This document shows positions 1-64,000 of a stretch of DNA of 64,000 bases, piece by piece. Position 1 is the first letter of the stretch. Each line of letters begins with the position of its first letter. Made by a program: the position numbers and the translations under genes. Origin of the DNA: Blautia hansenii (lineage in GTDB: Bacteria > Bacillota > Clostridia > Lachnospirales > Lachnospiraceae); NCBI RefSeq assembly GCF_013304445.1, contig NZ_JAAITA010000003.1, positions 1-64,000 on the forward strand, in the 5' to 3' direction. The notes beneath the pieces were generated by a model. That model was not told the DNA's origin. It ran no database searches and worked only from the letters and a program-made list of their open reading frames with translations.

Positions 1-522
1 CGCCTTGCATATGGAACAATTATTCTACGTCAATATAGCAGAAACTTAGTATTCGCTGTACTAGATAAAATTCAGAGAATAAGAATAGAAAACAACACAA
101 ATGTGTACCGGAAATTAACCGGATTATCCTATCCGCACCCGAGTTCGTATGATGAGGCGATAGATAAGCTGACGGATAAAAAGAATGAAATTGAGATTGC
201 TGCAAAAGAGGCTGATAAGTGGCGTGAGGTGGCTAGTGTTGCCAAGGCGGAAATGGAATACGCGCAGTTTGAACTGGCAGAGGCAGAACGGCTTAAAAAG
301 GAGTTGCTGGGAGTTGTGGATGGCGATTCGTACCGAAAGGAGCAGGTAATAGAATTGCGGTATCAGAATCATGTGTTGGAAGAGGAAAATAAGACGCTTA
401 AGGATAAGCTGGAAAAGGCGTATGAGTTTATGAAACAGTTTGTGATTGGTGGGATGAATTTGTTGGAGAAGTTTAAGGAATGGATTGGCGAGAAGGTTAG
501 AGATGTGGGGAGAGGAAGATAA
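1..522 (+). CDS. Mob/Pre-like plasmid recombination protein, C-terminal part (5' end outside window)
   Basis: The frame is open from base 1, so this is the end of a protein that starts upstream; a GTG at 103 lacks a ribosome binding site and is unlikely to be the true start. The visible 173 residues are charged and strongly helical, with a long coiled coil, and end in a segment (YEFMKQFVIGGMNLLEKF) that I associate with the C-termini of MobV/Pre relaxases of Firmicute mobile elements. The relaxase catalytic domain would lie outside the window. Its position at the edge of a restriction-modification island fits a mobilisable element. The family call rests on the tail only and is tentative; a different coiled-coil protein cannot be excluded. 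Confidence 0.5.
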   Translation, partial: RLAYGTIILRQYSRNLVFAVLDKIQRIRIENNTNVYRKLTGLSYPHPSSYDEAIDKLTDKKNEIEIAAKEADKWREVASVAKAEMEYAQFELAEAERLKKELLGVVDGDSYRKEQVIELRYQNHVLEEENKTLKDKLEKAYEFMKQFVIGGMNLLEKFKEWIGEKVRDVGRGR

Positions 523-545
523 GGTGGAGCCGTGGCTCCACCTTA

Positions 546-1205
546 TTAATCTTCAAGGGATGTAATATATTTCATAAATTCCTTTTTAAAGTAAAATGCC
601 CTGTTTTTATCAGATATTTCCCGGCCATAAATATTGGAATATATAGGATGATATGGCTTTGAATCCTTTGTACGAATTTGGATAAATTCACCGCTTGCGG
701 TATGTAAAGTTGCTCTGCTGGATTCAGATAATTGTTGATTTAACTGGTCGCAGATGTTGTAATAGTCTGCTTCAAGTTGCTGGGCAAGAGCTTGATATTT
801 AGGTAGAGATAGGTCTATCTGAATTGGAGCTAGGTACATCCAATCTGCTGGATTTCCGTCCTTGTTGATGGGCACATATAATAAACGCTGGAATTTCTTA
901 TATAATTTTGTTTCTTGAAATCTGCGCTTGGATAATAACTCGTCGATAATAGAGGCGGTTTGCGTGATAAACATTGTCTCTAAAGGTTTGCCGGTTCGGT
1001 CGCATTTGTTGGTTTTTAGTTCTCCGTCCTCAAAATCAAGGGTTGTATTAGAAAGGTTTAATCCAATGGTCAGTTCTAAAAGTTGCCCAGTTTTCCCTTT
1101 ATTGATTTTCATCATAGCATCTTGGACTTGGTCGGGTGACAAATATTCTTTGAACGGAATATAAGCAAGTTTCTCTATTCTTGTTTGCGCTTCAATAAGT
1201 TTCAT
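546..1205 (-). CDS. MutH/Sau3AI-like GATC endonuclease
   Basis: Protein of 219 residues, the size of MutH (about 229) and about half of Sau3AI, which has two such domains. Residues 56-78 carry the family's catalytic signature: D57, then E62-L-K64 in GELKT, followed by GKPLET as in MutH. The C-terminal part (about 169-210) has SGEFIQIR and RAFYFKKEF, matching the MutH end (GEYLQIRPK...RGFYLK). Known members cut or nick at GATC, so GATC is the expected target. The start overlaps the stop of the controller-type gene by four bases, which implies translational coupling and a C-R operon. Adenine methylases that should protect GATC lie on the other strand. A role in mismatch repair is unlikely, because mutL and mutS are absent and the neighbours are R-M genes. 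Confidence 0.82.
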   Translation of the reverse strand: MKLIEAQTRIEKLAYIPFKEYLSPDQVQDAMMKINKGKTGQLLELTIGLNLSNTTLDFEDGELKTNKCDRTGKPLETMFITQTASIIDELLSKRRFQETKLYKKFQRLLYVPINKDGNPADWMYLAPIQIDLSLPKYQALAQQLEADYYNICDQLNQQLSESSRATLHTASGEFIQIRTKDSKPYHPIYSNIYGREISDKNRAFYFKKEFMKYITSLED

Positions 1206-1444
1206 GATTCAGACACCTCCTTGAAAAATTCGCTAATCTCAACATTAAGTACATTAGCAATCTGATTTAAAACAGATATGGACAAGCTTTTATTGCATCC
1301 GGCAGCTTCGATTTTGGAAAGATAGCTGATGCTGATTTGAGCTTGCTCTGCGAGTTGTACCTGTGTTAATTTTCTTTGTTCTCTGTAATACTTTATATTC
1401 GCACCTATAACACGGTATAGGTCAGTATCGTTGTTGAAATGCAT
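1202..1444 (-). CDS. controller (C) protein-like XRE HTH regulator
   Basis: An 80-residue protein that is almost entirely one helix-turn-helix domain (residues about 10-70: IKYYREQRKLTQVQLAEQA, then SISYLSKIEAAG). Size, single-domain build and the four-base overlap into a downstream restriction endonuclease gene are the hallmarks of C proteins of type II R-M systems, which delay endonuclease expression until methylation is established. Two copies of TTCAC-N5-GTGAA bracket its promoter and a third lies before the methylase promoter, so it probably binds these. A plain XRE repressor is the alternative. The C-protein role is inferred from context. Confidence 0.8.
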   Translation of the reverse strand: MHFNNDTDLYRVIGANIKYYREQRKLTQVQLAEQAQISISYLSKIEAAGCNKSLSISVLNQIANVLNVEISEFFKEVSES

Positions 1445-1456
1445 ACAAACACCTCT

Positions 1457-1516
1457 TTCACTATTTGTGAATATTATCTCATGAGAGCGGTTTTATATAA
1501 ATTCACTTATTGTGAA
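1457..1516 (-). promoter_or_regulatory. C/R operon promoter flanked by two TTCAC-N5-GTGAA operators
   Basis: Two palindromes, TTCAC-tattt-GTGAA (1457-1471) and TTCAC-ttatt-GTGAA (1502-1516), flank a minus-strand promoter with -35 TTTATA (1496-1501), a 17-base spacer and -10 GATAAT (1473-1478). The distal operator touches the -35 on its upstream side, where an activator would sit. The proximal one lies just beyond the -10 over the start site, where a repressor would sit. This is the layout of autoregulated C-protein promoters. The distal copy may also affect plus-strand transcription toward 1590. Confidence 0.65.
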
Positions 1517-1589
1517 ACGAAATAGAGGTAGATTTTATAGAAAAGTTGGTGTAAACTTATTTCTATCATCAGAAAAAGAGGTGCAAGTA

Positions 1590-1784
1590 ATGAAGGCAAT
1601 TCAAGAGGAAAAATTTGAATATGAGAAATTTATGGTTGAATTAGCTCATAAGGCTCAGGAGACGCAAAAGGATTTTGATAAGTTATCAGAAGCAAATAAG
1701 GCAAGAGTAATAAATGAATTGGAAAAGGTACTTGCTGCACGTGGATTGGCTGGTGTTATGGAACATATTAATAGAATGAAATAA
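1590..1784 (+). CDS. small helical protein of the R-M island, function unknown
   Basis: I do not recognise this 64-residue protein. The start is taken at 1590 because AGAGGTG precedes it at proper spacing, whereas a GTG at 1512 lies inside an operator and has no ribosome binding site. It is charged, predicted fully helical (KAIQEEKFEYEKFMVEL... ending EHINRMK) and has no cysteine or membrane segment. It is divergent from the C/R operon and ends 18 bases before the first methylase, so it is probably co-transcribed with that gene. A regulatory or accessory role in the R-M locus is possible but unsupported. Confidence 0.6.
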   Translation: MKAIQEEKFEYEKFMVELAHKAQETQKDFDKLSEANKARVINELEKVLAARGLAGVMEHINRMK

Positions 1785-1802
1785 GAAGAGGAGGAATGTC
1801 TT

Positions 1803-2525
1803 ATTAGTTTACAACCAAATAATTTTAAGATAGAACCAACGACGGTCTGGTCGTTTCCGGACAGAGGCAGTTGGGCAACGCATTCAGGAAAGTATCGAGG
1901 GAATTGGTCACCATATGTGCCAAGAAATTTGATACTTCGCTATTCTAATCCTGGTGAGTGGGTCTTAGATCAGTTTATGGGTAGTGGAACAACCTTAGTT
2001 GAGGCAAAACTACTTAATCGCAATGCGGTAGGTGTTGACATCAATCCGCAATCTGTTTCAATCTCTGAAACAAATTTACAATTCCAATGTGAAACAAATT
2101 CAAAAATTTTTACACGAAATGGTAATGCTACTGAGTTACATTTTATCAAAGATAGTCATATCGATTTTATCTGTACGCATCCGCCTTATGCCAATATCAT
2201 CAAGTATAGTAAAGGAATAGAAGGGGATATTTCTTTGCTGGGTGTAGATGAGTTTTTGGCTGAAATGTGTAAGGTGGCTGAAGAATCTTATCGCGTACTG
2301 AAAAAGGGTAAAATGTGTGCTGTGATGATAGGGGATGTAAGAAAATATGGGAAGATTATTCCGTTAGGATTTCGTATGATGGAATGTTTTTTACGGGCAG
2401 GATTTACGAATAAAGAGATTATTATTAAGGAGCAACATAATTGCCGCTCTACAGATTATTGGGAGAAACAGAACAATAGTTTTCTCCTACTGGCACATGA
2501 GTACATATTTGTGTTTCAAAAGTAA
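1803..2525 (+). CDS. DNA methyltransferase (N4/N6 amino-methylase type), probable ATT start
   Basis: SAM-dependent methylase of about 240 residues. Motif I is FMGSGTT (residues 58-64) and the catalytic tetrad is HPPY (126-129), in the order I then IV. No ATG, GTG or TTG initiates the conserved N-terminal part (TTVWSFPDRGSWATHSG). The only start placed correctly behind the strong AGGAGG (1789-1794) is ATT at 1803, eight bases away. The ATG at 1796 is too close and meets a stop after three codons. A later GTG at 1917 would delete 38 conserved-looking residues. The target is probably part of the same R-M system, but its specificity cannot be read. A small sequence change at the original start is the alternative to a genuine ATT start. 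Confidence 0.75.
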   Translation: MSLQPNNFKIEPTTVWSFPDRGSWATHSGKYRGNWSPYVPRNLILRYSNPGEWVLDQFMGSGTTLVEAKLLNRNAVGVDINPQSVSISETNLQFQCETNSKIFTRNGNATELHFIKDSHIDFICTHPPYANIIKYSKGIEGDISLLGVDEFLAEMCKVAEESYRVLKKGKMCAVMIGDVRKYGKIIPLGFRMMECFLRAGFTNKEIIIKEQHNCRSTDYWEKQNNSFLLLAHEYIFVFQK

Positions 2526-2530
2526 ATTAA

Positions 2531-2582
2531 TTCACAAAGAGTGAAAGTTCTGGTTGTTATTTTGTATGTTTGCAAGTATAAT
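2531..2582 (+). promoter_or_regulatory. DpnM-like methylase promoter with third TTCAC-N5-GTGAA operator
   Basis: The promoter has -35 TTGTTA (2554-2559), a 17-base spacer and a perfect -10 TATAAT (2577-2582), about 50 bases before the methylase start. The palindrome TTCAC-aaaga-GTGAA (2531-2545) ends eight bases upstream of the -35. The same palindrome flanks the C/R promoter, so one regulator probably controls both endonuclease and methylase. Confidence 0.7.
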
Positions 2583-2631
2583 AGATATGTAGAAGATTGT
2601 CCTTTTGCGGACATAGAGAAGAGGAATCAGA

Positions 2632-3465
2632 ATGAGTAATTCGAGAGTCGCTCCATTTGTGAAATGGGCTGGCGGAAAGCGTCAGTTGCTTCCACAGATA
2701 AAGGAGAGAATGCCTGAAAAATATAATAATTATTTTGAGCCGTTTGTAGGTGGTGGCGCGGTGATATTCGAATTGCTACCTGCAAATGCTCTGATAAACG
2801 ATATCAACAAAGCATTGATAAATGCCTATAAGCAGATATGTAATGCACCGGAGGCATTTCTAAAGGCTGTAAAGAAGCTGGATGAGGAAATGTGTGAAGA
2901 TGGAAAAGAGTATTACTATTCTCTTAGGGAGCATTACAATGATAAGCTAATGAAAGCGGAGTTTGATGTTGAGTTGGCTGCATTGTTTGTATTTATCAAT
3001 AAGCACTGTTTTAATGGCTTGTATCGTGTAAATGGCAAGGGACTTTTCAATGTTCCGTACAACAATAGTCGTAGAGCTTCCGTGGATGAAAATGCCATCA
3101 TGGAGATTTCAAAATATCTTCAGGGGGTAAATATTATTGATGGAGATTTTGAAGTTGCCTGTAAGGATGCCAAGAAGGGCGATTTTGTATTTATAGACAG
3201 TCCGTATGCACCGTTGAACCCAACTTCGTTTGAATCATATACGAAAGAGGGATTTGATATAGAAAGTCATAAACGACTTGCGAAGTTATTTGATGAATTA
3301 ACAGCCAGAGGTTGCTACTGTATGCTCACAAACCATAATACAGACTTGATAAATGAACTGTATGGTAACAAAGGCTACAGAATAGATGTTGTAAGTGTTA
3401 AGCGTATGATTAATTCGGATGCATCCAACAGAGTTGGTGAAGAAGTAATTATATGCAATTATTAA
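2632..3465 (+). CDS. DpnM-like DNA adenine methylase (Dam family, GATC)
   Basis: A 277-residue D12-class adenine N6-methylase. The N-terminal PFVKWAGGKRQLLPQI (residues 8-23) and FEPFVGGGAVIFEL (35-48) are the Dam/DpnM SAM-binding motifs. The catalytic tetrad at 189-192 reads DSPY rather than DPPY, within FVFIDSPYAPLNPTSF, which is otherwise standard for this family. Family members methylate the adenine of GATC in duplex DNA, which would protect against the MutH-like and DpnII-like nucleases. It is first in a run with the DpnA-like methylase 13 bases downstream and the broken DpnII gene, the gene order of the pneumococcal DpnII cassette. Confidence 0.88.
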   Translation: MSNSRVAPFVKWAGGKRQLLPQIKERMPEKYNNYFEPFVGGGAVIFELLPANALINDINKALINAYKQICNAPEAFLKAVKKLDEEMCEDGKEYYYSLREHYNDKLMKAEFDVELAALFVFINKHCFNGLYRVNGKGLFNVPYNNSRRASVDENAIMEISKYLQGVNIIDGDFEVACKDAKKGDFVFIDSPYAPLNPTSFESYTKEGFDIESHKRLAKLFDELTARGCYCMLTNHNTDLINELYGNKGYRIDVVSVKRMINSDASNRVGEEVIICNY

Positions 3466-3478
3466 AGGGGTCGGGATA

Positions 3479-4282
3479 ATGGAAAACTTGTTTACAAAAA
3501 AAGTGCTATTATACTTCGAGACAGAAGAATCACAATTGATATTAGGTGATTCCTTTAAAATTCTAACAAAAATGGAACCGGAATCTGTGGATATGATATT
3601 TGCGGACCCACCATACTTTTTAAGTAATGATGGCATCACCTGTCAGGGCGGGAAAATGGTTTCAGTAAATAAAGGCTCATGGGATAAGCTTTCAGAAAGT
3701 GGAACCAGTGTCGAAGAGAAACACAAGTTTAACAGAAAGTGGATTAAGTTATGTAAGAAAGTACTAAAGCCGAACGGCACGATTTGGATATCGGGAACAT
3801 TACACAATATATATTCGATTGGTATGGCATTGGAGCAGGAAGGCTTCAAGATAATCAACAACATAACATGGCAGAAAACAAATCCACCACCAAACTTAGC
3901 ATGTCGATGCTTCACACATTCTACGGAAACCATTTTATGGGCAAAGAAGAATGAAAAGAAGTCTCGGCATTTTTTTAATTATCAAAAAATGAAAGAAATG
4001 AATGATGGTAAGCAGATGAAGGATGTGTGGACTGGTACGTTAACCAAACCTTCAGAGAAAACAGAGGGAAAGCACCCTACACAAAAGCCGGAATATCTGC
4101 TTGAAAAAATTGTATTGTCATCTACGGAGGAAGGACAAGTGATACTGGATCCTTTTTGTGGTTCCGGAACTACCGGAGTAGAGGCTGTGCGATTTGGGCG
4201 GAAGTTTATTGGAATAGATATAAGTGAAGAATACTTGGAAATATCAAGGAAAAGATTGGAGAAGGCAGCAAATGATAAATAG
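3479..4282 (+). CDS. DpnA-like DNA adenine methylase
   Basis: A 267-residue beta-class amino-methylase. The catalytic DPPY lies at 43-46 (FADPPYFLSNDG) and the SAM motif DPFCGSGTT at about 224-232, the IV-before-I order of PF01555 enzymes. The segment NNITWQKTNPPPNL and the final motif match M.DpnIIB/DpnA. In Streptococcus, DpnA methylates GATC in single-stranded DNA and protects incoming transforming DNA. Here it follows the DpnM-like gene and overlaps the start of the DpnII-like remnant by 11 bases, as in a dpnM-dpnA-dpnB operon. Confidence 0.87.
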   Translation: MENLFTKKVLLYFETEESQLILGDSFKILTKMEPESVDMIFADPPYFLSNDGITCQGGKMVSVNKGSWDKLSESGTSVEEKHKFNRKWIKLCKKVLKPNGTIWISGTLHNIYSIGMALEQEGFKIINNITWQKTNPPPNLACRCFTHSTETILWAKKNEKKSRHFFNYQKMKEMNDGKQMKDVWTGTLTKPSEKTEGKHPTQKPEYLLEKIVLSSTEEGQVILDPFCGSGTTGVEAVRFGRKFIGIDISEEYLEISRKRLEKAANDK

Positions 4283-4821
4283 AGATTTTGATGAATGGTT
4301 GAGCAAGTTTAGACCGAGTATATCAAGTTATGATTACTATATCGACTTTGAAAAAGTTGTAAGAAATGTAGAAGAAATCAAGGTGGAATTGAATATTTTG
4401 AACTCCTTGATAGGTTCAAAAAACATAGAGGAAGACTTTGAGAGAATAGCGACAAAGTATCCGGAAACATTGCGATGTGTTCCGTCACTTCTTGCGGTAA
4501 GAGGTTATGAAATATATGCGCAGGATGAAGATGGTGCATTCTTGTATAATTTCAAGAAGATGAATTATAGCGTGGAGCAGTACAAAGTATTCATGCGTAA
4601 GACCGGATTGTTTGATATGATTGCTAATCATCTGGTAAATAATCTTGTTGATTACGCTCTCGGTATTGAAACTGGATTGGATTCTAATGGTCGCAAGAAT
4701 CGTGGTGGTCATCAGATGGAAGAGTGCAAGAGGTAATCTGAGAGAGACATTCGAAGTCATGGATACGATTTATAGTATTGATGATATGGAGAATAGGGTA
4801 ATGGAAAAGGTATTTGTATAA
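4272..4821 (+). pseudogene. DpnII-type restriction endonuclease, broken by internal deletion and frameshift
   Basis: The N-terminal part (from ATG 4272: INRDFDEWLSKFRPSISSYD) resembles R.DpnII (about 288 residues) and remains in frame to TGLDSNGRKNRGGHQME near 4720. It then reads only four more residues to a stop at 4736. In another frame, starting near 4723, the C-terminal end of the family resumes (SARGNLRETFEVMDTIYSI) and finishes at 4821. The middle of the protein, which carries the nuclease core, is therefore missing. At the joint the bases TGGAA can be read in both frames, so a short-homology deletion is plausible. No active DpnII product is expected. Confidence 0.78.
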
Positions 4822-4860
4822 AGAATATTTGACGACAAGTGTATGGAAGGAGAGACGATT

Positions 4861-5040
4861 ATGTTTGGAAACAATAAAAATGATAAAAAACCCATTATTC
4901 AAGCGAGTGGCTATAATGGAAGTGAACCCATATGTATATGCCCGAATTGCAGAAAGGAAAATCCACTTAGTGAATTTGGATGCAGAAATATGGGAGATGG
5001 AAATGTAAGAAATCAATCATGGTGTAAAAGTTGTAGGTGA
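4861..5040 (+). CDS. small zinc-ribbon-like protein
   Basis: A 59-residue protein. ATG 4861 is chosen because AAGGAGAG ends seven bases upstream. The C-terminal half carries cysteine pairs CICPNC and WCKSC with another Cys between them, which suggests a small zinc ribbon. There is no catalytic domain and I do not recognise the family. It follows the DpnII remnant and precedes another unknown small gene by six bases, so the two may form a short operon of the mobile island. Confidence 0.55.
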   Translation: MFGNNKNDKKPIIQASGYNGSEPICICPNCRKENPLSEFGCRNMGDGNVRNQSWCKSCR

Positions 5041-5046
5041 TATTGT

Positions 5047-5334
5047 ATGAGAGAAGAGATGGTTATTCAAAAGAAAGAATTTGATTGCTTTGATGTATAT
5101 TTCATGGCAGCGGGGCATTCGTTTGTGTATGCTGATTTTAAGGATACAGATTCTTTTATAGAGGGAATAGTAGAGTATATTTTTCAGGAGGAAAACCTTC
5201 TTAATTATGCTAAACGGAATAATAAAATCAGCTTTAGCGGAACACAAAAACAATATGCCAAATTATATAATAACATCACCACTTTACAACTTTTCATAAA
5301 AAATACACTTTTGAAAGGTAAATTAATTTTATAG
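5047..5334 (+). CDS. small hypothetical protein of the mobile island
   Basis: A 95-residue protein of unrecognised family, starting at ATG 5047 after a weak AGGTGAT. It is mixed alpha/beta, rich in Phe, Tyr and Lys (FDCFDVYFMAAGHSFVYADF), with no signal peptide, membrane segment or metal motif. It lies six bases after the zinc-ribbon-like gene and is the last gene before the probable right end of the island. A+T content matches the island rather than the core genome. Confidence 0.5.
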   Translation: MREEMVIQKKEFDCFDVYFMAAGHSFVYADFKDTDSFIEGIVEYIFQEENLLNYAKRNNKISFSGTQKQYAKLYNNITTLQLFIKNTLLKGKLIL

Positions 5335-5408
5335 CCTGCCAATCTAACAGATTTGCCTGTTTACACTTTTATTTCAAATTTCCAAAAGTTATCCACATTG
5401 AATAATAA

Positions 5409-5455
5409 ACAAAAGCCTGGAAACCCTTGTAAATAAAGGGAATCCGGGCTTTTGT
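5409..5455 (+). terminator. strong hairpin at the island end
   Basis: The arms ACAAAAGCCTGGA (5409-5421) and TCCGGGCTTTTGT (5443-5455) pair with few mismatches. An inner CCCTT/AAGGG stem closes a GTAAATA loop. The TTTTG on the 3' side suggests an intrinsic terminator after the small genes. Its closeness to the tandem 10-mers also fits an element end. Confidence 0.6.
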
Positions 5456-5462
5456 TTTGCCT

Positions 5463-5483
5463 AAGTGTACCAGAAGTGTACCA
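5463..5483 (+). repeat. tandem AAGTGTACCA 10-mers (possible integrase arm sites)
   Basis: Two identical 10-mers, AAGTGTACCA, at 5463-5472 and 5474-5483 repeat every 11 bases, one turn of the helix. Paired short direct repeats next to a hairpin are typical of tyrosine-integrase arm sites at the ends of integrated elements. No integrase gene is present in the window, so this is inference. Confidence 0.45.
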
Positions 5484-5655
5484 CATTCCAAAATTATAGG
5501 CCTTTTTGTGCATTTTGCCGTAAACGCAAAATAGCGAGTACCTTGATATTTTTGAATGATTATTCCGGATGGTTTTCCATCAGCTGCCCGGTGATATGAA
5601 AATCACTTTTTAGATCCGCTTTTGTGCATACCGAATTATAATTTCCTCTGGGACA

Positions 5656-5702
5656 TTGGTAAAGACTACTGCGCACCGCAGATGCGGCAAGGTCTTGACC
5701 AA
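5656..5702. promoter_or_regulatory. interrupted inverted repeat upstream of pucR-type gene
   Basis: TTGGT-a-AAGAC (5656-5666) and GTCTT-g-ACCAA (5692-5702) form an 11-base inverted repeat with a single central mismatch, separated by 25 bases. It ends 84 bases before the regulator start. It could be an operator, possibly autoregulatory, or an RNA stem. Confidence 0.4.
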
Positions 5703-5785
5703 TATGCTATTATAAAATAACGAAAAATACTGAAAGGATTATTGTGATATATCGGTTGCGATATAGATGCAAAGGTGAGGAACAG

Positions 5786-7039
5786 ATGAATTGCGAAGAT
5801 ATGGTTAAGATACCTGAATTAAAAGGCGTATTGAACTTGAAAGCCGGGGCAGAGGGGATGCTTCATCCGATAAGATGGATATATTTTGCTGACTGCCTTC
5901 AGTGCGTTAAGAATGAGTATCGTGTTGAGGATTATATACATGGCAGTGAATTCGTGGTGCTTACTAACAGGAGCCTCACAGATGACAGCACAAGACTAAG
6001 AGAATTAATCAGCAAAATGCAGGAATATGACATAGCTGCACTGGGAATCAATGAAGGGCAGATATCGGACGAACTTACAGACTATTGTAATGAACACAGT
6101 CTTCCATTGTTTGAGCTGACAGAGAAATTCCCGCTTGTGGATTTGAGCCAGATAATGTGCCAGCGGCTTGTCCTTGAGCAGAATAATAAGAATTCAGCCG
6201 AGCAGTTATTTACATCTATTCTGGATGCTGAGCATCTTAACAGAGAAAATGTATTTGCACAGGCAAGATTTTTAAATGTTGATTTGTCAGGAGAATTCCG
6301 TGTTATAGAATTTGCTTACTATAAAGATAAGAATAATTATGATGAAGGCGGATATGAGACTGGCAGACCCGATGGGGGAATGCATCGTGATGATTCACTT
6401 ACAGTCGGTCAGTCAATAAGCAGGATTATCAGCACAGAATTTTCATATCATCTGTCTAAGAATATTCTTGTACGGTTACAGACTGGTACAGTTCTTGCAT
6501 TAGTTCCATCTGGCAGGATAAGCGATGAACAGTTAAGAGAAATTCTTGGCAATATAGTAGATATTGCGGGCCGTGAGTATCACACTAACCTCTATGTAGG
6601 AGTTGGTAACAGCACAGGCTATCTTGAGGATGTGAAGCTCAGCCGTAATGAAGCATCTGCTGCAATTAAAGTCGCGAATATTTCTAAAGCGGATGAACAC
6701 ATATATTTTTACAAAGACCAGGGCTTGTATACATTAATATCAAAGATTGCAGATGATAAATTCTTAGATGAATTCGTTGAGAAAAATATAGGAAAGCTTA
6801 TTCACGCAGATGAGGTCAATGATGGCAATCTGTGCGATACACTTGAAAATTATCTCAACCACAACTGCAATGTGAAATATACAGCAGAATCAATGTATAT
6901 TCACCGCAACACCTTGAATTACCGCCTGAACAAGATTCAGGAAATCTTAGGCAGGGAATTTGATGATATAGAAAGCTGTCTGACTTTAAAACTTGCATTT
7001 ATGATAAGAAATTACCGTAAAATGCGCCGTGAAATATAG
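5786..7039 (+). CDS. PucR-family transcriptional regulator of the GABA cassette
   Basis: A 417-residue protein starting at ATG 5786 behind AAAGGTGAGG. The N-terminal about 120 residues form a PucR sensor domain (KIPELKGVLNLKAGAEGML). The middle is a degenerate GGDEF-like region (LYVGVGNSTGYLEDVKLS). The C-terminal about 60 residues are the PucR-type helix-turn-helix (YTAESMYIHRNTLNYRLNKI). Members commonly activate purine or amino-acid catabolic genes in response to a metabolite. Immediately downstream, on the same strand, are the GABA aminotransferase, transporter and dehydrogenase, so it probably senses GABA or a derivative. The effector is inferred from the neighbours only. Confidence 0.85.
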   Translation: MNCEDMVKIPELKGVLNLKAGAEGMLHPIRWIYFADCLQCVKNEYRVEDYIHGSEFVVLTNRSLTDDSTRLRELISKMQEYDIAALGINEGQISDELTDYCNEHSLPLFELTEKFPLVDLSQIMCQRLVLEQNNKNSAEQLFTSILDAEHLNRENVFAQARFLNVDLSGEFRVIEFAYYKDKNNYDEGGYETGRPDGGMHRDDSLTVGQSISRIISTEFSYHLSKNILVRLQTGTVLALVPSGRISDEQLREILGNIVDIAGREYHTNLYVGVGNSTGYLEDVKLSRNEASAAIKVANISKADEHIYFYKDQGLYTLISKIADDKFLDEFVEKNIGKLIHADEVNDGNLCDTLENYLNHNCNVKYTAESMYIHRNTLNYRLNKIQEILGREFDDIESCLTLKLAFMIRNYRKMRREI

Positions 7040-7080
7040 ATTTGTGCATGGCGCACGAAAGATTTAGTACACCGTGGACA

Positions 7081-7108
7081 TTGCAATATAAAACTGGACT
7101 GTTATAAT
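7081..7108 (+). promoter_or_regulatory. promoter of the GABA aminotransferase operon
   Basis: TTGCAA (7081-7086), a 16-base spacer and TATAAT (7103-7108) lie in the gap after the regulator gene. A transcript started here would begin near 7115 and immediately meet the hairpin at 7136-7184. Confidence 0.6.
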
Positions 7109-7135
7109 TTAGACACAATCAAATAAAGCAAAGAC

Positions 7136-7184
7136 AAAGGCGTCGAATTAAGTATTTTGAAATACTTAAATCCGGCGCCTTTTT
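7136..7184 (+). terminator. terminator-like hairpin in the gabT leader
   Basis: AAAGGCG...TTAAGTATT (from 7136) pairs with AATACTTAA...CGCCTTT and runs into TTTTT, an intrinsic terminator. It lies downstream of a good promoter and eight bases before the ribosome binding site of the aminotransferase gene. It may therefore be a leader attenuator as well as the end of the pucR transcript. Confidence 0.65.
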
Positions 7185-7206
7185 GTAATTTAAGGAGGAC
7201 AAATTT

Positions 7207-8580
7207 ATGACAACAAAGGATTTAGCAAATGCATTACCAGAGATTATAACTAAGCAGGTTCCAGGACCAAAGTCAAAAGCACTTCTTGACAGAAGAGATG
7301 CAGCAATTCCACAGGCATTATGTGGCAAGACATATCCAATATGTATTAAGCAGGGCGTAGGCGCAATGTTTGAGGATCTTGATGGCAACAAGATTCTTGA
7401 CTGGGTCGGCGGCGTAGGTGTTCTTAACATAGGTTATTCTAATCCAGAGGTTATAGAGGCAGTTAAGGAACAGGCTGAGAAATATTTCCACACAATCTTC
7501 AATGTATATGTACATGATGGCTATGTAACACTTGCAGAGAGATTAAATAAGATTATTCCATGTAAAGGTGATGTTAAGAAAACATATTTCGCTAACTCAG
7601 GTGCTGAGTGTGATGAGAACGCAATCAAGATTGCAAAGGCTTACACTAAGAGAAATGGTGTTATCTGCTTCACAGGTGCATTCCACGGAAGAACTAATCT
7701 TACAATGGCACTTACAGCCAAGAAGATATATGCAGTAGGCATGGGACCATTTCCAGCAGGAATTTATCGTGCTCCTTATCCATACCTTTACAGAGCGCCT
7801 AAGGGATATACAGAAACTGAGGCAATTCAGTACTATATTGATGAGTTGAACAGAGTATTTGATGAGGGTGCTCCGGCAAGTGAGATTGCCTGCATGATTT
7901 TAGAGCCACTTCAGGGCGAGGGCGGATTTATTCCAGCACCAATTGAATGGGTTAAGGCAGTTCGTAAAATCTGTGATGACAATGGCATTCTTATGATAGC
8001 AGATGAGGTTCAGTGTGGTAACTGCAGAACTGGTAAGTATTATGCTTCTGAGTACTGGAAAGAAGCAGGTGCAGCTCCTGATATCATCACAACAGCAAAG
8101 TCTCTTGGCGGTGGTCTTCCAATATCAGCAATCACAGCAAGAGCAGAGGTTATGGATGCAGCTCCAGCCGGAACAATCGGTGGTACATTCTGTGGTAACC
8201 CACTTGCTTGTGCTTCTGCGTTAGCAATTATGGATGTAATGCAAAGAGATGATTATGCAGCTAAGGCGAGACATATCGGCGAGGTTGTCACAGCAAGATA
8301 TAAGGAACTCCAGAAGAAGTATCCGGTTATTGGCGATATAAGAGGTCTTGGTGCCATGATTGGTATAGAGTTCGTAACAGATCCAGAGACTAAAGAGCCA
8401 GCAACTAAGCTTGTTGCCAGTATTGTTAAAACTGCTATGCAGAAAGGTCTTCTCCTTGAGAGCTGCGGTACAGCAAGCAACACAATCCGCTTCTTAGCTC
8501 CGCTTACAATGACAGATGAGCAGATGGAGAGAGGCCTTGAGATATTCGAGGAGGCTGTTAAAGAAGCACTTGAAGCTTAG
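7207..8580 (+). CDS. gabT: 4-aminobutyrate (GABA) aminotransferase, class III, PLP-dependent
   Basis: A 457-residue enzyme starting behind AAGGAGG. It has the class-III fold landmarks: GAFHGRTN near residue 159, ADEVQCG (PLP Asp region) near 264, and the PLP lysine K298 in TTAKSLGGGLP. GGTFCGNPLA follows. It would transfer the amino group of GABA to 2-oxoglutarate, giving succinic semialdehyde. The next genes, an amino-acid transporter and a 4-hydroxybutyrate dehydrogenase, take substrate in and reduce the product, which makes GABA much more likely than ornithine or acetylornithine as substrate. Codon use in this cassette is richer in A/T than the core genes after 12.6 kb, which suggests horizontal origin. 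Confidence 0.88.
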   Translation: MTTKDLANALPEIITKQVPGPKSKALLDRRDAAIPQALCGKTYPICIKQGVGAMFEDLDGNKILDWVGGVGVLNIGYSNPEVIEAVKEQAEKYFHTIFNVYVHDGYVTLAERLNKIIPCKGDVKKTYFANSGAECDENAIKIAKAYTKRNGVICFTGAFHGRTNLTMALTAKKIYAVGMGPFPAGIYRAPYPYLYRAPKGYTETEAIQYYIDELNRVFDEGAPASEIACMILEPLQGEGGFIPAPIEWVKAVRKICDDNGILMIADEVQCGNCRTGKYYASEYWKEAGAAPDIITTAKSLGGGLPISAITARAEVMDAAPAGTIGGTFCGNPLACASALAIMDVMQRDDYAAKARHIGEVVTARYKELQKKYPVIGDIRGLGAMIGIEFVTDPETKEPATKLVASIVKTAMQKGLLLESCGTASNTIRFLAPLTMTDEQMERGLEIFEEAVKEALEA

Positions 8581-8595
8581 ATGAATATATAAAGA

Positions 8596-8648
8596 CAAAG
8601 GTGTCAGGGCAGATGGATAACCAATATCCGTCTATCCTGACATTCTTT
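8596..8648 (+). terminator. intercistronic hairpin between gabT and the transporter
   Basis: TGTCAGG...CAGATGGATA pairs with TATCCGTCTA...CCTGACA around a short loop, including two G-U pairs. The 3' side lacks a strong T-run, so it is more likely an RNA-processing or stability element, or a leaky terminator, than a full stop. The sequence before it (AAAGACAAAGG) resembles that before the gabT leader hairpin. Confidence 0.5.
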
Positions 8649-8676
8649 AAAATAACTATAATTGGAGGAGATATCT

Positions 8677-10782
8677 ATGGAACAGAAATCAAAGTTTGAT
8701 AAGGTAATGGGTGCGTGGGACATACTCGTTATCGCATTTGGCGCAATGATTGGCTGGGGCTGGGTCATTAACTCAGGAGACTGGATTACAACAGCCGGTT
8801 TTATGGGTTCGATTATTGCGATGCTTATAGGTGGAGTAATGGTGTTCTTCGTAGGTCTTACATATGCAGAGCTTACGTCTGCAATGCCTCAGTGTGGCGG
8901 TGAGCATGTGTTCAGCTACAGGGCAATGGGACCTACAGGCTCATTTATATGTACATGGATGATTATATTAGGATATGTTGCTACATCAGCATTTGAAGCA
9001 ACAGCACTTCCTACAGTAATCACATATCTGTTTCCTGATTTTAATCAGGTTTACCTGTATTCAATAGCAGGCAAAGACATATATCTCACAACTATTATAT
9101 TAGGTGTTGGTGTTGCCATTCTTATCACAATTATCAATATCAAAGGTGCTAAGACAGCAGCCATGCTGCAGACAATACTTACAGCAATTATTGCAATTGC
9201 AGGAATACTTCTTGTAGTTGGTTCTGCTGTTAATGGTGACGGCTCTAATATAACAGGACAGATGTGGGAGTCTTCAACTGGAAGCACACTTGGAAGCGTG
9301 TTCAAGGTTGCCTGCATGACACCATTCTTATTCATAGGATTTGATGTTATACCACAGGCAGCAGAAGAGATTACTGTACCTTATAAAAAAATTGGCAAAA
9401 TCATGCTGTTATCCATATTCCTTGCTGTTGCATGGTATCTTCTCATAATATTTGCAGTCTGCTACATTATGCCACAGAGTGCAATTGTACAGGAAATGTC
9501 ATCACAGAATGGGCTTGTATCAGTTCAGGCCATTGAGATAGCTTTCCATTCTCCGTTAATGGGTAAGGTGCTTATCATTGGCGGTTTATGCGGAATTATA
9601 ACATCATGGAATTCGTTCCTTATGGGTGGAAGCAGGGCTTTATATTCAATGGGTGAATCTCTGATGATACCTAAGGTATTTGGTAAACTTGGAAAGAATA
9701 AGACACCAGAAGCAGCCATTATCCTTTGCGGTATTGCATGCTGTATAGCTCCATTCTTCGGAAGAGGTGTTCTTGTATGGCTTGTTGATGCAGCTTCATT
9801 TGGATGTGTTATTGCATATATGTTTGTCTCAATATCATTCTGTATATTGAGAAAGAGAAAACCGGATATGGAGCGTCCATACAAGGTAAAGGCTGGTAAA
9901 TTTGTAGGTGTTATGGCGGTTGCCATGGCTGGATTTATGACACTCTTATACATTATTCCGGCATCATTTTCAGCAGCACTTATATGGCAGGAATGGGTAG
10001 TTGTAGGAACATGGCTTGTGTTAGGAGTGTTCTTCTACTTCTATTCTAAGAGAAAATATGGCGCAGAATTTGGACGTGACATCTTCATAGTTGATGAAGA
10101 TAAGAGCGATGTGACAGAGAATGAAGCTTCTCATATAGCTGCGATTAATAAGAAATACGAAGGAAAGCATTTTGTTGTCACAGTTGGTTGTGAGTACGGA
10201 AGTGGTGGACCGGAGATTGCCAAGATGGTTGCAGATTATTTTGGAATAGAGTATTATAACAGGGACCTTGTAGATAAGGTCGTAGAGCAGATTGGCGTTG
10301 ACAAGGGACTTGTTGAGGAAGCTGATACAAAGATTGGTGTCAGATATGGATTTGATACATCTTATGGTGTACGTTATGCCAACCTTTCAAACCGTGTAAT
10401 TGATGCACAGTTCCAGACAATTCATGATTTTGCCGAGAAGTCATCATGTGTTATTGTCGGCCGAAGCAGTGACTACATTCTCAGAGACAGAAATGATGTA
10501 TTAAATGTATTCCTATATGCACCAGAAGAAGATGAGATAGCTGCAGTTATGAAAGAGAAAGGTATTAATGAACGTAAGGCAAGAGAAGAATGGGAGTCTG
10601 TTGAAAAGGCACAGCACGCAAGGCACGAATATATTACAGGCAAGAAGCGTGGCGACAGGCATACAAGGGATATCCTTCTTAACAGCAGCCTTCTTGGATG
10701 GAGACAGACAGCAGATTTCATTATAGACCTTGTAGAGCGCAAATATGCTATTAGTGATGATGAAGTCAGGAAGGAGGCTTAA
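8677..10782 (+). CDS. APC-family amino-acid transporter fused to a cytidylate-kinase-like domain
   Basis: A 701-residue protein; ATG 8677 follows GGAGGA. Residues about 10-465 form an APC permease with about 12 membrane segments (MGAWDILVIAFGAMIGWGW at the N-terminus) and the family's PLT-like loops. After a linker (about 465-495), residues about 495-690 form a soluble P-loop kinase-like domain: VTVGCEYGSGGPEIAK, then YYNRDLVDKV and CVIVGRSSDYIL, as in the cytidylate kinase-like family. The operon context points to GABA uptake. The kinase-like part probably faces the cytoplasm and may sense nucleotides or regulate transport; its catalytic activity is unknown. The two parts are one uninterrupted reading frame. 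Confidence 0.85.
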   Translation: MEQKSKFDKVMGAWDILVIAFGAMIGWGWVINSGDWITTAGFMGSIIAMLIGGVMVFFVGLTYAELTSAMPQCGGEHVFSYRAMGPTGSFICTWMIILGYVATSAFEATALPTVITYLFPDFNQVYLYSIAGKDIYLTTIILGVGVAILITIINIKGAKTAAMLQTILTAIIAIAGILLVVGSAVNGDGSNITGQMWESSTGSTLGSVFKVACMTPFLFIGFDVIPQAAEEITVPYKKIGKIMLLSIFLAVAWYLLIIFAVCYIMPQSAIVQEMSSQNGLVSVQAIEIAFHSPLMGKVLIIGGLCGIITSWNSFLMGGSRALYSMGESLMIPKVFGKLGKNKTPEAAIILCGIACCIAPFFGRGVLVWLVDAASFGCVIAYMFVSISFCILRKRKPDMERPYKVKAGKFVGVMAVAMAGFMTLLYIIPASFSAALIWQEWVVVGTWLVLGVFFYFYSKRKYGAEFGRDIFIVDEDKSDVTENEASHIAAINKKYEGKHFVVTVGCEYGSGGPEIAKMVADYFGIEYYNRDLVDKVVEQIGVDKGLVEEADTKIGVRYGFDTSYGVRYANLSNRVIDAQFQTIHDFAEKSSCVIVGRSSDYILRDRNDVLNVFLYAPEEDEIAAVMKEKGINERKAREEWESVEKAQHARHEYITGKKRGDRHTRDILLNSSLLGWRQTADFIIDLVERKYAISDDEVRKEA

Positions 10783-10788
10783 TATACG

Positions 10789-11910
10789 ATGAAAGGCTTT
10801 TTTATTAAAACAGAAGTTGAGGAATTTGATACATTTGAACAGTTCGTGAAAGAGGCCGGGTTAGGATCGGATGATTTAGTGTTTTGTGGTGAGCATACAT
10901 ATAATGATTATGTGAAGCCATTAGGAGTTGAGGTGCAGACACTGTTCAGGGACAGATACAGCAAGGGTGAACCTGTTGACAGTGAAGTTGATGCTATTCT
11001 TGATGTGTGCAGGAATAAGAAATTTGGAAGAATTATTGCTATAGGTGGCGGAACTGTTATTGATATTGCGAAATTAATTGCTGTGGCTAAACCTGAATAT
11101 AATGTGGATGATCTGTATGATAATGCGGCAGAGCTTAAAAAGCATCATCAGCTTGTGGCAATACCTACAACATGTGGTACTGGCAGTGAAGTAACGAATA
11201 TTTCCGTTGTTAACCGTGTAAGTAAAGGTGTCAAGATGGGACTGGCCATTGATGCAATGCTTCCAGATAAAGCAGTTATGATAACGAATATGCTTGATTC
11301 ATTGCCATATAAGATATTTGCGACATCATCAATTGATGCAATGGTACACAGTGTTGAATCATTTTTAAGTCCTAACGGATGCAGTATATCAAGAATATTT
11401 TCAACAGAGGCATTAAAGACTATTATTTCATGCTGGAAAAAGGCTGTAGATAATGGCGGAGGTGAAGCATGGAAAGAGTTTGCGGCGGATTTCCTTAAAG
11501 CCTCTAACTGGGCGGGACTTGGTTTCGGTTATGCAGGCTGTGCAGCAGTCCATGCATGTGCATACCCATTAGGCTCCGTATACCATATTCCACATGGACA
11601 GTCAAACCAGTTAATGTTTGCACCTGTAATGAAGAAATACAAAGAACTCCAGCCAGTAGGCAGAATTAATGATCTTGAAGCAATAATAGCCGAAACCCTC
11701 GGCTGTAATGCAGATGAGGCTCTTGAGGTATTATATGAACTTATGGACGAAGTCTTAAAGAGTGAACCCCTTAAAAACTTCGGTGTCAAAGAAAGTGACC
11801 TTCCGGGATTCGCCAGCGGCGTAATCAAAACCCAGCAGCGTCTTCTGAAGAATAACTATATTCCTCTCACAGAGGAACAGGTACTTGATATATATAAGGC
11901 AGTATTTTAA
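10789..11910 (+). CDS. 4-hydroxybutyrate dehydrogenase (iron-containing alcohol dehydrogenase)
   Basis: A 373-residue type III (Fe) alcohol dehydrogenase. GGGTVIDIAK near residue 84 binds NAD(P), and PTTCGTGSEVT follows. The metal ligands lie in SSIDAMVHSVESF (Asp and His) and in the later VHACAYPLG and YHIPHGQSN histidines. It most resembles the 4-hydroxybutyrate dehydrogenases of Clostridium, which reduce succinic semialdehyde to 4-hydroxybutyrate. That product fits the aminotransferase two genes upstream. Its ribosome binding site AAGGAGG lies within the end of the transporter gene, seven bases before the stop. A different short-chain aldehyde as substrate remains possible. Confidence 0.83.
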   Translation: MKGFFIKTEVEEFDTFEQFVKEAGLGSDDLVFCGEHTYNDYVKPLGVEVQTLFRDRYSKGEPVDSEVDAILDVCRNKKFGRIIAIGGGTVIDIAKLIAVAKPEYNVDDLYDNAAELKKHHQLVAIPTTCGTGSEVTNISVVNRVSKGVKMGLAIDAMLPDKAVMITNMLDSLPYKIFATSSIDAMVHSVESFLSPNGCSISRIFSTEALKTIISCWKKAVDNGGGEAWKEFAADFLKASNWAGLGFGYAGCAAVHACAYPLGSVYHIPHGQSNQLMFAPVMKKYKELQPVGRINDLEAIIAETLGCNADEALEVLYELMDEVLKSEPLKNFGVKESDLPGFASGVIKTQQRLLKNNYIPLTEEQVLDIYKAVF

Positions 11911-12278
11911 GGTTTTGTTAAGGTTCTTCCAATTCATTCTAAATCTAAAACCGGATATGTCAGTGAAAAAAATATTTATCAATGTGAGGAATGTAAAGAT
12001 TGCCCTTACAAGAAAGAATGTATCAAAGGGAACAACTGTAAAATACCAATAGAAGAACGAAACAAAGTCTTCTCAGAATCAACAGAAGCATCCAGGAAGA
12101 GGAAGCTTTTGGTGAGATGAAACAGGATATGCAGTTTCGCAGATATTTGAGTCGTGGCACATCGAATGTTCTTTCCAAAAGTGTTTTGCTTGAAATGGCA
12201 AAAAATGTAAACAAACTTCATAACAAGATACAAAAAGGGAAAACAGGAACACATTTATTTCCTTTGAAGAGTGCATAA
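11911..12278 (+). pseudogene. IS1182-type transposase, C-terminal remnant with frameshift
   Basis: Directly after the dehydrogenase stop, frame 11911 reads a transposase tail with a cysteine knuckle (CEECKDCPYKKECIKG) and stops near 12117. Another frame then continues from about 12110 (FGEMKQDMQFRRYLSRG) to the family's usual ending (KLHNKIQKGKTGTHLFPLK) at 12278. Order and spacing match IS1182 transposase C-termini, but the N-terminal DDE domain and the arginine-rich link are gone and the frame is broken. It is a dead insertion-sequence fragment marking the edge of the GABA cassette. Confidence 0.72.
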
Positions 12279-12580
12279 ATTTAGAAAATCCAAAATTTTT
12301 TAAAACTCCGCTTTTGGACTGTATTAATAAAGTATGGATTTTTTACGAAAAAGCTGCCATTTCAGTAGAAACAGAGCAACTATATAGAAAAAATCAAGAA
12401 AAAGGAAGTTTCCGCTTCACGATTTACTAATCGTTAAAGAGACAGCACCAGCTGTGAATGTGGTGCGGCTGGCAGGCTTTCGGTGCGTCTTCCGGGCGCA
12501 AGCGGGTAATAGCCCCTTATAGGGGCAGTGCAAACCACCGGCTAAGCCGGTGGTCGTGATTGTGTATCCATTGATTATGC
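12279..12580. other. gene-free stretch between IS remnant and prs operon
   Basis: I see no gene here. The left half (12279-12420) is A+T-rich without clear structure. The right half holds the IS605-like folded segment described separately. Stop codons break every frame into short pieces. Confidence 0.5.
12430..12560 (+). ncRNA. IS200/IS605-like structured end, possibly an orphan omega-RNA
   Basis: About 130 bases of G+C-rich folded sequence in an A+T-rich gap. GCCCCT/AGGGGC (12512-12526) forms one hairpin and ACCACCGGCT/AGCCGGTGGT (12534-12554) a near-perfect second one. Earlier segments (CACCAGCTGTG, CTTCCGGGCGCAAGCGGG) can pair as well. A run of hairpins ending in such a palindrome is typical of the right end of IS605/IS1341 elements, where the TnpB guide RNA is encoded. 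No tnpA or tnpB is visible, so this would be a solo end. The identification comes from structure and recollection of such ends, not from alignment. Confidence 0.45.
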
Positions 12581-12796
12581 TTAACCTCTGTGATAAGGAT
12601 GGGAATGCTGCTCTTCGTATTCCTCAAGTTTAATTTTGATATAATTCCACAGGACAGGCAGGAATGGCACCAAACATGCAATCAGCACTATAATGGTTAC
12701 CAGCGTGATGTCGAAAGTGGTTTGGTAAACAAATGCTGCATAGAGAATCAAAAAAAACGAAGAAAAAACTGGTAAATTATTCTTTTCCCTGTGCAC
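12581..12796 (-). CDS. small two-span membrane protein downstream of prs
   Basis: A 71-residue protein with two hydrophobic stretches (FSSFFLILYAAFVY and LVTIIVLIACLVPFLPVLW) and a charged tail ending in EEQHSHPYHRG. Its ATG lies inside the end of prs (20-base overlap), so translation is probably coupled. I do not recognise the family. The hairpin at 12534-12554 lies downstream on this strand but lacks a T-run. The sequence is short, but the clean membrane pattern and overlap support a real gene. Confidence 0.55.
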   Translation of the reverse strand: MHREKNNLPVFSSFFLILYAAFVYQTTFDITLVTIIVLIACLVPFLPVLWNYIKIKLEEYEEQHSHPYHRG

Positions 12797-13970
12797 GGTT
12801 GTGCTTCTGAAGCAGTTTATTGATACGTTCTACAGGATTTAAAAGTTTGCTGATGGAACCGTCATGGTTCAGGGTATCAATGATGAGAGCAATGTATTTA
12901 CTCATATCGCAGTTTACATAATATGGTTTCTGCAGCAGTTCCTCTGTCTGATATACCAGGTTGGTAGTGAGCAGGCGGTCAAATACACCATTTTCATATG
13001 CTTTGTCAAAACGCTCGAGACCGTTAGTGAATAAGCCAAAGGTGGAACACATGAAGATTTTGCCTGCACCTTTTTCCTTTAAAAGGGCGGCAACCTCCAG
13101 CATACTGTCACCGGAAGAAATCATGTCGTCAATGATAATCATATCTTTGCCGGAAACATCGGCTCCCAGAAATTCGTGAGCTACAATGGGGTTTCTTCCG
13201 TCAATAATGGTGGAATAGTCACGGCGTTTGTAGAACATACCCATATCCACACCAAGTACATTGGCCAGATAAATGGCGCGTCCGGTACCTCCTGCGTCCG
13301 GGCTGATAATCATTAAATGGTCGCTGTCTACCTGCAAATCCGGTTCTGCACGGAACAGTCCTTTGACAAATTGATAAGCCGGCTGAACAGTTTCAAATCC
13401 TTGAAGCGGAATGGCATTCTGTACACGGGGGTCGTGAGCGTCAAATGTAATGATGTTGTCCACACCCATGTCCGTCAGTTCCTGCAGAGCCAGGGCACAG
13501 TCCAGGGATTCTCTTCCTGTTCTCTTGTGCTGGCGGCTTTCATAGAGAAACGGCATAATTACGTTCACTCTGCGGGCCTTGCCTCCTACAGCAGCGATGA
13601 TTCTCTTTAAATCCTGGAAATGGTCATCCGGGGACATATGGTTAACTTCTCCGCACAGAGAATAAGTGAGAGAGTAGTTGCACACATCCACCATGAGATA
13701 CAGGTCATCACCGCGGACAGATTCCTGCAGAACTCCTTTTGCCTCGCCGGAGCCGAAGCGGGGAGCCTTGGCGCTGATGAGGTAGGAATCCCTCTCATAA
13801 CCTTCAAAAGTCAGGTTATTTTTTTCCTGATGGTCCCGGTCTTTTCGCCATTTTACGATGTAGTCATTGACTTTGTTCCCCAGCTTTTCACAGCTTTTTA
13901 AAGGGATAATACCCAGGCGTCCTACGGGAAGGGAATCTAAAGGTGTTGCAGTTTTTGGTGACATGTTCAT
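12777..13970 (-). CDS. prs: ribose-phosphate pyrophosphokinase
   Basis: A 397-residue PRPP synthetase of the longer clostridial type (the usual bacterial enzyme is about 315). The N-terminal half has the ATP/ribose-5-phosphate region PFLYESRQHKRTGRESLDC (140-158) and FDAHDPRVQNAI (176-187). The PRPP loop is MIIIDDMISSGDS (277-289). It makes PRPP for nucleotide, His and Trp synthesis. Its start overlaps the end of the dnaI-like gene by four bases, so dnaD-dnaI-prs and the small membrane gene form one minus-strand operon. Confidence 0.93.
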   Translation of the reverse strand: MNMSPKTATPLDSLPVGRLGIIPLKSCEKLGNKVNDYIVKWRKDRDHQEKNNLTFEGYERDSYLISAKAPRFGSGEAKGVLQESVRGDDLYLMVDVCNYSLTYSLCGEVNHMSPDDHFQDLKRIIAAVGGKARRVNVIMPFLYESRQHKRTGRESLDCALALQELTDMGVDNIITFDAHDPRVQNAIPLQGFETVQPAYQFVKGLFRAEPDLQVDSDHLMIISPDAGGTGRAIYLANVLGVDMGMFYKRRDYSTIIDGRNPIVAHEFLGADVSGKDMIIIDDMISSGDSMLEVAALLKEKGAGKIFMCSTFGLFTNGLERFDKAYENGVFDRLLTTNLVYQTEELLQKPYYVNCDMSKYIALIIDTLNHDGSISKLLNPVERINKLLQKHNRAQGKE

Positions 13971-14956
13971 TTTCCTCCTAAAAGTTTTTTTTGGATTCGT
14001 ATATCATTTCCAACTAATTTCAGCATGGTGTAATTGCTGGTAACTCTGGAAAAGGTTCTTTCGGAATAGGCTTCCATAAAATCGGCCAGAGTCAGGTTGG
14101 TGGAGATGATAGTTGATTTTTTATTCATAATTCGCTCATTGATGCAGCAGAACAATTGGGAAGAAACAAAGCTGTTTGTGAGTTCTGTACCCAGATCATC
14201 AATGATGAGCAAATCACAGTCGTAGACAAAGGCTGCCATATCTGCGGATTCAGAATCCTTTTCAAAGGCATTTTTGGACAGTAAATCAAATAAATCAAAA
14301 GAAGTAAAGTACAGCACAAAGAAAGACCTGTCCAGCAATTCTTTGGCAATACAGTGTGTGAGATAAGTTTTTCCTACCCCGGTTTCTCCATATATAAACA
14401 GGTTTCCTGCCTCTTCCCGGAACTTTTCAATCAAGTCCCAGGCTTTGTCATAGGCATTCCGGGCAGATTCCAGTGAGGTAATGCCGGTTGCAGGGTCTGT
14501 GATTTCGGAAGAGTAGTAATCAAAAGAAAAATGGGCAAAGTTCTCAGTATCCAGTATGTCCCGGATATTGGACTGGGTATACAGCAAATCCACAGCGGCT
14601 TTCCGGAAACAGGTACACTTTTCGTTCCCGATATAGCCGGTATCTTTACACAGAGGACAGTCATAATGCAAATCCAGATAATCGGCAGGATATCCATTTG
14701 CCCGGAGAATTTCTGCTTTTTCCAGAGAAAGAGCCTGTATTTTTTCTGCCAGGTCAAAGTCGTCCCCTTTTTGGGCACCCAGAAGAAGACGTGCCTTTAA
14801 AAGTCCAAGTCCGGCAATTTCCCTGCGGATTTCCCTAAGGCGGGGAAGCTGTTCTTCTGCCCGGCGGATTCTCTCATCCTGTTGGTGTTTCTGCAGAAGC
14901 TGTTTTTGGTTGTAATTACGCATGAGCGCGTCGTATTGAAAATTTTTCAGTGACAC
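13967..14956 (-). CDS. DnaI/DnaC-like helicase loader ATPase
   Basis: A 329-residue AAA+ protein. A helical N-terminal part (1-95) is followed by a zinc-binding cluster (C100, C103, C114, C116 in YDCPLCKDTG...KCTCF). The ATPase has Walker A GETGVGKT (190-197), Walker B LLIIDDLG (249-256) and sensor 1 STNLT. This is the plan of DnaI, which loads the replicative helicase at origins. It follows a DnaD-domain gene by 23 bases, and both lie directly downstream of a DnaA-box array, which fits a replication-initiation operon. A transposon-type DnaC is less likely in this core setting. Confidence 0.88.
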   Translation of the reverse strand: MSLKNFQYDALMRNYNQKQLLQKHQQDERIRRAEEQLPRLREIRREIAGLGLLKARLLLGAQKGDDFDLAEKIQALSLEKAEILRANGYPADYLDLHYDCPLCKDTGYIGNEKCTCFRKAAVDLLYTQSNIRDILDTENFAHFSFDYYSSEITDPATGITSLESARNAYDKAWDLIEKFREEAGNLFIYGETGVGKTYLTHCIAKELLDRSFFVLYFTSFDLFDLLSKNAFEKDSESADMAAFVYDCDLLIIDDLGTELTNSFVSSQLFCCINERIMNKKSTIISTNLTLADFMEAYSERTFSRVTSNYTMLKLVGNDIRIQKKLLGGK

Positions 14957-14979
14957 AGTAAAATCTCCTTACCTGGTGC

Positions 14980-16011
14980 TTATTTGCCCAGAAGCTGTGT
15001 TTCCAGTTCTGCCATGTTGTTGTAATTTCTCTGCTGGAAATTGTTGAATCTGTTTTTGGAAGCGGGAGCTTTGGGCTTTGGTGCAGCCGCTTTTGCTTTG
15101 GCGGATTTTTTCTGCTGAAAATTCAAATCCAGGGAATCAATGTCTGATAAATGATGTACGCCCTGCTTAAACCAGCTTTCCAGAATGCTGTCTGCGTAGG
15201 AGAAGCTGGCTTTTCCCGTAGCCAGAACCGTGCGGCTGCAGGCTTCGGAAATAATTTCCAGGGTAAAACCGTACTGGTTCAGCCACAGATTCATGTACTG
15301 AATTTCCTTATCCAGGGGATTGCGGTTTTTAATGCCGAAAGCTCTCAATATAGTAAAATAATTTCGATTGTAAAGGTTCGTTTCTTCTTTGGCCTGATTT
15401 ACCGTAGTGATGCCCTGTTCCGCCCAGGCCAGTCCCACCTTCTTTATGTACGCCATGCTGGTGCTGCCCTTGGATACACAGTATTCCAGAAGGTATTCCA
15501 TCAGGTCGGCACAAAGATGTACTTCGTCATAAAGATATAAAAGGGTTTCCATATCTGTGGGGGAAAGCGTTTTCCCAAGATACTGTTCTGCAATGAACAG
15601 GATTTGCCGTACTTCATCTTTGTTTTTTAATTCCTGTATTTTGTCCAGAGAAAGATTTCCCGAATCAGATGAAGCGGCAGAAACTGCGGCTTCCTGCATC
15701 TGCGGGGCAGCGGCTTTAAGAGGAACAAAGACAATACCCGTCAGATTTCCCCGGCTGTCTTTGGCAAGGTCCAGAACCCCGGCTTTTTCCCAGTACCGCA
15801 GCGCTCTTTGAATGTCAGCTTCTGTACAGTTTAAAGCGTCTGCAACAGACGTAAAATCCAGAAGTGTTTTGGTCTGGGATGCGTGTCTCAGCAGATAAAG
15901 GTAGATTTTTACAAATTCGCCGTTGGCTGAAGGCATGTAGAAATCCAGAAAAACGTTGGATATAAACGTATAGTCCCCGGGAAAGGGGGTGTAAACTTCA
16001 AACTGTCCCAT
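14980..16011 (-). CDS. DnaD-domain replication initiation protein
   Basis: A 343-residue protein with an N-terminal winged-helix-like part (residues 1-100, including FVKIYLYLLRHASQ) and a DnaD/DnaB2 domain at about 130-210 (TDMETLLYLYDEVHLCADLMEYLLEYC). A second helical domain precedes a Lys/Ala/Pro-rich tail (KKSAKAKAAAPKPKAPASKN). DnaD-type proteins remodel origins and recruit the helicase loader. The next gene downstream is the DnaI-like loader. The promoter is presumably in the region with the DnaA boxes. Confidence 0.85.
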   Translation of the reverse strand: MGQFEVYTPFPGDYTFISNVFLDFYMPSANGEFVKIYLYLLRHASQTKTLLDFTSVADALNCTEADIQRALRYWEKAGVLDLAKDSRGNLTGIVFVPLKAAAPQMQEAAVSAASSDSGNLSLDKIQELKNKDEVRQILFIAEQYLGKTLSPTDMETLLYLYDEVHLCADLMEYLLEYCVSKGSTSMAYIKKVGLAWAEQGITTVNQAKEETNLYNRNYFTILRAFGIKNRNPLDKEIQYMNLWLNQYGFTLEIISEACSRTVLATGKASFSYADSILESWFKQGVHHLSDIDSLDLNFQQKKSAKAKAAAPKPKAPASKNRFNNFQQRNYNNMAELETQLLGK

Positions 16012-16329
16012 GTCGAACTTCCTTTACATCAGAATTTTGTTCATAATGAATCAGTTTCAGTATAGCACACAATTTTTAAAAAGAGAACAAGGTTTTTTTG
16101 CGACATCGAAAAACCACGTATTTTGGAGAAGTATGTGGGAAATGTGGATAATGTGGATAAAAAAGTGGATGGTTTTTTATGGGAAACCTGAAATTGTCGA
16201 AATTATAGGGATTTTAACATATTTTTAACACAAATGTCGTCGGATTATGTCAACTATAGAATGCACAAAAAAATCCACATGTTCGTGGATAAGAACATGT
16301 GGATGAATTGGTGGATAATGTGGATAAGT
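16012..16329. other. DnaA-box array upstream of the dnaD-dnaI operon
   Basis: Eight or more 9-mers equal or close to the DnaA box TGTGGATAA lie in about 195 bases. Exact copies are at 16143-16151, 16152-16160 and 16319-16327. Near copies are at 16134-16142, 16284-16292, 16298-16306 and 16310-16318, with a reverse near copy at 16271-16279. Several abut head to tail. A 12-base perfect inverted repeat (ATCCACATGTTC, 16273-16284, and its complement 16293-16304) presents a GTGGATAA loop. An A+T-rich stretch (16201-16235) sits between the two box groups. It may be a DnaA-regulated promoter, a DnaA-titrating cluster or an origin-like site. Confidence 0.75.
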
Positions 16330-17709
16330 TTACATACCAAGGAGGTTTTCGCCTATTTTATACACATCTCCGGCCCCCATAGTTATCAACACATCGCCGT
16401 GGATACAATTTTTTAATAAAAATTCTTCGATTTCATCAAAAGTGGAAAAATAATAAGCATCCACTCCTTTTTCGGCAATCAAATCCCGCAAATCCCTGGA
16501 GGAAATTCCCAGGGTATCCGTTTCTCTCGCCGCATAGATGTCTGCCAGGACAACTTTATCTGCCAGAGCCAGAGCTTCGGCAAATTCCGGCAGCAGGGCT
16601 TTGGTACGGGTGTAGGTATGAGGCTGAAATACGCACCAGGTAGTTTTGTGCGGATATTTTGCGGCAGTTTTCAGTGTGGCGGCAATCTCCGTGGGGTGGT
16701 GGGCATAGTCATCGATTACAGTGACACCGCCTACTTTTCCCTTGTACTGGAAACGGCGGTCTGTGCCCGTAAAGTGCAGCAGACCTTTCTGAATGGTTTC
16801 AGTATCCATGCCGGTCTTGATACCAAGCGCAATGGCAGAGAGTGCGTTGGATACATTGTGAATACCCGGCACAGCCAGGGTGAAATGTCCGATGAACTGT
16901 CCGTTTCTGGTGCAGTCAAAGGACGGATGGGCAAACTCGTCAAAGACGATATTCTCTGCTTTGTATTCTGCGGGAGCATTTAGTCCATAAGTAATGATTT
17001 CGCAGGGAAGCCCTCTGGTGATTTCTTCAAAATCCGGAATATCGCCGTTGATAATCAGTGTTCCGTCTGCAGGGAGTTTTTCTGCAAAGAGACGGAAAGA
17101 ATGGCGGATGTCATCTAAATCCTTGAAAAAGTCCAGATGATCCGCATCAATATTCAGAATGATGCTGATTTTTGGGAAAAAGCTTAAAAAGCTGTTGGTA
17201 TACTCACAGGCTTCCGTAATAAAGGTTTCGGATTCGCCTACCCGGATGTTGCCGTGGATAGCAGGTAAAATACCGCCTACGGAAATGGTAGGGTCAGCGT
17301 CCGCTTCCAGAAGAACGTGGGAAATCATGGAAGTTGTGGTGGTTTTGCCATGGGTTCCGGAAACCGCAATGGGGAGTTCATAGTTTTTCATAATCTGTCC
17401 AAGCAGGTCTGCACGGGTGAGCATGGGAATGTTTTTTTCTTTTGCGCAGGCAAATTCCGGATTGTCCGGGTGAATGGCCGCAGTGTAAACCACCAGGTCC
17501 ACATCTTCCTTAATATTAGAAGCTCTCTGCCCAATATAAACTCTGGCGCCTTTGGCTTCCAGGTGTTTTGTCAAATCGGATTCTTTGGAATCGGAACCGG
17601 AAATTGGGAAATCTTCACCCAGAAGTATTTCCGCCAGTCCGCTCATACTGATACCGCCGATACCGATAAAGTGAATATGAATGGGTTTATGAAAATCAAT
17701 CTGATACAT
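16330..17709 (-). CDS. murC: UDP-N-acetylmuramate--L-alanine ligase
   Basis: A 459-residue Mur ligase, the normal length. The N-terminal FIGIGGISMSGLAE (14-27) binds the UDP-sugar, GTHGKTTT (118-125) is the ATP P-loop, and YAHHPTEIAATL is the conserved central motif. It adds L-Ala to UDP-MurNAc in the cytoplasm, the first step of the peptide stem. Transcribed toward the DnaA-box array, which begins three bases after its stop. It appears to be monocistronic. Confidence 0.95.
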   Translation of the reverse strand: MYQIDFHKPIHIHFIGIGGISMSGLAEILLGEDFPISGSDSKESDLTKHLEAKGARVYIGQRASNIKEDVDLVVYTAAIHPDNPEFACAKEKNIPMLTRADLLGQIMKNYELPIAVSGTHGKTTTTSMISHVLLEADADPTISVGGILPAIHGNIRVGESETFITEACEYTNSFLSFFPKISIILNIDADHLDFFKDLDDIRHSFRLFAEKLPADGTLIINGDIPDFEEITRGLPCEIITYGLNAPAEYKAENIVFDEFAHPSFDCTRNGQFIGHFTLAVPGIHNVSNALSAIALGIKTGMDTETIQKGLLHFTGTDRRFQYKGKVGGVTVIDDYAHHPTEIAATLKTAAKYPHKTTWCVFQPHTYTRTKALLPEFAEALALADKVVLADIYAARETDTLGISSRDLRDLIAEKGVDAYYFSTFDEIEEFLLKNCIHGDVLITMGAGDVYKIGENLLGM

Positions 17710-17859
17710 AATACAGAATCCCTTCTTTTTCTATTATTATAGTTATAGTAAATTATACCCACTTTTCCCCAAGTTGGAAACCCCTTTCTTTTGTATGGTT
17801 AAAAGCAGGTAAAATGTTACAAAAAGAAGTAAAATGTCGAAAAAAAATTGTTAAAATTG

Positions 17860-17888
17860 TTCACTTTTGCCAGGGGGTATGTTATAAT
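17860..17888 (+). promoter_or_regulatory. glgC-glgD promoter
   Basis: TTCACT (17860-17865), a 17-base spacer and a perfect TATAAT (17883-17888) lie about 35 bases before glgC. An overlapping TTGTTC would give a longer 20-base spacer. Confidence 0.6.
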
Positions 17889-17921
17889 GAAAGAACCATA
17901 GAATATACAAGAGGTGATTGC

Positions 17922-19196
17922 ATGATAAAGAAAGAGATGATTGCAATGTTGCTGGCAGGCGGACAAGGCAGCAGATTAGGCGTTTTGACTGCAAAAGTTG
18001 CCAAACCGGCCGTGACATTTGGTGGAAAGTATAGGATTATAGATTTTCCACTCAGTAATTGCATTAATTCAGGAGTGGATACCGTAGGTGTGCTGACACA
18101 GTATCAGCCGCTGCGTCTGAATACCCATATCGGAATTGGAATTCCCTGGGATTTGGACAGAAATGTGGGAGGGGTTTCCATTCTGCCCCCATATGAGAAG
18201 AAAACAAATACCGAGTGGTATACCGGTACGGCCAATGCTATTTACCAGAACCTGGCATACATGGAAAATTTTAATCCGGATTATGTGCTGATTCTGGGCG
18301 GCGACCATATTTATAAGATGGACTACGAGGTGATGCTGGATTTCCACAAGGCAAATAAAGCAGATGTTACCGTAGCCTGTATGCCGGTGCCATGGGAAGA
18401 AGCATCTCGCTTTGGACTGGCTATTACTGATGAAACCGGAAGAATTACAGAGTTTGAGGAAAAACCTGCAGAGCCCAAGAGCAACCTGGCTTCTATGGGG
18501 ATTTACATCTTTAGCTGGCCGGTGCTGAAAGAGGCGCTGATTGCTTTAAAAGACCAGTCCGGCTGCGATTTCGGAAAACACATTCTTCCGTACTGCAAGG
18601 AAAAAGGACAGAGGCTTTTCGCTTACGAATACAATGGATATTGGAAGGACGTAGGAACTCTCGGTTCTTACTGGGAAGCCAATATGGAACTCATTGATAT
18701 TATCCCGGAATTTAATCTGTACGAAGAGTTCTGGAAAATTTATACGAAAGGTGATATTATTCCTCCACAGTATATTGCCGCAGATGCTGTTGTAGAAAGA
18801 AGCATCATCGGAGAGGGGACAGAAATTTACGGGGAGGTACATAATTCGGTTATCGGCGCCGGCGTCACCATTAAGAAAGGGGCTGTTATTCGGGACTCCA
18901 TTATTATGAAGCAGACCACTATCGGCGAAAACAATGTGATTGATAAAGCCATTATTGCCGAAAATGTTACAGTAGGGGACCATGTGGTTATGGGCGTGGG
19001 AGAAGAAGTGCCCAATAAGCTGAAACCTAACGTGTATTCTTTTGGTTTGGTAACGGTAGGAGAAAATACAATCATTCCTTCCAACGTGAAAATTGGAAAA
19101 AATACAGCGATTGTAGGAAAGACTTCTGCTGAAGATTATCCGGAAGGTATTCTGGAAAGCGGTGAAACATTGAATAAGGAAGGTGAGACAGAATGA
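17922..19196 (+). CDS. glgC: glucose-1-phosphate adenylyltransferase (ADP-glucose pyrophosphorylase), catalytic subunit
   Basis: A 424-residue nucleotidyltransferase; ATG 17922 follows GAGGTGATT. The N-terminal [14 protein letters not shown] (10-23) binds ATP. The Glc-1-P region includes [12 protein letters not shown], and the C-terminal third is a left-handed beta-helix of hexapeptide repeats ([12 protein letters not shown]). It makes ADP-glucose for glycogen. It overlaps glgD by four bases; in Firmicutes the two proteins form a heterotetramer. Glycogen synthase genes are not in the window. Confidence 0.95.
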
Positions 19197-20308
19197 GAGC
19201 GATAGGTATTATTCTTGCCGGCGGCAATAATCACAGAATGAAAGAATTATCACAGAAGAGAGCCATTGCGGCTATGCCTATCGCGGGCAGCTACCGCAGC
19301 ATTGACTTTGCTCTCAGCAATATGTCCAATTCCCATATTCAGAAAGTAGCTGTGCTGACACAGTACAATGCAAGGTCTTTGAATGAACATTTAAGTTCTT
19401 CCAAATGGTGGGACTTTGGAAGAAAGCAGGGGGGACTTTACACCTTTACTCCGACTATTACACCGGACAATAGCTTCTGGTATCAGGGGACTGCAGATGC
19501 TATTTATCAGAATCTGGATTTTCTGAAAAACAGTCATGAACCTTATGTTGTCATCGCATCCGGAGATTGCGTGTACAAGCTGGATTACAACAAAGTTCTG
19601 GAATATCACATTGCCAAGAGAGCAGACATTACTGTGGTATGCACCGATGTGCACGGAGATGATGCCACAAGATTTGGCTGTGTGAAGATGAATGAGGACT
19701 GCAGAATTGAAGAATTTGACGAAAAACCGATGGTGGCACAGTCCAATACTATTTCTACCGGTATTTACGTTATTCGCAGAAGACAGCTCATTGAACTGAT
19801 TGAAAAATGCGGACAGGAAGACCGCCACGATTTTGTAAACGATATTTTGATTCGCTATAAAAATCTTAAGAGGATTTACGGATATAAGATTCACAATTAC
19901 TGGAGTAATATTTCTACAGTAGAATCTTATTACCGCACCAATATGGATTTCCTGAAGCCGGAAATCCGGGAGTATTTTTTCCGTCAGTATCCGGGAGTAC
20001 AGTCCAAGATTGACGATTTGCCTCCTGCAAAATACAATCCGGGAGCTTCTGTGAAAAATAGTCTGATATCCAGCGGATGTATTATCAACGGACAGGTGGA
20101 GAATTCGGTACTCTTTAAAAAGGTTTTTGTAGGAAATAACTGTGTGATTAAAAACTCTATTATTTTAAACGATGTATATCTGGGCGATAACACACACATT
20201 GAAAACTGCATTGTGGAAAGCAGGGGCACGATTCGGGCCAATTCTTATTACAGTGCGGAAGAAGGCATCAAGGTAGTGATAGAAAAGAACGAACGATATG
20301 TTCTTTAA
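19193..20308 (+). CDS. glgD: glucose-1-phosphate adenylyltransferase regulatory subunit
   Basis: A 371-residue GlgC paralogue. The N-terminal motif is altered to [13 protein letters not shown], losing the glycine-rich GSRL of the catalytic subunit. This is typical of GlgD, which is poorly active alone and modulates GlgC. The beta-helix C-terminus is kept ([17 protein letters not shown]). Translation is coupled to glgC through an ATGA overlap. Confidence 0.92.
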
Positions 20309-20358
20309 AAAGACAAAAAGCACGACTGCATAAGGCGGCTAGGAAAGGGGAAGGTTGT

Positions 20359-20646
20359 ATGAATATCACAGACGTAAGAGTAAGACGCGTAGCAAAGGAA
20401 GGCAAAATGAAGGCGGTGGTATCCATTACCATTGACGAGGAATTTGTAGTACATGACATTAAAGTCATTGAGGGAGAGAAGGGCCTGTTTATTGCTATGC
20501 CAAGCCGTAAAGCCACAGATGGAGAATATCGGGATATTGCACATCCGATTAATTCAGCAACACGTGAAAGAATACAGAATATTATTCTGGAAAAATATGA
20601 ACAGGTACTTGCAGAAGAACCTTTAGAGGAAGCAGCAGAAGAATAA
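20359..20646 (+). CDS. spoVG: septation/sporulation regulator SpoVG
   Basis: A 95-residue protein matching SpoVG over its length ([11 protein letters not shown], then [10 protein letters not shown] and YRDIAHPIN). SpoVG binds nucleic acid and affects septum formation and, in Bacillus, cortex formation. It has a good ribosome binding site (GGGGAAGG) and lies 50 bases after glgD, probably with its own promoter. A bidirectional terminator follows. Confidence 0.95.
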
Positions 20647-20655
20647 GGAAAACGC

Positions 20656-20695
20656 AAAAAAGCCCTGGGACCGGAAATGGTCTGGGGCTTTTTTT
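20656..20695. terminator. bidirectional terminator between spoVG and rsmF-like gene
   Basis: AAAAAAGCCCTGGGACC and GGTCTGGGGCTTTTTTT pair around a GGAAAT-type loop. The A-run on one side and T-run on the other serve both convergent genes. Confidence 0.85.
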
Positions 20696-20712
20696 ACGTG
20701 CGAAAAGAGGAA

Positions 20713-22095
20713 TTATCCCATCTGACGCCAGCCGGATGGATATTTGTTTTTCAGAGTGCTGCCCACAGCCTTTCCCCATCCAAGAGGGAAACCGTCAGTA
20801 CATACCAGCTGCCAACCGTTTTGGGCCGGGGTTTCTGCTTCGGAAAGAAGCAGAGTTTCTCCTTTTAAATAGCGGGCGATTCTTTCATCAGAGGAAGATA
20901 GGTTTATCACGTGCGCATAGTCCTCTCCCGAAAGAGCCATGGCGAAGGGCTGGGAAGGTTCAAAGCGATTTTTCTTTAATTCGCCTAAAAACAGTCCGTT
21001 CCGCAGGAATTTAATACCTTTTAAGCTGCAGGTGTCTTTATCCGGCAGATAATATACATTGCTGCCCCGGACTTCCATTTTCTGAAAATCATAGGGCGCG
21101 GATACATTTTGGAAAAAATCTTCCAGAAGTTTTTGGGAAATCTTGTCCAGTTTGGTTCTTGGTCTGTCAGAAGAGGGAGTCAGGGTTCCTTCTTTTTCCA
21201 TAAGAGCCAGAAAATGGCCTTCTCCATCCATGCGGTGAGGGAAAATGCGGACACATTTTGCCAGTCGTTCATCGTTGTTTCCAAGAGAAGGATAGCCGGG
21301 GGCAAAGCCTTCATAAGGGGCAATATCCAACAGTTTCATCTCAGGAAAGTGTTCCAGAACATAGGAAATCAGACCTTCATTTTCCACGGGGGAAAAGGTA
21401 CAGGTGGAGTACAGCAGCCTGCCGCCGGGTTTCAGCATGGAAATGGCGTTGGCAATAATGTCTTTCTGGATTTTTCCGAAAAATTCCGGACGGGTTTCGT
21501 CCCAGGTCTTGGCAACATCGGGGTCTTTGCGGAACATACCTTCCCCGGAACAAGGAGCATCTACCAGAATTTTATCAAAAAATTCCGGGAAATATCCGGC
21601 GAGACGTCCGGGTGTTTCGTTGGTGACCATGGAGTTGCGGATGCCGAAAAGCTCCAGGTTTCTCAGCAGGGCCTTTGCACGGGAATTACTGATATCATTA
21701 GCCACGAGAAAGCCTTTTCCCTGCAGTTTGGCGCCCAGGGCCGTGGCTTTTCCCCCCGGTGCGGCGCATAGGTCCAGCACATATTCCCCCGGTGTGATTT
21801 CCAGCCGTTCTGCAGGGGTCATGGCACTTGGTTCCTGAAGATAGTACAGCCCGGCGGCATAGTAGGGGTGTCTGGAAGGCCGTTCCTCTTCGCCGTAAAA
21901 GAAACCATTGGACACCCAGGGAATGGGGGTCAGAGAAAAGGGAGAGATTTCCAGAAATTTCTCCACGGAAATCTTGTTGGTGTTTACGCGCAGACCGAAT
22001 TTACGCGGTGCTTCATAACTTTTATAAAAAGCAGGGTATTCCTCCTGCAGCATTTGTTCCATGCGGGATAAAAATGAGGATGGCAGTTGTTCCAT
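20713..22095 (-). CDS. rsmF: RsmF-type rRNA cytosine-C5 methyltransferase (NOL1/NOP2/Sun family)
   Basis: A 460-residue enzyme; ATG 22095 is preferred to one at 22149 because AAGGAATC precedes it and homology starts there. The SAM motif is CAAPGGK (110-116) and the two catalytic cysteines are C182 in PCSGEG and C232 in STCTF. The C-terminal about 150 residues form the RsmF-type accessory and PUA-like domain. It probably methylates 16S rRNA, but the exact base cannot be read. The next minus-strand gene upstream ends 35 bases away. Confidence 0.88.
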   Translation of the reverse strand: MEQLPSSFLSRMEQMLQEEYPAFYKSYEAPRKFGLRVNTNKISVEKFLEISPFSLTPIPWVSNGFFYGEEERPSRHPYYAAGLYYLQEPSAMTPAERLEITPGEYVLDLCAAPGGKATALGAKLQGKGFLVANDISNSRAKALLRNLELFGIRNSMVTNETPGRLAGYFPEFFDKILVDAPCSGEGMFRKDPDVAKTWDETRPEFFGKIQKDIIANAISMLKPGGRLLYSTCTFSPVENEGLISYVLEHFPEMKLLDIAPYEGFAPGYPSLGNNDERLAKCVRIFPHRMDGEGHFLALMEKEGTLTPSSDRPRTKLDKISQKLLEDFFQNVSAPYDFQKMEVRGSNVYYLPDKDTCSLKGIKFLRNGLFLGELKKNRFEPSQPFAMALSGEDYAHVINLSSSDERIARYLKGETLLLSEAETPAQNGWQLVCTDGFPLGWGKAVGSTLKNKYPSGWRQMG

Positions 22096-22129
22096 TACAG
22101 ATTCCTTTCTTAAATAAATATAAATCGTT

Positions 22130-22552
22130 TTATGTCCAGCTATATTCATTCAAATTCAAATCATCGAACGTGGTATCTTTCTCTTTGGAAAGCCCGGCTT
22201 CAAAAATTTCATGCAGAAGATAGGACACAGTGTCGTTAGGGGCCTGTTTCCAGAAATTGTCCAGCCATGTGCCTGTATCCAGAATCATAGAAGATAAGAG
22301 CTCAGGATTGTTCTGGCATTTCTGCCACAGTTCTTCGATTTCGTCCAGGAATTTGTACTCATACATGTCCTGAATAAATTTATGCAGGGCATTTAATTCC
22401 AGATAATCTGTCAGAAGAGACAGACGGCGAAAATCATCAAAGGACATATTCATTTCATTTAATATTTTCTTGCGGTCATCTTCTCCGCAAATGCTGTAAA
22501 ATACAATTTCATCTAACATTAATTTTTTTTTGAATTCATCTGCTTTTGACAT
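22130..22552 (-). CDS. hypothetical helical protein upstream of rsmF
   Basis: A 140-residue acidic, all-helical protein; ATG 22552 is chosen for its AAGGAG ribosome binding site. It starts MSKADEFKKKLMLDEIVFYS and ends DLNLNEYSWT, with many Leu, Glu and Trp but no catalytic motif, membrane segment or cysteine cluster. I do not recognise a named family. It sits 35 bases upstream of the rRNA methylase and may share its transcript. Confidence 0.6.
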   Translation of the reverse strand: MSKADEFKKKLMLDEIVFYSICGEDDRKKILNEMNMSFDDFRRLSLLTDYLELNALHKFIQDMYEYKFLDEIEELWQKCQNNPELLSSMILDTGTWLDNFWKQAPNDTVSYLLHEIFEAGLSKEKDTTFDDLNLNEYSWT

Positions 22553-22735
22553 TTCATATACGCTCCTTACTGTAACCCCAGAGTTACTATTGGTTACTAT
22601 TATAAAACTACTTGAGCAGGAAATCCAGAAAAAAGTGAAAGAAGTGCAAAGTAATAGTTTGCACAATGCGTTTTTTGAGAGGATTCTGTGTAACTCCTTA
22701 AAAAGAGGGGGTTCAAGTGGAGCTGTGAAAAAGAA

Positions 22736-22776
22736 AAAACGCCGGAAAGTCTATAAAACAAGACTTCCCGGCACCT
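22736..22776 (-). terminator. terminator of tRNA-Pro
   Basis: On the minus strand GCCGGGAAGTCT and AGACTTTCCGGC pair and run into GTTTTTTC, eleven bases past the tRNA 3' end. Confidence 0.85.
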
Positions 22777-22787
22777 TTCATAACGAA

Positions 22788-22861
22788 TCGAAGCGACGTG
22801 ATTCGAACACGCGACCTCTGCGTCCCGAACGCAGCGCTCTACCAAACTGAGCCACGCTTCG
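22788..22861 (-). tRNA. tRNA-Pro (anticodon CGG)
   Basis: On the minus strand the acceptor arms CGAAGCG/CGCTTCG, the D arm (GGCTCAGTTTGGTAGAGC), the anticodon stem CTGCG/CGCAG with loop TTCGGGA, and the GTTCGAATC T-arm form a complete 74-base cloverleaf. The anticodon is CGG, reading CCG. CCA is not encoded. Confidence 0.95.
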
Positions 22862-23011
22862 ATGTCAATGTGTGTTCAACAAATGATATTATATATAAGA
22901 AAATTGGAAATGTCAACAAAAATATGAAAAAAATTTGAGAAAATCCTTCGGGTTCTAAGGCAGGATGGGAATACATATATTTTAAGGATAAAGTTTCAGA
23001 AGAGAGGATAT

Positions 23012-24061
23012 ATGTCCGGTTATCGCAGATTTATAGCATATGTGTATGAATACCGAGAAGGAAGAAAGGGGGAGGGCAGAGGTTTTATCAAAGTGGAAGC
23101 CCGTAATGGCACCTGCCGTATGCGCTGTAAACTCACAGGAATTTATGAAAAGGAAACAGCACCGGCGAAAGTATATGGATATGTGCGGGAGGAAGGCGGG
23201 TGTACGGGCATTTTTCTGGGAGACTGCAATCTGGCAGGAGAACGGGTAGAATTTGAACTGGAGACACCCGAAGAACATATGGGAGAGAGCCGATATGGGC
23301 TTGGGGATTTATGCGGCCTGATATTGCTGGCGGATTCCGGAGAACTGTATGGAAGCGGTTGGGATGAACTGCCGGTAAACCTGCAGGAAATAAAGATTCC
23401 AAAGGCACAGCAGCGGGAAATAGAGAAGGAGAGCAGAGAAGTGCAGGCTGCGCAGACGGAGGAATACATAGAGGGAGAAGAGGAGAACGATAGCCGTTTT
23501 TCGGAAAAGGAGGACAGGGAGGAAAATCTGCAGGAAGAGGCGGAGGAAGAAACGCTTGTAAGAGAGCCGGTAAAAGAGCCGATGCAGAATCCGGGAAAAG
23601 ATATGGAAAGAGAACCTGAAAATGCAGAAGAGAATGGGACAGCAGAGTATAGAGAAGAGATGGAGGAGGAAGATTTTGACGCAGAACCGGAAGAAGTTGA
23701 ACGTGCAGATGAAATATTGAAACGAGAGACGGAACTGCCTTCTTTCTGTGATAATGGAATTACCCAGTGCCGGAAAATTACTCCCGGGGATTTGGGAATT
23801 TTAAACAGAAGAGACAGAGGATTGCTGACGAATCGTTTTCTCAGGCATGGATTTTCCAGGTACGGACACCTGCTTATAGGAAAACGGGAAGAAGACGGCA
23901 GGTACATTCTGGGTGTTCCGGGGGTTTACGAGAGCCAGGAAGCTTTGATGGCGGGAATGTTCGGGTTTCCTTATTTCAAGGAAACAGGAGGAGCCAACGG
24001 ACATTCCCGGTATTTCGGATACTGGTACCGCATGATAGACAGACCCCAGGGGATGGAATAA
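23012..24061 (+). CDS. large acidic hypothetical protein with conserved ends (DUF6128-like)
   Basis: A 349-residue protein in three parts. Residues 1-130 form a beta-rich domain (YRRFIAYVYEYREG...GRGFIKVEARNG). Residues about 135-245 form a low-complexity, very acidic linker full of Glu. Residues about 250-349 form a conserved domain (CRKITPGDLGILNRRDRG, then HGFSRYGHLLIG and ILGVPGVY). I associate the last part with a Lachnospiraceae family of unknown function (DUF6128). There is no signal peptide or membrane segment. It lies between two tRNA genes and appears to be monocistronic. The function is unknown. Confidence 0.7.
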   Translation: MSGYRRFIAYVYEYREGRKGEGRGFIKVEARNGTCRMRCKLTGIYEKETAPAKVYGYVREEGGCTGIFLGDCNLAGERVEFELETPEEHMGESRYGLGDLCGLILLADSGELYGSGWDELPVNLQEIKIPKAQQREIEKESREVQAAQTEEYIEGEEENDSRFSEKEDREENLQEEAEEETLVREPVKEPMQNPGKDMEREPENAEENGTAEYREEMEEEDFDAEPEEVERADEILKRETELPSFCDNGITQCRKITPGDLGILNRRDRGLLTNRFLRHGFSRYGHLLIGKREEDGRYILGVPGVYESQEALMAGMFGFPYFKETGGANGHSRYFGYWYRMIDRPQGME

Positions 24062-24129
24062 AGAGGGCCGGTGGCTGCAGCAAACAACATGGTTCTGGCA
24101 GCCGCCGGGCAAAACAGCAATATTTCTAC

Positions 24130-24158
24130 TTGACCCGCCAGGGAGTGCGATATATAAT
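24130..24158 (+). promoter_or_regulatory. tRNA-Ser promoter
   Basis: TTGACC (24130-24135), a 17-base spacer and TATAAT (24153-24158), twelve bases before the tRNA, form a near-consensus sigma-A promoter. Confidence 0.85.
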
Positions 24159-24169
24159 AAAAGCTGTTC

Positions 24170-24255
24170 GGAGACATATCGAAGTGGTCATAACGAGCCG
24201 CACTCGAAATGCGGTTGTCCGCAAGGGCACGTGGGTTCGAATCCCACTGTCTCCG
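24170..24255 (+). tRNA. tRNA-Ser (anticodon CGA)
   Basis: The acceptor arms GGAGACA/TGTCTCC, anticodon stem CCGCA/TGCGG with loop CTCGAAA, a long variable arm (TTGTCCGCAAGGGCA region) and the GTTCGAATC T-arm form an 86-base class II tRNA with discriminator G. The anticodon CGA reads TCG. Confidence 0.95.
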
Positions 24256-24342
24256 CTTGGAAAATGGGGAGTGTCGCTTTTCACGCATGTCAAGCGATGC
24301 TCCTTTTGTATAACAGGATAGTTCCGTGAAAGGGGACAGAGT

Positions 24343-24837
24343 ATGACAGAAGATGAAAAGTTTATGAAAGAAGCAAAGAAGCAGGCTATGAAAGCGTATG
24401 CATTGAAAGAAGTTCCCATTGGCTGTGTCATTGCATATGAAGGGAAGATCATTGCCAGAGGATATAACCGGAGAAATACAGATAAAAATACTGTGTCCCA
24501 TGCGGAAATCAACGCAATCCGGAAGGCCAGCAAGAAACTGGGGGACTGGAGACTGGAGGGCTGTACCCTTTATGTGACTCTGGAACCCTGTCAGATGTGT
24601 GCAGGAGCCATTATCCAGGCCAGAATCGACCGGGTGGTCATAGGCAGCATGAATCCCAAAGCAGGATGTGCGGGTTCGGTGCTGAATCTGCTGGAAATGG
24701 ATGGCTTTAATCATAAGGCACAAGTGACAAAAGGGGTTCTGGAAGAGGAGTGCAGCAGTATGTTGACTGGATTCTTTAAAGAATTGAGAGAGGAAAAGGC
24801 AAAGAAAAAACAGGAAGAAAAGGAGCTGGGATTATGA
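24343..24837 (+). CDS. tadA: tRNA-specific adenosine deaminase
   Basis: A 164-residue deaminase with the zinc motif HAE (53-55) and PCQMC (82-86), and the TadA-type CAGAIIQARIDRVVIG. It converts A34 of tRNA-Arg(ACG) to inosine; that tRNA is encoded in this window at 47236-47309. The C-terminal 20 residues are charged (EEKAKKKQEEKELGL). It overlaps the following methyltransferase gene by four bases, suggesting a two-gene operon. Confidence 0.93.
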   Translation: MTEDEKFMKEAKKQAMKAYALKEVPIGCVIAYEGKIIARGYNRRNTDKNTVSHAEINAIRKASKKLGDWRLEGCTLYVTLEPCQMCAGAIIQARIDRVVIGSMNPKAGCAGSVLNLLEMDGFNHKAQVTKGVLEEECSSMLTGFFKELREEKAKKKQEEKELGL

Positions 24838-25694
24838 CAAAACAGGAATTTCAAAATCTGGTGAAACAGGACATTGTAATTTTAGATGGGGCTACAGGTT
24901 CCAATCTGATGAAAGCCGGTATGCCGAGAGGCGTCTGCACAGAACAGTGGATTTGCGATAACCCGGAGGCTATTACCAGGCTGCAGAAGGCCTATCAAGA
25001 GGCAGGGTCTCAGATTGTTTATGCCCCTACCTTTTCGGCCAATGCCATAAGCCTGCAAAATCACGGTCTGGAAAAACATGTCCGGGACTTGAATTTGCGT
25101 CTGGTGGACATTTCCAGACAGGCTGTGGGGGATTCCTGCCTCATTGCCGGAGACCTGACTACCACGGGAAAACAGGAACTGACTTATGAAGAACTCCTGG
25201 GCGCATACAGGGAGCAGATCGAGGCGCTGATGGAAGCAGGAGCAGACCTGCTGGTGGCAGAAACCATGCTGGGAGTGACAGAGCCTATGGCTGTGCTGGA
25301 TGCAGCGGCAGGGGAACTTCCGGTTATGTGCACGCTGACCGTGGAATCGGACGGCAGTCTGTTTTTCGGCGGAAATATTTATGAAGCAGTGGAGACCTTG
25401 GAGGAAATGGGAGCCGCTGCTGTGGGAATCAACTGTTCTACCGGACCGGATCAGTTGTTTTCCGTGGTAGAAAATATGAGAAAAAGAGTGCAGATTCCAT
25501 TGATTGTGAAACCCAATGCCGGTATGCCGGTGATAGATGAAAACGGCTGTCCGGTATACTCCATGGGAGCAGAGGAGTTTGCCGGACATATGAAGCGCAT
25601 GACAGAAATCGGTGCGAATATTGTAGGCGGGTGCTGTGGAACAACTCCGGAATATATCCGACAGGTGAAGGAAGCCTTGGGAAGACAGCGTTAG
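24834..25694 (+). CDS. homocysteine S-methyltransferase (MetH N-terminal-like)
   Basis: A 286-residue TIM-barrel protein beginning with LDGATGSNLMKAGMP. The zinc-binding cysteines appear as GINCSTGP (near residue 201) and GGCCGTTPEYI (near 267). It corresponds to the homocysteine-binding module of MetH without the folate, cobalamin or activation domains. It may act with separate modules or with another methyl donor such as S-methylmethionine. Its stop codon overlaps that of the convergent dedA gene by four bases. Confidence 0.85.
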   Translation: MTKQEFQNLVKQDIVILDGATGSNLMKAGMPRGVCTEQWICDNPEAITRLQKAYQEAGSQIVYAPTFSANAISLQNHGLEKHVRDLNLRLVDISRQAVGDSCLIAGDLTTTGKQELTYEELLGAYREQIEALMEAGADLLVAETMLGVTEPMAVLDAAAGELPVMCTLTVESDGSLFFGGNIYEAVETLEEMGAAAVGINCSTGPDQLFSVVENMRKRVQIPLIVKPNAGMPVIDENGCPVYSMGAEEFAGHMKRMTEIGANIVGGCCGTTPEYIRQVKEALGRQR

Positions 25695-26314
25695 TCGGAA
25701 GGTTTTTTTGCCCATTGTCTTCGGAGAAAGAGCAACAGACCTGTAAACAGGAAAATAAGGAGAACGATTTTGGCAGCCCTGGTATAATTTCCAAAATACC
25801 GGGCTGCTTTTTGCCAGGAAGCGCCGGCCCAGGCTCCCAGGGAAATGAGAATGGTATTCCACAGCAGACTGCCCCAGACAGTGAGCCACAGAAAACGTGG
25901 AAAATTCATATTTGCCATACCTGCGGGAATGGAAATCAGGCTTCTGACAATGGGAATGAAGCGGCAGAGGAAGACCGTATAGTTTCCTTTGCTGTCGAAC
26001 CAGGCCATGGCTTTTTGAATGTCTTCTTTTTTCAAACGAAGAGCTTTTCCCACGGGTCCGGAAATCAGGGAATCCATTTTGGAAGGGGAAAGCAGTTTTC
26101 CAAGCGCGTACAGAAAAATAGCTCCCAGCAGACTGCCAAAAGTCGCGGAAAGTATAGCGCCCGGTATGTGCAGAGTGGTGTAAGTGGTGAGAAATCCGGC
26201 GAAGGTGAGGATGGCTTCAGATGGAATGGGGGGAAAGATATTTTCTATCATAATCAGAAACGCAATTCCCACATAGCCATATGTACCCATGAGTTGGAGT
26301 ATCCAGTGATTCAT
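25691..26314 (-). CDS. DedA/SNARE-associated family membrane protein
   Basis: A 207-residue membrane protein with four to five hydrophobic segments and DedA landmarks: ENIFPPIPSE (24-33), GKLLSPSKMD, and FCRFIPIVRSLISIPAGMAN, which carries the conserved Arg-Phe and Pro-Arg residues of the family. DedA proteins are lipid scramblase/undecaprenyl-phosphate carriers or support membrane homeostasis. Which of these applies here is open. It converges on the homocysteine methyltransferase gene. Confidence 0.9.
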   Translation of the reverse strand: MNHWILQLMGTYGYVGIAFLIMIENIFPPIPSEAILTFAGFLTTYTTLHIPGAILSATFGSLLGAIFLYALGKLLSPSKMDSLISGPVGKALRLKKEDIQKAMAWFDSKGNYTVFLCRFIPIVRSLISIPAGMANMNFPRFLWLTVWGSLLWNTILISLGAWAGASWQKAARYFGNYTRAAKIVLLIFLFTGLLLFLRRQWAKKPSD

Positions 26315-26421
26315 AGACCAAAAGAACCTCTTTTTTTCAGTTTATGCAATAGAAAGTGGAAATATAAGCAGGATTATCTGCCACTGGAAATGTGTTATCA
26401 GAACGTAATTCAAATTTTTTC

Positions 26422-26686
26422 ACCGTGCGCCGCCCTTCGAAATTCTCTCATGAACGTTACCTCTACAGTTAACTCGGCCCAGGCACCCTCACGGCACACA
26501 AGAGCTTCTGCTTAGTGCTGCTGCATTCCTGCCCTGACACGGTTCACAGATTCCTGTTGCGTAAGACCCAAACGTCAACGCCACTTATAGAGGGCAGCTT
26601 CACAAGAAGAAATCCCTCGGTTTGGCAACACCCCTGCTGTAGCGGATTGCAGGTACAGGGCACCGCTATCTCCCCGGCTGCACGGT
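26422..26686 (-). ncRNA. ffs: signal recognition particle RNA (large, about 265 nt)
   Basis: The transcript ends ACCGTGC and GCACGGT pair to close the molecule. The apical domain IV reads GAACCGTGTCAGGGCAGGAATGC followed by AGCAGCACTAAGC, the Ffh-binding asymmetric loop region. Length and the presence of an Alu-like 5' part fit the large SRP RNA of Bacillus and Clostridia. A consensus promoter lies directly upstream and a T-run after the 3' end. With Ffh and FtsY it targets membrane proteins. Confidence 0.88.
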
Positions 26687-26693
26687 AGTTTAC

Positions 26694-26722
26694 AGTATAA
26701 CGGGTTTTCAAAGATTTGTCAA
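26694..26722 (-). promoter_or_regulatory. SRP RNA promoter
   Basis: On the minus strand a perfect TTGACA (26717-26722), a 17-base spacer and TATACT (26694-26699) end about seven bases before the RNA 5' end. Confidence 0.88.
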
Positions 26723-26739
26723 CAAATATGTGCCGCCTC

Positions 26740-26768
26740 TTGACAAACGCTTCAAATTCCAATAAAAT
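26740..26768 (+). promoter_or_regulatory. proS T-box promoter
   Basis: TTGACA (26740-26745), a 17-base spacer and TAAAAT (26763-26768) lie about 18 bases from the SRP RNA promoter, in the opposite direction. Confidence 0.8.
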
Positions 26769-26799
26769 TCAAAATAGCAGAAGGTTTTTCATATAGATT

Positions 26800-27103
26800 C
26801 AGAAACACCTCTGCCCTTGAATTGGATAAAATATCAAAGAGGCGAAGAAGAGGAATAGTATGTACACGGAACTCCAAAGAGAGAAAGCCGTCCGGTGAAA
26901 GGCTTTTGTGGGAAGTATACAGAACCTGCCTTGGAGCTGTCTGCGAAAAGCAGAACGCGGGCTTTGGCGTTAAAAGAGCAAAGGAAGTGAGCAGTCCGGA
27001 TTTTAGATATAGAAGAGAAAGACAGGACGGCTAAGAAGGGTGGTACCGCCGAGACGAAGACATATCGGTCCCTGATAACAGGGCTGAGCGTGTCTTTTTT
27101 TAT
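26800..27103 (+). promoter_or_regulatory. T-box riboswitch, proline-specific, controlling proS
   Basis: The T-box core AAGGGTGGTACCGC lies at 27036-27049, followed by a terminator (27057-27102, AAGACA/TGTCTT plus T-run). In Stem I the GTATAC arm leads into AGAACCTGCC, placing CCT (26925-26927), a proline codon, in the specifier position. Uncharged tRNA-Pro would pair there and with the T-box, blocking the terminator and allowing proS transcription. Confidence 0.92.
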
Positions 27104-27177
27104 TTTTATTTAAGAAAGCACACGCTGCGCCGGAGACACACTTACAAAGAAGCAAATAAGAAAAAAGGAGAAATGTT

Positions 27178-28617
27178 ATGGCAAACAACAAAAAGCTGGT
27201 AGAGGCCATTACCTCTATGGAAGAAGATTTTGCGCAATGGTACACAGACGTAGTAAAGAAAGCGGACTTGATTGATTACACCAGTGTAAAAGGCTGTATG
27301 GTTATCAAACCGGCAGGCTACGCAATCTGGGAAAACATTCAGCACGAACTGGACAGAAGATTTAAGGAAACAGGGGTGGAGAACGTATATCTGCCTATGT
27401 TTATTCCGGAAAGTCTCTTACAGAAGGAAAAAGACCATGTAGAAGGTTTTGCGCCGGAAGTGGCATGGGTAACACACGGAGGTCTGGAACCATTGCAGGA
27501 AAGACTTTGTGTGCGTCCTACTTCAGAAACTCTGTTCTGCGATTTCTATGCAAAAGAAATTCAATCCCACAGAGATTTGCCAAAGGTGTATAACCAGTGG
27601 TGTTCGGTTGTGCGCTGGGAAAAAACCACAAGACCGTTCCTTCGTTCCAGAGAATTTCTGTGGCAGGAAGGACATACCGCACATGCAACTGCAGAAGAGG
27701 CAGAGGCAAGAACGATACAGATGCTGAACATTTATGCAGATTTCTGCGAAGAAGTGCTGGCGATTCCGGTTATCAAGGGAAAGAAAACAGACAAAGAGAA
27801 ATTTGCAGGTGCAGAGGCTACTTATACCATTGAATCCCTTATGCATGACGGAAAGGCGCTGCAGTCCGGTACCAGCCACAATTTCGGCGACGGCTTTGCA
27901 AAGGCTTTCGGTATTCAGTATACAGATAAGGAAAATAAACTGCAGTATGTACACCAGACTTCCTGGGGTATGACAACCCGTATGATTGGCGCAATTATCA
28001 TGGTACACGGGGACAACAGCGGTCTGGTACTGCCGCCGAGAATTGCTCCCGTGCAGGCAGTTATCATTCCGATTCAGCAGAGAAAAGAAGGCGTGCTGGA
28101 AAATGCCCGGAAGCTGGAGACACAGTTAAAGGCAGCAGGTATCCGCGTGAAGACAGACGTGACAGACAAGAGTCCGGGATTCAAGTTCGCAGAGCAGGAA
28201 ATGAGAGGTATTCCGGTTCGTATCGAATGTGGTCCTAAAGATATGGAAGCCAATCAGGCCGTTGTAGTAAGAAGAGATACCAGAGAAAAGATTACGGTTT
28301 CTCTTGATAATCTGGCAGAAAGCGTACAGCAGATTCTGGATACCATGCAGAAGGACATGCTGGAGAGAGCCAGAACACACAGAGAAGCGCACACTTATGA
28401 AGCGACAGATTACGAAAGCTTTCAGAAGACCGTGGAAGAAAAACCGGGCTTTGTGAAAGCGATGTGGTGCGGCTGCAGAGAATGTGAGGATAAGATTAAA
28501 GAAGACGTACAGGCAACCTCCAGATGTATTCCTTTTGAGCAGGAAAATCTGTCTGATAAGTGTGTTGTCTGCGGAAAACCGGCCAAAAAAATGGTTTACT
28601 GGGGGCGTGCATATTAA
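27178..28617 (+). CDS. proS: prolyl-tRNA synthetase, archaeal/eukaryotic-type (short form)
   Basis: A 479-residue class II synthetase. It lacks the editing insertion of the usual bacterial enzyme. Motif 2 includes [20 protein letters not shown] and motif 3 [10 protein letters not shown]. The C-terminal domain has a cysteine set (CGCRECED, then CVVCGK) for zinc and ends in the Tyr of WGRAY, all typical of the archaeal-type ProS found in many Clostridia. It charges tRNA-Pro. Control by the proline T-box is visible upstream. Confidence 0.95.
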
Positions 28618-28619
28618 TT

Positions 28620-29948
28620 ATGAAGCTTGAAGTTCCGAAAAAGGTACAGAGGATTATCAGGACTTTGCAGGAACAGGGATATGATGCTTATGCGGTAGGA
28701 GGCTGTGTTCGTGACAGCCTCCTTGACCGTTCTCCCGCAGATTGGGATATTACCACTTCTGCAAAGCCTATGGAAGTAAAGGAAATTTTCAAAAGAACCG
28801 TGGACACGGGCCTGCAGCATGGAACTGTAACCGTGCTTATGGAAAAGGAAGGCTTTGAGGTTACCACTTACCGGATTGACGGGGAGTATGAAGACAGCCG
28901 CCACCCCAAGGAAGTGATTTTCACGGGAAATCTGGAAGAGGATTTAAAACGCAGAGATTTTACCATCAACGCTATGGCGTACAATGATGAAACGGGTCTG
29001 GTGGATGTGTTTGGCGGAATCCGGGATCTGGAGAGCCAAATTGTCCGGTGTGTGGGAAATCCACGGGAGAGATTTACAGAAGACGCCCTGCGGATTTTAA
29101 GAGCCGTACGGTTTTCTGCACAGCTTGGATTTGCCATAGAAAAAGATACTGCATATTGGGCAAAGGCGCTTGCACCTACCCTGGAGAAAATCAGTGCGGA
29201 ACGGATACAGACAGAACTGGTGAAGCTTTTGGTCTCCGCTCATCCCCAGTATCTGAAAACTGCGTGGGAACTGGGAATCACCCAAATTGTGCTGCCGGAG
29301 TTTGATGCCATGATGGAAACCCCTCAGAATACACCGCACCACTGTTACAGCGTAGGGGAACATACCTTAAAGGCGCTGGAATACACAGAAGCGGACAAGG
29401 TGCAGCGGCTGGCTGTACTGTTTCACGATATGGGAAAACCGGCCATGCGGACCACAGACGAGCAGGGTCTTGACCATTTCCATGGACATCCCAAAGTAAG
29501 CGCAGAACTGGCGAGAAAAATCCTGCGCAGGCTGCGGTTCGACAATGATACCATTCGAAAGGTGACGGAGCTGGTATCCTGGCATGAATGTCCATGGGAG
29601 TGTACGCCAAGGTCTCTTAGACGGGCTTTGAGCAAAATGGATGCAGAGCTGTTTCCCGTACTTTTGAAAATCCGCAGGGCGGATGTGCTGGCTCAGAGCG
29701 AATACCGCAGAGAGGAAAAGCTGGAAAGACTGGAAGAGAGCCGCAGGCTCTATGAAGAAATCCAGAGAAAGCAGGAGTGCATTTCCGTAAAGATGTTGGC
29801 AGTGTCCGGAAAAGACCTGATTGCCGCAGGCATGAAGCCGGGAAAAGAAATAGGAGATACCTTAAATGCCTTTCTGGAACTGGTTCTGGAAGACCCGGAG
29901 AAAAATACAAAAGAATATCTGCTCTCAAAGGTAAGAGAATCCTTGTGA
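28620..29948 (+). CDS. cca: CCA tRNA nucleotidyltransferase
   Basis: A 442-residue class II nucleotidyltransferase starting at ATG 28620, three bases after proS. The head domain has GGCVRDSLL (27-35) and the metal-binding DWD (41-43), RRDFTINAMA, and a neck helix region with ERFTEDALRILRAVRFSAQ. The C-terminal half carries an HD domain (LFHDMGKP near residue 266, then HFHGHPKVSAEL). It adds or repairs CCA at tRNA 3' ends, which the tRNA genes here need because CCA is not encoded. The HD domain may give phosphohydrolase activity. Confidence 0.92.
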   Translation: MKLEVPKKVQRIIRTLQEQGYDAYAVGGCVRDSLLDRSPADWDITTSAKPMEVKEIFKRTVDTGLQHGTVTVLMEKEGFEVTTYRIDGEYEDSRHPKEVIFTGNLEEDLKRRDFTINAMAYNDETGLVDVFGGIRDLESQIVRCVGNPRERFTEDALRILRAVRFSAQLGFAIEKDTAYWAKALAPTLEKISAERIQTELVKLLVSAHPQYLKTAWELGITQIVLPEFDAMMETPQNTPHHCYSVGEHTLKALEYTEADKVQRLAVLFHDMGKPAMRTTDEQGLDHFHGHPKVSAELARKILRRLRFDNDTIRKVTELVSWHECPWECTPRSLRRALSKMDAELFPVLLKIRRADVLAQSEYRREEKLERLEESRRLYEEIQRKQECISVKMLAVSGKDLIAAGMKPGKEIGDTLNAFLELVLEDPEKNTKEYLLSKVRESL

Positions 29949-30023
29949 ACACGGCTTCTAACCCCCAGGTTTCGTGCATAGAATGAAAAGAGCGCGAAGC
30001 AAGAATAAAAGGGGGAGAAGCGA

Positions 30024-31004
30024 GTGTATGACCGTGGATTAAGTGTCTTAGAGCAATACGGCCTGGAGTCCAATGCCGTGTACCGCACAAGAGGAGCCCT
30101 TGTCTGTGAAACAGGACAGGGAAGAGTGCTGATAAAAGAGTTTGGCGGTACACCCAGAAAATTGGAATGCCAGGCTCTTCTTTTGTCCGATATTTCCGGG
30201 AAAAGCCAGGTGCTGACAGACGAAATTCTGCCCAATCTGGAAGGCGGCTATATGTCTTTGGACAAGGAGAATGTGCCGTATATTGTGAAGCGGTGGTATG
30301 AGGGGAGAGAGTGTGATACCAGATGTGAAGAGGACATCTGTACCGGGGCGGCTGCTCTGGCAAGTTTACATAAAGTAATGAAAATGCCGGTGCAGGAGCA
30401 TTATGTCCGGGAATCCCTGTCCCAGGAATACAGAAGGCACAATGCGGAACTTCGCAAAATCAGAAAATTTGTGTCCGCCAAGAAAAAAAAGAATGATTTT
30501 GAACTGCAGTTTCTGGACAGTATCCAGTGCTTTCTGCAGCATGGAGAGACAGCCCTTGACAGGCTGGAGTCCTCCGGATATGAGAAACTGCGTGAGCATG
30601 CTTTGGGGGAGGGTACGGTCTGCCACGGGGAATATAATCAGCATAACGTCTGGATTTTAAAAGACCATGAACATGCGGCAGTGACGAATTTTGATAAATG
30701 GAGCTTCGATGTACAGGTAGCAGACTTATATCAGTTTATGAGGAAAATTATGGAAAAATATGACTGGGACAGAAAACTGGGGGAAAAGCTTCTGGAGACG
30801 TATGAAGAAATCCGCCCGCTTTCTAAAGAGGAGAGAGAATATCTGTCCATTCGTTTTTCCTATCCGGAGAAATACTGGAAATTGGCTAATTATTATTACA
30901 CGCACAATAAGGCGTGGATTTCGGAAAAAAATGTGGAAAAATTAAAGAAAATCACGTCACAACACGACAAATGGCGAAATTTTTCAGAAAAAACAGGGAT
31001 GTAA
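30024..31004 (+). CDS. CotS-family spore coat kinase-like protein
   Basis: A 326-residue protein of the CotS/aminoglycoside-phosphotransferase fold; GTG 30024 follows GGGGGAG. The catalytic loop reads CHGEYNQHN (200-208), where active kinases usually have HGD. The metal-binding motif is TNFDKW (221-226), with Asn in place of the usual Asp. The invariant DLYQFMRKIME follows. It may therefore be a weak kinase or pseudokinase. Family members associate with the spore coat, supporting a spore-forming host. The preceding cca gene is 75 bases away. Confidence 0.82.
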   Translation: MYDRGLSVLEQYGLESNAVYRTRGALVCETGQGRVLIKEFGGTPRKLECQALLLSDISGKSQVLTDEILPNLEGGYMSLDKENVPYIVKRWYEGRECDTRCEEDICTGAAALASLHKVMKMPVQEHYVRESLSQEYRRHNAELRKIRKFVSAKKKKNDFELQFLDSIQCFLQHGETALDRLESSGYEKLREHALGEGTVCHGEYNQHNVWILKDHEHAAVTNFDKWSFDVQVADLYQFMRKIMEKYDWDRKLGEKLLETYEEIRPLSKEEREYLSIRFSYPEKYWKLANYYYTHNKAWISEKNVEKLKKITSQHDKWRNFSEKTGM

Positions 31005-31028
31005 ATGTGACAAATGCCTGTGCAGTAT

Positions 31029-31057
31029 TTGAATTTTGACCTATGATAGTGTATAAT
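31029..31057 (+). promoter_or_regulatory. phosphoglucomutase promoter
   Basis: TTGAAT (31029-31034), a 17-base spacer and TATAAT (31052-31057), 53 bases before the start codon. Confidence 0.7.
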
Positions 31058-31110
31058 AACCACAAAAAGAATTGCGCGGCAAAAGAAAGCTGCACAGGGA
31101 GGTAATAGAG

Positions 31111-32847
31111 ATGGACTACAAAAAACTTTATGAAGAGTGGCTTGCCAATCCGTATTTTGACGAAAATACAAAAGCAGAACTGAAAGCCATTGAAAAGGAT
31201 GAAAATGAGATTAAAGAACGTTTTTATAAAGATCTGGAGTTTGGTACAGCCGGTTTGCGCGGTGTCATTGGTGCAGGTACAAACCGTATGAATATTTACA
31301 CGGTGAGAAAGACAACACAGGGACTGGCAAATTATATTGCAGCCGTGGGCGGACAGGCCAAGGGCGTTGCCATTGCCCATGATTCCCGCCGTATGTCACC
31401 GGAGTTTGCAAAAGAAGCAGCCCTCTGCCTGGCAGCCAATGGCGTGAAAGCTTATATTTTTGATTCGTTAAGACCCACACCGGAACTGTCTTTTGCTGTG
31501 CGCAAATTAGGATGTATTGCAGGTATTAACATCACTGCAAGCCATAACCCGCCGGAATACAACGGCTATAAAGTATACTGGGAAGACGGCGCACAGATTA
31601 CACCGCCTCATGACTCCGGTATTATGGGAGAAGTGCAGAAAGTAACAGATTATAATACCGTGAAAACCATGGACGAAGAAGCTGCAAAGGCAGCAGGACT
31701 TTTCGTAGTCATCGGACAGGAAATTGACGATGCTTACATGGAAGAGTTAAAGAGCCAGGTGATTCATATGGACGCTATCAAAGCCATGGCAAAAGAACTG
31801 AAAATTGTGTACAGCCCTCTGCACGGCACAGGAAATATTCCTGCAAGACGTGTATTAAAAGAGCTGGGATTTGAACATGTCTATGTGGTAAAAGAGCAGG
31901 AACTGCCTGACGGAGAATTCCCTACTGTCAGCTATCCCAACCCGGAAGCAGACGAAGCCTTTGACCTGGGTCTGAAACTGGCCAAAGAAGTGGACGCAGA
32001 CCTGGTACTGGCAACCGATCCTGACGCAGACCGTCTGGGTGTCCGTGTAAAAGACAGCAAGACAGGGGAATACCACACCCTGACCGGAAATATGTCCGGC
32101 TGTCTGCTGGCCGATTATGAAATCGGACAGAGAAAAGCGGTAAACGGCACACTTCCGGCTGACGGCGCAATGATTTCCACCATTGTTACCACCAATATGG
32201 CCGCTGCCATTGCAAAACATTACGGCGTGAAATTTATCGAAGTACTGACCGGATTTAAGTACATCGGACAGCAGATTCTGGGCTTTGAGACCAAAGGGGA
32301 GGGGACTTACCTGTTTGGCTTTGAGGAAAGCTACGGCTGCCTTATCGGTACCCATGCAAGAGATAAAGACGCTATTGTGGCTACTATGGCTTTGTGCGAA
32401 GCAGCCGCTTACTATAAAACCAAAAACATGACTCTTTGGGACGCCATGATTGAAATGTATGAAAAATACGGTTACTATAAAGACGACATTCAGTCCATTA
32501 CCTTAAAAGGCATCGAAGGACTGGAAAAGATTCAGACCATCCTGGAAAACCTGAGAAAGAACCCGCCGGCAGAGATTGGTGATTACAAGGTGCTTTCCGC
32601 AAGAGATTACAAGGCAGACACTATTGTGGATATGGAAACAAAGGAAGTGAAGGCAACCGGTCTTCCAAACTCCAATGTGCTGTATTATGACTTAAATGAT
32701 GATGCCTGGGTTTGCGTTCGTCCTTCCGGTACGGAACCGAAAATTAAGATTTATTACGGTATCAAAGGCACTTCTTTAGAGGATGCAGATGCAAAATCCG
32801 CAGCACTTGGAAACGAAGTGAAAGAACTGATTGACAAAATGATGTAA
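31111..32847 (+). CDS. pgm: phosphoglucomutase / phosphomannomutase family enzyme
   Basis: A 578-residue alpha-D-phosphohexomutase; ATG 31111 follows GGGAGGT. The phosphoserine loop is TASHNPPEYNG with Ser144. The magnesium loop is ATDPDADRLGV, the sugar-binding loop GFEESYG and the phosphate-binding loop RPSGTEPKIK. It interconverts glucose-1-phosphate and glucose-6-phosphate, which supplies GlgC with substrate. The length matches the PgcA-type enzymes of Firmicutes. It appears to be transcribed alone. Confidence 0.93.
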   Translation: MDYKKLYEEWLANPYFDENTKAELKAIEKDENEIKERFYKDLEFGTAGLRGVIGAGTNRMNIYTVRKTTQGLANYIAAVGGQAKGVAIAHDSRRMSPEFAKEAALCLAANGVKAYIFDSLRPTPELSFAVRKLGCIAGINITASHNPPEYNGYKVYWEDGAQITPPHDSGIMGEVQKVTDYNTVKTMDEEAAKAAGLFVVIGQEIDDAYMEELKSQVIHMDAIKAMAKELKIVYSPLHGTGNIPARRVLKELGFEHVYVVKEQELPDGEFPTVSYPNPEADEAFDLGLKLAKEVDADLVLATDPDADRLGVRVKDSKTGEYHTLTGNMSGCLLADYEIGQRKAVNGTLPADGAMISTIVTTNMAAAIAKHYGVKFIEVLTGFKYIGQQILGFETKGEGTYLFGFEESYGCLIGTHARDKDAIVATMALCEAAAYYKTKNMTLWDAMIEMYEKYGYYKDDIQSITLKGIEGLEKIQTILENLRKNPPAEIGDYKVLSARDYKADTIVDMETKEVKATGLPNSNVLYYDLNDDAWVCVRPSGTEPKIKIYYGIKGTSLEDADAKSAALGNEVKELIDKMM

Positions 32848-32884
32848 ATACCGTAAATGTCCTGTGAAGAACACGGTAATATGC

Positions 32885-32913
32885 TTGACAAACCTGTAGA
32901 AACAAGGTATAAA
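32885..32913 (+). promoter_or_regulatory. HU gene promoter
   Basis: Perfect TTGACA (32885-32890), a 17-base spacer and TATAAA (32908-32913). This leaves a leader of about 100 bases before the HU start, with short G+C-rich inverted repeats (ACCGC/GCGGT). Confidence 0.85.
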
Positions 32914-33023
32914 TATCTGTAGACCGCGCGAATAGGCGGTAACTATAAGAGATTATCAGAAGCAGGATAGGCCGCCACGGCAGGCTTTTTCTGCAAGGCT
33001 AAATTATTTAGGAGGAAATACTC

Positions 33024-33299
33024 ATGAACAGAACAGAATTAGTTGCTGCTATGGCAGAAAAATCACAGTTATCTAAAAAAGATGCAGAATCAGCTTTAAA
33101 GGCTTTCATTGATGTTGTATCAGAAGAAATGCAGAAAGGTGAAAAAATCCAGTTAGTTGGATTCGGTACTTTTGAAGTTTCTGAAAGAGCAGCAAGAGAA
33201 GGAAGAAATCCTCAGACAGGTGAAACAATGACAATTGCAGCATCTAAATCTCCAAAGTTCAAAGCAGGAAAAGCTTTAAAAGATTTAGTAAACGCATAA
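33024..33299 (+). CDS. hup: DNA-binding protein HU
   Basis: A 91-residue histone-like protein, normal length. It begins MNRTELVAAMAEKSQLS and carries the DNA-contacting arm GRNPQTGETMTIAASKSPKFKAGK. It binds and bends DNA as a dimer. The strong promoter, AGGAGGAAA ribosome binding site and A/T-rich optimal codons suggest high expression. A terminator follows at 33323. Confidence 0.96.
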   Translation: MNRTELVAAMAEKSQLSKKDAESALKAFIDVVSEEMQKGEKIQLVGFGTFEVSERAAREGRNPQTGETMTIAASKSPKFKAGKALKDLVNA

Positions 33300-33322
33300 G
33301 CAACTTATTTATTTTAGGCAAG

Positions 33323-33359
33323 GAAAGCTGTTGCATTTCAGGATGTGACAGCTTCTTTT
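33323..33359 (+). terminator. HU terminator
   Basis: AAGCTGT (33325-33331) and ACAGCTT (33348-33354) pair around a 16-base loop and are followed by CTTTTC. Confidence 0.7.
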
Positions 33360-33409
33360 CATTTGCGTACAGGAAATGAAAAGAAGGCTCTTGGTAAAGG
33401 AGTGAGAGT

Positions 33410-33649
33410 ATGAGACTTGACAAATATTTGAAAGTATCCCGTCTGATTAAGCGCAGAACCGTAGCCAACGAGGCCTGCGACGCGGGAAGGGTACTGATTA
33501 ACGACAAACCTGCCAAGGCGTCGGCTCAGGTAAAGGCAGGAGATATTCTGGAAATCCGCTTTGGAAGCAAAAACGTCCGGGTAGAAGTGCTGGACGTACA
33601 GGAAACAGTGAAGAAAGAGGCTGCTGCAGAGTTGTTTCAATATCTCTAA
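33410..33649 (+). CDS. rqcP: S4-domain RNA-binding protein RqcP
   Basis: A 79-residue protein consisting of one S4 domain (MRLDKYLKVSRLIKRRTVA...GRVLINDKPAKAS). In Bacillus this gene (yabO) precedes yabP, yabQ, divIC and spoIIE, and the same order follows here. RqcP works with RqcH on stalled 50S subunits in ribosome quality control. The position supports the name as much as the sequence. Confidence 0.92.
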   Translation: MRLDKYLKVSRLIKRRTVANEACDAGRVLINDKPAKASAQVKAGDILEIRFGSKNVRVEVLDVQETVKKEAAAELFQYL

Positions 33650-33721
33650 GAGAGGGCAGGTATATCTGTCTTGCTTTTCCCATATAATGGTTCAGGAAGA
33701 AGTGTATGGGGGAAGTCGGTT

Positions 33722-34006
33722 TTGGAAGAAAAACAGCGAAAAGCAGTTCATAAAATCCAGCTTACAGACAGAAATACAGGGAGTGTCACAGGGGTGAAGG
33801 ATGTGAATTCTTTTGACGAAAAGGAAATCAGTCTGGTAACCGAGGCAGGAGTACTTACTGTGAAAGGTGAAGACCTCCATGTGACCAGGCTGGATTTGGA
33901 AAAACAGGAGGTAGACCTTGCAGGCCGGGTGGACAGTCTGCTGTACAGCCAGGGCACTGCAAAGATGAAGGGCGGAGAAGGTATGCTGAAAAGGCTTCTG
34001 GGATAA
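33722..34006 (+). CDS. yabP: sporulation protein YabP
   Basis: A 94-residue protein; TTG 33722 is chosen because GGGGGAAG lies six bases upstream and homology starts at LEEKQRKAVHKI. The body (VNSFDEKEISLVTEAGVLTVKGEDLHV) is a YabP/YqfC fold. YabP is needed for spore cortex or engulfment-stage development in the sigma-E regulon. A longer frame from 33671 has no ribosome binding site. Confidence 0.85.
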   Translation: MEEKQRKAVHKIQLTDRNTGSVTGVKDVNSFDEKEISLVTEAGVLTVKGEDLHVTRLDLEKQEVDLAGRVDSLLYSQGTAKMKGGEGMLKRLLG

Positions 34007-34009
34007 ACC

Positions 34010-34498
34010 GTGAGCGCCTATATGCATGAGGAACTGCTTTTCTTCTGCCGGGCTTTCTGGGCCGGAGCCTGCCTGGCTGCAGGCTATGACCTCCTTCGTA
34101 TTTTTCGCAGGCTGGTGTCCCACAGCCCCTTTTTGACCGGTGCGGAGGACATTTTGTACTGGTGCTGTGCCGGGATTTATCTTTTTGGTATGATTTACAG
34201 GGAAAATGACGGTGTGATTCGGACGTATGCCCTTCTGGCCGTGTTCCTTGGCGGCTTTGTCTTCCATGCAGGTCCCGGAAGCGTTCTGGTGACCTGGCTG
34301 CCAAAAGTGCTCCGAAAGATTTTTCATTTTCTGGGAGTTCTTATAAACCCCTTGAGAAAGTGGAGAAAAAGGTTGAAATTTTTATGGGATAGAGTTAAAA
34401 TCTCTCTATATGAAGCAAAAGTTATGCAGAAAATCAGGAAATGGAAAAATGAAAAAAAGAAAAAAAAGAATGAACCAGAACGGAATCGCGATGCTTAG
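34010..34498 (+). CDS. yabQ: spore cortex biosynthesis membrane protein YabQ
   Basis: A 162-residue membrane protein with a GTG start four bases after yabP. Hydrophobic segments near residues 5-25, 42-62, 70-88 and 92-108 are followed by a long Lys-rich cytoplasmic tail. YabQ localises to the forespore membrane and is required for cortex formation. Its tail region overlaps the next gene by 50 bases in another frame. Confidence 0.85.
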   Translation: MSAYMHEELLFFCRAFWAGACLAAGYDLLRIFRRLVSHSPFLTGAEDILYWCCAGIYLFGMIYRENDGVIRTYALLAVFLGGFVFHAGPGSVLVTWLPKVLRKIFHFLGVLINPLRKWRKRLKFLWDRVKISLYEAKVMQKIRKWKNEKKKKKNEPERNRDA

Positions 34499-34751
34499 TA
34501 TTACTTTTGTAGTCGGTGTCCTGTTTATTGCCATGATGACCATGAGCCTGAATCTGCAGCAGCAGATTTCGGACTGTAAGACAGAAATGAAAGAAGTGCA
34601 GAGCCAGATTGACGAGGAAAACGAGCGTACAAAGGAAATTGATGAGACAAAAGAGCGTATGGACACGGATGAGTATGTGGCAGAGGTAGCCAGAGAAAAG
34701 CTGGGTCTTGTGAAAGACAACGAAATTGTATTTAAAGAAGAGGAAAAGTAG
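34449..34751 (+). CDS. divIC: DivIC/FtsL-like septum protein
   Basis: A 100-residue bitopic protein; ATG 34449 is preferred because AGGAAA lies upstream, although an in-frame ATG at 34410 exists. A basic N-terminus (MKKRKKRMNQN) precedes one membrane helix (IAMLSITFVVGVLFIAMMTM) and then an extracellular coiled coil (LQQQISDCKTEMKEVQSQ) and the conserved YVAEVAREKLGLV. It forms part of the divisome with FtsL and FtsB-type partners. It sits in the divIC position of the Bacillus order. Confidence 0.88.
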   Translation: MKKRKKRMNQNGIAMLSITFVVGVLFIAMMTMSLNLQQQISDCKTEMKEVQSQIDEENERTKEIDETKERMDTDEYVAEVAREKLGLVKDNEIVFKEEEK

Positions 34752-34802
34752 AAAACAAAAGACGGATTTTGTCTGAAAGTTTTCCGGACGGGAAGACGGT
34801 TT

Positions 34803-34835
34803 TTGACAAAGTTTGAAAACAAAAGCATCTATAAT
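34803..34835 (+). promoter_or_regulatory. spoIIE promoter with 21-base spacer
   Basis: Consensus TTGACA (34803-34808) and TATAAT (34830-34835) are separated by 21 bases rather than 17. Bacillus spoIIE and spoIIG promoters have similarly long spacers and need Spo0A~P. The -35 overlaps TTTGACA, one mismatch from the reverse 0A box TTCGACA. Confidence 0.7.
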
Positions 34836-34875
34836 ACTCCATGGATAGCGGTTGCTTATGCAGGGAGGGAACGAG

Positions 34876-36360
34876 ATGCAGGAATGGATAATTGCCATGC
34901 TCGTAATCAGCGTACTGCTTATATTACGGGACATGGCAAAAACTATTTTTTCAGAGATGAAGAAAAGTGCGGCAACTCTGGCTTATGACCAGCACCCGCA
35001 AAAAGAAAAAATGCAGCGCTATGCAGATTCTTTTCAAAAGCTGGCGGACAGCTTCTATGGTCTGCCTTACCGGAAAGATTATCTCTCCAGTTCAGAGGTC
35101 GACGCCATGGTGACAGAGGTACAGGAAGGGCTGTGCCGCAGGTGTCATCTGCACCAGACTTGCTGGATTCAACATTCTGTCCAGTCCTATCAGAGCGTTT
35201 ATCATCTGATTCGCGTCCTGGAAGAAAATGACGAGGAAGAGTTCCGAAAGGCCAAGGCGGATTTGATGGAGGTCTGTATCAGCCAGGGAAAACTGGTGCA
35301 GGAACTGCAGAGAATGGTAGAACGGGAGAGGCAGAATCTTATCTGGAATAACAAGCTTCTGGAGAACCGTGTGGCTGTGGCAGAGCAGCTTTCTGAGATG
35401 GCGCAGCTGATGAAGAGCCTTTCCAGAGATTTATTTGATGTGGCAGAGGTGGACGTGCAGTTTCGGGAAGAATTTGCCAGAAGACTGAAGAAGAAACATA
35501 TTCTGGTGCGGAACGTGTGGAGCCTGGACCTGCCGGACGGAAAAGTTCGGTACTATGCGGAATTAAAGACAAAAGGCGGCTGCATTTCATCAGGAGAGGC
35601 GGCGGCCGTTCTCTCCGGCATGTGCGGCAGCCGCATGGTTGCCAGGGCGGAGGGGAAAACCCTCATTAACAGGGACTTTGCCATTATGGGATTTGCAGAG
35701 GAAGTCAATTTCAAAATGCTCTACGGGGCTGTGAAGATAACCAAGGAAAAAGAAACCATTTCCGGAGACAATTATACCTGTGCCACGGAGGAGAACGGGC
35801 AGTTTTTCATGTGTCTTTCTGACGGTATGGGTTCCGGGATTGAGGCGTGCCGGGAGAGTGAGAGTATTGTGGATACTCTGGAGCAGTTGGTAGAAGCGGG
35901 ATTTTCCGGAGAGACGGCGGCAAAAATGGTAAATTCAGTACTGAATCTGAAAAGCCGCAACGGCAGATTTTCTACTGTGGATATTTCCATGGTGGATTTG
36001 TATTCCGGTGTGTGCCATTTTCTCAAAGCAGGAGCGGCAACCACATTTATTAAGCGGGACCACTGGGTAGAAGCCATTTCCTCTACCAGTCTGGCTCTGG
36101 GGCTGGTGCAGCAGGCAGACTTTGAATCCTCGGCCAAGAAGCTGTATGAGGGGGATTTTCTGATTATGGTGACAGACGGAGTGCTGGATGCGCTGCCGCC
36201 GGAAGAACCGGAGGAACTGATGAAAGAAATTATTCTCCAGACTCGTGCAAGTGCAGCGCAGGAACTGGGCAGAGGGATTCTGGAACGGGTGCTTACATAC
36301 AGCGAATACAGAGCTACAGACGATATGACGGTTCTTACGGCAGGACTATGGAGGAAGTAA
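34876..36360 (+). CDS. spoIIE: SpoIIE-type PP2C serine phosphatase, short form
   Basis: A 494-residue protein; ATG 34876 follows GGAGGGAAC. A single membrane helix (EWIIAMLVISVLLILR, residues 2-18) replaces the ten of Bacillus SpoIIE (827 residues). A cysteine-containing helical region (CRRCHLHQTCW near residue 88) and the central oligomerisation part follow. The PP2C domain from about 270 has SGDNYT, LSDGMGSG (about 314-321) and VTDGVLDALPP. In Bacillus it dephosphorylates SpoIIAA to switch on sigma-F. The gene position between divIC and tilS is conserved. Confidence 0.9.
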   Translation: MQEWIIAMLVISVLLILRDMAKTIFSEMKKSAATLAYDQHPQKEKMQRYADSFQKLADSFYGLPYRKDYLSSSEVDAMVTEVQEGLCRRCHLHQTCWIQHSVQSYQSVYHLIRVLEENDEEEFRKAKADLMEVCISQGKLVQELQRMVERERQNLIWNNKLLENRVAVAEQLSEMAQLMKSLSRDLFDVAEVDVQFREEFARRLKKKHILVRNVWSLDLPDGKVRYYAELKTKGGCISSGEAAAVLSGMCGSRMVARAEGKTLINRDFAIMGFAEEVNFKMLYGAVKITKEKETISGDNYTCATEENGQFFMCLSDGMGSGIEACRESESIVDTLEQLVEAGFSGETAAKMVNSVLNLKSRNGRFSTVDISMVDLYSGVCHFLKAGAATTFIKRDHWVEAISSTSLALGLVQQADFESSAKKLYEGDFLIMVTDGVLDALPPEEPEELMKEIILQTRASAAQELGRGILERVLTYSEYRATDDMTVLTAGLWRK

Positions 36361-36367
36361 GAATAAA

Positions 36368-37756
36368 ATGAACATGGAAGAAAAGGTGTTTTCCTATATA
36401 GAGAAATACAACATGATAGAAACGGGCAGCCAGGTCATAGTCGGAATTTCCGGTGGTGCGGATTCGGTATGCCTGTTGTTTTTATTAAAGAAGTATCAGA
36501 AAAGACGGGAATTTTCCCTTTGTGCCCTGCATGTCAATCATGGAATTCGGGGAGGGGAAGCCCTGCGGGACCAGAACTTCTCAGAAAAAATCTGCGAAGA
36601 ACTCCAGGTACCTTTCCGGGTATATGCTGCAGATGTACCCCGTATGGCTGCCGAAAAGAAGCTGTCCTTAGAAGAAGCGGGAAGAGAGGCCAGAAGAACA
36701 GCATTTGAGAAATTGGCAGGGGAATACGGGAAGCCGCAAGGGGGGAGCGGAGGAAAAAAGGTACAGATTGCTCTGGCACACCATGAAAATGACAATGCGG
36801 AAACCGTGCTTCACAATCTGATACGCGGCACAGGTGCAGCGGGGCTTGGGGGAATCCGCCCCGTATGGGACACGGATACAGAGCAGGGGAGCCTGTGGTA
36901 TATCCGACCTCTTCTGGAGGTTTCCAGAAATGAAATTGAAGAATTTTTAAGAGCACAGCAGATTACCTGGATGACAGACAGTACCAATTTGGAAACGGAA
37001 TATACCCGAAATAAACTTCGCCATCAGGTGATTCCGGTGCTGGAGAGCATGAATCCGGCAGCGGTGCAGCATATCGGGCATACAGCCGGGACTATGCTGC
37101 AGATAGAAGAATATCTGCAAAGCCAGGCGCACATACTGTATAAAGCCCATGTAGAACCGGAAAAGAACGGATATGGTATCCGCAAAGAACTTTTCGGGGA
37201 AAAAGAATTGATGCAGTCTTATGTGGTGAGGGAAGTATTGTCCCGGGCTGCGGGGGGAAGAAAGAATCTTACGTCCACACATATTCAGGAGGTGCTGGAT
37301 TTGGCCAAGGGGCGCACCGGTACTTCCCTGTCTCTGCCCGGCGGGCTTTTGGCCCGTCAGGTTTACGGAGATGTTCATATCATTTATGGGAACGAGAGGG
37401 AAAAAACGCTCTGTGAAATGGAATTTCAGATACTGCCCTGGGAAAAGGGGCAAATTGAGGAAAAAACATATACGAAATGGTTTGATTATGATAGAATAAG
37501 GAGTAGTCTGGAAATCAGACACCGGAAAACCGGTGATTTTCTTACTGTAAATGCGCAGGGGGGAAGAAAAAAGCTGAAGGACTATTTTATTGACTGTAAG
37601 ATTCCAAGAGAGAAGAGAGAAGAACTCACTCTTCTGGCAGACGGTTCCCATATTCTGTGGATTGTGGGATACCGCATAAGCGAATATTATAAAGTTACCA
37701 GTCAGACAAAACAAGTATTAAAAGTACAGGTAAAAGGAGTAAACGAAGATGAGTGA
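36368..37756 (+). CDS. tilS: tRNA(Ile)-lysidine synthetase
   Basis: A 462-residue N-type ATP pyrophosphatase with the PP-loop SGGADS (28-33) and HVNHGIRG soon after; DSTNLETEYTRNKLRHQVIP is the family's second hallmark. The C-terminal TilS domain (about 380-460) includes KLKDYFIDCKIPRE. It adds lysine to C34 of tRNA-Ile(CAU). The end overlaps hpt by eight bases, as in many Firmicutes. Confidence 0.94.
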   Translation: MNMEEKVFSYIEKYNMIETGSQVIVGISGGADSVCLLFLLKKYQKRREFSLCALHVNHGIRGGEALRDQNFSEKICEELQVPFRVYAADVPRMAAEKKLSLEEAGREARRTAFEKLAGEYGKPQGGSGGKKVQIALAHHENDNAETVLHNLIRGTGAAGLGGIRPVWDTDTEQGSLWYIRPLLEVSRNEIEEFLRAQQITWMTDSTNLETEYTRNKLRHQVIPVLESMNPAAVQHIGHTAGTMLQIEEYLQSQAHILYKAHVEPEKNGYGIRKELFGEKELMQSYVVREVLSRAAGGRKNLTSTHIQEVLDLAKGRTGTSLSLPGGLLARQVYGDVHIIYGNEREKTLCEMEFQILPWEKGQIEEKTYTKWFDYDRIRSSLEIRHRKTGDFLTVNAQGGRKKLKDYFIDCKIPREKREELTLLADGSHILWIVGYRISEYYKVTSQTKQVLKVQVKGVNEDE

Positions 37757-38270
37757 AAAAATTCGTCAGTTATTAAGCGAAGAGGAAGTAGACCGTAAAA
37801 TCCGTGAAATCGGAGAGCAAATCAGCAAAGATTACGAAGGAAAATGCGTACATCTGATTTGTGTGTTAAAGGGAGGCGTATTCTTTACATGTGAACTGGC
37901 CAAGAGAATTACAGTGCCGGTAAGCATGGATTTTATGTCTGTGTCCAGCTATGGAGACGATACCAGTTCCAGCGGTGTGGTCCGCATTGTAAAGGATTTG
38001 GATGAAACCATTGAAGGAAAAGATGTGCTGATTGTGGAGGACATTATTGACTCCGGACGTACGCTTAGCCATCTCATAGAAATTCTCAAACAGAGAAATC
38101 CCAAGAGCCTGCGTCTGTGTACCCTTCTGGATAAGCCGGAACGCAGAGTAAAAGATGTGAAGGTGGATTATGTGTGCTTCAATATCCCGGATGAATTTGT
38201 GGTAGGATATGGACTGGATTATGCACAGAAATACAGAAACCTGCCTTACATCGGAGTGGTAGAACTGTAA
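37749..38270 (+). CDS. hpt: hypoxanthine phosphoribosyltransferase
   Basis: A 173-residue type I phosphoribosyltransferase with the PRPP loop VLIVEDIIDSGRTL and the family's LKGGVFF and RKVDYVCFNIPDEFVVGYGLD-type C-terminus (here VKVDYVCFNIPDEFV). It salvages hypoxanthine and guanine with PRPP. It is translationally coupled to tilS and lies 24 bases before ftsH, the order seen in Bacillus. Confidence 0.95.
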   Translation: MSEKIRQLLSEEEVDRKIREIGEQISKDYEGKCVHLICVLKGGVFFTCELAKRITVPVSMDFMSVSSYGDDTSSSGVVRIVKDLDETIEGKDVLIVEDIIDSGRTLSHLIEILKQRNPKSLRLCTLLDKPERRVKDVKVDYVCFNIPDEFVVGYGLDYAQKYRNLPYIGVVEL

Positions 38271-38294
38271 GCTTTCAGAAAGGAGAACAACAAG

Positions 38295-40109
38295 GTGGAG
38301 AGACAGTCAAGAAGCTGGATAATGCCTGTGGTGTTTTTGACCCTGCTCCTGTGTATCGGCGGAGGCCTTATCAGCCGGTTTACCCAGAGAAATGATTATT
38401 CTCTGGAGGAATTAAACCAGGCGATGGAAAAGAATCAGGTGACAGAGGTTTATATACGGCCCAACAGAGAGGTGCCCACAGGTAAAATACTGGTGCGCCT
38501 GAAAACAGGAGAGGAAAAAGAATTTACGGCGCTGGATGTAAAAGAAATACAGGAAATGGTGGAAAAGTCCGGGGAGGATATTTCTGTGAAGGTGGGAGAT
38601 GTACCTGGAGACAATACCCTTCTGACGTCTATTTTGTCCCTTGGACTTACAGGCGTGATGCTGTTCTTCCTCTTTGGCATGATGAACCGGCAGATGTCCG
38701 GAGGCGGAAGCAATGCCAAGATGATGAATTTCGGAAAAAGCCGTGCCAGAATGTCTACGGATGAGGATAAGAAGGTAACCTTTAAAGACGTGGCAGGACT
38801 GCAGGAAGAAAAAGAGGAGCTGGAAGAAATCGTAGATTTCTTAAAAGAACCCCAGAAATATGTGAAGGTAGGAGCCAGAATTCCCAAAGGCGTACTTCTG
38901 GTGGGCCCTCCGGGAACCGGTAAAACCCTTCTGGCAAAAGCCGTGGCAGGAGAAGCCGGGGTACCGTTTTTCTCAATTTCCGGTTCTGACTTTGTGGAAA
39001 TGTTCGTTGGTGTGGGCGCTTCCAGAGTCCGGGACTTATTTGAAGAAGCCAAGAAAAATGCTCCCTGTATTATTTTTATTGACGAAATTGACGCTGTGGC
39101 CAGACGAAGAGGTACAGGTATGGGAGGCGGACATGACGAGAGAGAACAGACTTTAAACCAGCTTTTGGTAGAAATGGATGGATTTGGAGTCAATGAAGGT
39201 ATTATTGTCATGTCAGCGACCAACCGTGTGGATATTTTAGACCCTGCGATTCTGCGTCCGGGCCGTTTTGACCGTAAGGTAGGGGTAGGCAGACCGGATA
39301 TCAAGGGAAGAGAAGAAATTCTCAAGGTGCATGCTGCCAAGAAACCTTTAGGGGAAGACGTAGACCTGGAAGAAGTGGCGAGAACCACAGCCGGTTATAC
39401 AGGTGCGGATTTGGAGAACCTGATGAATGAGGCAGCGATTCTCACGGCAAAGGACGGCAGATATTTTATTAATCAGAACGATATTCGCCAGGCTTTTATC
39501 AAGACCGGAATCGGTGCGGAGAAAAAGAGCCGGGTTATTTCCGAGAAAGAAAAGAAGATTACTGCTTACCATGAGGCAGGTCATGCCATTTTATTCCATG
39601 TGCTGCCGGAAATGGAGCCGGTGCATACCATTTCCATTATTCCTACAGGCATGGGAGCTGCCGGTTATACCATGCCGCTGCCGGGAAAAGATGAAATGTT
39701 TAACAGCAAAAATAAAATGCTGGAGAATATTGTGGTATCTCTGGGCGGACGAATTGCAGAAGAGTTGATTTTCGGTGACATCACAACCGGGGCTTCACAG
39801 GACATTAAGCAGGCCAGCCAGATGGCCAGAGCCATGGTGACACAGTACGGGATGTCCGAGAAAGTGGGCATGATCCACTATGGAAGTGATGAAGATGAAG
39901 TTTTCATTGGAAGAGATTTGGCACACACCAGAAATTATGCGGAGGAAACAGCTTCTCTCATTGACAGTGAAGTGAAACGTATTATTGACGAATCTTATGC
40001 AAAGGCAAAGAAGATTCTGCAGGAGCATGAAGATGTATTGCATAAGTGTGCAGAACTTTTAATCGAGAAGGAAAAAATCGGCAGGGAAGAGTTTGAAGCC
40101 TTGTTTTAG
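38295..40109 (+). CDS. ftsH: ATP-dependent zinc metalloprotease FtsH
   Basis: A 604-residue membrane AAA protease with a GTG start behind AAAGGAG. Two membrane helices ([18 protein letters not shown] and [19 protein letters not shown]) flank a short external domain. Walker A is GPPGTGKT (204-211), Walker B IIFIDEID, and the zinc site HEAGH (426-430). It degrades membrane and regulatory proteins. It is the last gene of this block. Confidence 0.96.
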
Positions 40110-40245
40110 ACGGGTTTTGTGCAGGATACTGGGAAAAATAAAAAATGAAAAGAACCGGTTATGTTGAAATTGGTCAAAAAAAACTTTCAAAAAAATAGAA
40201 GATTGTGCAGACTTTTTCAGGCCTCCATGGTATTATAATAACTGT

Positions 40246-40340
40246 AAAAACCCCCCAATACATTATATAGTTTTTGCTACACCCCATAAGAAGAAATACC
40301 TTCTCCAAAAACGCCAGTCGAAAGATTGGCGTTTTTACTT
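40246..40340 (+). ncRNA. candidate C-rich small RNA
   Basis: A TATAAT (40234-40239) has only a weak -35 (GACTTT). About 95 bases downstream is a strong GAAA-capped terminator (40307-40336, AAAAACGCCAGTC/GATTGGCGTTTTT). Between them lie apparently unpaired C-rich segments: ACCCCCCAAT, CACCCCATAA and CCTTCTCC. C-rich single-stranded motifs that bind ribosome binding sites are typical of Firmicute regulatory RNAs. No known family is recognised. Confidence 0.45.
40307..40336 (+). terminator. strong terminator with GAAA loop
   Basis: AAAAACGCCAGTC and GATTGGCGTTTTT pair around GAAA with one G-T pair. It ends in a T-run on the plus strand and works in principle in both directions. Confidence 0.85.
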
Positions 40341-40485
40341 TATCCGGAAAAGCTGTGAAAAGATGATGTTTTCGGGAAAAAGTAGTTGTATATGCAGATT
40401 GGGTGGGATAAAATAAAAGCATGACAGAAATTCGGCAAATCAGGAAATATTTCTGTGCTTTGCGCGAGAATAGAGAGGATTCAGT

Positions 40486-42594
40486 ATGGATTACAATAAT
40501 CTGGCAGAAACAAAAAGGATTCAGGAATATGTGGCAAATATGCGCTCGGCTTTTCATAAACGTGCCGTGTTCAGCGATGAAACGGAAAATTACCGGACGC
40601 CGGCAGAACCGGAACCGGGAGATACGGTGAATATCCGTATCCGGACAAAAGAGAAGAACGTAGATGCCGTTTATCTGGTATCAGGAGAAAAAAAACAGCA
40701 GATGAAGCTGATAAATACAAAAGACGGTTTTGATTATTACGGAACAGACGTAGAACTGCAGAATGAATCAATCCGTTATTTTTTTGAGATTATTTCCGGA
40801 AAAATCCACTGCTATTATAACCAGGCAGGGATTACCAGGGAGATAGATGAGCATTATTCCTTCGGGATTGTGCCGGGATTTCAAACGCCGGACTGGGCCA
40901 AGGGAGCCGTCATGTATCAGATTTTTACAGACCGGTTCTGTAACGGCGATCCGTCCAATGATGTGGTAACCGGAGAGTATTGTTATATTAATGAAAAAGT
41001 ACAGAAGATAGAAGACTGGAACCGTCCGCCCCAGGCTATGGACGTCAGGGACTTTTATGGAGGGGATTTGCAGGGGGTCATGGATAAACTGGACTATCTC
41101 CAGGATTTGGGCGTGGAGGTTATTTATTTCAACCCGCTGTTTGTATCCCCCTCCAATCACAAATATGACATTCAGGATTATGACTACATTGACCCTCATT
41201 ATGGGAAAATTGTCCATGATGGAGGTGAGGTGCTGGCAGACTGGGATAAGGACAATTCCCATGCTTCCCGTTATATCTGCCGTGTGACCGGAAAGGATAA
41301 TCTGGAAGCCAGCAATGCCTTCTTCGCAGAAGTGGTGGAAGAAATTCATAAAAGAGGAATGAAGGTAATTTTAGACGGTGTGTTCAATCACTGTGGTTCC
41401 TTTAATAAGTGGCTGGACAGAGAGCGGATTTACGAAAACCAGCAGGGGTATGAAAAGGGGGCCTATGTGTCCGCGGACAGCCCGTACCGCTCCTTTTTCC
41501 GCTTCAACAATCCCAATGGCTGGCCTTATAATCAGGATTACGACGGGTGGTGGGGACATGCTACCCTGCCTAAGCTGAATTATGAGGAATCAAAGGAATT
41601 GTATGATTACATTATGCATATAGGAAGAAAATGGGTTTCCCCGCCTTATAATGCAGACGGCTGGCGTCTGGATGTGGCGGCTGATTTGGGACACAGTGAC
41701 GCGTACAATCATCAGTTCTGGCGGGATTTCCGAAAAAATGTAAAGGAAGCAAATCCCAATGCCATTATTCTGGCAGAGCATTACGGAGATGCAAGGCCCT
41801 GGCTGGAAGGAGACCAGTGGGATACCGTCATGAATTATGACGCCTTTATGGAGCCGGTGACCTGGTTCCTCACCGGAATGGAGAAGCACAGCGACGAATA
41901 CAATGAGGGCATGTATGGAAACAGTGACAGCTTTATCGGGGCAATGAAGTATCATATGGCCAGCTTCTATGGGCCGTCTCTCATGACAGCTATGAATGAG
42001 CTTTCCAATCATGACCATTCCAGATTTCTGACCAGAACCAACTTTAAAGTAGGACGCGTGGGAACTCTGGGAAGTGAGGCGGCGGAAACAGGCGTGAATA
42101 AAGCGGTTTTCCGGGAAGCAGTTGCCATCCAGATGACCTGGCCGGGAGCACCCACCATTTATTACGGCGACGAGGCGGGCTTGTGCGGCTTTACAGACCC
42201 GGATAACAGGAGAACGTATCCCTGGGGCCGGGAGGATAAGGAACTGATTGCTTATCACAAAGAAATGATAAAGATTCACAAGGAAAACCGGGAATTGATT
42301 ACAGGATCCCTGCGGTTTCTGGCAAATGATTATCAGCAGTTAAGCTACGGAAGATTTACAGAAAAGGAAAAAATGGTGGTTACGCTGAATAACACCAGTG
42401 AGACGAAAATGGTGGAACTGACCGTATGGGAGTTGGGGATTCCGAGAACCAGAACGGTGAAATTCCGACAGCTTATGGTAACCGGAGACTTTGGGTACAG
42501 TTCGGTGAAAAAAATTCACGAGTGCAGGGCCGGTGTGCTGCATCTCGAGGTGCCGGCACATGGGGCTATCCTGGTGAAGTGTGTGCTGGAGTAG
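40486..42594 (+). CDS. GH13 alpha-glucan hydrolase (neopullulanase/maltogenic-amylase-like)
   Basis: A 702-residue enzyme. Residues 1-130 form an N-terminal carbohydrate-binding/starch-binding-like domain, followed by a TIM barrel starting YQIFTDRFCNGD. The catalytic residues are D396 (GWRLDVA), E431 (LAEHYGD) and D510 (NHDHSRF), with GVFNHCG as region I. A C-terminal beta domain follows from about 620. No signal peptide is visible, so it probably acts on maltodextrins or glycogen in the cytoplasm. Substrate specificity is open. Confidence 0.88.
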   Translation: MDYNNLAETKRIQEYVANMRSAFHKRAVFSDETENYRTPAEPEPGDTVNIRIRTKEKNVDAVYLVSGEKKQQMKLINTKDGFDYYGTDVELQNESIRYFFEIISGKIHCYYNQAGITREIDEHYSFGIVPGFQTPDWAKGAVMYQIFTDRFCNGDPSNDVVTGEYCYINEKVQKIEDWNRPPQAMDVRDFYGGDLQGVMDKLDYLQDLGVEVIYFNPLFVSPSNHKYDIQDYDYIDPHYGKIVHDGGEVLADWDKDNSHASRYICRVTGKDNLEASNAFFAEVVEEIHKRGMKVILDGVFNHCGSFNKWLDRERIYENQQGYEKGAYVSADSPYRSFFRFNNPNGWPYNQDYDGWWGHATLPKLNYEESKELYDYIMHIGRKWVSPPYNADGWRLDVAADLGHSDAYNHQFWRDFRKNVKEANPNAIILAEHYGDARPWLEGDQWDTVMNYDAFMEPVTWFLTGMEKHSDEYNEGMYGNSDSFIGAMKYHMASFYGPSLMTAMNELSNHDHSRFLTRTNFKVGRVGTLGSEAAETGVNKAVFREAVAIQMTWPGAPTIYYGDEAGLCGFTDPDNRRTYPWGREDKELIAYHKEMIKIHKENRELITGSLRFLANDYQQLSYGRFTEKEKMVVTLNNTSETKMVELTVWELGIPRTRTVKFRQLMVTGDFGYSSVKKIHECRAGVLHLEVPAHGAILVKCVLE

Positions 42595-42736
42595 AAAATT
42601 GGAAAATAGGACGAAAAACCTTTGAAATCAGGGGCTGCAAAGAATATTTGCACAGGAATTTTTGCAATGTAAAAGGCCTTTGATAGACACGATTCATTTT
42701 CTTCAATAGAATTTCCGTAAAGGGAGGCGAACTATC

Positions 42737-43480
42737 ATGACACTTGGAAAGAATATTCAAAAAATAAGAAAGGAGGCACATCTGTCCCAGGAAAGTTTTG
42801 CAGAGATGCTTCACGTCTCAAGGCAGACCATCTCGAATTGGGAGAATTCAAAAAGTTATCCGGATTTGGAAACCATAGTAAAGATTAGTGATAGTTTTCA
42901 CATTTCCTTGGATATTTTATTGAAGGAGGATTTGGTTATGGTAAAAACATTTGATAGCGAAGTAAAGAGTACCAGAAAATATGCAAAGGCGCTGACGATA
43001 ATAGCGAGTGCTTTTGCATTGCTGGTTGGAAGTTTTGTGATTTATTCATGCGTGTATTTCCATACAAAAAGTAAATTGGAGGGGAATTTCGCGGAACAGT
43101 TACAGGAAAATGACTTCTATAAAAACAGAGACGGATACTATTCTATGAATTATGCGGATGGAGTGGTGTATAGTGTTCCCAATCAATCTATGCCAGGACT
43201 GTTGGATTTTACTTTGAACTTTCATCTGAGCAATTTGTATTGCGATATGGAACTTGAAGATACTTATGTGGAAATTATGTGGAGAGACAGTCATGAGTTT
43301 TCTGCTTCGGCCATTACAAAAAAAGATAATAAAGTAGTAGGAAGCACATCCGGATTTACAGAAAGTGATTTTGCGGATGCGAAGAAGTTGGGAGAGGAAC
43401 TGGGTGTTTCAGAAGAAAAAATGAGTGAAATCATTGAAAAAGGAAATGAATTGTACGAAGATTTTTATGGGAAGCAGTAG
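42737..43480 (+). CDS. XRE-family regulator with one membrane helix
   Basis: A 247-residue protein. Residues 1-65 form a Cro/CI helix-turn-helix (NIQKIRKEAHLSQESFAEM, then VSRQTISNWENSKSYPDL). A membrane helix (ALTIIASAFALLVGSFVIYS) follows near residue 85, and a 140-residue outer domain completes it. The ribosome binding site is AGGGAGG. Similar HTH-plus-membrane proteins sense envelope or peptide signals, but the signal here is unknown. Within the HTH, SRQTISNWE is a very common Clostridial motif. Confidence 0.8.
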   Translation: MTLGKNIQKIRKEAHLSQESFAEMLHVSRQTISNWENSKSYPDLETIVKISDSFHISLDILLKEDLVMVKTFDSEVKSTRKYAKALTIIASAFALLVGSFVIYSCVYFHTKSKLEGNFAEQLQENDFYKNRDGYYSMNYADGVVYSVPNQSMPGLLDFTLNFHLSNLYCDMELEDTYVEIMWRDSHEFSASAITKKDNKVVGSTSGFTESDFADAKKLGEELGVSEEKMSEIIEKGNELYEDFYGKQ

Positions 43481-43538
43481 TACGTTTCCATGACAGGATG
43501 TACAACTTTGTACAAGATTTTGAAGCACATCATCAAAG

Positions 43539-43625
43539 TGCCGCAGACCAGAATCGAACTGGTACGGGAGTATAAGTCCCGCAGGATTTTAAGTCCTGTG
43601 CGTCTGCCTGTTCCGCCACTGCGGC
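43539..43625 (-). tRNA. tRNA-Leu (anticodon TAA)
   Basis: On the minus strand GCCGCAG/CTGCGGC acceptor arms, anticodon stem CAGGA/TCCTG with loop CTTAAAA, a long variable arm and the GTTCGATTC T-arm make an 87-base class II tRNA. The anticodon TAA reads TTA. Confidence 0.95.
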
Positions 43626-43649
43626 ATTTTGTGTCTTTTTGAAACACAA

Positions 43650-43731
43650 TGGGCGATGGTGGATTCGAACCACCGAAGGCGTTGCCAGCAGATTTACAGT
43701 CTGTCCCCTTTGGCCACTCGGGAAATCGCCC
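43650..43731 (-). tRNA. tRNA-Tyr (anticodon GTA)
   Basis: On the minus strand GGGCGAT/ATCGCCC acceptor arms, anticodon loop CTGTAAA, a variable arm of the class II type and the GTTCGAATC T-arm form an 82-base tRNA. The anticodon GTA reads TAC and TAT. It lies 24 bases upstream of tRNA-Leu, and the two are probably co-transcribed. Confidence 0.95.
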
Positions 43732-43793
43732 ATGTCATATTGTCTTTGACCATTTCAAATTATATCACACATCAATGAAAATGCAAGTATTTT

Positions 43794-44345
43794 TTAAGAT
43801 TTTTTGTCAGGAAAGCGGTGGTTTTTCACCTGGTCATAAACAAGGGAGGCAATGGTTTCCGGCCTTTCTTCCATACCGTCTTCTATCCAATGCATAAAAA
43901 GGTTATAGAGTGCGCCGGAATAGTAATAAAGCCGGTATTTGTCCAAAGAGGTGCTTTGCTGGGCGGCGGTAACGGAAATCATGTATAAATCCAGTCCTTT
44001 CAGCAGAATCTCAGCTCGATTGGCTTTTTTCAGACAGAGGACATAGTCCTTGTATTTCTGCAGATATTTGAGGCTGTATAGGATATGTTCATAACTTTGA
44101 AAATCAGAGAGAAAGGAAGGACCCTGCAGTTCCTCGGCATATTCTTTGACAATACGGTACATGTAGTCCATGAGGATGTCGTCCTTGCATTTGTAATGGC
44201 GATAGTAGGACATGCGGGATACCCCGGCGCGGCTGGTCAGGTCTGTAATGCTGATAGAGTTGTAATCCTGGGTCTGCATAAGCTGGAGCAGTGCGTCCAT
44301 AATGCAGTTTTTGGTAAATTCCTTCGAGGCAGATGTGGTTTTCAT
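43794..44345 (-). CDS. TetR-family regulator
   Basis: A 183-residue protein; ATG 44345 follows AAAAAGGAG. The N-terminal helix-turn-helix (ISITDLTSRAGVSRMSYYRHYKCKDD) is clear, followed by an all-helical ligand or dimer domain with many Tyr and Leu. It diverges from the DegV-type gene, with 133 bases between them containing a GTTACAATCGTAAC palindrome-like sequence near 44407-44420, a possible operator. The ligand is unknown. Confidence 0.83.
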   Translation of the reverse strand: MKTTSASKEFTKNCIMDALLQLMQTQDYNSISITDLTSRAGVSRMSYYRHYKCKDDILMDYMYRIVKEYAEELQGPSFLSDFQSYEHILYSLKYLQKYKDYVLCLKKANRAEILLKGLDLYMISVTAAQQSTSLDKYRLYYYSGALYNLFMHWIEDGMEERPETIASLVYDQVKNHRFPDKKS

Positions 44346-44478
44346 GAACAAAAACTCCTTTTTGTAACAGTTTAAAGGCTGCATGTTGTTTTAGAAGAGA
44401 TTTAGTGTTACAATCGTAACATTATCTTATAGAAAGAATAACAAAAATTTGCGAAGAAAGCAAGAAAGGCTGGAGAAA

Positions 44479-45381
44479 ATGAAATTTGGAATTGTCAGCG
44501 ACAGCTCCTGTGATTTGGTGGAGCGTTATACAGAAGAAGAAAAGGTCTCAATTGTGCCTTTTTATGTATCCTTTGACGGGGAGCATTATTTGAAAGAAGG
44601 AAAAGAAGCAAAGATTACAGATTTTTATCAGAAGATGGCCGATAATCCGGACTGCTATCCTAAAACCTCCATGCCTTCTGTGCAAGATTATATGGAGGTT
44701 TTCCGCCCGTTTGCAGAGCAGGGACTTCCTGTGCTGTGCATTTGTCTGACGCAGACATTCAGCGGTTCTATGCAGGCGGCAGTCAATGCAAAAGCAGAGT
44801 TGGAAGAGGAATTTCCGGAAGCCAGAATTGAGATATTGGATTCCCAGCTTGTGACTGGACTTCAGGGACTTTTGGTAAAAGAGGCCGTGGGTCTTAGAAA
44901 TGCAGAGGCGGAGTTGGACGAGGCCTTAGAGAAATTAAAGGAAATCCGTAGTACAGGGCATATCTTTTTTACGACAAAAGACCTGAAATATCTGGAGCAT
45001 GGCGGCAGAATCGGAAAAGCGGCATGTCTGGCGGGAAGTATGCTGAATATTAAGCCTATTCTCCATTTCTGTGATGCAGAACTGGGTTCTACAGAGCTTT
45101 GCAGAGGGAGGAAAAAATCTCTGCATAAAATTATAGAAAAATTTCTTGCCTATGTGGAAAGCAACAAAATTTCCCTGGAGGACTATAATCTGATAACCGG
45201 GGAGGGGCTGGCTGTTGAGGAATACCAGATATTTAAGGACGAACTGAAATCAGCCCTTTGGGAACACGGCTGCAAAATGGAGTCCTGGGAAGAAATACAG
45301 ATTGGAGCCACCATTGGCGTACATACGGGGCCGTATCCGCTGGGCGTGGGGATTTTAAAGAAATGTAAGAGGGAAAATTGA
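44479..45381 (+). CDS. DegV-family fatty-acid-binding protein
   Basis: A 300-residue protein; ATG 44479 follows CTGGAG. It starts with the family's FGIVSDSSCDL and has YPKTSMPSVQDY and CLTQTFSGSMQAA, the residues that hold the fatty-acid head group. FfTTKDLKYLEHGGRIGKA marks the second domain (written here FTTKDLKYLEHGGRIG). DegV/FakB proteins present fatty acids to the kinase FakA. FakA is not in the window. A terminator follows. Confidence 0.9.
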   Translation: MKFGIVSDSSCDLVERYTEEEKVSIVPFYVSFDGEHYLKEGKEAKITDFYQKMADNPDCYPKTSMPSVQDYMEVFRPFAEQGLPVLCICLTQTFSGSMQAAVNAKAELEEEFPEARIEILDSQLVTGLQGLLVKEAVGLRNAEAELDEALEKLKEIRSTGHIFFTTKDLKYLEHGGRIGKAACLAGSMLNIKPILHFCDAELGSTELCRGRKKSLHKIIEKFLAYVESNKISLEDYNLITGEGLAVEEYQIFKDELKSALWEHGCKMESWEEIQIGATIGVHTGPYPLGVGILKKCKREN

Positions 45382-45398
45382 GTCAGAAATATTTTTTG

Positions 45399-45447
45399 AG
45401 CAGGCAAAAGGTTGTGCTGAAACCACCACTTTTTGCCTGCTTTCTTT
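45399..45447. terminator. terminator between DegV-type gene and the convergent ATPase gene
   Basis: GCAGGCAAAAGG... and CTTTTTGCCTGC pair, followed by TTTCTTT. The hairpin lies between two convergent genes. Confidence 0.75.
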
Positions 45448-45469
45448 GTGAGCTTCATCTATTGGAAGG

Positions 45470-47161
45470 TTATCTCCGATACCGGTTAAAGCAGGAGAAG
45501 ATTTCCTGCCGTCTGGGCATGGCCAGTCCGCAGGGGGTATAGGAACTGCTGCAAATTCCTGCCAGACCTTCTTTCTTCAGTTTGTCCTCCAAAAGGCGGA
45601 TAACCTGGGAAACGGTTTTCTTGTTGTCAATGAGATGTTCTCTGGCGTATTTCAGCAGTTGTGCCAGTGCAGCAGTCTGTTCAGAATCTGCAAGCTGCTC
45701 GATATAGCGCAAATCTACCGTTTCTTTTCCTATAGAAAAGGAATCCCTTCCATGTGTTTTCAGCTTCAACTCTTTATAAGAATCTCTTTTGACTGCAGGG
45801 GCAGTCATTACTCTTTTGAAATCCGGCATGGAAAAGACCGGGACGGAAGCAGGAGGAAGAGGATAGTCTGCACACAGGTCTTTGACTTTTTTGGTGATGT
45901 CCAAAACCTGGTAGCTGTCCATCTGGATAATGGTATCCGCAATGTGGAAGAAAGCCCCGGAACTTCCGGCCACCAGAATGGTGGAGATACCGCATTCTCC
46001 GTATAAATCCCGGGCCCGTTCCAGAAACGGCGTAATAGGCTCTTTTTCCCGGCTGATAACCTGCTGCATAAAGGTATCCCGTACCATAAAGTTGGTGGCA
46101 GAGGTATCCTCATCCAGAAGCAGCAGTTTTGTACCGGCTTCCATGCCTTCCACAATACCTGCCGCCTGGGAGGTGCTGCCGCTGGCATCTAAGGTGGAGA
46201 AGCAGTGGGTGTCCTTTTTGTTCGGCAGGTCGTTGATAAAAAGGGAAATGTCCACATCTTTGATAAACCGTCCGTCTTCAGAACGAAGTTTCAGAGCTGT
46301 GTCATCAGTGATAACGTACTCTCTGCCATCTCCGGCAATGTGATTGTAGACTCCTGTTTCCAGGGCGTCCAGCAAAGTGGATTTCCCGTGGTATCCGCCT
46401 CCGGCAATGAGCGTAATACCTTTGGGAATCCCCATACCTGACAGAGTTCCCTTATGGGGAAGGTGCATTTCTACCTGCAGAGAGAGGGGGGAGACAAAGG
46501 GAACGCTGTTTTTCATGGGTTTCTGAGAAACGCCGCTTTGTCTCGGGAGCACGGCCCCGTTGGCAACAAAGGCCACAAGATTCTGTTTTGTCAGTTCCTT
46601 GCGGATAAAACTCTGGTCTTCTGCCAGAAAAATTACTTCTTCTACGGCTTTTTTGTTCAGATTTTTGTAATACAGGGATTTCTGTACACATACCGGAAGA
46701 AACTCAAAGAAGATTTTTTCCAGTTCAAAGGCGTTGATGGTTCTTCCATTGGCAGGAAAACCTACTGTAAAGCGGACAACCAGTTCTTTTTGGGAAATCT
46801 GGCAGGCTGTGCGGTCTAAGATTTCCTGTCCGCAGTGGGTGGTGGAAATCAGACCGCTTTTTCCCGAGCCTTTGGCTTTAAAGCTATAGCCGGCAATTTG
46901 CTCCTCGAACTTGCGGAGAAGATAATCCTGGAGAGCAGTGCGGGTTTCTGCAGAGGCAAAGCAGAAGTCCGGAAATCCGGCGCGGCTTTGGGGAATGCGG
47001 ATACTGATGTGGGAAGGGGAAGCGAATGGATCGCCCTGCACATGGTCAATGGAAAGCTGATAATCTCTGAAATCATAAACACCCTTCAGGGTTTTGTAAG
47101 CAGGATAGCTTTTTCGGTTGATAGACGAAAGCTGCTGCTTTAACTGAGACGAAGTAAACAT
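45470..47161 (-). CDS. ABC-class predicted ATPase (COG3044-like), soluble
   Basis: A 563-residue protein; ATG 47161 follows AAAGGAG. There is no membrane segment. The P-loop is GGGYHGKS (254-261), a signature-like LDASGSTSQA lies at 324-333, and Walker B is LLLLDEDTSA (346-355). The N-terminal 240 residues are specific to this family. Members are described as predicted ATPases of the ABC class, of unknown role and widespread in Clostridia. Interaction with nucleic acid or ribosomes has been speculated for related soluble ABC proteins. No function is asserted here. Confidence 0.78.
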   Translation of the reverse strand: MFTSSQLKQQLSSINRKSYPAYKTLKGVYDFRDYQLSIDHVQGDPFASPSHISIRIPQSRAGFPDFCFASAETRTALQDYLLRKFEEQIAGYSFKAKGSGKSGLISTTHCGQEILDRTACQISQKELVVRFTVGFPANGRTINAFELEKIFFEFLPVCVQKSLYYKNLNKKAVEEVIFLAEDQSFIRKELTKQNLVAFVANGAVLPRQSGVSQKPMKNSVPFVSPLSLQVEMHLPHKGTLSGMGIPKGITLIAGGGYHGKSTLLDALETGVYNHIAGDGREYVITDDTALKLRSEDGRFIKDVDISLFINDLPNKKDTHCFSTLDASGSTSQAAGIVEGMEAGTKLLLLDEDTSATNFMVRDTFMQQVISREKEPITPFLERARDLYGECGISTILVAGSSGAFFHIADTIIQMDSYQVLDITKKVKDLCADYPLPPASVPVFSMPDFKRVMTAPAVKRDSYKELKLKTHGRDSFSIGKETVDLRYIEQLADSEQTAALAQLLKYAREHLIDNKKTVSQVIRLLEDKLKKEGLAGICSSSYTPCGLAMPRRQEIFSCFNRYRR

Positions 47162-47205
47162 ATAAAAACTCCTTTCGCGGTAGAATACTCTGCTGTATAA
47201 CAAAA

Positions 47206-47234
47206 AAACCTTATGTCCTAAGACATAAGGTTTT
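47206..47234 (-). terminator. terminator of tRNA-Arg
   Basis: On the minus strand AACCTTATGTC and GACATAAGGTT pair around TTAG and run into a T-tract, immediately after the tRNA. Confidence 0.88.
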
Positions 47235-47235
47235 A

Positions 47236-47309
47236 CGTGCGTTAGAGGATTCGAACCCCCGACCTTTTGGTCCGTAGCCAAACGCTCTATCCAGCTGAGC
47301 TAAACGCAC
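47236..47309 (-). tRNA. tRNA-Arg (anticodon ACG)
   Basis: On the minus strand GTGCGTT/AACGCAC acceptor arms, anticodon stem TTTGG/CCAAA with loop CTACGGA, and the GTTCGAATC T-arm form a 74-base tRNA. Anticodon ACG is deaminated to ICG by TadA, whose gene lies at 24343 in this window. Confidence 0.95.
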
Positions 47310-47537
47310 ATTTGTTAACTGTTTTCCTCAGCAACAAAAATTATTATAAGGGAAGAATAATGAAATGTCAACACTTTTTTCGAAAAATATTTATTTTTTT
47401 TCGAGGCAAATATTGTGGAAATTTTATAGAATCTGTAGTACTATAATAATAAAAAAGTAGAAAGCAGAAATTTTCTGACATTAAGGCAAATTTGTAAGTG
47501 CATTTAAGGTGAGAAAATGGGAGAAGGAGGAGCGAGC

Positions 47538-48242
47538 ATGGAATATGGACCGAATTGGAGCAGGGTGCAGTTGAAAACAAGCGCAAAAGAAGTCTTTCGG
47601 AGAAATTATGGCTCATGTGTTCTTGCAGGTGTGATTTTGTCGCTGCTTTCAGGGGCTGTAAGTATAGTACAGAAGAGGCAGACAGACCAATATTATATCG
47701 AATGGGGTGTAGTAATCAGTATCGGTTTGATTGCCCTGCTGGTGGAAATTCTGGTGTTGAATGTTTTCATGGTGGGCGGCTGCCGTTTCTTTGTAGAAAA
47801 CAGGGATTATAACGCTCCGGTGTCAAAGGTTTTGTTTGGTTTCCAGGGAGGCCATTACGGAAATGTGGTATGGGTGATGTTTCTCATGGGTCTGAAGATT
47901 GTTCTCTGGACGCTGCTGTTTATCATTCCGGGAATTATCAAGACCTATGAATATATGATGGTTCCCTACATTCTGGCAGAGCAGCCGGATATTGACCAGG
48001 CAGACGCCTTTGCGATTTCCAGACAGTTGATGATGAGTCAGAAATTTGATGCTTTTGTGCTGCACCTTTCTTTTATCGGATGGGAATTGCTGGCGGTTTT
48101 CACTTGCGGAATTGTGGGGATTTTCTGGTCTATTCCGTATTACTATGCAACGGAAGCAGAACTTTATGCAGTATTGCGAAATGCATGGCTGCAAAGGCAG
48201 AATCCGGGTGATGGACAGGGAATGCAGGGGGAGAATTTATAA
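47538..48242 (+). CDS. DUF975-family integral membrane protein
   Basis: A 234-residue protein; ATG 47538 follows GAAGGAGGA. It starts with a short cytoplasmic part (RVQLKTSAKEVFRRNYG) and has about five membrane helices. The family hallmark PGIIKTYEYMMVPYILAEQP and the helix ending SRQLMMSQKFDAFVL are present. The function of DUF975 proteins is unknown. A DivIVA-like gene follows 32 bases downstream, probably in the same operon. Confidence 0.85.
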   Translation: MEYGPNWSRVQLKTSAKEVFRRNYGSCVLAGVILSLLSGAVSIVQKRQTDQYYIEWGVVISIGLIALLVEILVLNVFMVGGCRFFVENRDYNAPVSKVLFGFQGGHYGNVVWVMFLMGLKIVLWTLLFIIPGIIKTYEYMMVPYILAEQPDIDQADAFAISRQLMMSQKFDAFVLHLSFIGWELLAVFTCGIVGIFWSIPYYYATEAELYAVLRNAWLQRQNPGDGQGMQGENL

Positions 48243-48274
48243 TTTAGAGAATGAAGGATAAAGGGGAGAACGAC

Positions 48275-48877
48275 ATGGAACAGGAAGTGAATTTTCGTAG
48301 CTCTGTAGGAGGCTACAAAAAAGATGATGTGATTGAATATGTGGAAAATACAAATGAGGAAATTTTCCGCATGAAAAAAGAGAGGGAAGAGGAGGCCGCA
48401 GGTTATCAGGCGAGAATCCAGGAACTGGAGGCGCTTTTACGGCAGGAGGAGACCAACAGTTCTCAGTTGGCAGAGGAACAGAGCCGGAAGCTGCAGAGAC
48501 TGGAAGGGGAGAATCAGAGGCTGCAGGAAGACCTGGACAAGATGGAAGCCAAGTGGAAGAGCGCTTACGAAGAATATGTCCGCACGGATAATGAGAAATG
48601 CCTATTAAAGGATAAACTGGCAAGAGAAATTCTCCGTCTGCGGGGTGAAAATCAGACCCTGCGGGAAAAATGGAAGGAAGCAGAGCGCCAGATTGGTTCT
48701 CAGGCAGATTATGAAGCGGTTCACAATGCAGTTTCCGAAGTGCAGTATAAGATTGCAGAGTATGTGAATGCAATCAATAAAACGCAGCAAAGTCTGGCAG
48801 ATACTTATCAGGGGATGAACAGTATTAAGAAAAAACTGGCGGCGAAGATGACCGGAGAAAAAGAAGAAGCAAAATAA
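48275..48877 (+). CDS. DivIVA-like coiled-coil protein
   Basis: A 200-residue protein; ATG 48275 follows AAGGGGAGAA. The N-terminal VNFRSSVGGYKKDDVIEYVE resembles the lipid-binding DivIVA/GpsB crossover motif. Nearly all the rest is coiled coil (heptads of Leu, Glu, Lys to about residue 165). Such proteins mark curved membrane or poles and organise cell-wall enzymes. The short motif match makes a specific role uncertain. A terminator follows. Confidence 0.7.
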   Translation: MEQEVNFRSSVGGYKKDDVIEYVENTNEEIFRMKKEREEEAAGYQARIQELEALLRQEETNSSQLAEEQSRKLQRLEGENQRLQEDLDKMEAKWKSAYEEYVRTDNEKCLLKDKLAREILRLRGENQTLREKWKEAERQIGSQADYEAVHNAVSEVQYKIAEYVNAINKTQQSLADTYQGMNSIKKKLAAKMTGEKEEAK

Positions 48878-48884
48878 AAAAGCA

Positions 48885-48937
48885 GAACTGTGGCATGAAA
48901 GGCAAAGGCGACCTTCATGCGGCAGTTCTGTTTTTTC
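48885..48937. terminator. terminator between DivIVA-like and tetR genes
   Basis: CAGAACTG...GCATGAA and TTCATGC...CAGTTCTG pair, followed by TTTTTTC. It serves the plus-strand operon and possibly the convergent tetR gene. Confidence 0.8.
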
Positions 48938-48956
48938 ATGATGTTTGAAGCAGCCT

Positions 48957-49544
48957 TTACTCAGCCGGAGTCTGGGAAGTGAAGGCTTCGATTGTATGCA
49001 TAATGAGTTGGAAAGCAATCCGGGCCATTTCCTGAGGGGATTCACCAGTATCGGAATTGAGCCAGGCTTTGATTAAACCAACACAGCCGGTAAGGCAGAA
49101 GGCGTAGGAATATTTCAGGGTTTGGATATTATCCGGGAAAGTTGTCTTCAGCACATCAAGGCTGTGTACGGAAATCAGATTTTCCATTCTGTGGATAAAG
49201 GCAATATCTCCGTTTGTGCCGAAAAGAGCATTGCAGATGTCCTTGTTTTCAGCCAGAATCCGAAAGATATCTTCTACAAAGGGCAGGCTGTCTTCAGTAA
49301 AAGGGCTTACCGGGTGGGCGTGAATGGAGTCCCGGATTTCTATGGTCAGTTCGTCTTCAATGGAATGGAGCAAATCGTAGATGTCTGTATAGTGCAGATA
49401 AAAGGTAGAGCGGTTAATATCCACTTCGTTTACCAGTTCTTTTACAGTAATCTCTTTGATGCTTTTTTGCTGCATGAGCTTTGCCAGCCCCAGTTTCAGC
49501 TGATTTTTTGTTTTTCTTACACGGCGGTCAGTTTTCTCTGCCAT
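48957..49544 (-). CDS. TetR-family regulator, divergent from yhgE-like gene
   Basis: A 195-residue protein with an N-terminal TetR helix-turn-helix (IKEITVKELVNEVDINRSTFYLHYTDIYDL) and the C-terminal domain type that accompanies YhgE/Pip genes in Firmicutes. It is divergent from the 983-residue YhgE/Pip gene, with a 202-base gap that contains the palindrome TAGACAC-N11-GTGTCTA (49590-49614) close to its start. Autorepression plus control of yhgE is likely. Confidence 0.85.
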   Translation of the reverse strand: MAEKTDRRVRKTKNQLKLGLAKLMQQKSIKEITVKELVNEVDINRSTFYLHYTDIYDLLHSIEDELTIEIRDSIHAHPVSPFTEDSLPFVEDIFRILAENKDICNALFGTNGDIAFIHRMENLISVHSLDVLKTTFPDNIQTLKYSYAFCLTGCVGLIKAWLNSDTGESPQEMARIAFQLIMHTIEAFTSQTPAE

Positions 49545-49589
49545 GGTAAATCCCCCTTCTTCTGTAGAATCTTAAAAAAATATAAAATA

Positions 49590-49614
49590 TAGACACAAAG
49601 ATACTAAGTGTCTA
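49590..49614. promoter_or_regulatory. palindromic operator candidate TAGACAC-N11-GTGTCTA
   Basis: The arms TAGACAC (49590-49596) and GTGTCTA (49608-49614) are perfect complements. A further half site TAGAC lies near 49619 and AGTCTA near 49725, next to the -10 TATAAT of the yhgE-like gene. The location suits binding of the TetR protein. Confidence 0.55.
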
Positions 49615-49746
49615 GTAATAGACAAAGTATAGGGCTATTAACGGTTGCCACTTCCTATCTCCTTTAGTATAATGCAACTTGAAAAAATAATCAACACAAT
49701 ATCTATTAAACTATGTTGAGTCTATAATGAGAAAGGAGATAAAACA

Positions 49747-52698
49747 ATGCTCAGGCGAGAATGGAAAAAGCTTTTAAGCAATAAGATGATGCTCATAGTC
49801 GTCCTTGCCATTATTGCAATTCCTACTATTTACACAACGCTTTTTCTGGGCTCTATGTGGGACCCCTACGGTAACGTGGATAAGCTGCCGGTGGCGGTGG
49901 TGAATGAAGACCAGCCGGTGACTTATGAAGGAGAAACTCTGGACGTAGGAAAACAGATGGTGGACAATTTAAAGGAAGACGGTTCCCTGGATTTCCATTT
50001 TACAGATGCAGATACGGCCAGAGAAGGGCTGGAAGACGGTACTTATTATATGGTTATTACCATTCCAGAGAATTTTTCTGCCAATGCGGCAACGCTGACA
50101 GACGACAAACCGCAGAAAATGGAATTGAGTTATGACACCAATCCGGGTACAAACTATATTGCTTCCAAGATGAGTGCAACAGCCATGGAAAAAATCGAAA
50201 GCAGTATTCGGGAAGAAGTGACAAAGACATATACGGAGGCAGTTTTTGACCAGATTTCGGAAGCGGGAGACGGTATGCAGGAGGCGGCCGATGGTTCCGG
50301 AAAATTAAAGGATGGTGCCATAGAACTGGCAGAAGGCAATCAGACCATTACGGACAATCTGAAAACCCTGGCAGACAGTTCCCTGACGTTCCGGGACGGC
50401 AGCAAAACCCTGACAGAAGGGCTGAAAACCTATGTAGATGGCGTGAGCATAGTAAACAGCGGGGCAAAAGAGCTGGACAGCGGCGCCGCTTCCTTAAAAG
50501 ACGGCCTGGACCAGTTAAATGGCCAGCTTCCCACTTTGACAAGCGGTGTTGCCGCACTTTCTGACGGAACGACACAGCTTGCCCAGGGAGCGGAAACTGC
50601 AAAGCAGGGAAGTGCTGCTTTGAAAAGCGGTACAGAGCAGGTGGATGACAATCTGCAAACCTTAAATGCCGGACTTTCTACCCTCCAGGCTGCTACTGCA
50701 AATCTGCCGGCGCAGACAGCACAGCTGGATGAGGGCGTGGGAAGCGTGCAGGCGGGTACGGAAAGCCTGCAGGCAGGACTGCAGGACCTGCAAAGTGGTG
50801 TGGAACAACTGGCGCAGAGTACAGATACAGTCAGCAGCCAGCTTCAGGCAGGCAATACACAGGCGCTTGCTCAAATCCGTGCAGGCGCACAGAGCATGAA
50901 GGATAAGGTGGACGCATTTCTGGGAGCCATGGGCGGCGGTCAGACTACAGGTACGGTGCAGACTGCGGATGTGTCCGGAATTCAGAATGAACTGCATGAG
51001 ATTGCAGGAGGAAAAGACAGCGCAGATGCCGGTGCGGCGGCAGCAGCTCAGGCAGCAGCAGATACCGGCGGGGCAGGCGCTGCAGATGTTTCTTATTTGT
51101 ATGATTCTCTGAATCAGGCGGTAGAAGCCCAGGATATGGATGCGGTGGCTGCTATTGCAAACGAGGCCATCGCGGCAGCCCAGAGCAATAAAGAGGCAGC
51201 GGATGATGCGTCAAACCGTCTTGCGGCAGCAGGCGAAGCGCTGAATAACAGCAGCGCGGCGCTTACGCAGGCAGGAGAAACGCTGGGAAGGGCAGCGGAG
51301 ACCAATACAGCAGGAACAGGCGCTTTGCAGAGCCAGCTCCAGGAGATGTCAGCAGGACTGCAGCAGATTATTGACGGCACCAATGCAGCAGAGGCTCAGT
51401 TGAATGCTGGTGTAAGCTATGGTCTGGGTCAGCTGAAAGAAGGTGTAACCCAGCAGATTCAGCCGGGTATTGCCAAGCTGACAGCAGGAGCCGGAAGCTT
51501 AAACCAGGGTACTTCGGCTGTTAAGGCAGGGACTTCTGCTCTGGCAGCTTCTTCGGGTGAACTGACGGAAGGTATTCAGTCGGCGGCAGCAGGAGGACAG
51601 CAGTTGAAGACTCAGGGAACGGAGGCATTGAAGTCCGGTGCGGCAGCTTTAGACGATGGATTGGCTGCGCTGCAGAAGGGAAGCCGGGATTTGGATTATG
51701 GCGTACAGACCCTGGCAGGAAGCGTTCCTACACTGACCGGAGGTGTGAGCCAGCTTGCAGACGGTTCTTCTCAGTTAAAGGACGGCACTGCTTCCCTGGT
51801 ACAGGGCACAGACCAGCTGACTGCGAACAACAGCACTTTGTTAAGCGGCAGCAGCCAGTTGGGAGACGGTGCTAAGCAAATCAGTGATGGTGCAAATCTT
51901 CTTTATGAAGGCAGTCAGACTCTTGGAAATGGCATGAAACAGATAGAAGAAGGCAGTCAGACTCTGGAAGAGAGCCTGGCAGATGGCGCTGAAACAGTGA
52001 AAGATACCAAAATGGGAGAGGACACCGTTGACATGTTTGCTGCTCCGGTGGATATTCACGAGACACAGATTACCACTGTGGAAAACAACGGTCACGCTAT
52101 GGCGCCTTATATGATGTCTGTGGCTTTGTGGGTTGGCTGCATCGCATTCAGCCTTATGTATCCGCTGACAAAATATTCAGGCAAACTTACCTCCGGTACT
52201 GCCTGGTGGGCAAGCAAGGCCTCTGTACTTTATCTGATTGCCATTTTGCAGGCAATCGTTATGGTCTTTATGCTCCATGTGTGTGATGGATTTGAGCCTG
52301 TGGAAATGGGCAAAACGCTTGCAGTAGCATGTGTGGCATCCCTGGCCTTTATGTCTGTCATGTATTTCTTTACCAACACCTTTGGCAAGGTGGGAAGCTT
52401 CCTGATGTTGGTATTTATGGTCATTCAGCTGGCTGGTTCGGTGGGAACCTATCCGTTGGAACTGTCCGGTTCCTTTGTGCCGTATCTCCATGACTGGGTA
52501 CCGTTTACCTATACGGTAGAAGCGTTCCGAAGCACGATTTCCGGCGGAGAGAGCATACAGGGAGCCATAGTGTTCCTGGCAGTGATTTTCGTAGTGTTCA
52601 CAGCGCTGACTATTTTGGAATTCCAGATAAGAACAAAGAAAATCAGAGCGAAGAAGCATACCCTGGATGAGTGGCTGGAAGCGAAAGGCCTGGCATAA
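49747..52698 (+). CDS. YhgE/Pip-family giant membrane protein
   Basis: A 983-residue protein with one N-terminal helix (MLIVVLAIIAIPTIYTTLFL, residues 16-35) and about five C-terminal helices from about 785. The first extracellular part is the YhgE/Pip domain (PVAVVNEDQPVTYEG). The region between about 175 and 760 is built of heptads of the form xGxxxLx (SGAASLK, DGLDQLN, SGVAALS, QGSAALK). This repeat array is broken at about 390-520 by an Ala-rich insert. Members export or tether at the cell surface; homologues include phage-infection protein Pip and type VII secretion partners. The substrate is unknown. Confidence 0.85.
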   Translation: MLRREWKKLLSNKMMLIVVLAIIAIPTIYTTLFLGSMWDPYGNVDKLPVAVVNEDQPVTYEGETLDVGKQMVDNLKEDGSLDFHFTDADTAREGLEDGTYYMVITIPENFSANAATLTDDKPQKMELSYDTNPGTNYIASKMSATAMEKIESSIREEVTKTYTEAVFDQISEAGDGMQEAADGSGKLKDGAIELAEGNQTITDNLKTLADSSLTFRDGSKTLTEGLKTYVDGVSIVNSGAKELDSGAASLKDGLDQLNGQLPTLTSGVAALSDGTTQLAQGAETAKQGSAALKSGTEQVDDNLQTLNAGLSTLQAATANLPAQTAQLDEGVGSVQAGTESLQAGLQDLQSGVEQLAQSTDTVSSQLQAGNTQALAQIRAGAQSMKDKVDAFLGAMGGGQTTGTVQTADVSGIQNELHEIAGGKDSADAGAAAAAQAAADTGGAGAADVSYLYDSLNQAVEAQDMDAVAAIANEAIAAAQSNKEAADDASNRLAAAGEALNNSSAALTQAGETLGRAAETNTAGTGALQSQLQEMSAGLQQIIDGTNAAEAQLNAGVSYGLGQLKEGVTQQIQPGIAKLTAGAGSLNQGTSAVKAGTSALAASSGELTEGIQSAAAGGQQLKTQGTEALKSGAAALDDGLAALQKGSRDLDYGVQTLAGSVPTLTGGVSQLADGSSQLKDGTASLVQGTDQLTANNSTLLSGSSQLGDGAKQISDGANLLYEGSQTLGNGMKQIEEGSQTLEESLADGAETVKDTKMGEDTVDMFAAPVDIHETQITTVENNGHAMAPYMMSVALWVGCIAFSLMYPLTKYSGKLTSGTAWWASKASVLYLIAILQAIVMVFMLHVCDGFEPVEMGKTLAVACVASLAFMSVMYFFTNTFGKVGSFLMLVFMVIQLAGSVGTYPLELSGSFVPYLHDWVPFTYTVEAFRSTISGGESIQGAIVFLAVIFVVFTALTILEFQIRTKKIRAKKHTLDEWLEAKGLA

Positions 52699-52747
52699 AG
52701 AGTTTCAAAACAGAAAAATAAGGGATATAGAAAAAAGTAAAATTGTG

Positions 52748-52785
52748 AAAGGCAGTCAGGTGCGCATCCTTACCTGACTGCCTTT
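52748..52785. terminator. bidirectional terminator between yhgE-like and dtxR-like genes
   Basis: AAAGGCAGTCAGGT (52748-52761) and ACCTGACTGCCTTT (52772-52785) are perfect complements around a ten-base loop. Confidence 0.85.
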
Positions 52786-52817
52786 CATGGATTTTGGTGT
52801 TTAAAATTTCCCAGGTA

Positions 52818-53189
52818 TTATTTTTTCTGGGATTCCGTATGCCGTTTAATAGCCTGAAAACTTTCTGTGCTGATAACATGCTCAATACGGCAGGCGTCTT
52901 CGGCGGCAACCTGGGGGTCCACGCCCAGATGTACCAGCCAGGCGCTTAAAAGCTCATGACGCTCATATATTTTTTCCGCAATAGCGCGTCCGGCTTCTGT
53001 CAGTGTGATAAAGCCCTCCCGGTCCACGTTGATGTATCCGTTTACACGGAGATTTTTCATAGCAACGCTGACGCTGGGTTTAGAAAAAGAAAGCTCGTTG
53101 GCAATATCTATGGAACGCACCTGAGGTTTTCGTTTTCCGATAACCAGAATGGTCTCCAGGTAGTTTTCGGCGGATTCATGTATTTCCAT
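52818..53189 (-). CDS. DtxR/MntR-family metal-dependent repressor
   Basis: A 123-residue protein; ATG 53189 is the only start in keeping with homology (MEIHESAENYLETILVI). The N-terminal winged helix (VRSIDIANELSFSKPSVSVAMKNL) is followed by the metal/dimer domain (ITLTEAGRAIAEKIYERHELL...DACRIEHVIS). It has no C-terminal SH3 domain, as in MntR. Members respond to Mn or Fe. Divergent from an HxlR regulator and a siderophore importer, iron is the more likely signal, though Mn cannot be excluded. Confidence 0.87.
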   Translation of the reverse strand: MEIHESAENYLETILVIGKRKPQVRSIDIANELSFSKPSVSVAMKNLRVNGYINVDREGFITLTEAGRAIAEKIYERHELLSAWLVHLGVDPQVAAEDACRIEHVISTESFQAIKRHTESQKK

Positions 53190-53383
53190 GTTGTTGCTCC
53201 TTCCGTAAAATATACTATTAACAGGATAGCATATTTTGTTTGGGAGTTCAAACAAAAAAACAGATATCGGGAAAAGCAGAGGAAAATCCGGTGGATATAT
53301 GGAAAGAGAAATTCCTTGCAAAATTTCCCGTGATACTATAAAATGCAGAAGTGATTTTGCAAAAAATGTGAAAGGAGACATGC

Positions 53384-53776
53384 ATGTCAAATAGAAAAAC
53401 AGAAGTTGTCTGCCCTCTGATTTTTGCTAACCGTATCATAGGCGGGAAGTGGAAAATGAGAATTCTGTGGCATATTATTCACGGAGAGAACCGGTTTGGA
53501 ATTCTGAAAAAGTGTATACCGGAAATTTCGGAAAAGGTGCTTTATACCAATCTCCGGGAACTGGAGGAAGAGGGAATTTTGCATAAAGAGGTGGTGAAGG
53601 AGCAAAAGCCGGCCATTGTGTTTTATCATCTTAATGAAGAATATATGGAAATAAAAGAAATCTTATGTGCCATCTGTAAGCTGGCGAAACGGCATGCCGA
53701 CAAAAACGGAGAACCGATACAGGAAGGTACTTACCAGAAAGTAAGGTATTGCACGGAGGGGCCGGATTGTGTATAG
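53384..53776 (+). CDS. HxlR-family winged-helix regulator
   Basis: A 130-residue protein with the HxlR core (IIGGKWKMRILWHIIHGENRFGILKKCIPEISEKVL, given in part) and a cysteine-containing tail (CAICKLAK and CTEGPDC). HxlR proteins often respond to redox or electrophile stress. It lies 92 bases before the siderophore importer genes on the same strand and may be part of their control. Confidence 0.85.
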   Translation: MSNRKTEVVCPLIFANRIIGGKWKMRILWHIIHGENRFGILKKCIPEISEKVLYTNLRELEEEGILHKEVVKEQKPAIVFYHLNEEYMEIKEILCAICKLAKRHADKNGEPIQEGTYQKVRYCTEGPDCV

Positions 53777-53820
53777 TTATCCACGAACCGCGTAACCGGG
53801 CAAAATTTTTTTGAGCCTGG

Positions 53821-53836
53821 GTTAGCCTCAGCTAAC
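53821..53836. promoter_or_regulatory. candidate DtxR-type operator GTTAGC-N4-GCTAAC
   Basis: A perfect six-base inverted repeat with a four-base centre, GTTAGC-CTCA-GCTAAC, 31 bases before the first permease start. DtxR and IdeR sites contain TTAGGCTAGCCTAA-like palindromes, and a DtxR-family gene is adjacent. No clear promoter elements were found. Confidence 0.5.
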
Positions 53837-53867
53837 AAAAGCGCGGATGAAAACAACGGGAGGTGTC

Positions 53868-54887
53868 ATGATAAGAAAACATTTATCAACGATTCTCTTA
53901 TTTTCGGTTCTGGCAGTGCTGGCTGTGGTATCTTTGTTCATCGGTGTCATTGATACAGATTTATCCTCTCTGCTTACAGGAGAACCGGAAGTATGGAAAG
54001 TATTTCTGATTTCCAGAATACCGCGGCTTTTGGCGATTTTGTGTACCGGAATCGGTATGAGCACCGCAGGGTTGATTATGCAGCAGCTGTGTATGAATAA
54101 ATTTGTATCCCCATCTACGGGGGCTACGATTTCCTCTGCGCAGTTTGGAATTTTGCTGGCCCTGGTGTTTCTTCCCAATTCCACATTGTGGGGAAGAGCG
54201 TTTTTTGCCTTTACAGCAGCAATTCTGGGAACCTGGATTTTTGTCTGGTTTATCCAGCGAATACAATTTAAAGATGTGGTTCTGGTTCCGCTTGTGGGAA
54301 TTATGTTCGGAAACGTCATTGGAGGACTTACGAATTTTCTGGCATACAAGTATGAAATGACCCAGGCGTTATCTACCTGGCTGGTAGGGCATTTTTCCAT
54401 GGTGCTCAGAGGACGGTATGAAATTGTGTACATGACCGTGCCTCTGGTGATTCTGGCTTTTGTCTTTGCCAATCATTTTAACATTGTGGGGCTGGGAAGA
54501 GATTTTTCTAAAAACCTGGGAATTCCCTATAATCTTGTGCTCTTTATGGGAATTACCATTGCGGCTATGATTACGGCGTCTGTGGTGGTTGTGGTAGGTT
54601 CGATTTCCTATATCGGTCTGATTGTTCCAAACATTGTAGCCATGTTTAAGGGGGACAAGATTCGGGGGACTTTAATCGATACTGCACTTTTCGGAGCTTT
54701 GTTTGTTCTGGTGTGCGACATCATCGGAAGAGTGGTGATTATGCCTTACGAACTTCCTATAGAACTGATTGTGGGAAGTCTGGGCAGCATATTGTTTATT
54801 TTACTGCTGTTATACCGTCTGAAAAACGGAAGAAAAGCCATTCGGCTGGGAAAAGGAGGGACTGGACATGGGCAGTGCGGTGCATAA
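53868..54887 (+). CDS. siderophore ABC transporter permease (FecCD family), first
   Basis: A 339-residue permease; ATG 53868 follows GGGAGGTG. About nine membrane helices are visible, and GRDFSKNLGIPYN plus GSISYIGLIVPNIVAMFKGDK match the coupling region of BtuC/FecD-type permeases. It should form a heterodimer with the next permease, energised by the ATPase two genes down. Its end overlaps the next gene by 20 bases. Confidence 0.92.
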   Translation: MIRKHLSTILLFSVLAVLAVVSLFIGVIDTDLSSLLTGEPEVWKVFLISRIPRLLAILCTGIGMSTAGLIMQQLCMNKFVSPSTGATISSAQFGILLALVFLPNSTLWGRAFFAFTAAILGTWIFVWFIQRIQFKDVVLVPLVGIMFGNVIGGLTNFLAYKYEMTQALSTWLVGHFSMVLRGRYEIVYMTVPLVILAFVFANHFNIVGLGRDFSKNLGIPYNLVLFMGITIAAMITASVVVVVGSISYIGLIVPNIVAMFKGDKIRGTLIDTALFGALFVLVCDIIGRVVIMPYELPIELIVGSLGSILFILLLLYRLKNGRKAIRLGKGGTGHGQCGA

Positions 54888-55851
54888 AGCAAATAAAAGA
54901 AAGCTGTTCCTTATGCTGCTGTTGGTTGCAGTGGCGGCAGCAGCCTATCTGACTGTGGATGTTTCTTTTTCCAATGAAAGGCTGTTTCGCTACGCCATGA
55001 AAATCCGGATTCCCAAGCTGATCGTTATGCTGATTACAGCCTTTGCAATCGGGGGTGCGTCTATTGTCTTTCAGTCCATTATCAACAATACCATTGTAAC
55101 ACCCTGCCTTTTGGGTATGAATTCCCTGTATACGCTGATTCATACGGCTGTGGTCTTTGTGGCAGGCTCAGGAAGCTTTCTGGTGGTAAACGCCAATGTT
55201 TCCTTTGCCGTAGATTTGACACTGATGGGCATAGCGGCTACGGTGATTTACAGTTATCTTTTTAAGAAAACCAAGAACAACATTCTGTATGTTCTGCTTA
55301 TCGGAACCGTGCTGACATCCTTTTTCGGAAGTATTCAGAGCACGCTTATCCGGGTGATGGATCCCAATGAATACGACAGCCTTCTGGCAACGTTGGTGGC
55401 CAGCTTCAGTAATGTAAATTCGGAGATTATTCTGTTCTCTCTGGTGCTTCTGGGAATGATTATATTCTGGCTTCGCAGGGAACTGGCGCTTCTGGATGTG
55501 CTGACACTGGGGCGGGACCAGGCCATTAATCTGGGAGTGGACTATGACCGTGCCATCCGCAAACTTCTGCTGGGAGTAGCCCTTTGTATTGCCGTAGCCA
55601 CAGCTATGGTAGGACCGATTTCCTTCCTGGGACTGATTATTGCCAATTTATCCCGGCAGCTTATGCGGACTTACCGACATTCCCAGCTGATTCTGGGGTC
55701 TGCCCTCTTTGGCATGATTGTACTGGTAGGCGGGCAGATGATTGTGGAACAGGTATTTGTATACGCAGTTCCGGTCAGCGTATTTATTACAGTAGGAGGA
55801 GGAATTTATTTCCTGTATCTTCTGCTGAGAAGAGGAGGTGTCAGACAGTGA
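54868..55851 (+). CDS. siderophore ABC transporter permease (FecCD family), second
   Basis: A 327-residue FecCD permease with about nine helices. LGRDQAINLGVDYDRAIR and GPISFLGLIIANLSRQL correspond to the conserved cytoplasmic loops. It pairs with the preceding permease. Its stop overlaps the GTG of the ATPase gene by four bases, indicating translational coupling. Confidence 0.92.
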   Translation: MGSAVHKANKRKLFLMLLLVAVAAAAYLTVDVSFSNERLFRYAMKIRIPKLIVMLITAFAIGGASIVFQSIINNTIVTPCLLGMNSLYTLIHTAVVFVAGSGSFLVVNANVSFAVDLTLMGIAATVIYSYLFKKTKNNILYVLLIGTVLTSFFGSIQSTLIRVMDPNEYDSLLATLVASFSNVNSEIILFSLVLLGMIIFWLRRELALLDVLTLGRDQAINLGVDYDRAIRKLLLGVALCIAVATAMVGPISFLGLIIANLSRQLMRTYRHSQLILGSALFGMIVLVGGQMIVEQVFVYAVPVSVFITVGGGIYFLYLLLRRGGVRQ

Positions 55852-56600
55852 AAATTCAGGAACTGAAGAAAGAATATGACGGGAAAACCGTGGTGGATTC
55901 CGTATCCTTTGAGATTCATAAGGGAAAGGTGACAGCCCTGATTGGACCTAATGGGGCAGGAAAGTCTACGGTTATGAGTATGATTTCCCGGCTGATTGCA
56001 AAGGATGAAGGGCTGATAGAATTAGAGGAAAAAAGTCTGGAGAACTGGAAAAGCAGGGAACTGTCCAAACATCTTGCGATTCTCACACAGAGCAACCATA
56101 TCCAGATGAAACTGACGGTGAAAGAGCTGGTTGCCTTCGGACGCTTTCCTCATACAGGCGGAAGACTTACCCCGAAGGACAGGGAAATCATCGACCAGGC
56201 TATCGATTATATGGAATTAAAAGAATTTGAAGACCGTTTTCTGGACGAACTTTCCGGCGGACAGCGGCAGAGAGCCTATATTGCCATGGTTATTGCCCAG
56301 GATACCCAGTATGTGCTTTTAGATGAGCCCACCAACAATCTGGATATTTATCATGCTACCAACATGATGAAAATGGTGCGAAAATTAAGTGATGAACTGG
56401 GAAAAACCGTGATTTTGGTCCTTCATGAAATTAATTATGCCTCTTTCTATTCCGATTATATCTGTGCTTTTAAAAACGGAAAAATTGCAAAGTACGGAAC
56501 CGTAAAAGAAGTGATTCAAAAAGAGGTGCTTTCGGAAATTTATCAGGTGGACTTTGAGATTATGGAAATCGAAGGGAAACCATTGTGTATTTATTATTAA
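55848..56600 (+). CDS. siderophore ABC transporter ATPase (FecE-type)
   Basis: A 250-residue ATPase; GTG 55848 is chosen because AGGAGGTG precedes it, and the frame further upstream overlaps the permease. Walker A is GPNGAGKST, the signature LSGGQRQRAYIA and Walker B VLLDEPTNNLD, with the switch His in VLHEIN. It powers import of a ferric siderophore through the two FecCD permeases. Confidence 0.95.
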   Translation: MKIQELKKEYDGKTVVDSVSFEIHKGKVTALIGPNGAGKSTVMSMISRLIAKDEGLIELEEKSLENWKSRELSKHLAILTQSNHIQMKLTVKELVAFGRFPHTGGRLTPKDREIIDQAIDYMELKEFEDRFLDELSGGQRQRAYIAMVIAQDTQYVLLDEPTNNLDIYHATNMMKMVRKLSDELGKTVILVLHEINYASFYSDYICAFKNGKIAKYGTVKEVIQKEVLSEIYQVDFEIMEIEGKPLCIYY

Positions 56601-56637
56601 CTATCAACGAGAAATGACAGAGAAAAGGAGACAAAGA

Positions 56638-57642
56638 ATGAAAAAATTTGCAGGTGTATTACTGGCAGGAGTGATGGCTGTGGGATTGACAGCCTGCGGA
56701 CAGAGCGAGGACACACAGAAGGACACGAAAGAAACAGCAGCAGAAATGTCAGGGGTAACGGAAAAAGAAACAGAGACACCGGAAAGTATTACGATTAAAT
56801 CTCTGAATGCCAATCAGGAAGAGGTGGATTTAGAGGTGCCGTATGACCCGGAAAGAATTGCTGTGCTGGATATGGCGTCACTGGATATTCTGGACAATCT
56901 GGAACTGGGAGACCGCGTAGTCGGCTCTGCGACTACGTCTTTGGACTACCTGACAGATTATGTGGATAATGACAAGGTGACAAATCTGGGAACGATCAAA
57001 GAGGCGGATATGGAAGCGGTCATGGAGTGTGACCCGGATGTTATCTTTATTGGCGGACGCCTGGCTTCCTCCTATGATGCTTTAAGCGAAATTGCGCCTT
57101 TGGTGTATCTTTCTACAGACAGTGACCTGGGTGTGGTAAAAAGCGTGAAAAAGAATGCAGAAACCATTGCTTCTATGTTTGGTCTGGAAGATGAAGTGCA
57201 GAACAAAACAGAAGGATTTGACGAAAGAATTGCGGCGCTGGCTGAAAAAGCAAAGGGAAAAACAGCTTTGGTGGGTATGACGACAAGCGGCAGCTTTAAC
57301 CTGATGGGCAATGACGGAAGATGCTCTGTGATTGGTGTGGAAGTGGGCTTTGACAATCTCACAGCCACAGAAAGCACTTCTACCCATGGCAATGAGGCTT
57401 CCTTTGAAACCGTTGTAGAGAAAAATCCGGACTACATTTTTGTTATGGACCGGGACAGCGCTATTGGGGCAGACGGGGCACAGACAGCAAAGGAAATCAT
57501 GGAAAATGAACTGATTATGGGAACTGACGCTTATAAAAACGGACATCTGGTGTATCTGGAGCATCCGGCTGTCTGGTATACAGCAGAAGGCGGCATTACA
57601 GCGCTGGATATTATGATTTCAGATTTGGAAGACAGTATTTAA
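56638..57642 (+). CDS. siderophore-binding lipoprotein (FatB/CeuE-like)
   Basis: A 334-residue substrate-binding protein; ATG 56638 follows AAAAGGAG. The signal peptide ends in the lipobox LTAC with Cys20. The two-lobed periplasmic-binding fold has PERIAVLDMASLDILDNL and NPDYIFVMDRD. It delivers a ferric siderophore, probably a catecholate by similarity to CeuE/FatB, to the permeases. It is the last gene of the operon and a terminator follows. Confidence 0.92.
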   Translation: MKKFAGVLLAGVMAVGLTACGQSEDTQKDTKETAAEMSGVTEKETETPESITIKSLNANQEEVDLEVPYDPERIAVLDMASLDILDNLELGDRVVGSATTSLDYLTDYVDNDKVTNLGTIKEADMEAVMECDPDVIFIGGRLASSYDALSEIAPLVYLSTDSDLGVVKSVKKNAETIASMFGLEDEVQNKTEGFDERIAALAEKAKGKTALVGMTTSGSFNLMGNDGRCSVIGVEVGFDNLTATESTSTHGNEASFETVVEKNPDYIFVMDRDSAIGADGAQTAKEIMENELIMGTDAYKNGHLVYLEHPAVWYTAEGGITALDIMISDLEDSI

Positions 57643-57708
57643 GACAGCTTTCATGTGGACTATGGTAAATGATGTTATACAGGCGGACCGTTTGTGTATA
57701 AAAGTATG

Positions 57709-57746
57709 GAGCAGGAAATCTGGAAACAGATATCCTGCTTTTTATA
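57709..57746 (+). terminator. terminator of the siderophore operon
   Basis: AGCAGGA...ATCTG and CAGAT...TCCTGCT pair around a GAAA-type loop and run into TTTTTA. Confidence 0.88.
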
Positions 57747-57879
57747 TAGGTAAATCTGTGAGATTTCATTATCCAGGCACAAAGGTACAGGAACTAAAAG
57801 TCTATTTAAAATAATATGTTGGTATAACATAAGAAAGTATGTTACAATCATGGCAGCAAAAAAGGTGGTGGAAGAAACG

Positions 57880-58764
57880 ATGATAGAAATATTAGACGGC
57901 ATGTATGAAACCATTAACTACGGAGATTCTCTGGGAATCCGGCTGTTTCATAATGATGAATATGAGGATTATCCTGAACACTGGCATACCGGGATTGAGA
58001 TGATTATGCCTGTGGAAAATGGGTATACGGTCTGCGCAGGCAAGGAAAATTATGAACTTAGAGAAAATGATGTAATTATTATTAATACCGGAGTACTCCA
58101 CAGTCTGAAAGCACCGGAAACAGGCAAAAGAATTATCCTGCAGTTCAGTGCTTCCTTGCTGTATTCAGTAAAGGAAATGGAGACCCTGCTGGCTTTGCTG
58201 CCTCCCATTGTGTATATTCCTTATGATGCAAAGGACGAAAAACTGTATGAATTTGTGCGGAGCAGAATGGACAGGATTGTGACGGAATATGATGAGAAGA
58301 AGACGTTTCGGGAATCCCTTATCTATGCCCAGCTGATTGAAATGTTTGTGACTTTGGGCAGAGTGGTTATGGAAGGGCTGTATGAGAAAAATGAGATTGT
58401 GTCGGACGGTCAGGCGACGAAGCATAAGGAGTATATGGAGACTGTTATGGGAGCCTGTAATTACATCAACCAGCACTATCAGGAAAATATTACGCTGGAA
58501 GAGGTGGCGTCTGTCAGTGGGTTTTCCAAATTCCATTTCACCAGAATTTTCAAACAGTGTATGGATATGACGTTCTATGAATATCTGAACGAGAGACGGA
58601 TTACTAAAGCGGAGGAGCTGCTCTATACCACTGTGCTCAGTGTGACGGACATTGCCATGCAGTCAGGCTTTTCCTCTATCAGCGCCTTTAACCGGACATT
58701 TAAGACCATGAAAGGATGTTCGCCCAGCGAATACAGAAATAAGCTGTTTGTTTCTAAAGAGTAA
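57880..58764 (+). CDS. AraC-family regulator with cupin sensor
   Basis: A 294-residue protein; ATG 57880 is chosen over 57850 because AAGGTGG lies at proper distance. The N-terminal cupin part (YPEHWHTGIEMIM) has His residues typical of sugar-sensing AraC proteins. The C-terminal two helix-turn-helix motifs include ITLEEVASVSGFSKFHFTRIF and VTDIAMQSGFSSISAFNRTF. Its target is unknown. The carbohydrate genes 600 bases downstream on the same strand are one possibility. Confidence 0.85.
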   Translation: MIEILDGMYETINYGDSLGIRLFHNDEYEDYPEHWHTGIEMIMPVENGYTVCAGKENYELRENDVIIINTGVLHSLKAPETGKRIILQFSASLLYSVKEMETLLALLPPIVYIPYDAKDEKLYEFVRSRMDRIVTEYDEKKTFRESLIYAQLIEMFVTLGRVVMEGLYEKNEIVSDGQATKHKEYMETVMGACNYINQHYQENITLEEVASVSGFSKFHFTRIFKQCMDMTFYEYLNERRITKAEELLYTTVLSVTDIAMQSGFSSISAFNRTFKTMKGCSPSEYRNKLFVSKE

Positions 58765-58788
58765 TCTTTCCCGAAAGATTACTCTTTT
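58756..58788. terminator. perfect palindrome terminator between AraC and ABM genes
   Basis: AAAGAGTAATCTTTC (58756-58770) and its exact complement (58773-58787) include the AraC stop codon in one arm and the end of the convergent monooxygenase gene in the other. It serves both directions. Confidence 0.85.
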
Positions 58789-59111
58789 ATAAAAGCCTTA
58801 TCTGCCTCCGGAATACCGGATTCCTCAGATATATAACGTTCTACTTTCATATGTAAGTCGTATTTTTCCCGAAGTTCTGCAATTTTTGTCATCATAGGGG
58901 AGCCATGATGAACATCTAATGCATGCTGGTCTTTCCAACTGTCAATTAAAAGCACGGTTTCCTTATCCTTCATGGGAAAAAAATATTCATATCGAAGATT
59001 TCCTTCTTCTGCACAAATAGCATCCACCACTCCGTTTGCAATCATTTCTTCTGCAAATTTTTTCGCATTTCCATTTTTTCCGCTGTAATAAATATTCACT
59101 GTAATAGCCAT
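58779..59111 (-). CDS. antibiotic-biosynthesis-monooxygenase-fold protein (YgiN-like)
   Basis: A 110-residue protein with the ABM dimeric alpha/beta-barrel pattern: NIYYSGKNGNAKKFAEEM, then EEGNLRYEYFFPMKD and VLLIDSWKDQHALDVHHGSP. Family members include quinol monooxygenases and heme-degrading enzymes. No cofactor motif is visible and the reaction is unknown. The ribosome binding site is GGAGG. The gene appears to be monocistronic. Confidence 0.85.
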   Translation of the reverse strand: MAITVNIYYSGKNGNAKKFAEEMIANGVVDAICAEEGNLRYEYFFPMKDKETVLLIDSWKDQHALDVHHGSPMMTKIAELREKYDLHMKVERYISEESGIPEADKAFIKE

Positions 59112-59352
59112 TTTTTTACCTCCGTTTGTTTCTGTCTGTTATTTATTTTACCATAAGGCAGGATAATCGTCTACTTTGCCGTTTTGCACAAAAACTAAAT
59201 ATATTTCAGCAGAAAAAAGCAAGAAATGCACAGAAAGAGGCAAGATTTCAGCGGTGTATCAGACAGAAACAGGATATGATAGAGAAAATGGAAAAACTAT
59301 GCCGGAAAGGGAAAAGGTAAGACAAAGAAGAGGTTAAAGGAGTGTGGAATAT

Positions 59353-61212
59353 ATGAGTACATATGGAATCAGGCTTCCGAAATTGCTGCAGAAGGGCTGT
59401 GTCCTGCAGCGGGGAGAGAAAACCAGAGTCTGGGGCTGGTGTGACCCGGGACAGGAGGTGCAGATTCAGTTACAGGGAAAGAATGGAAGCGCTTTGGCAG
59501 ACGCGCAGGGACGCTTTGAAGCATACCTGGAAAATCTGCTGCCGGGCGGTCCGTTTACATTAAAGCTGCAGGCAGGCACAGAAATGCAGGAAGTGACACC
59601 GGTGTATGTAGGAGATGTGTTTGTCTGCGCAGGACAGTCCAATATGGAACTGCCTATGAACCGGGTACAGGAGCGCTATCCGGAGGAATTTGCAAAAGGA
59701 GGATGTCCGGGGATTTTCGTTTATAAGGCTGTGGAAGACGCAGAGTTTACTGCGCCGCTTGAGGACCACCGGGAAGGGGCCTGGCATACCTGCATGGGAG
59801 AAGAATTACAGGATGTTTCTGCCTTTTCCTACTTTTTCGGAAAATTTGTGAAAGAAAAATATAAGATACCGGTAGGAATCATCAATACCAGTCTGGGAGG
59901 AACTCCGGCAGAGGCCTGGACAAGCAGAGAGGGGCTGCAGGATTACCCGGAGCTTTTGGCAAAGACCGCGTATTACCGGGACAAAGGCTTTCGGGAACAG
60001 TATCAGAAAGGACAGGACGAGCGGGAGAAGCAGTGGCACGAGGCTCTTGCAGAGCAGGAAACAAAGACGGCAGAGGCGCCCTGGCAGAAACTGCAGGTTC
60101 CGGGGATTTTCGCAGACCAGGGACTGGATCATTTTTCCGGTCTGGTATGGCTGAAAAGAGAGTTTGAGATAGCGGAAGGCGCAGGTGAGGCCGGGCTTTT
60201 GCGTCTGGGGACTTTGACAGAAAGCGATAAGACTTATATCAACGGAGTAATGGTAGGTGAGACAGGCTACCGCTATCCGCCCCGCCGCTACCAGATTCCC
60301 GAAGGACTTTTGAAAAAGGGAAAAAATGAAATTGCAATCCGCCTTGTGGTGCGGGAAGGAAATGGCAGGGTAACGCCGGAAAAGGCCTATGAACTTGTGA
60401 CAAAGACGGGAGTGCGCATTCCTCTGGAAGGAACCTGGGACTGCCAGATTCGGGCGGTGTCCCAGCCGGGACAGGAACTGATTTTCTTCAGCCGTATACC
60501 TTCGGTCATGTTTCAGGGAATGACGGCCCCCTGTCTGCCCTATACGGTAAAAGGTGCGGTCTGGTATCAGGGAGAATCCAATGACGTGGCGCCGGATTCT
60601 TATGAAGCACTTTTAAAAAACATGATAAGGGACTGGAGAGCGCACTGGAAACAGGAAAAGCTGCCCTTTATCATTATCCAGCTTCCAAACTGTGATGTGG
60701 ATATTGCGCCGGGAGAGGCCTGGCCGAAAATCCGGCAGGCACAGAGCCGGGCAGGAGAACTTTGTGACACGGCGGTGACCGTGAATCTGGATTTGGGAGA
60801 AGATTATGACCTGCACCCATTGAATAAAGAAGGGGTGGCCCGAAGAGCCTTTCTGGCGGCGCAGAGCTTGATTTATAAAGAAAATGTGGTATGGGAAGGC
60901 CCTGTACTGGAGGAGATAAAACAGCAGGAAAGAGATTGGATACTACAGTTTGATACCAGAGACGGGAATGCGTTGGAGCCTCAGGGAAAGACGCTGGAAC
61001 AGGTTTTTGAAATCATGGATGAAAAAGGAAACATACAGAGCGTACCGGGACTGGTTTGCGAAAACCGGGTGATACTGAAATGTCAAGATACAGAAACGGT
61101 AAAAGCAGTGCGGTATGCATGGAAATCCGCGCCGGGAAAAGAACTTCTGTACAACCGGGCGGGACTGCCGGCAGGGCCGTTTTGCAGAGAAACAGAAAGA
61201 AGGGAGCGTTAG
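59353..61212 (+). CDS. sialate O-acetylesterase (SGNH hydrolase)
   Basis: A 619-residue protein; ATG 59353 is chosen because AAAGGAG lies ten bases upstream, while a GTG at 59344 is too close. The N-terminal carbohydrate-like module (1-80) is followed by the SGNH block I AGQSNMELP with Ser96. GTPAEAWTS follows, then a beta-sandwich insert (about 240-370) and the later block with WYQGESND and LHPLNKEGVARR. It removes O-acetyl groups from sialic acids or other acetylated glycans. There is no signal peptide, so the substrate is probably imported or released. It is four bases upstream of a GH2 gene. Confidence 0.87.
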   Translation: MSTYGIRLPKLLQKGCVLQRGEKTRVWGWCDPGQEVQIQLQGKNGSALADAQGRFEAYLENLLPGGPFTLKLQAGTEMQEVTPVYVGDVFVCAGQSNMELPMNRVQERYPEEFAKGGCPGIFVYKAVEDAEFTAPLEDHREGAWHTCMGEELQDVSAFSYFFGKFVKEKYKIPVGIINTSLGGTPAEAWTSREGLQDYPELLAKTAYYRDKGFREQYQKGQDEREKQWHEALAEQETKTAEAPWQKLQVPGIFADQGLDHFSGLVWLKREFEIAEGAGEAGLLRLGTLTESDKTYINGVMVGETGYRYPPRRYQIPEGLLKKGKNEIAIRLVVREGNGRVTPEKAYELVTKTGVRIPLEGTWDCQIRAVSQPGQELIFFSRIPSVMFQGMTAPCLPYTVKGAVWYQGESNDVAPDSYEALLKNMIRDWRAHWKQEKLPFIIIQLPNCDVDIAPGEAWPKIRQAQSRAGELCDTAVTVNLDLGEDYDLHPLNKEGVARRAFLAAQSLIYKENVVWEGPVLEEIKQQERDWILQFDTRDGNALEPQGKTLEQVFEIMDEKGNIQSVPGLVCENRVILKCQDTETVKAVRYAWKSAPGKELLYNRAGLPAGPFCRETERRER

Positions 61213-61216
61213 GCAT

Positions 61217-64000
61217 ATGAGATTATTTAACGATAACTGGGAGTTCAGCAAGCAGCCGCTGCATACTTCTTTAGAGGAAATGGAAACACGCAAAGAGGAT
61301 TTTCAGCCTGTGGGAATTCCCCATGACTGGCTGATTTATCAGGCACAGGACTTGTATGAGGACGGAACTGGCTGGTACAGAAAGCAGTTTTCCTGGGAAA
61401 AGAAAGAAGGGGAGCAGGTAGTTCTGCGCTTTGACGGTATTTACATGGACAGTACCCTTTATGTAAACAAAAAAGAAGTTTGTCAGTGGAAATACGGATA
61501 TTCCACGTTTGAGGTGGAAATTACAGAATTTCTGCAGAATGGAGAAAATGAACTTCTGGTATCCGCAAACTTCCAGGCGCCCAACAGCCGCTGGTACTCC
61601 GGGGCAGGGATTTACCGTGATGTATGGCTGAAAACCAGAGGCAGGGAACATCTTGTGTCTGACGGTATCTATTTCAGTGGAAAACTTCTGGAAAACAACT
61701 GCTGGAATGTGGAAATCGAGACGGAAATTGTGGGCAGAAATCTTACGCTGGACTATGCGCTGCGGCGAAAGGGCACAGAAGCGTGGAGCATGCTCACGGG
61801 AAATGAAAAAAGTACAGAAGCAGACAAAGAGAGCAAAGTTCTCTTTCAGTGTACGGTACAAGACCCGGCTGTCTGGGACATTGCACATCCCCACTGCTAT
61901 GAACTGCGGGTAAGGCTGAAAAGAGACGAAGAAATCCTGGACAGCCAGATACAGACGGTAGGCTTTCGTACCCTTGGGTTTAACCCGGACAAAGGATTTC
62001 TTTTAAACGGCAGAAAGGTGAAACTGCAGGGTGTTTGTGAACATCACGATTTGGGCTGTCTGGGAGCAGCTTACCACAGCCAGGCCATGAGAAGAAAGTT
62101 TGAAATTTTAAAGGACATGGGGGTCAATGCAGTGCGGACTTCCCACAATATGCCCGCTCCTGACCTTATGGAAATGGCAGATGAGATGGGAATTTTAATC
62201 GTATCGGAATCCTTTGATATGTGGGAATCTTCCAAGACACCTTATGATTACGCCCGTTTTTTCCCGCAGTGGTATGAACGGGACATAAAATCCTGGGTGA
62301 AGAGAGACCGGAATCACCCAAGTCTGATTCTCTGGAGTATCGGAAATGAGATTTATGATACCCATATCAGTGAAAAGGGCCAGGAGTGGACCAGAATACT
62401 GATGGACGAAGTAGAGAAATATGACCCGAAAAAGAATGCAGCCATTACCATTGGTTCTAATTATATGCCCTGGGAAAATGCGCAGAAGTGTGCAGATATT
62501 GTAAAAATTGCAGGCTATAATTATGGAGAAAAATATTACGACAAACACCATGCAGAACATCCGGACTGGATTCTTTACGGCAGCGAGACGGGGTCCATTG
62601 TACAGAGCCGTGGAATTTACCATTTCCCTTACCAGCAGTCTGTGCTGGCCGATGAAGATGAGCAGTGTTCTTCTTTGGGAAACTCCACCACAAGCTGGGG
62701 AGCAGAGTCTACGGAAGCCTGCCTGCTGGCAGAAAGAGACCACGAATTTTCCTGCGGGCAATTTGTGTGGACCGGGTTTGATTATATCGGAGAGCCTACG
62801 CCGTATCACACCAGAAATTCTTACTTTGGTCAGATAGATACTGCAGGATTTCCAAAAGATGCCTATTATATTTATCAGGCGGGCTGGACGGATTACCGGG
62901 AAAACCCCATGGTACATATTTTCCCGTACTGGGATTTCAACGAAGGGCAGTTTATTGACCTGCGGGTATGCTCCAATGCCCCGGTTGTGGAGGTTTTCTT
63001 CAACGGAAAGACCCAGGGAACCTTTTCTATTGACCATGAACACGGCACAGACCTTACAGGCCACTGGCAGCTTCCTTATAAGGAAGGAGAAATCTGTGCT
63101 ATTGCCTGTGATGAGACCGGAAAAATCATTGCAAAGGAAGTGCGGTATTCTTTTGGAGAAGGCACAGAGCTCTGTGTGAAATGCGACCGTGAGGAGCTGA
63201 AGGCAAATGGAGAGGATTTGCTGTTTGCAGAGATCTCCGTAAAAGATAAAAACGGTTATCCTGTGGAAAATGCCAACAACCGGGTGCATATTTCTGTGGA
63301 AGGTGCAGGCGCACTGGCTGGTACGGACAATGGCGACAGCACGGATACCGATGGATATAAAGATTACAGCCGACGTCTGTTTTCCGGAAAACTGCTGGCT
63401 GTGTGCAAGGCAGGATGTGAGCCGGGAGTATTGAAGCTGACGGTTACTGCGCCGGGACTGAAACCTGCGGTGGTATCCATACCTGTGGTACAGGCAGAGG
63501 TCAGAGAAGGTATCAGTCCTCTGGCTTATCTGGCAGGGGAAGATTTGACAAAAGAAAAACCGGTTCCTATAGAAGAAATTCCTGTGCGCAATATCCGCAT
63601 GGTGAGCAGCAATGGTCTGCATTTGTATGCAGAAAATCTGGAAACGGAGGTACAGGCTTATCTCTGCCCGGAAAATGCCACAGACCGGGAAGTGTTCTGG
63701 AGTGTGGTGGATGACGGAGGTATTCCGCTGAAAATCGCAGAAATTGAGCCGGATGGACGGAAAGTGAAGGTGCGGGCCAAGAGTGACGGCTCCTTCCGTC
63801 TGCGCTGTATGTCCAAATGCGGAACCGATAAGATACGAATTATTTCTCAGCTGGAGTTTATGATAAGCGGACTGGGAACGGCTTTTACCAATCCCTATGA
63901 GTTTGTCAGCGCCGGACTTTACAACTACAGCAAAGGCGATATCGGAAACGGCAATGAGCACGGGGTTGCCACAGCCAGAGACGGGGAGAGCCAGGTAGGC
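61217..64000 (+). CDS. glycoside hydrolase family 2 enzyme (beta-galactosidase/glucuronidase-like), 3' end outside window
   Basis: The frame from ATG 61217 is open for 928 codons and runs past the window end. The jelly-roll domain (MRLFNDNWEFSKQPLH...WYRKQFSW) and the Ig-like domain precede a TIM barrel with the acid/base E378 in WSIGNE and the nucleophile E457 in YGSETG. C-terminal Ig-like or DUF4982-type domains follow. The order with a sialate esterase suggests breakdown of host or dietary glycans. Specificity among galactosidase, glucuronidase and mannosidase is not settled, and no signal peptide is visible. Confidence 0.9.
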   Translation, partial: MRLFNDNWEFSKQPLHTSLEEMETRKEDFQPVGIPHDWLIYQAQDLYEDGTGWYRKQFSWEKKEGEQVVLRFDGIYMDSTLYVNKKEVCQWKYGYSTFEVEITEFLQNGENELLVSANFQAPNSRWYSGAGIYRDVWLKTRGREHLVSDGIYFSGKLLENNCWNVEIETEIVGRNLTLDYALRRKGTEAWSMLTGNEKSTEADKESKVLFQCTVQDPAVWDIAHPHCYELRVRLKRDEEILDSQIQTVGFRTLGFNPDKGFLLNGRKVKLQGVCEHHDLGCLGAAYHSQAMRRKFEILKDMGVNAVRTSHNMPAPDLMEMADEMGILIVSESFDMWESSKTPYDYARFFPQWYERDIKSWVKRDRNHPSLILWSIGNEIYDTHISEKGQEWTRILMDEVEKYDPKKNAAITIGSNYMPWENAQKCADIVKIAGYNYGEKYYDKHHAEHPDWILYGSETGSIVQSRGIYHFPYQQSVLADEDEQCSSLGNSTTSWGAESTEACLLAERDHEFSCGQFVWTGFDYIGEPTPYHTRNSYFGQIDTAGFPKDAYYIYQAGWTDYRENPMVHIFPYWDFNEGQFIDLRVCSNAPVVEVFFNGKTQGTFSIDHEHGTDLTGHWQLPYKEGEICAIACDETGKIIAKEVRYSFGEGTELCVKCDREELKANGEDLLFAEISVKDKNGYPVENANNRVHISVEGAGALAGTDNGDSTDTDGYKDYSRRLFSGKLLAVCKAGCEPGVLKLTVTAPGLKPAVVSIPVVQAEVREGISPLAYLAGEDLTKEKPVPIEEIPVRNIRMVSSNGLHLYAENLETEVQAYLCPENATDREVFWSVVDDGGIPLKIAEIEPDGRKVKVRAKSDGSFRLRCMSKCGTDKIRIISQLEFMISGLGTAFTNPYEFVSAGLYNYSKGDIGNGNEHGVATARDGESQVG

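Follow-up and report, generated by a model that had tools for sequence, protein, structure and literature searches.

Three copies of one palindrome, found at a single locus of the genome, conserved at fixed positions in related bacteria and associated with the gene for an 80-residue helix-turn-helix protein, suggest that a putative mobile GATC restriction-modification island in Blautia hansenii is run by a controller (C) protein switch. We consider this reading probable; the binding, the order of events, and the signs of the promoters are those that we infer from the sequences compared. The island lies near the beginning of the 64,000-nucleotide stretch of DNA that was analyzed, hereafter called the window. 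In the proposed mechanism, the 80-aa C protein would bind TTCAC-N5-GTGAA as a dimer. On entry into a new cell, the promoters of the methylase gene M1 and of dpnM-dpnA would fire first, because C is not needed for them, and basal C would build up slowly; C would then occupy the distal box OL (center at about -43), compensating for the weak -35 element of the C-R promoter and starting a positive feedback that raises the endonuclease R, and at a higher level it would occupy the proximal box OR over the start site and cap both C and R. Through the box before dpnM (center at about -51), the same C protein would adjust the methylase operon. The island is a candidate gut Clostridia system in which one regulator is joined to different endonuclease-type genes, with a bearing on how restriction islands enter naive hosts.

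Organization of the island

The C gene (1202..1444, minus strand) encodes an Xre/HTH_3 controller-type protein (PF01381, E = 7e-14; PADLOC Control_protein, E = 2e-8) that, at 80 aa, falls among the small single-domain Xre/HTH_3 proteins of about 75 to 100 aa. Its 3' end overlaps the start of R (546..1205, minus strand) by 4 nt, and the order of C before R is kept in those relatives that have R. R encodes a 219-aa MutH/Sau3AI-like nuclease with a conserved LDF-x-DGELK stretch, as judged from MutH models (E = 1e-15), conserved columns, and an AlphaFold model.

Divergently from C lies M1 (1803..2525, plus strand), a 240-aa DNA methyltransferase with a THPPY motif (PADLOC MTase_II PDLC03376, E = 7e-94, and alignment), whose motifs we read in the order X-I-IV; its structure model was poor (mean pLDDT 55) and unusable. 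A 64-aa open reading frame between OL and M1 (1590..1784, plus strand) is present in only some relatives, being absent from the aligned regions of G191, G192, G171, and G028 and represented in L257 by a 41% relative. Downstream of M1, also on the plus strand, are a DpnM/Dam-family adenine methyltransferase gene (2632..3465; PF02086, E = 1e-59; TIGR00571, E = 2e-80), a methyltransferase gene (3479..4282; PF01555, E = 3e-63; PADLOC MTase_II, E = 2e-104) that we take to be DpnA-like from its position, and a truncated DpnII endonuclease gene of 154 aa (4272..4736), which covers PF04556 positions 1-152 of 278. DpnII measures 285 to 312 aa in seven relatives (L023, L025, L026, and L078-L081); as the gene is truncated here, the MutH-like R is the only intact-looking endonuclease gene of the island. 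The restriction-modification layout of the first-pass annotation, an HTH-endonuclease operon together with a DpnM-like gene, stands but was incomplete, having missed M1 and the truncation of DpnII; the methylase gene divergent from C is M1 and not dpnM.

Distribution of the palindrome in the genome

Exact TTCAC-N5-GTGAA occurs at 1457-1471, 1502-1516, and 2531-2545, just as first reported, and these are the only three exact copies in the window. The genome scan that had been proposed alongside this report found the palindrome not to be common: the 3,278,825-bp assembly (75 contigs; 3.28 Mb) holds three exact copies, all at this locus and inside 1.1 kb of the window, with no further exact copy in the rest of the 64 kb or of the assembly, and a control pattern read backward occurred once in the same assembly. 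Since the base composition of the window alone predicts about 3.4 exact matches per genome (0.07 per window), the genome-wide copy number is ordinary; the non-random feature is the clustering of all three copies in 1.1 kb, in promoter regions. When up to two mismatches were allowed, the window gave 35 matches against 31.7 expected, so only exact or one-mismatch copies are informative. A search for the box-pair pattern in 392 genomes of the order returned 8 with a pair, that of the window included, and all 8 pairs sit between C and M1. The palindromes might owe their presence to chance, or be a property of an unrelated host regulator, given that composition would supply about 3.4 exact matches per genome; set against their confinement to 1.1 kb and the way in which the boxes follow C across genera, the probability of this is negligible. 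A chance origin was rejected on the clustering and on the conservation with C.

Geometry of the predicted C-R promoter

On the minus strand, the predicted C-R promoter is arranged in the order OL (TTCACAATAAGTGAA, 1502..1516), a weak -35 element TTTATA (1496-1501, 4/6 matches in the window), the -10 hexamer GATAAT (1473..1478) with TGA upstream, and OR (TTCACAAATAGTGAA, 1457..1471); the extended -10 reads TGAGATAAT. OL covers about -50 to -36 and also lies upstream of the divergent M1 gene, and OR, an exact palindrome, covers about -5 to +10. The two boxes are 45 bp apart, center to center, with a 30-bp spacer that contains the -10. The earlier description of two copies flanking the promoter of the HTH-endonuclease operon, one at an activator position and the other at a repressor position, agrees with this arrangement, taken on the predicted promoter; relative to predicted start sites, it is the two-operator layout of C proteins, with a distal activator and a proximal repressor position.

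The same geometry recurs across relatives. In 32/32 box-bearing loci, a -10 element with at least 5/6 matches lies 22 to 23 bp from the end of OL (23 bp in 29 loci and 22 bp in 3), where the offset is the best within 18 to 27 bp with ties resolved toward 23. These loci are box-bearing by selection, the box-less L141 being excluded along with the copies L087, L097, L098, and L099 (of L077, L025, L024, and L026, respectively), and the near-identical pairs L082/L084 and L095/L096 remain among them. OR, at up to two mismatches, starts 1 to 4 bp past the -10 in 26/32 loci, covering the predicted start site, and is missing or degenerate in the other 6, which include the Tissierellia and Halanaerobiales loci; OL stands alone in Tissierellia (L131, L135, and L144) and Halanaerobiales (L150 and L151). 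The -35 element averages 2.7/6 matches across loci against a background of 1.65, weak yet above background. Spacing varies in L090, with 48 bp between box starts and added bases between the -10 and OR, and in L091, with 44 bp and one base fewer between OL and the -10. The positions, reckoned from predicted start sites, suit activation from OL and repression from OR, and both roles are likely. The natural variants (loss of OR, the 44- to 48-bp spacings, and R set apart with its own box) make the two roles directly testable.

C could instead be a plain Xre repressor that represses C-R through both OL and OR, and dpnM through its box, with no activation. CI-like phage Xre genes do have pairs of the same palindrome (L049 and L057), the good extended -10 and above-background -35 of C-R might work unaided, and OR covers the start site. 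The near-constant distance from OL to the -10 (22 to 23 bp in 32/32 loci) persists, however, while OR is missing or degenerate in 6/32, and the lineages with OL only retain it at the activator position. In the Halanaerobiales loci L150 and L151, moreover, R lies apart from C and yet has its own box (exact in L151, one mismatch in L150) at the same distance, with TACAAT 23 bp downstream and, in L151, also TATAAT at 18. This spacing is the one that the activator model predicts, so it counts for the activator reading, and these R genes are the best evidence that the box would drive R. We regard plain repression as unlikely and proceed with C as activator at OL and repressor at OR.

Association of the boxes with C

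A profile of C matched 43/397 family genomes and 11/398 phylum genomes at E values up to 1e-12, with at most 14 candidates scored per genome; the comparison kept 30 loci and left out 17 weaker family matches. Scores in the family are separated by a gap: 17 genomes reach E values of 1e-38 or better, whereas the others begin at 4e-23. All 17 of the close family orthologs have an exact OL box upstream of C, and OR is exact in 15, carries one mismatch in G192, and is absent in G088. OL is also found in one phylum genome (G914, locus L214; Halanaerobiales, C at E = 6e-24), seemingly the same locus as L151. No exact box was present within 200 bp of any of the 25 other, more distant Xre homologs examined, one of which has a one-mismatch copy at -169; these 25 include the 51% C-like gene of G200 (L243, E = 4e-23), which has no box, though L214 at a similar E value does.

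Relatives of R were matched in 8 of 397 family genomes (that of the window included), at 11 loci in IMG/VR, and by 90 relatives in a GTDB contig set, of which 80 were kept. At these 80 loci we counted C in 26, DpnM in 61, M1 in 43, DpnA in 39, and DpnII in 23, leaving out of the counts any C match below 45% identity (L159) and all methylase matches that were short or weak. The box was present at 25/26 R loci with C and at 0/54 without C (620,723 bases); the Fisher value of 7e-20 is overstated because the loci are related, and with many cut by contig ends as well, the 80 loci are not independent trials. The sole box-less C locus among the 26, L141 (57% C), lies on a contig that ends 103 bp upstream of C.

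This comparison supports a tie between the box and the 80-aa C protein, for which the box is a candidate docking site. The box alone is no proof of a C protein, because pairs of the same palindrome also adjoin apparent CI-type phage repressor (Xre) genes (L049:11196-11261 and L057:1303-1375). A viral double-box scan gave 38 stretches with mixed spacings; a C-like gene was found in L049 and L057 only (tblastn at E 1e-4, 37-41% identity), and open reading frames were inspected in 4 of the 38 (L035, L047, L049, and L057). We accordingly rejected the view that the palindrome is exclusive to C proteins. The proposal of control timed by a C protein, made at the outset, gains support from the 17/17 OL boxes, the 25/26 versus 0/54 contrast, and the geometry, with binding and timing following as the probable interpretation.

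The methylase side

The third box, OM (2531..2545, plus strand), is an exact palindrome whose center falls at about -51 of the predicted dpnM promoter (TTGTTA 2554-2559, TATAAT 2577-2582, plus strand). It lies 8 bp upstream of TTGTTA in the predicted TTGTTA-17-TATAAT promoter, bearing out the first-pass placement of a copy just before the -35 of the DpnM-like methylase. A scan of the 160 bp that precede dpnM, made at 73 loci, gave 15 exact boxes (10 in the M1-dpnM layout and 5 in the layout with C and dpnM divergent), 4 with one mismatch, all in the M1-dpnM layout, and 3 with two mismatches; these counts contain the copies L087 (of L077) and L099 (of L026). Five further exact boxes occur in L256, L257, L258, L259, and L262. 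In G192, G171, and G088, the dpnM box is missing or degenerate, and there is no exact copy in L260, L263, L086, L089, L093, or L101. The control scans gave 0/21 boxes at up to two mismatches upstream of DpnII; 1/38 exact (the L151 site, common to R) and one with two mismatches upstream of DpnA; and 1/33 exact upstream of R (L101, which lacks the start of R). The center of the dpnM box stands at -51 or -52 of the best predicted promoter in 15/15 loci measured; that of OL relative to the M1 promoter varies between loci. DpnII, in the relatives, lies downstream of dpnM and outside the C delay, which a simple timing account leaves unexplained.

If C mainly occupied the methylase promoter and thereby freed the divergent C promoter, as described for Kpn2I (PMC6237814), promoter competition rather than activation would explain the boxes. 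A single box over the -35 that scores best for the divergent dpnM promoter, a repressing position, in L131, L135, L144, and L151 speaks for this, as does the promoter scan in the window, which prefers an M1 promoter other than the one read by eye, and one that overlaps the box. With the M1 promoter read by eye, however, 12 bp separate OL from the -35 downstream of it, and the distance from OL to the -10 of C is fixed whatever the methylase side. Promoter competition may operate in the distant lineages, but as a general account we hold it to be quite improbable, and we retain activation through OL.

The apparent start codon of M1 in the window, in the region 1790-1811, is ATT. Across 24 distinct loci of the clade, the apparent start is ATA, ATT, or ATC in 22 (17, 4, and 1, respectively); the exceptions are L100, with ATG, and L143, which is not clear-cut. 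A few loci (L080, L093, and L099) have an ATG further up. These non-ATG starts mostly lie about 8 nt past a strong Shine-Dalgarno sequence, with an in-frame stop at most 14 codons upstream in 17/22. They could possibly act as a conserved translational throttle on a methylase.

Nature of R, GATC content, and mobility

MutH and Sau3AI are both GATC enzymes. The AlphaFold model of R found MutH bound to DNA as its best Foldseek match (2aor, E = 2e-11), followed by Sau3AI (7xm0, E = 4e-5), and the stretches LDF..GELKT, IR-x-K, and FY-x-KK of R align to MutH; the fold and the catalytic D..E-x-K motif place R in the MutH/Sau3AI-like superfamily on the predicted structure. Against the NCBIfam equivalog model of MutH itself, R scored 57.2 bits, below the cut-off of 243. 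A plasmid search gave one distant MutH match and a phage search gave 25 cyanophage matches of about 30% identity. In L101 (6875-7480), a single frame fuses the first ~50 residues of C to R from about residue 70, with the LDF..GELK stretch absent.

GATC is depleted in the window (25 observed versus 186 expected), where, of the 16 palindromic tetramers, CTAG is depleted most strongly, and in 40 kb elsewhere in the genome (48 versus 129). In sampled DNA, the median GATC ratio was 0.43 in 11 genomes with the system versus 0.84 in 16 without the box pair (p = 0.0095), with exceptions in G192 (0.00) and G028 (1.28) and several controls near 0.5; a seventeenth control, G008, gave no count, samples were below 7 kb for G153, G695, G207, and G060, and some DpnM-like gene was present in 4/14 control genomes searched. 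GATC would be the putative target of the island. The G192 loci (L181 and L182) contain no GATC in 33 kb versus 68.6 expected.

R can be modeled on the complex of MutH with hemimethylated DNA, and the alignment spans most of its length, so R might be a mismatch-repair enzyme that nicks in a methyl-directed manner, and what the boxes time might be repair. Its score of 57 bits against a cut-off of 243 speaks against this, as do the DpnM relative present at 61/80 R loci, the mobilization genes on some islands, the PD-(D/E)XK gene that takes the place of R in relatives, and the depletion of GATC in the window; we think a role in repair very improbable and treat R as a putative restriction endonuclease.

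At the contig edge, a gene segment (103..522, plus strand) encodes the end part of a Mob_Pre-type mobilization protein, 73% identical over 124 residues to an L258 protein and matching residues 303-426 of that Mob_Pre protein, which lies beside the same island. Mob_Pre genes also flank islands in L023, L025, and L256, as in L258, with integrases in L023 and L025 and rpsI in L025 and L259. Given the Mob_Pre end part at the contig edge, the island is probably carried by a mobile element, and since a mobile island must methylate before it cuts, a C switch would fit. Small proteins with CPxC and CxxC motifs, zinc-ribbon-like by eye, lie beside islands at 4843-5040 in the window and at L259:2273-2467, L262:6600-6764, and L263:6895-7158; the three scanned had no Pfam match. 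Some relatives have additional genes between dpnM, dpnA, and dpnII (L023:3947-4465, L023:2229-3125, and L256:8194-8808), and L023:2229-3125 encodes an Mrr_cat protein (PF04471).

Comparison with known C-protein and GATC systems

Like the DpnII/MboI GATC systems, the island holds DpnM-, DpnA-, and DpnII-type genes together; what sets it apart from them is a C protein with a second nuclease gene behind it and M1 as a third methylase. A literature search found no C control of DpnII systems. R resembles the MutH/Sau3AI nucleases in predicted fold and catalytic motif but differs in being 219 aa, lying behind a C gene, scoring below the MutH equivalog cut-off, and occurring with adenine-type methylases; Sau3AI-type systems use a 5mC methylase. 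Relatives of C in the PDB include SinR and C.BclI; the latter (2b5a, E = 1e-5) is the nearest named C protein of solved structure by sequence, although it belongs to another endonuclease, BclI. The operator class of C.BclI differs from TTCAC-N5-GTGAA. The canonical C-box class (GACT..AGTC, about 4 bp apart, bound by adjoining dimers) was rejected for this system on account of the TTCAC/GTGAA arms and the 45 bp between centers.

In the part of the Esp1396I work compared (PMC4041747), one C protein serves the operators OM, OL, and OR. The island is similar in its small HTH protein, in OL and OR at the C-R promoter, and in a third operator at a methylase promoter; the box sequence is different, OL and OR do not adjoin but lie 45 bp from each other on either side of the promoter, a methylase gene is divergent from C, and the dpnM box lies upstream of the -35 and not at the start site. 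Csp231I and EcoO109I, so far as the portions of PMC4321490 and PMC3115060 compared describe them, have 5-N5-5 boxes with OL/OR spacers of 18 and 25 bp, and activation in Csp231I proceeds through OL (PMC4824078, likewise in part). The island resembles these systems (Sorokin motif 8) in that its OL and OR are 5-N5-5 palindromes separated by a long spacer; the arms of motif 8, however, are CTAAG/CTTAG, and its 98-aa protein has extra C-terminal helices, against 80 aa here and a 30-bp spacer with the -10 inside. Membership in motif 8 (CTAAG-N5-CTTAG with a protein of about 98 aa) was rejected because the arms and the protein size differ, and none of the 48 PDB chains matched by the C profile at E up to 1 bears the depositor label C.Csp231I. 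Kpn2I (PMC6237814) likewise has divergent C and methylase genes with the control region between them, but its C protein binds inside its own gene and its R is independent of C; in the island, R follows C as the second gene, and the sites lie upstream of C.

The boxes of Mollicutes C proteins (PMC5282649) and of RptR (PMC12255303) have other sequences than TTCAC-N5-GTGAA in the parts of those papers compared, and no box in the corresponding parts of a review (PMC12707154) equals it. The literature search found no description of a C system with TTCAC-N5-GTGAA, though this operator may be among the ten motifs of a 2009 survey. The apparent operator class and the operator spacing are absent from the passages compared in the C-protein papers, and the comparison supports well the reading of the system as a variation on C-protein control.

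Genes following C

MutH and PDDEXK_11 belong to one nuclease superfamily. The gene after C in the 17 family genomes is MutH-like in 5 (G000, G191, G192, G171, and G028), PDDEXK_11-like with a PD...EKK motif in 6 (G153, G302, G339, G042, G224, and G088), and, in 5 others (G252, G122, G306, G183, and G106), a 203-aa gene that has no known relatives; in G172, it is a two-frame relative of the 176-aa second gene of G153. These four families behind C have no significant mutual similarity by BLAST (best E of 0.29). M1 and DpnM are kept in 16/16 family genomes with enough contig (that of G042 ends first). The coupling of C to a MutH/Sau3AI-like nuclease, which the first-pass annotation found unfamiliar, is seen in the gene order of the window, where R occupies the position; because different genes follow C in relatives, a MutH-like nuclease is not a fixed partner of C.

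One possible reading is that C and its boxes, together with the methylases, make up the constant control platform of a mobile GATC island, and that nucleases unrelated by sequence (MutH-like, PDDEXK_11-like, and 203-aa) but sharing a putative target alternate in one slot behind a common promoter. Of the 80 R loci, 6 have a PDDEXK_11-like gene near R, 2 have the 203-aa gene, and 18 have the 176-aa gene; L130 and L124 combine R with a PDDEXK_11-like gene as well as a 176-aa gene. Since R, PDDEXK_11-like, 203-aa, and 176-aa genes share islands, either exchange has taken place behind C or, more plainly, a longer ancestral run of these genes has been thinned differently, each lineage losing other members. 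Because some islands hold two or three such genes in tandem, we slightly lowered an already limited confidence in alternation in one slot, and we now consider it doubtful. If it were true, timing control would pass to whichever cutter lands behind C, and the 203-aa proteins would represent GATC nucleases of a new kind.

The switch in any case points to this 203-aa protein family behind C. Its members (L079:207-815, L256:5525-6133, L257:6282-6890, L258:5180-5785, L260:5260-5865, and L265:7352-7957) gave no useful match in Pfam, NCBIfam, or the PDB and have many invariant residues (RPNHLR...DL.LR). The 176-aa family, whose L078 copy (5472-6002) had no Pfam or PADLOC match, is the one present at 18/80 R loci and often adjoins R (L127, L130, L133, L134, L142, and L146).
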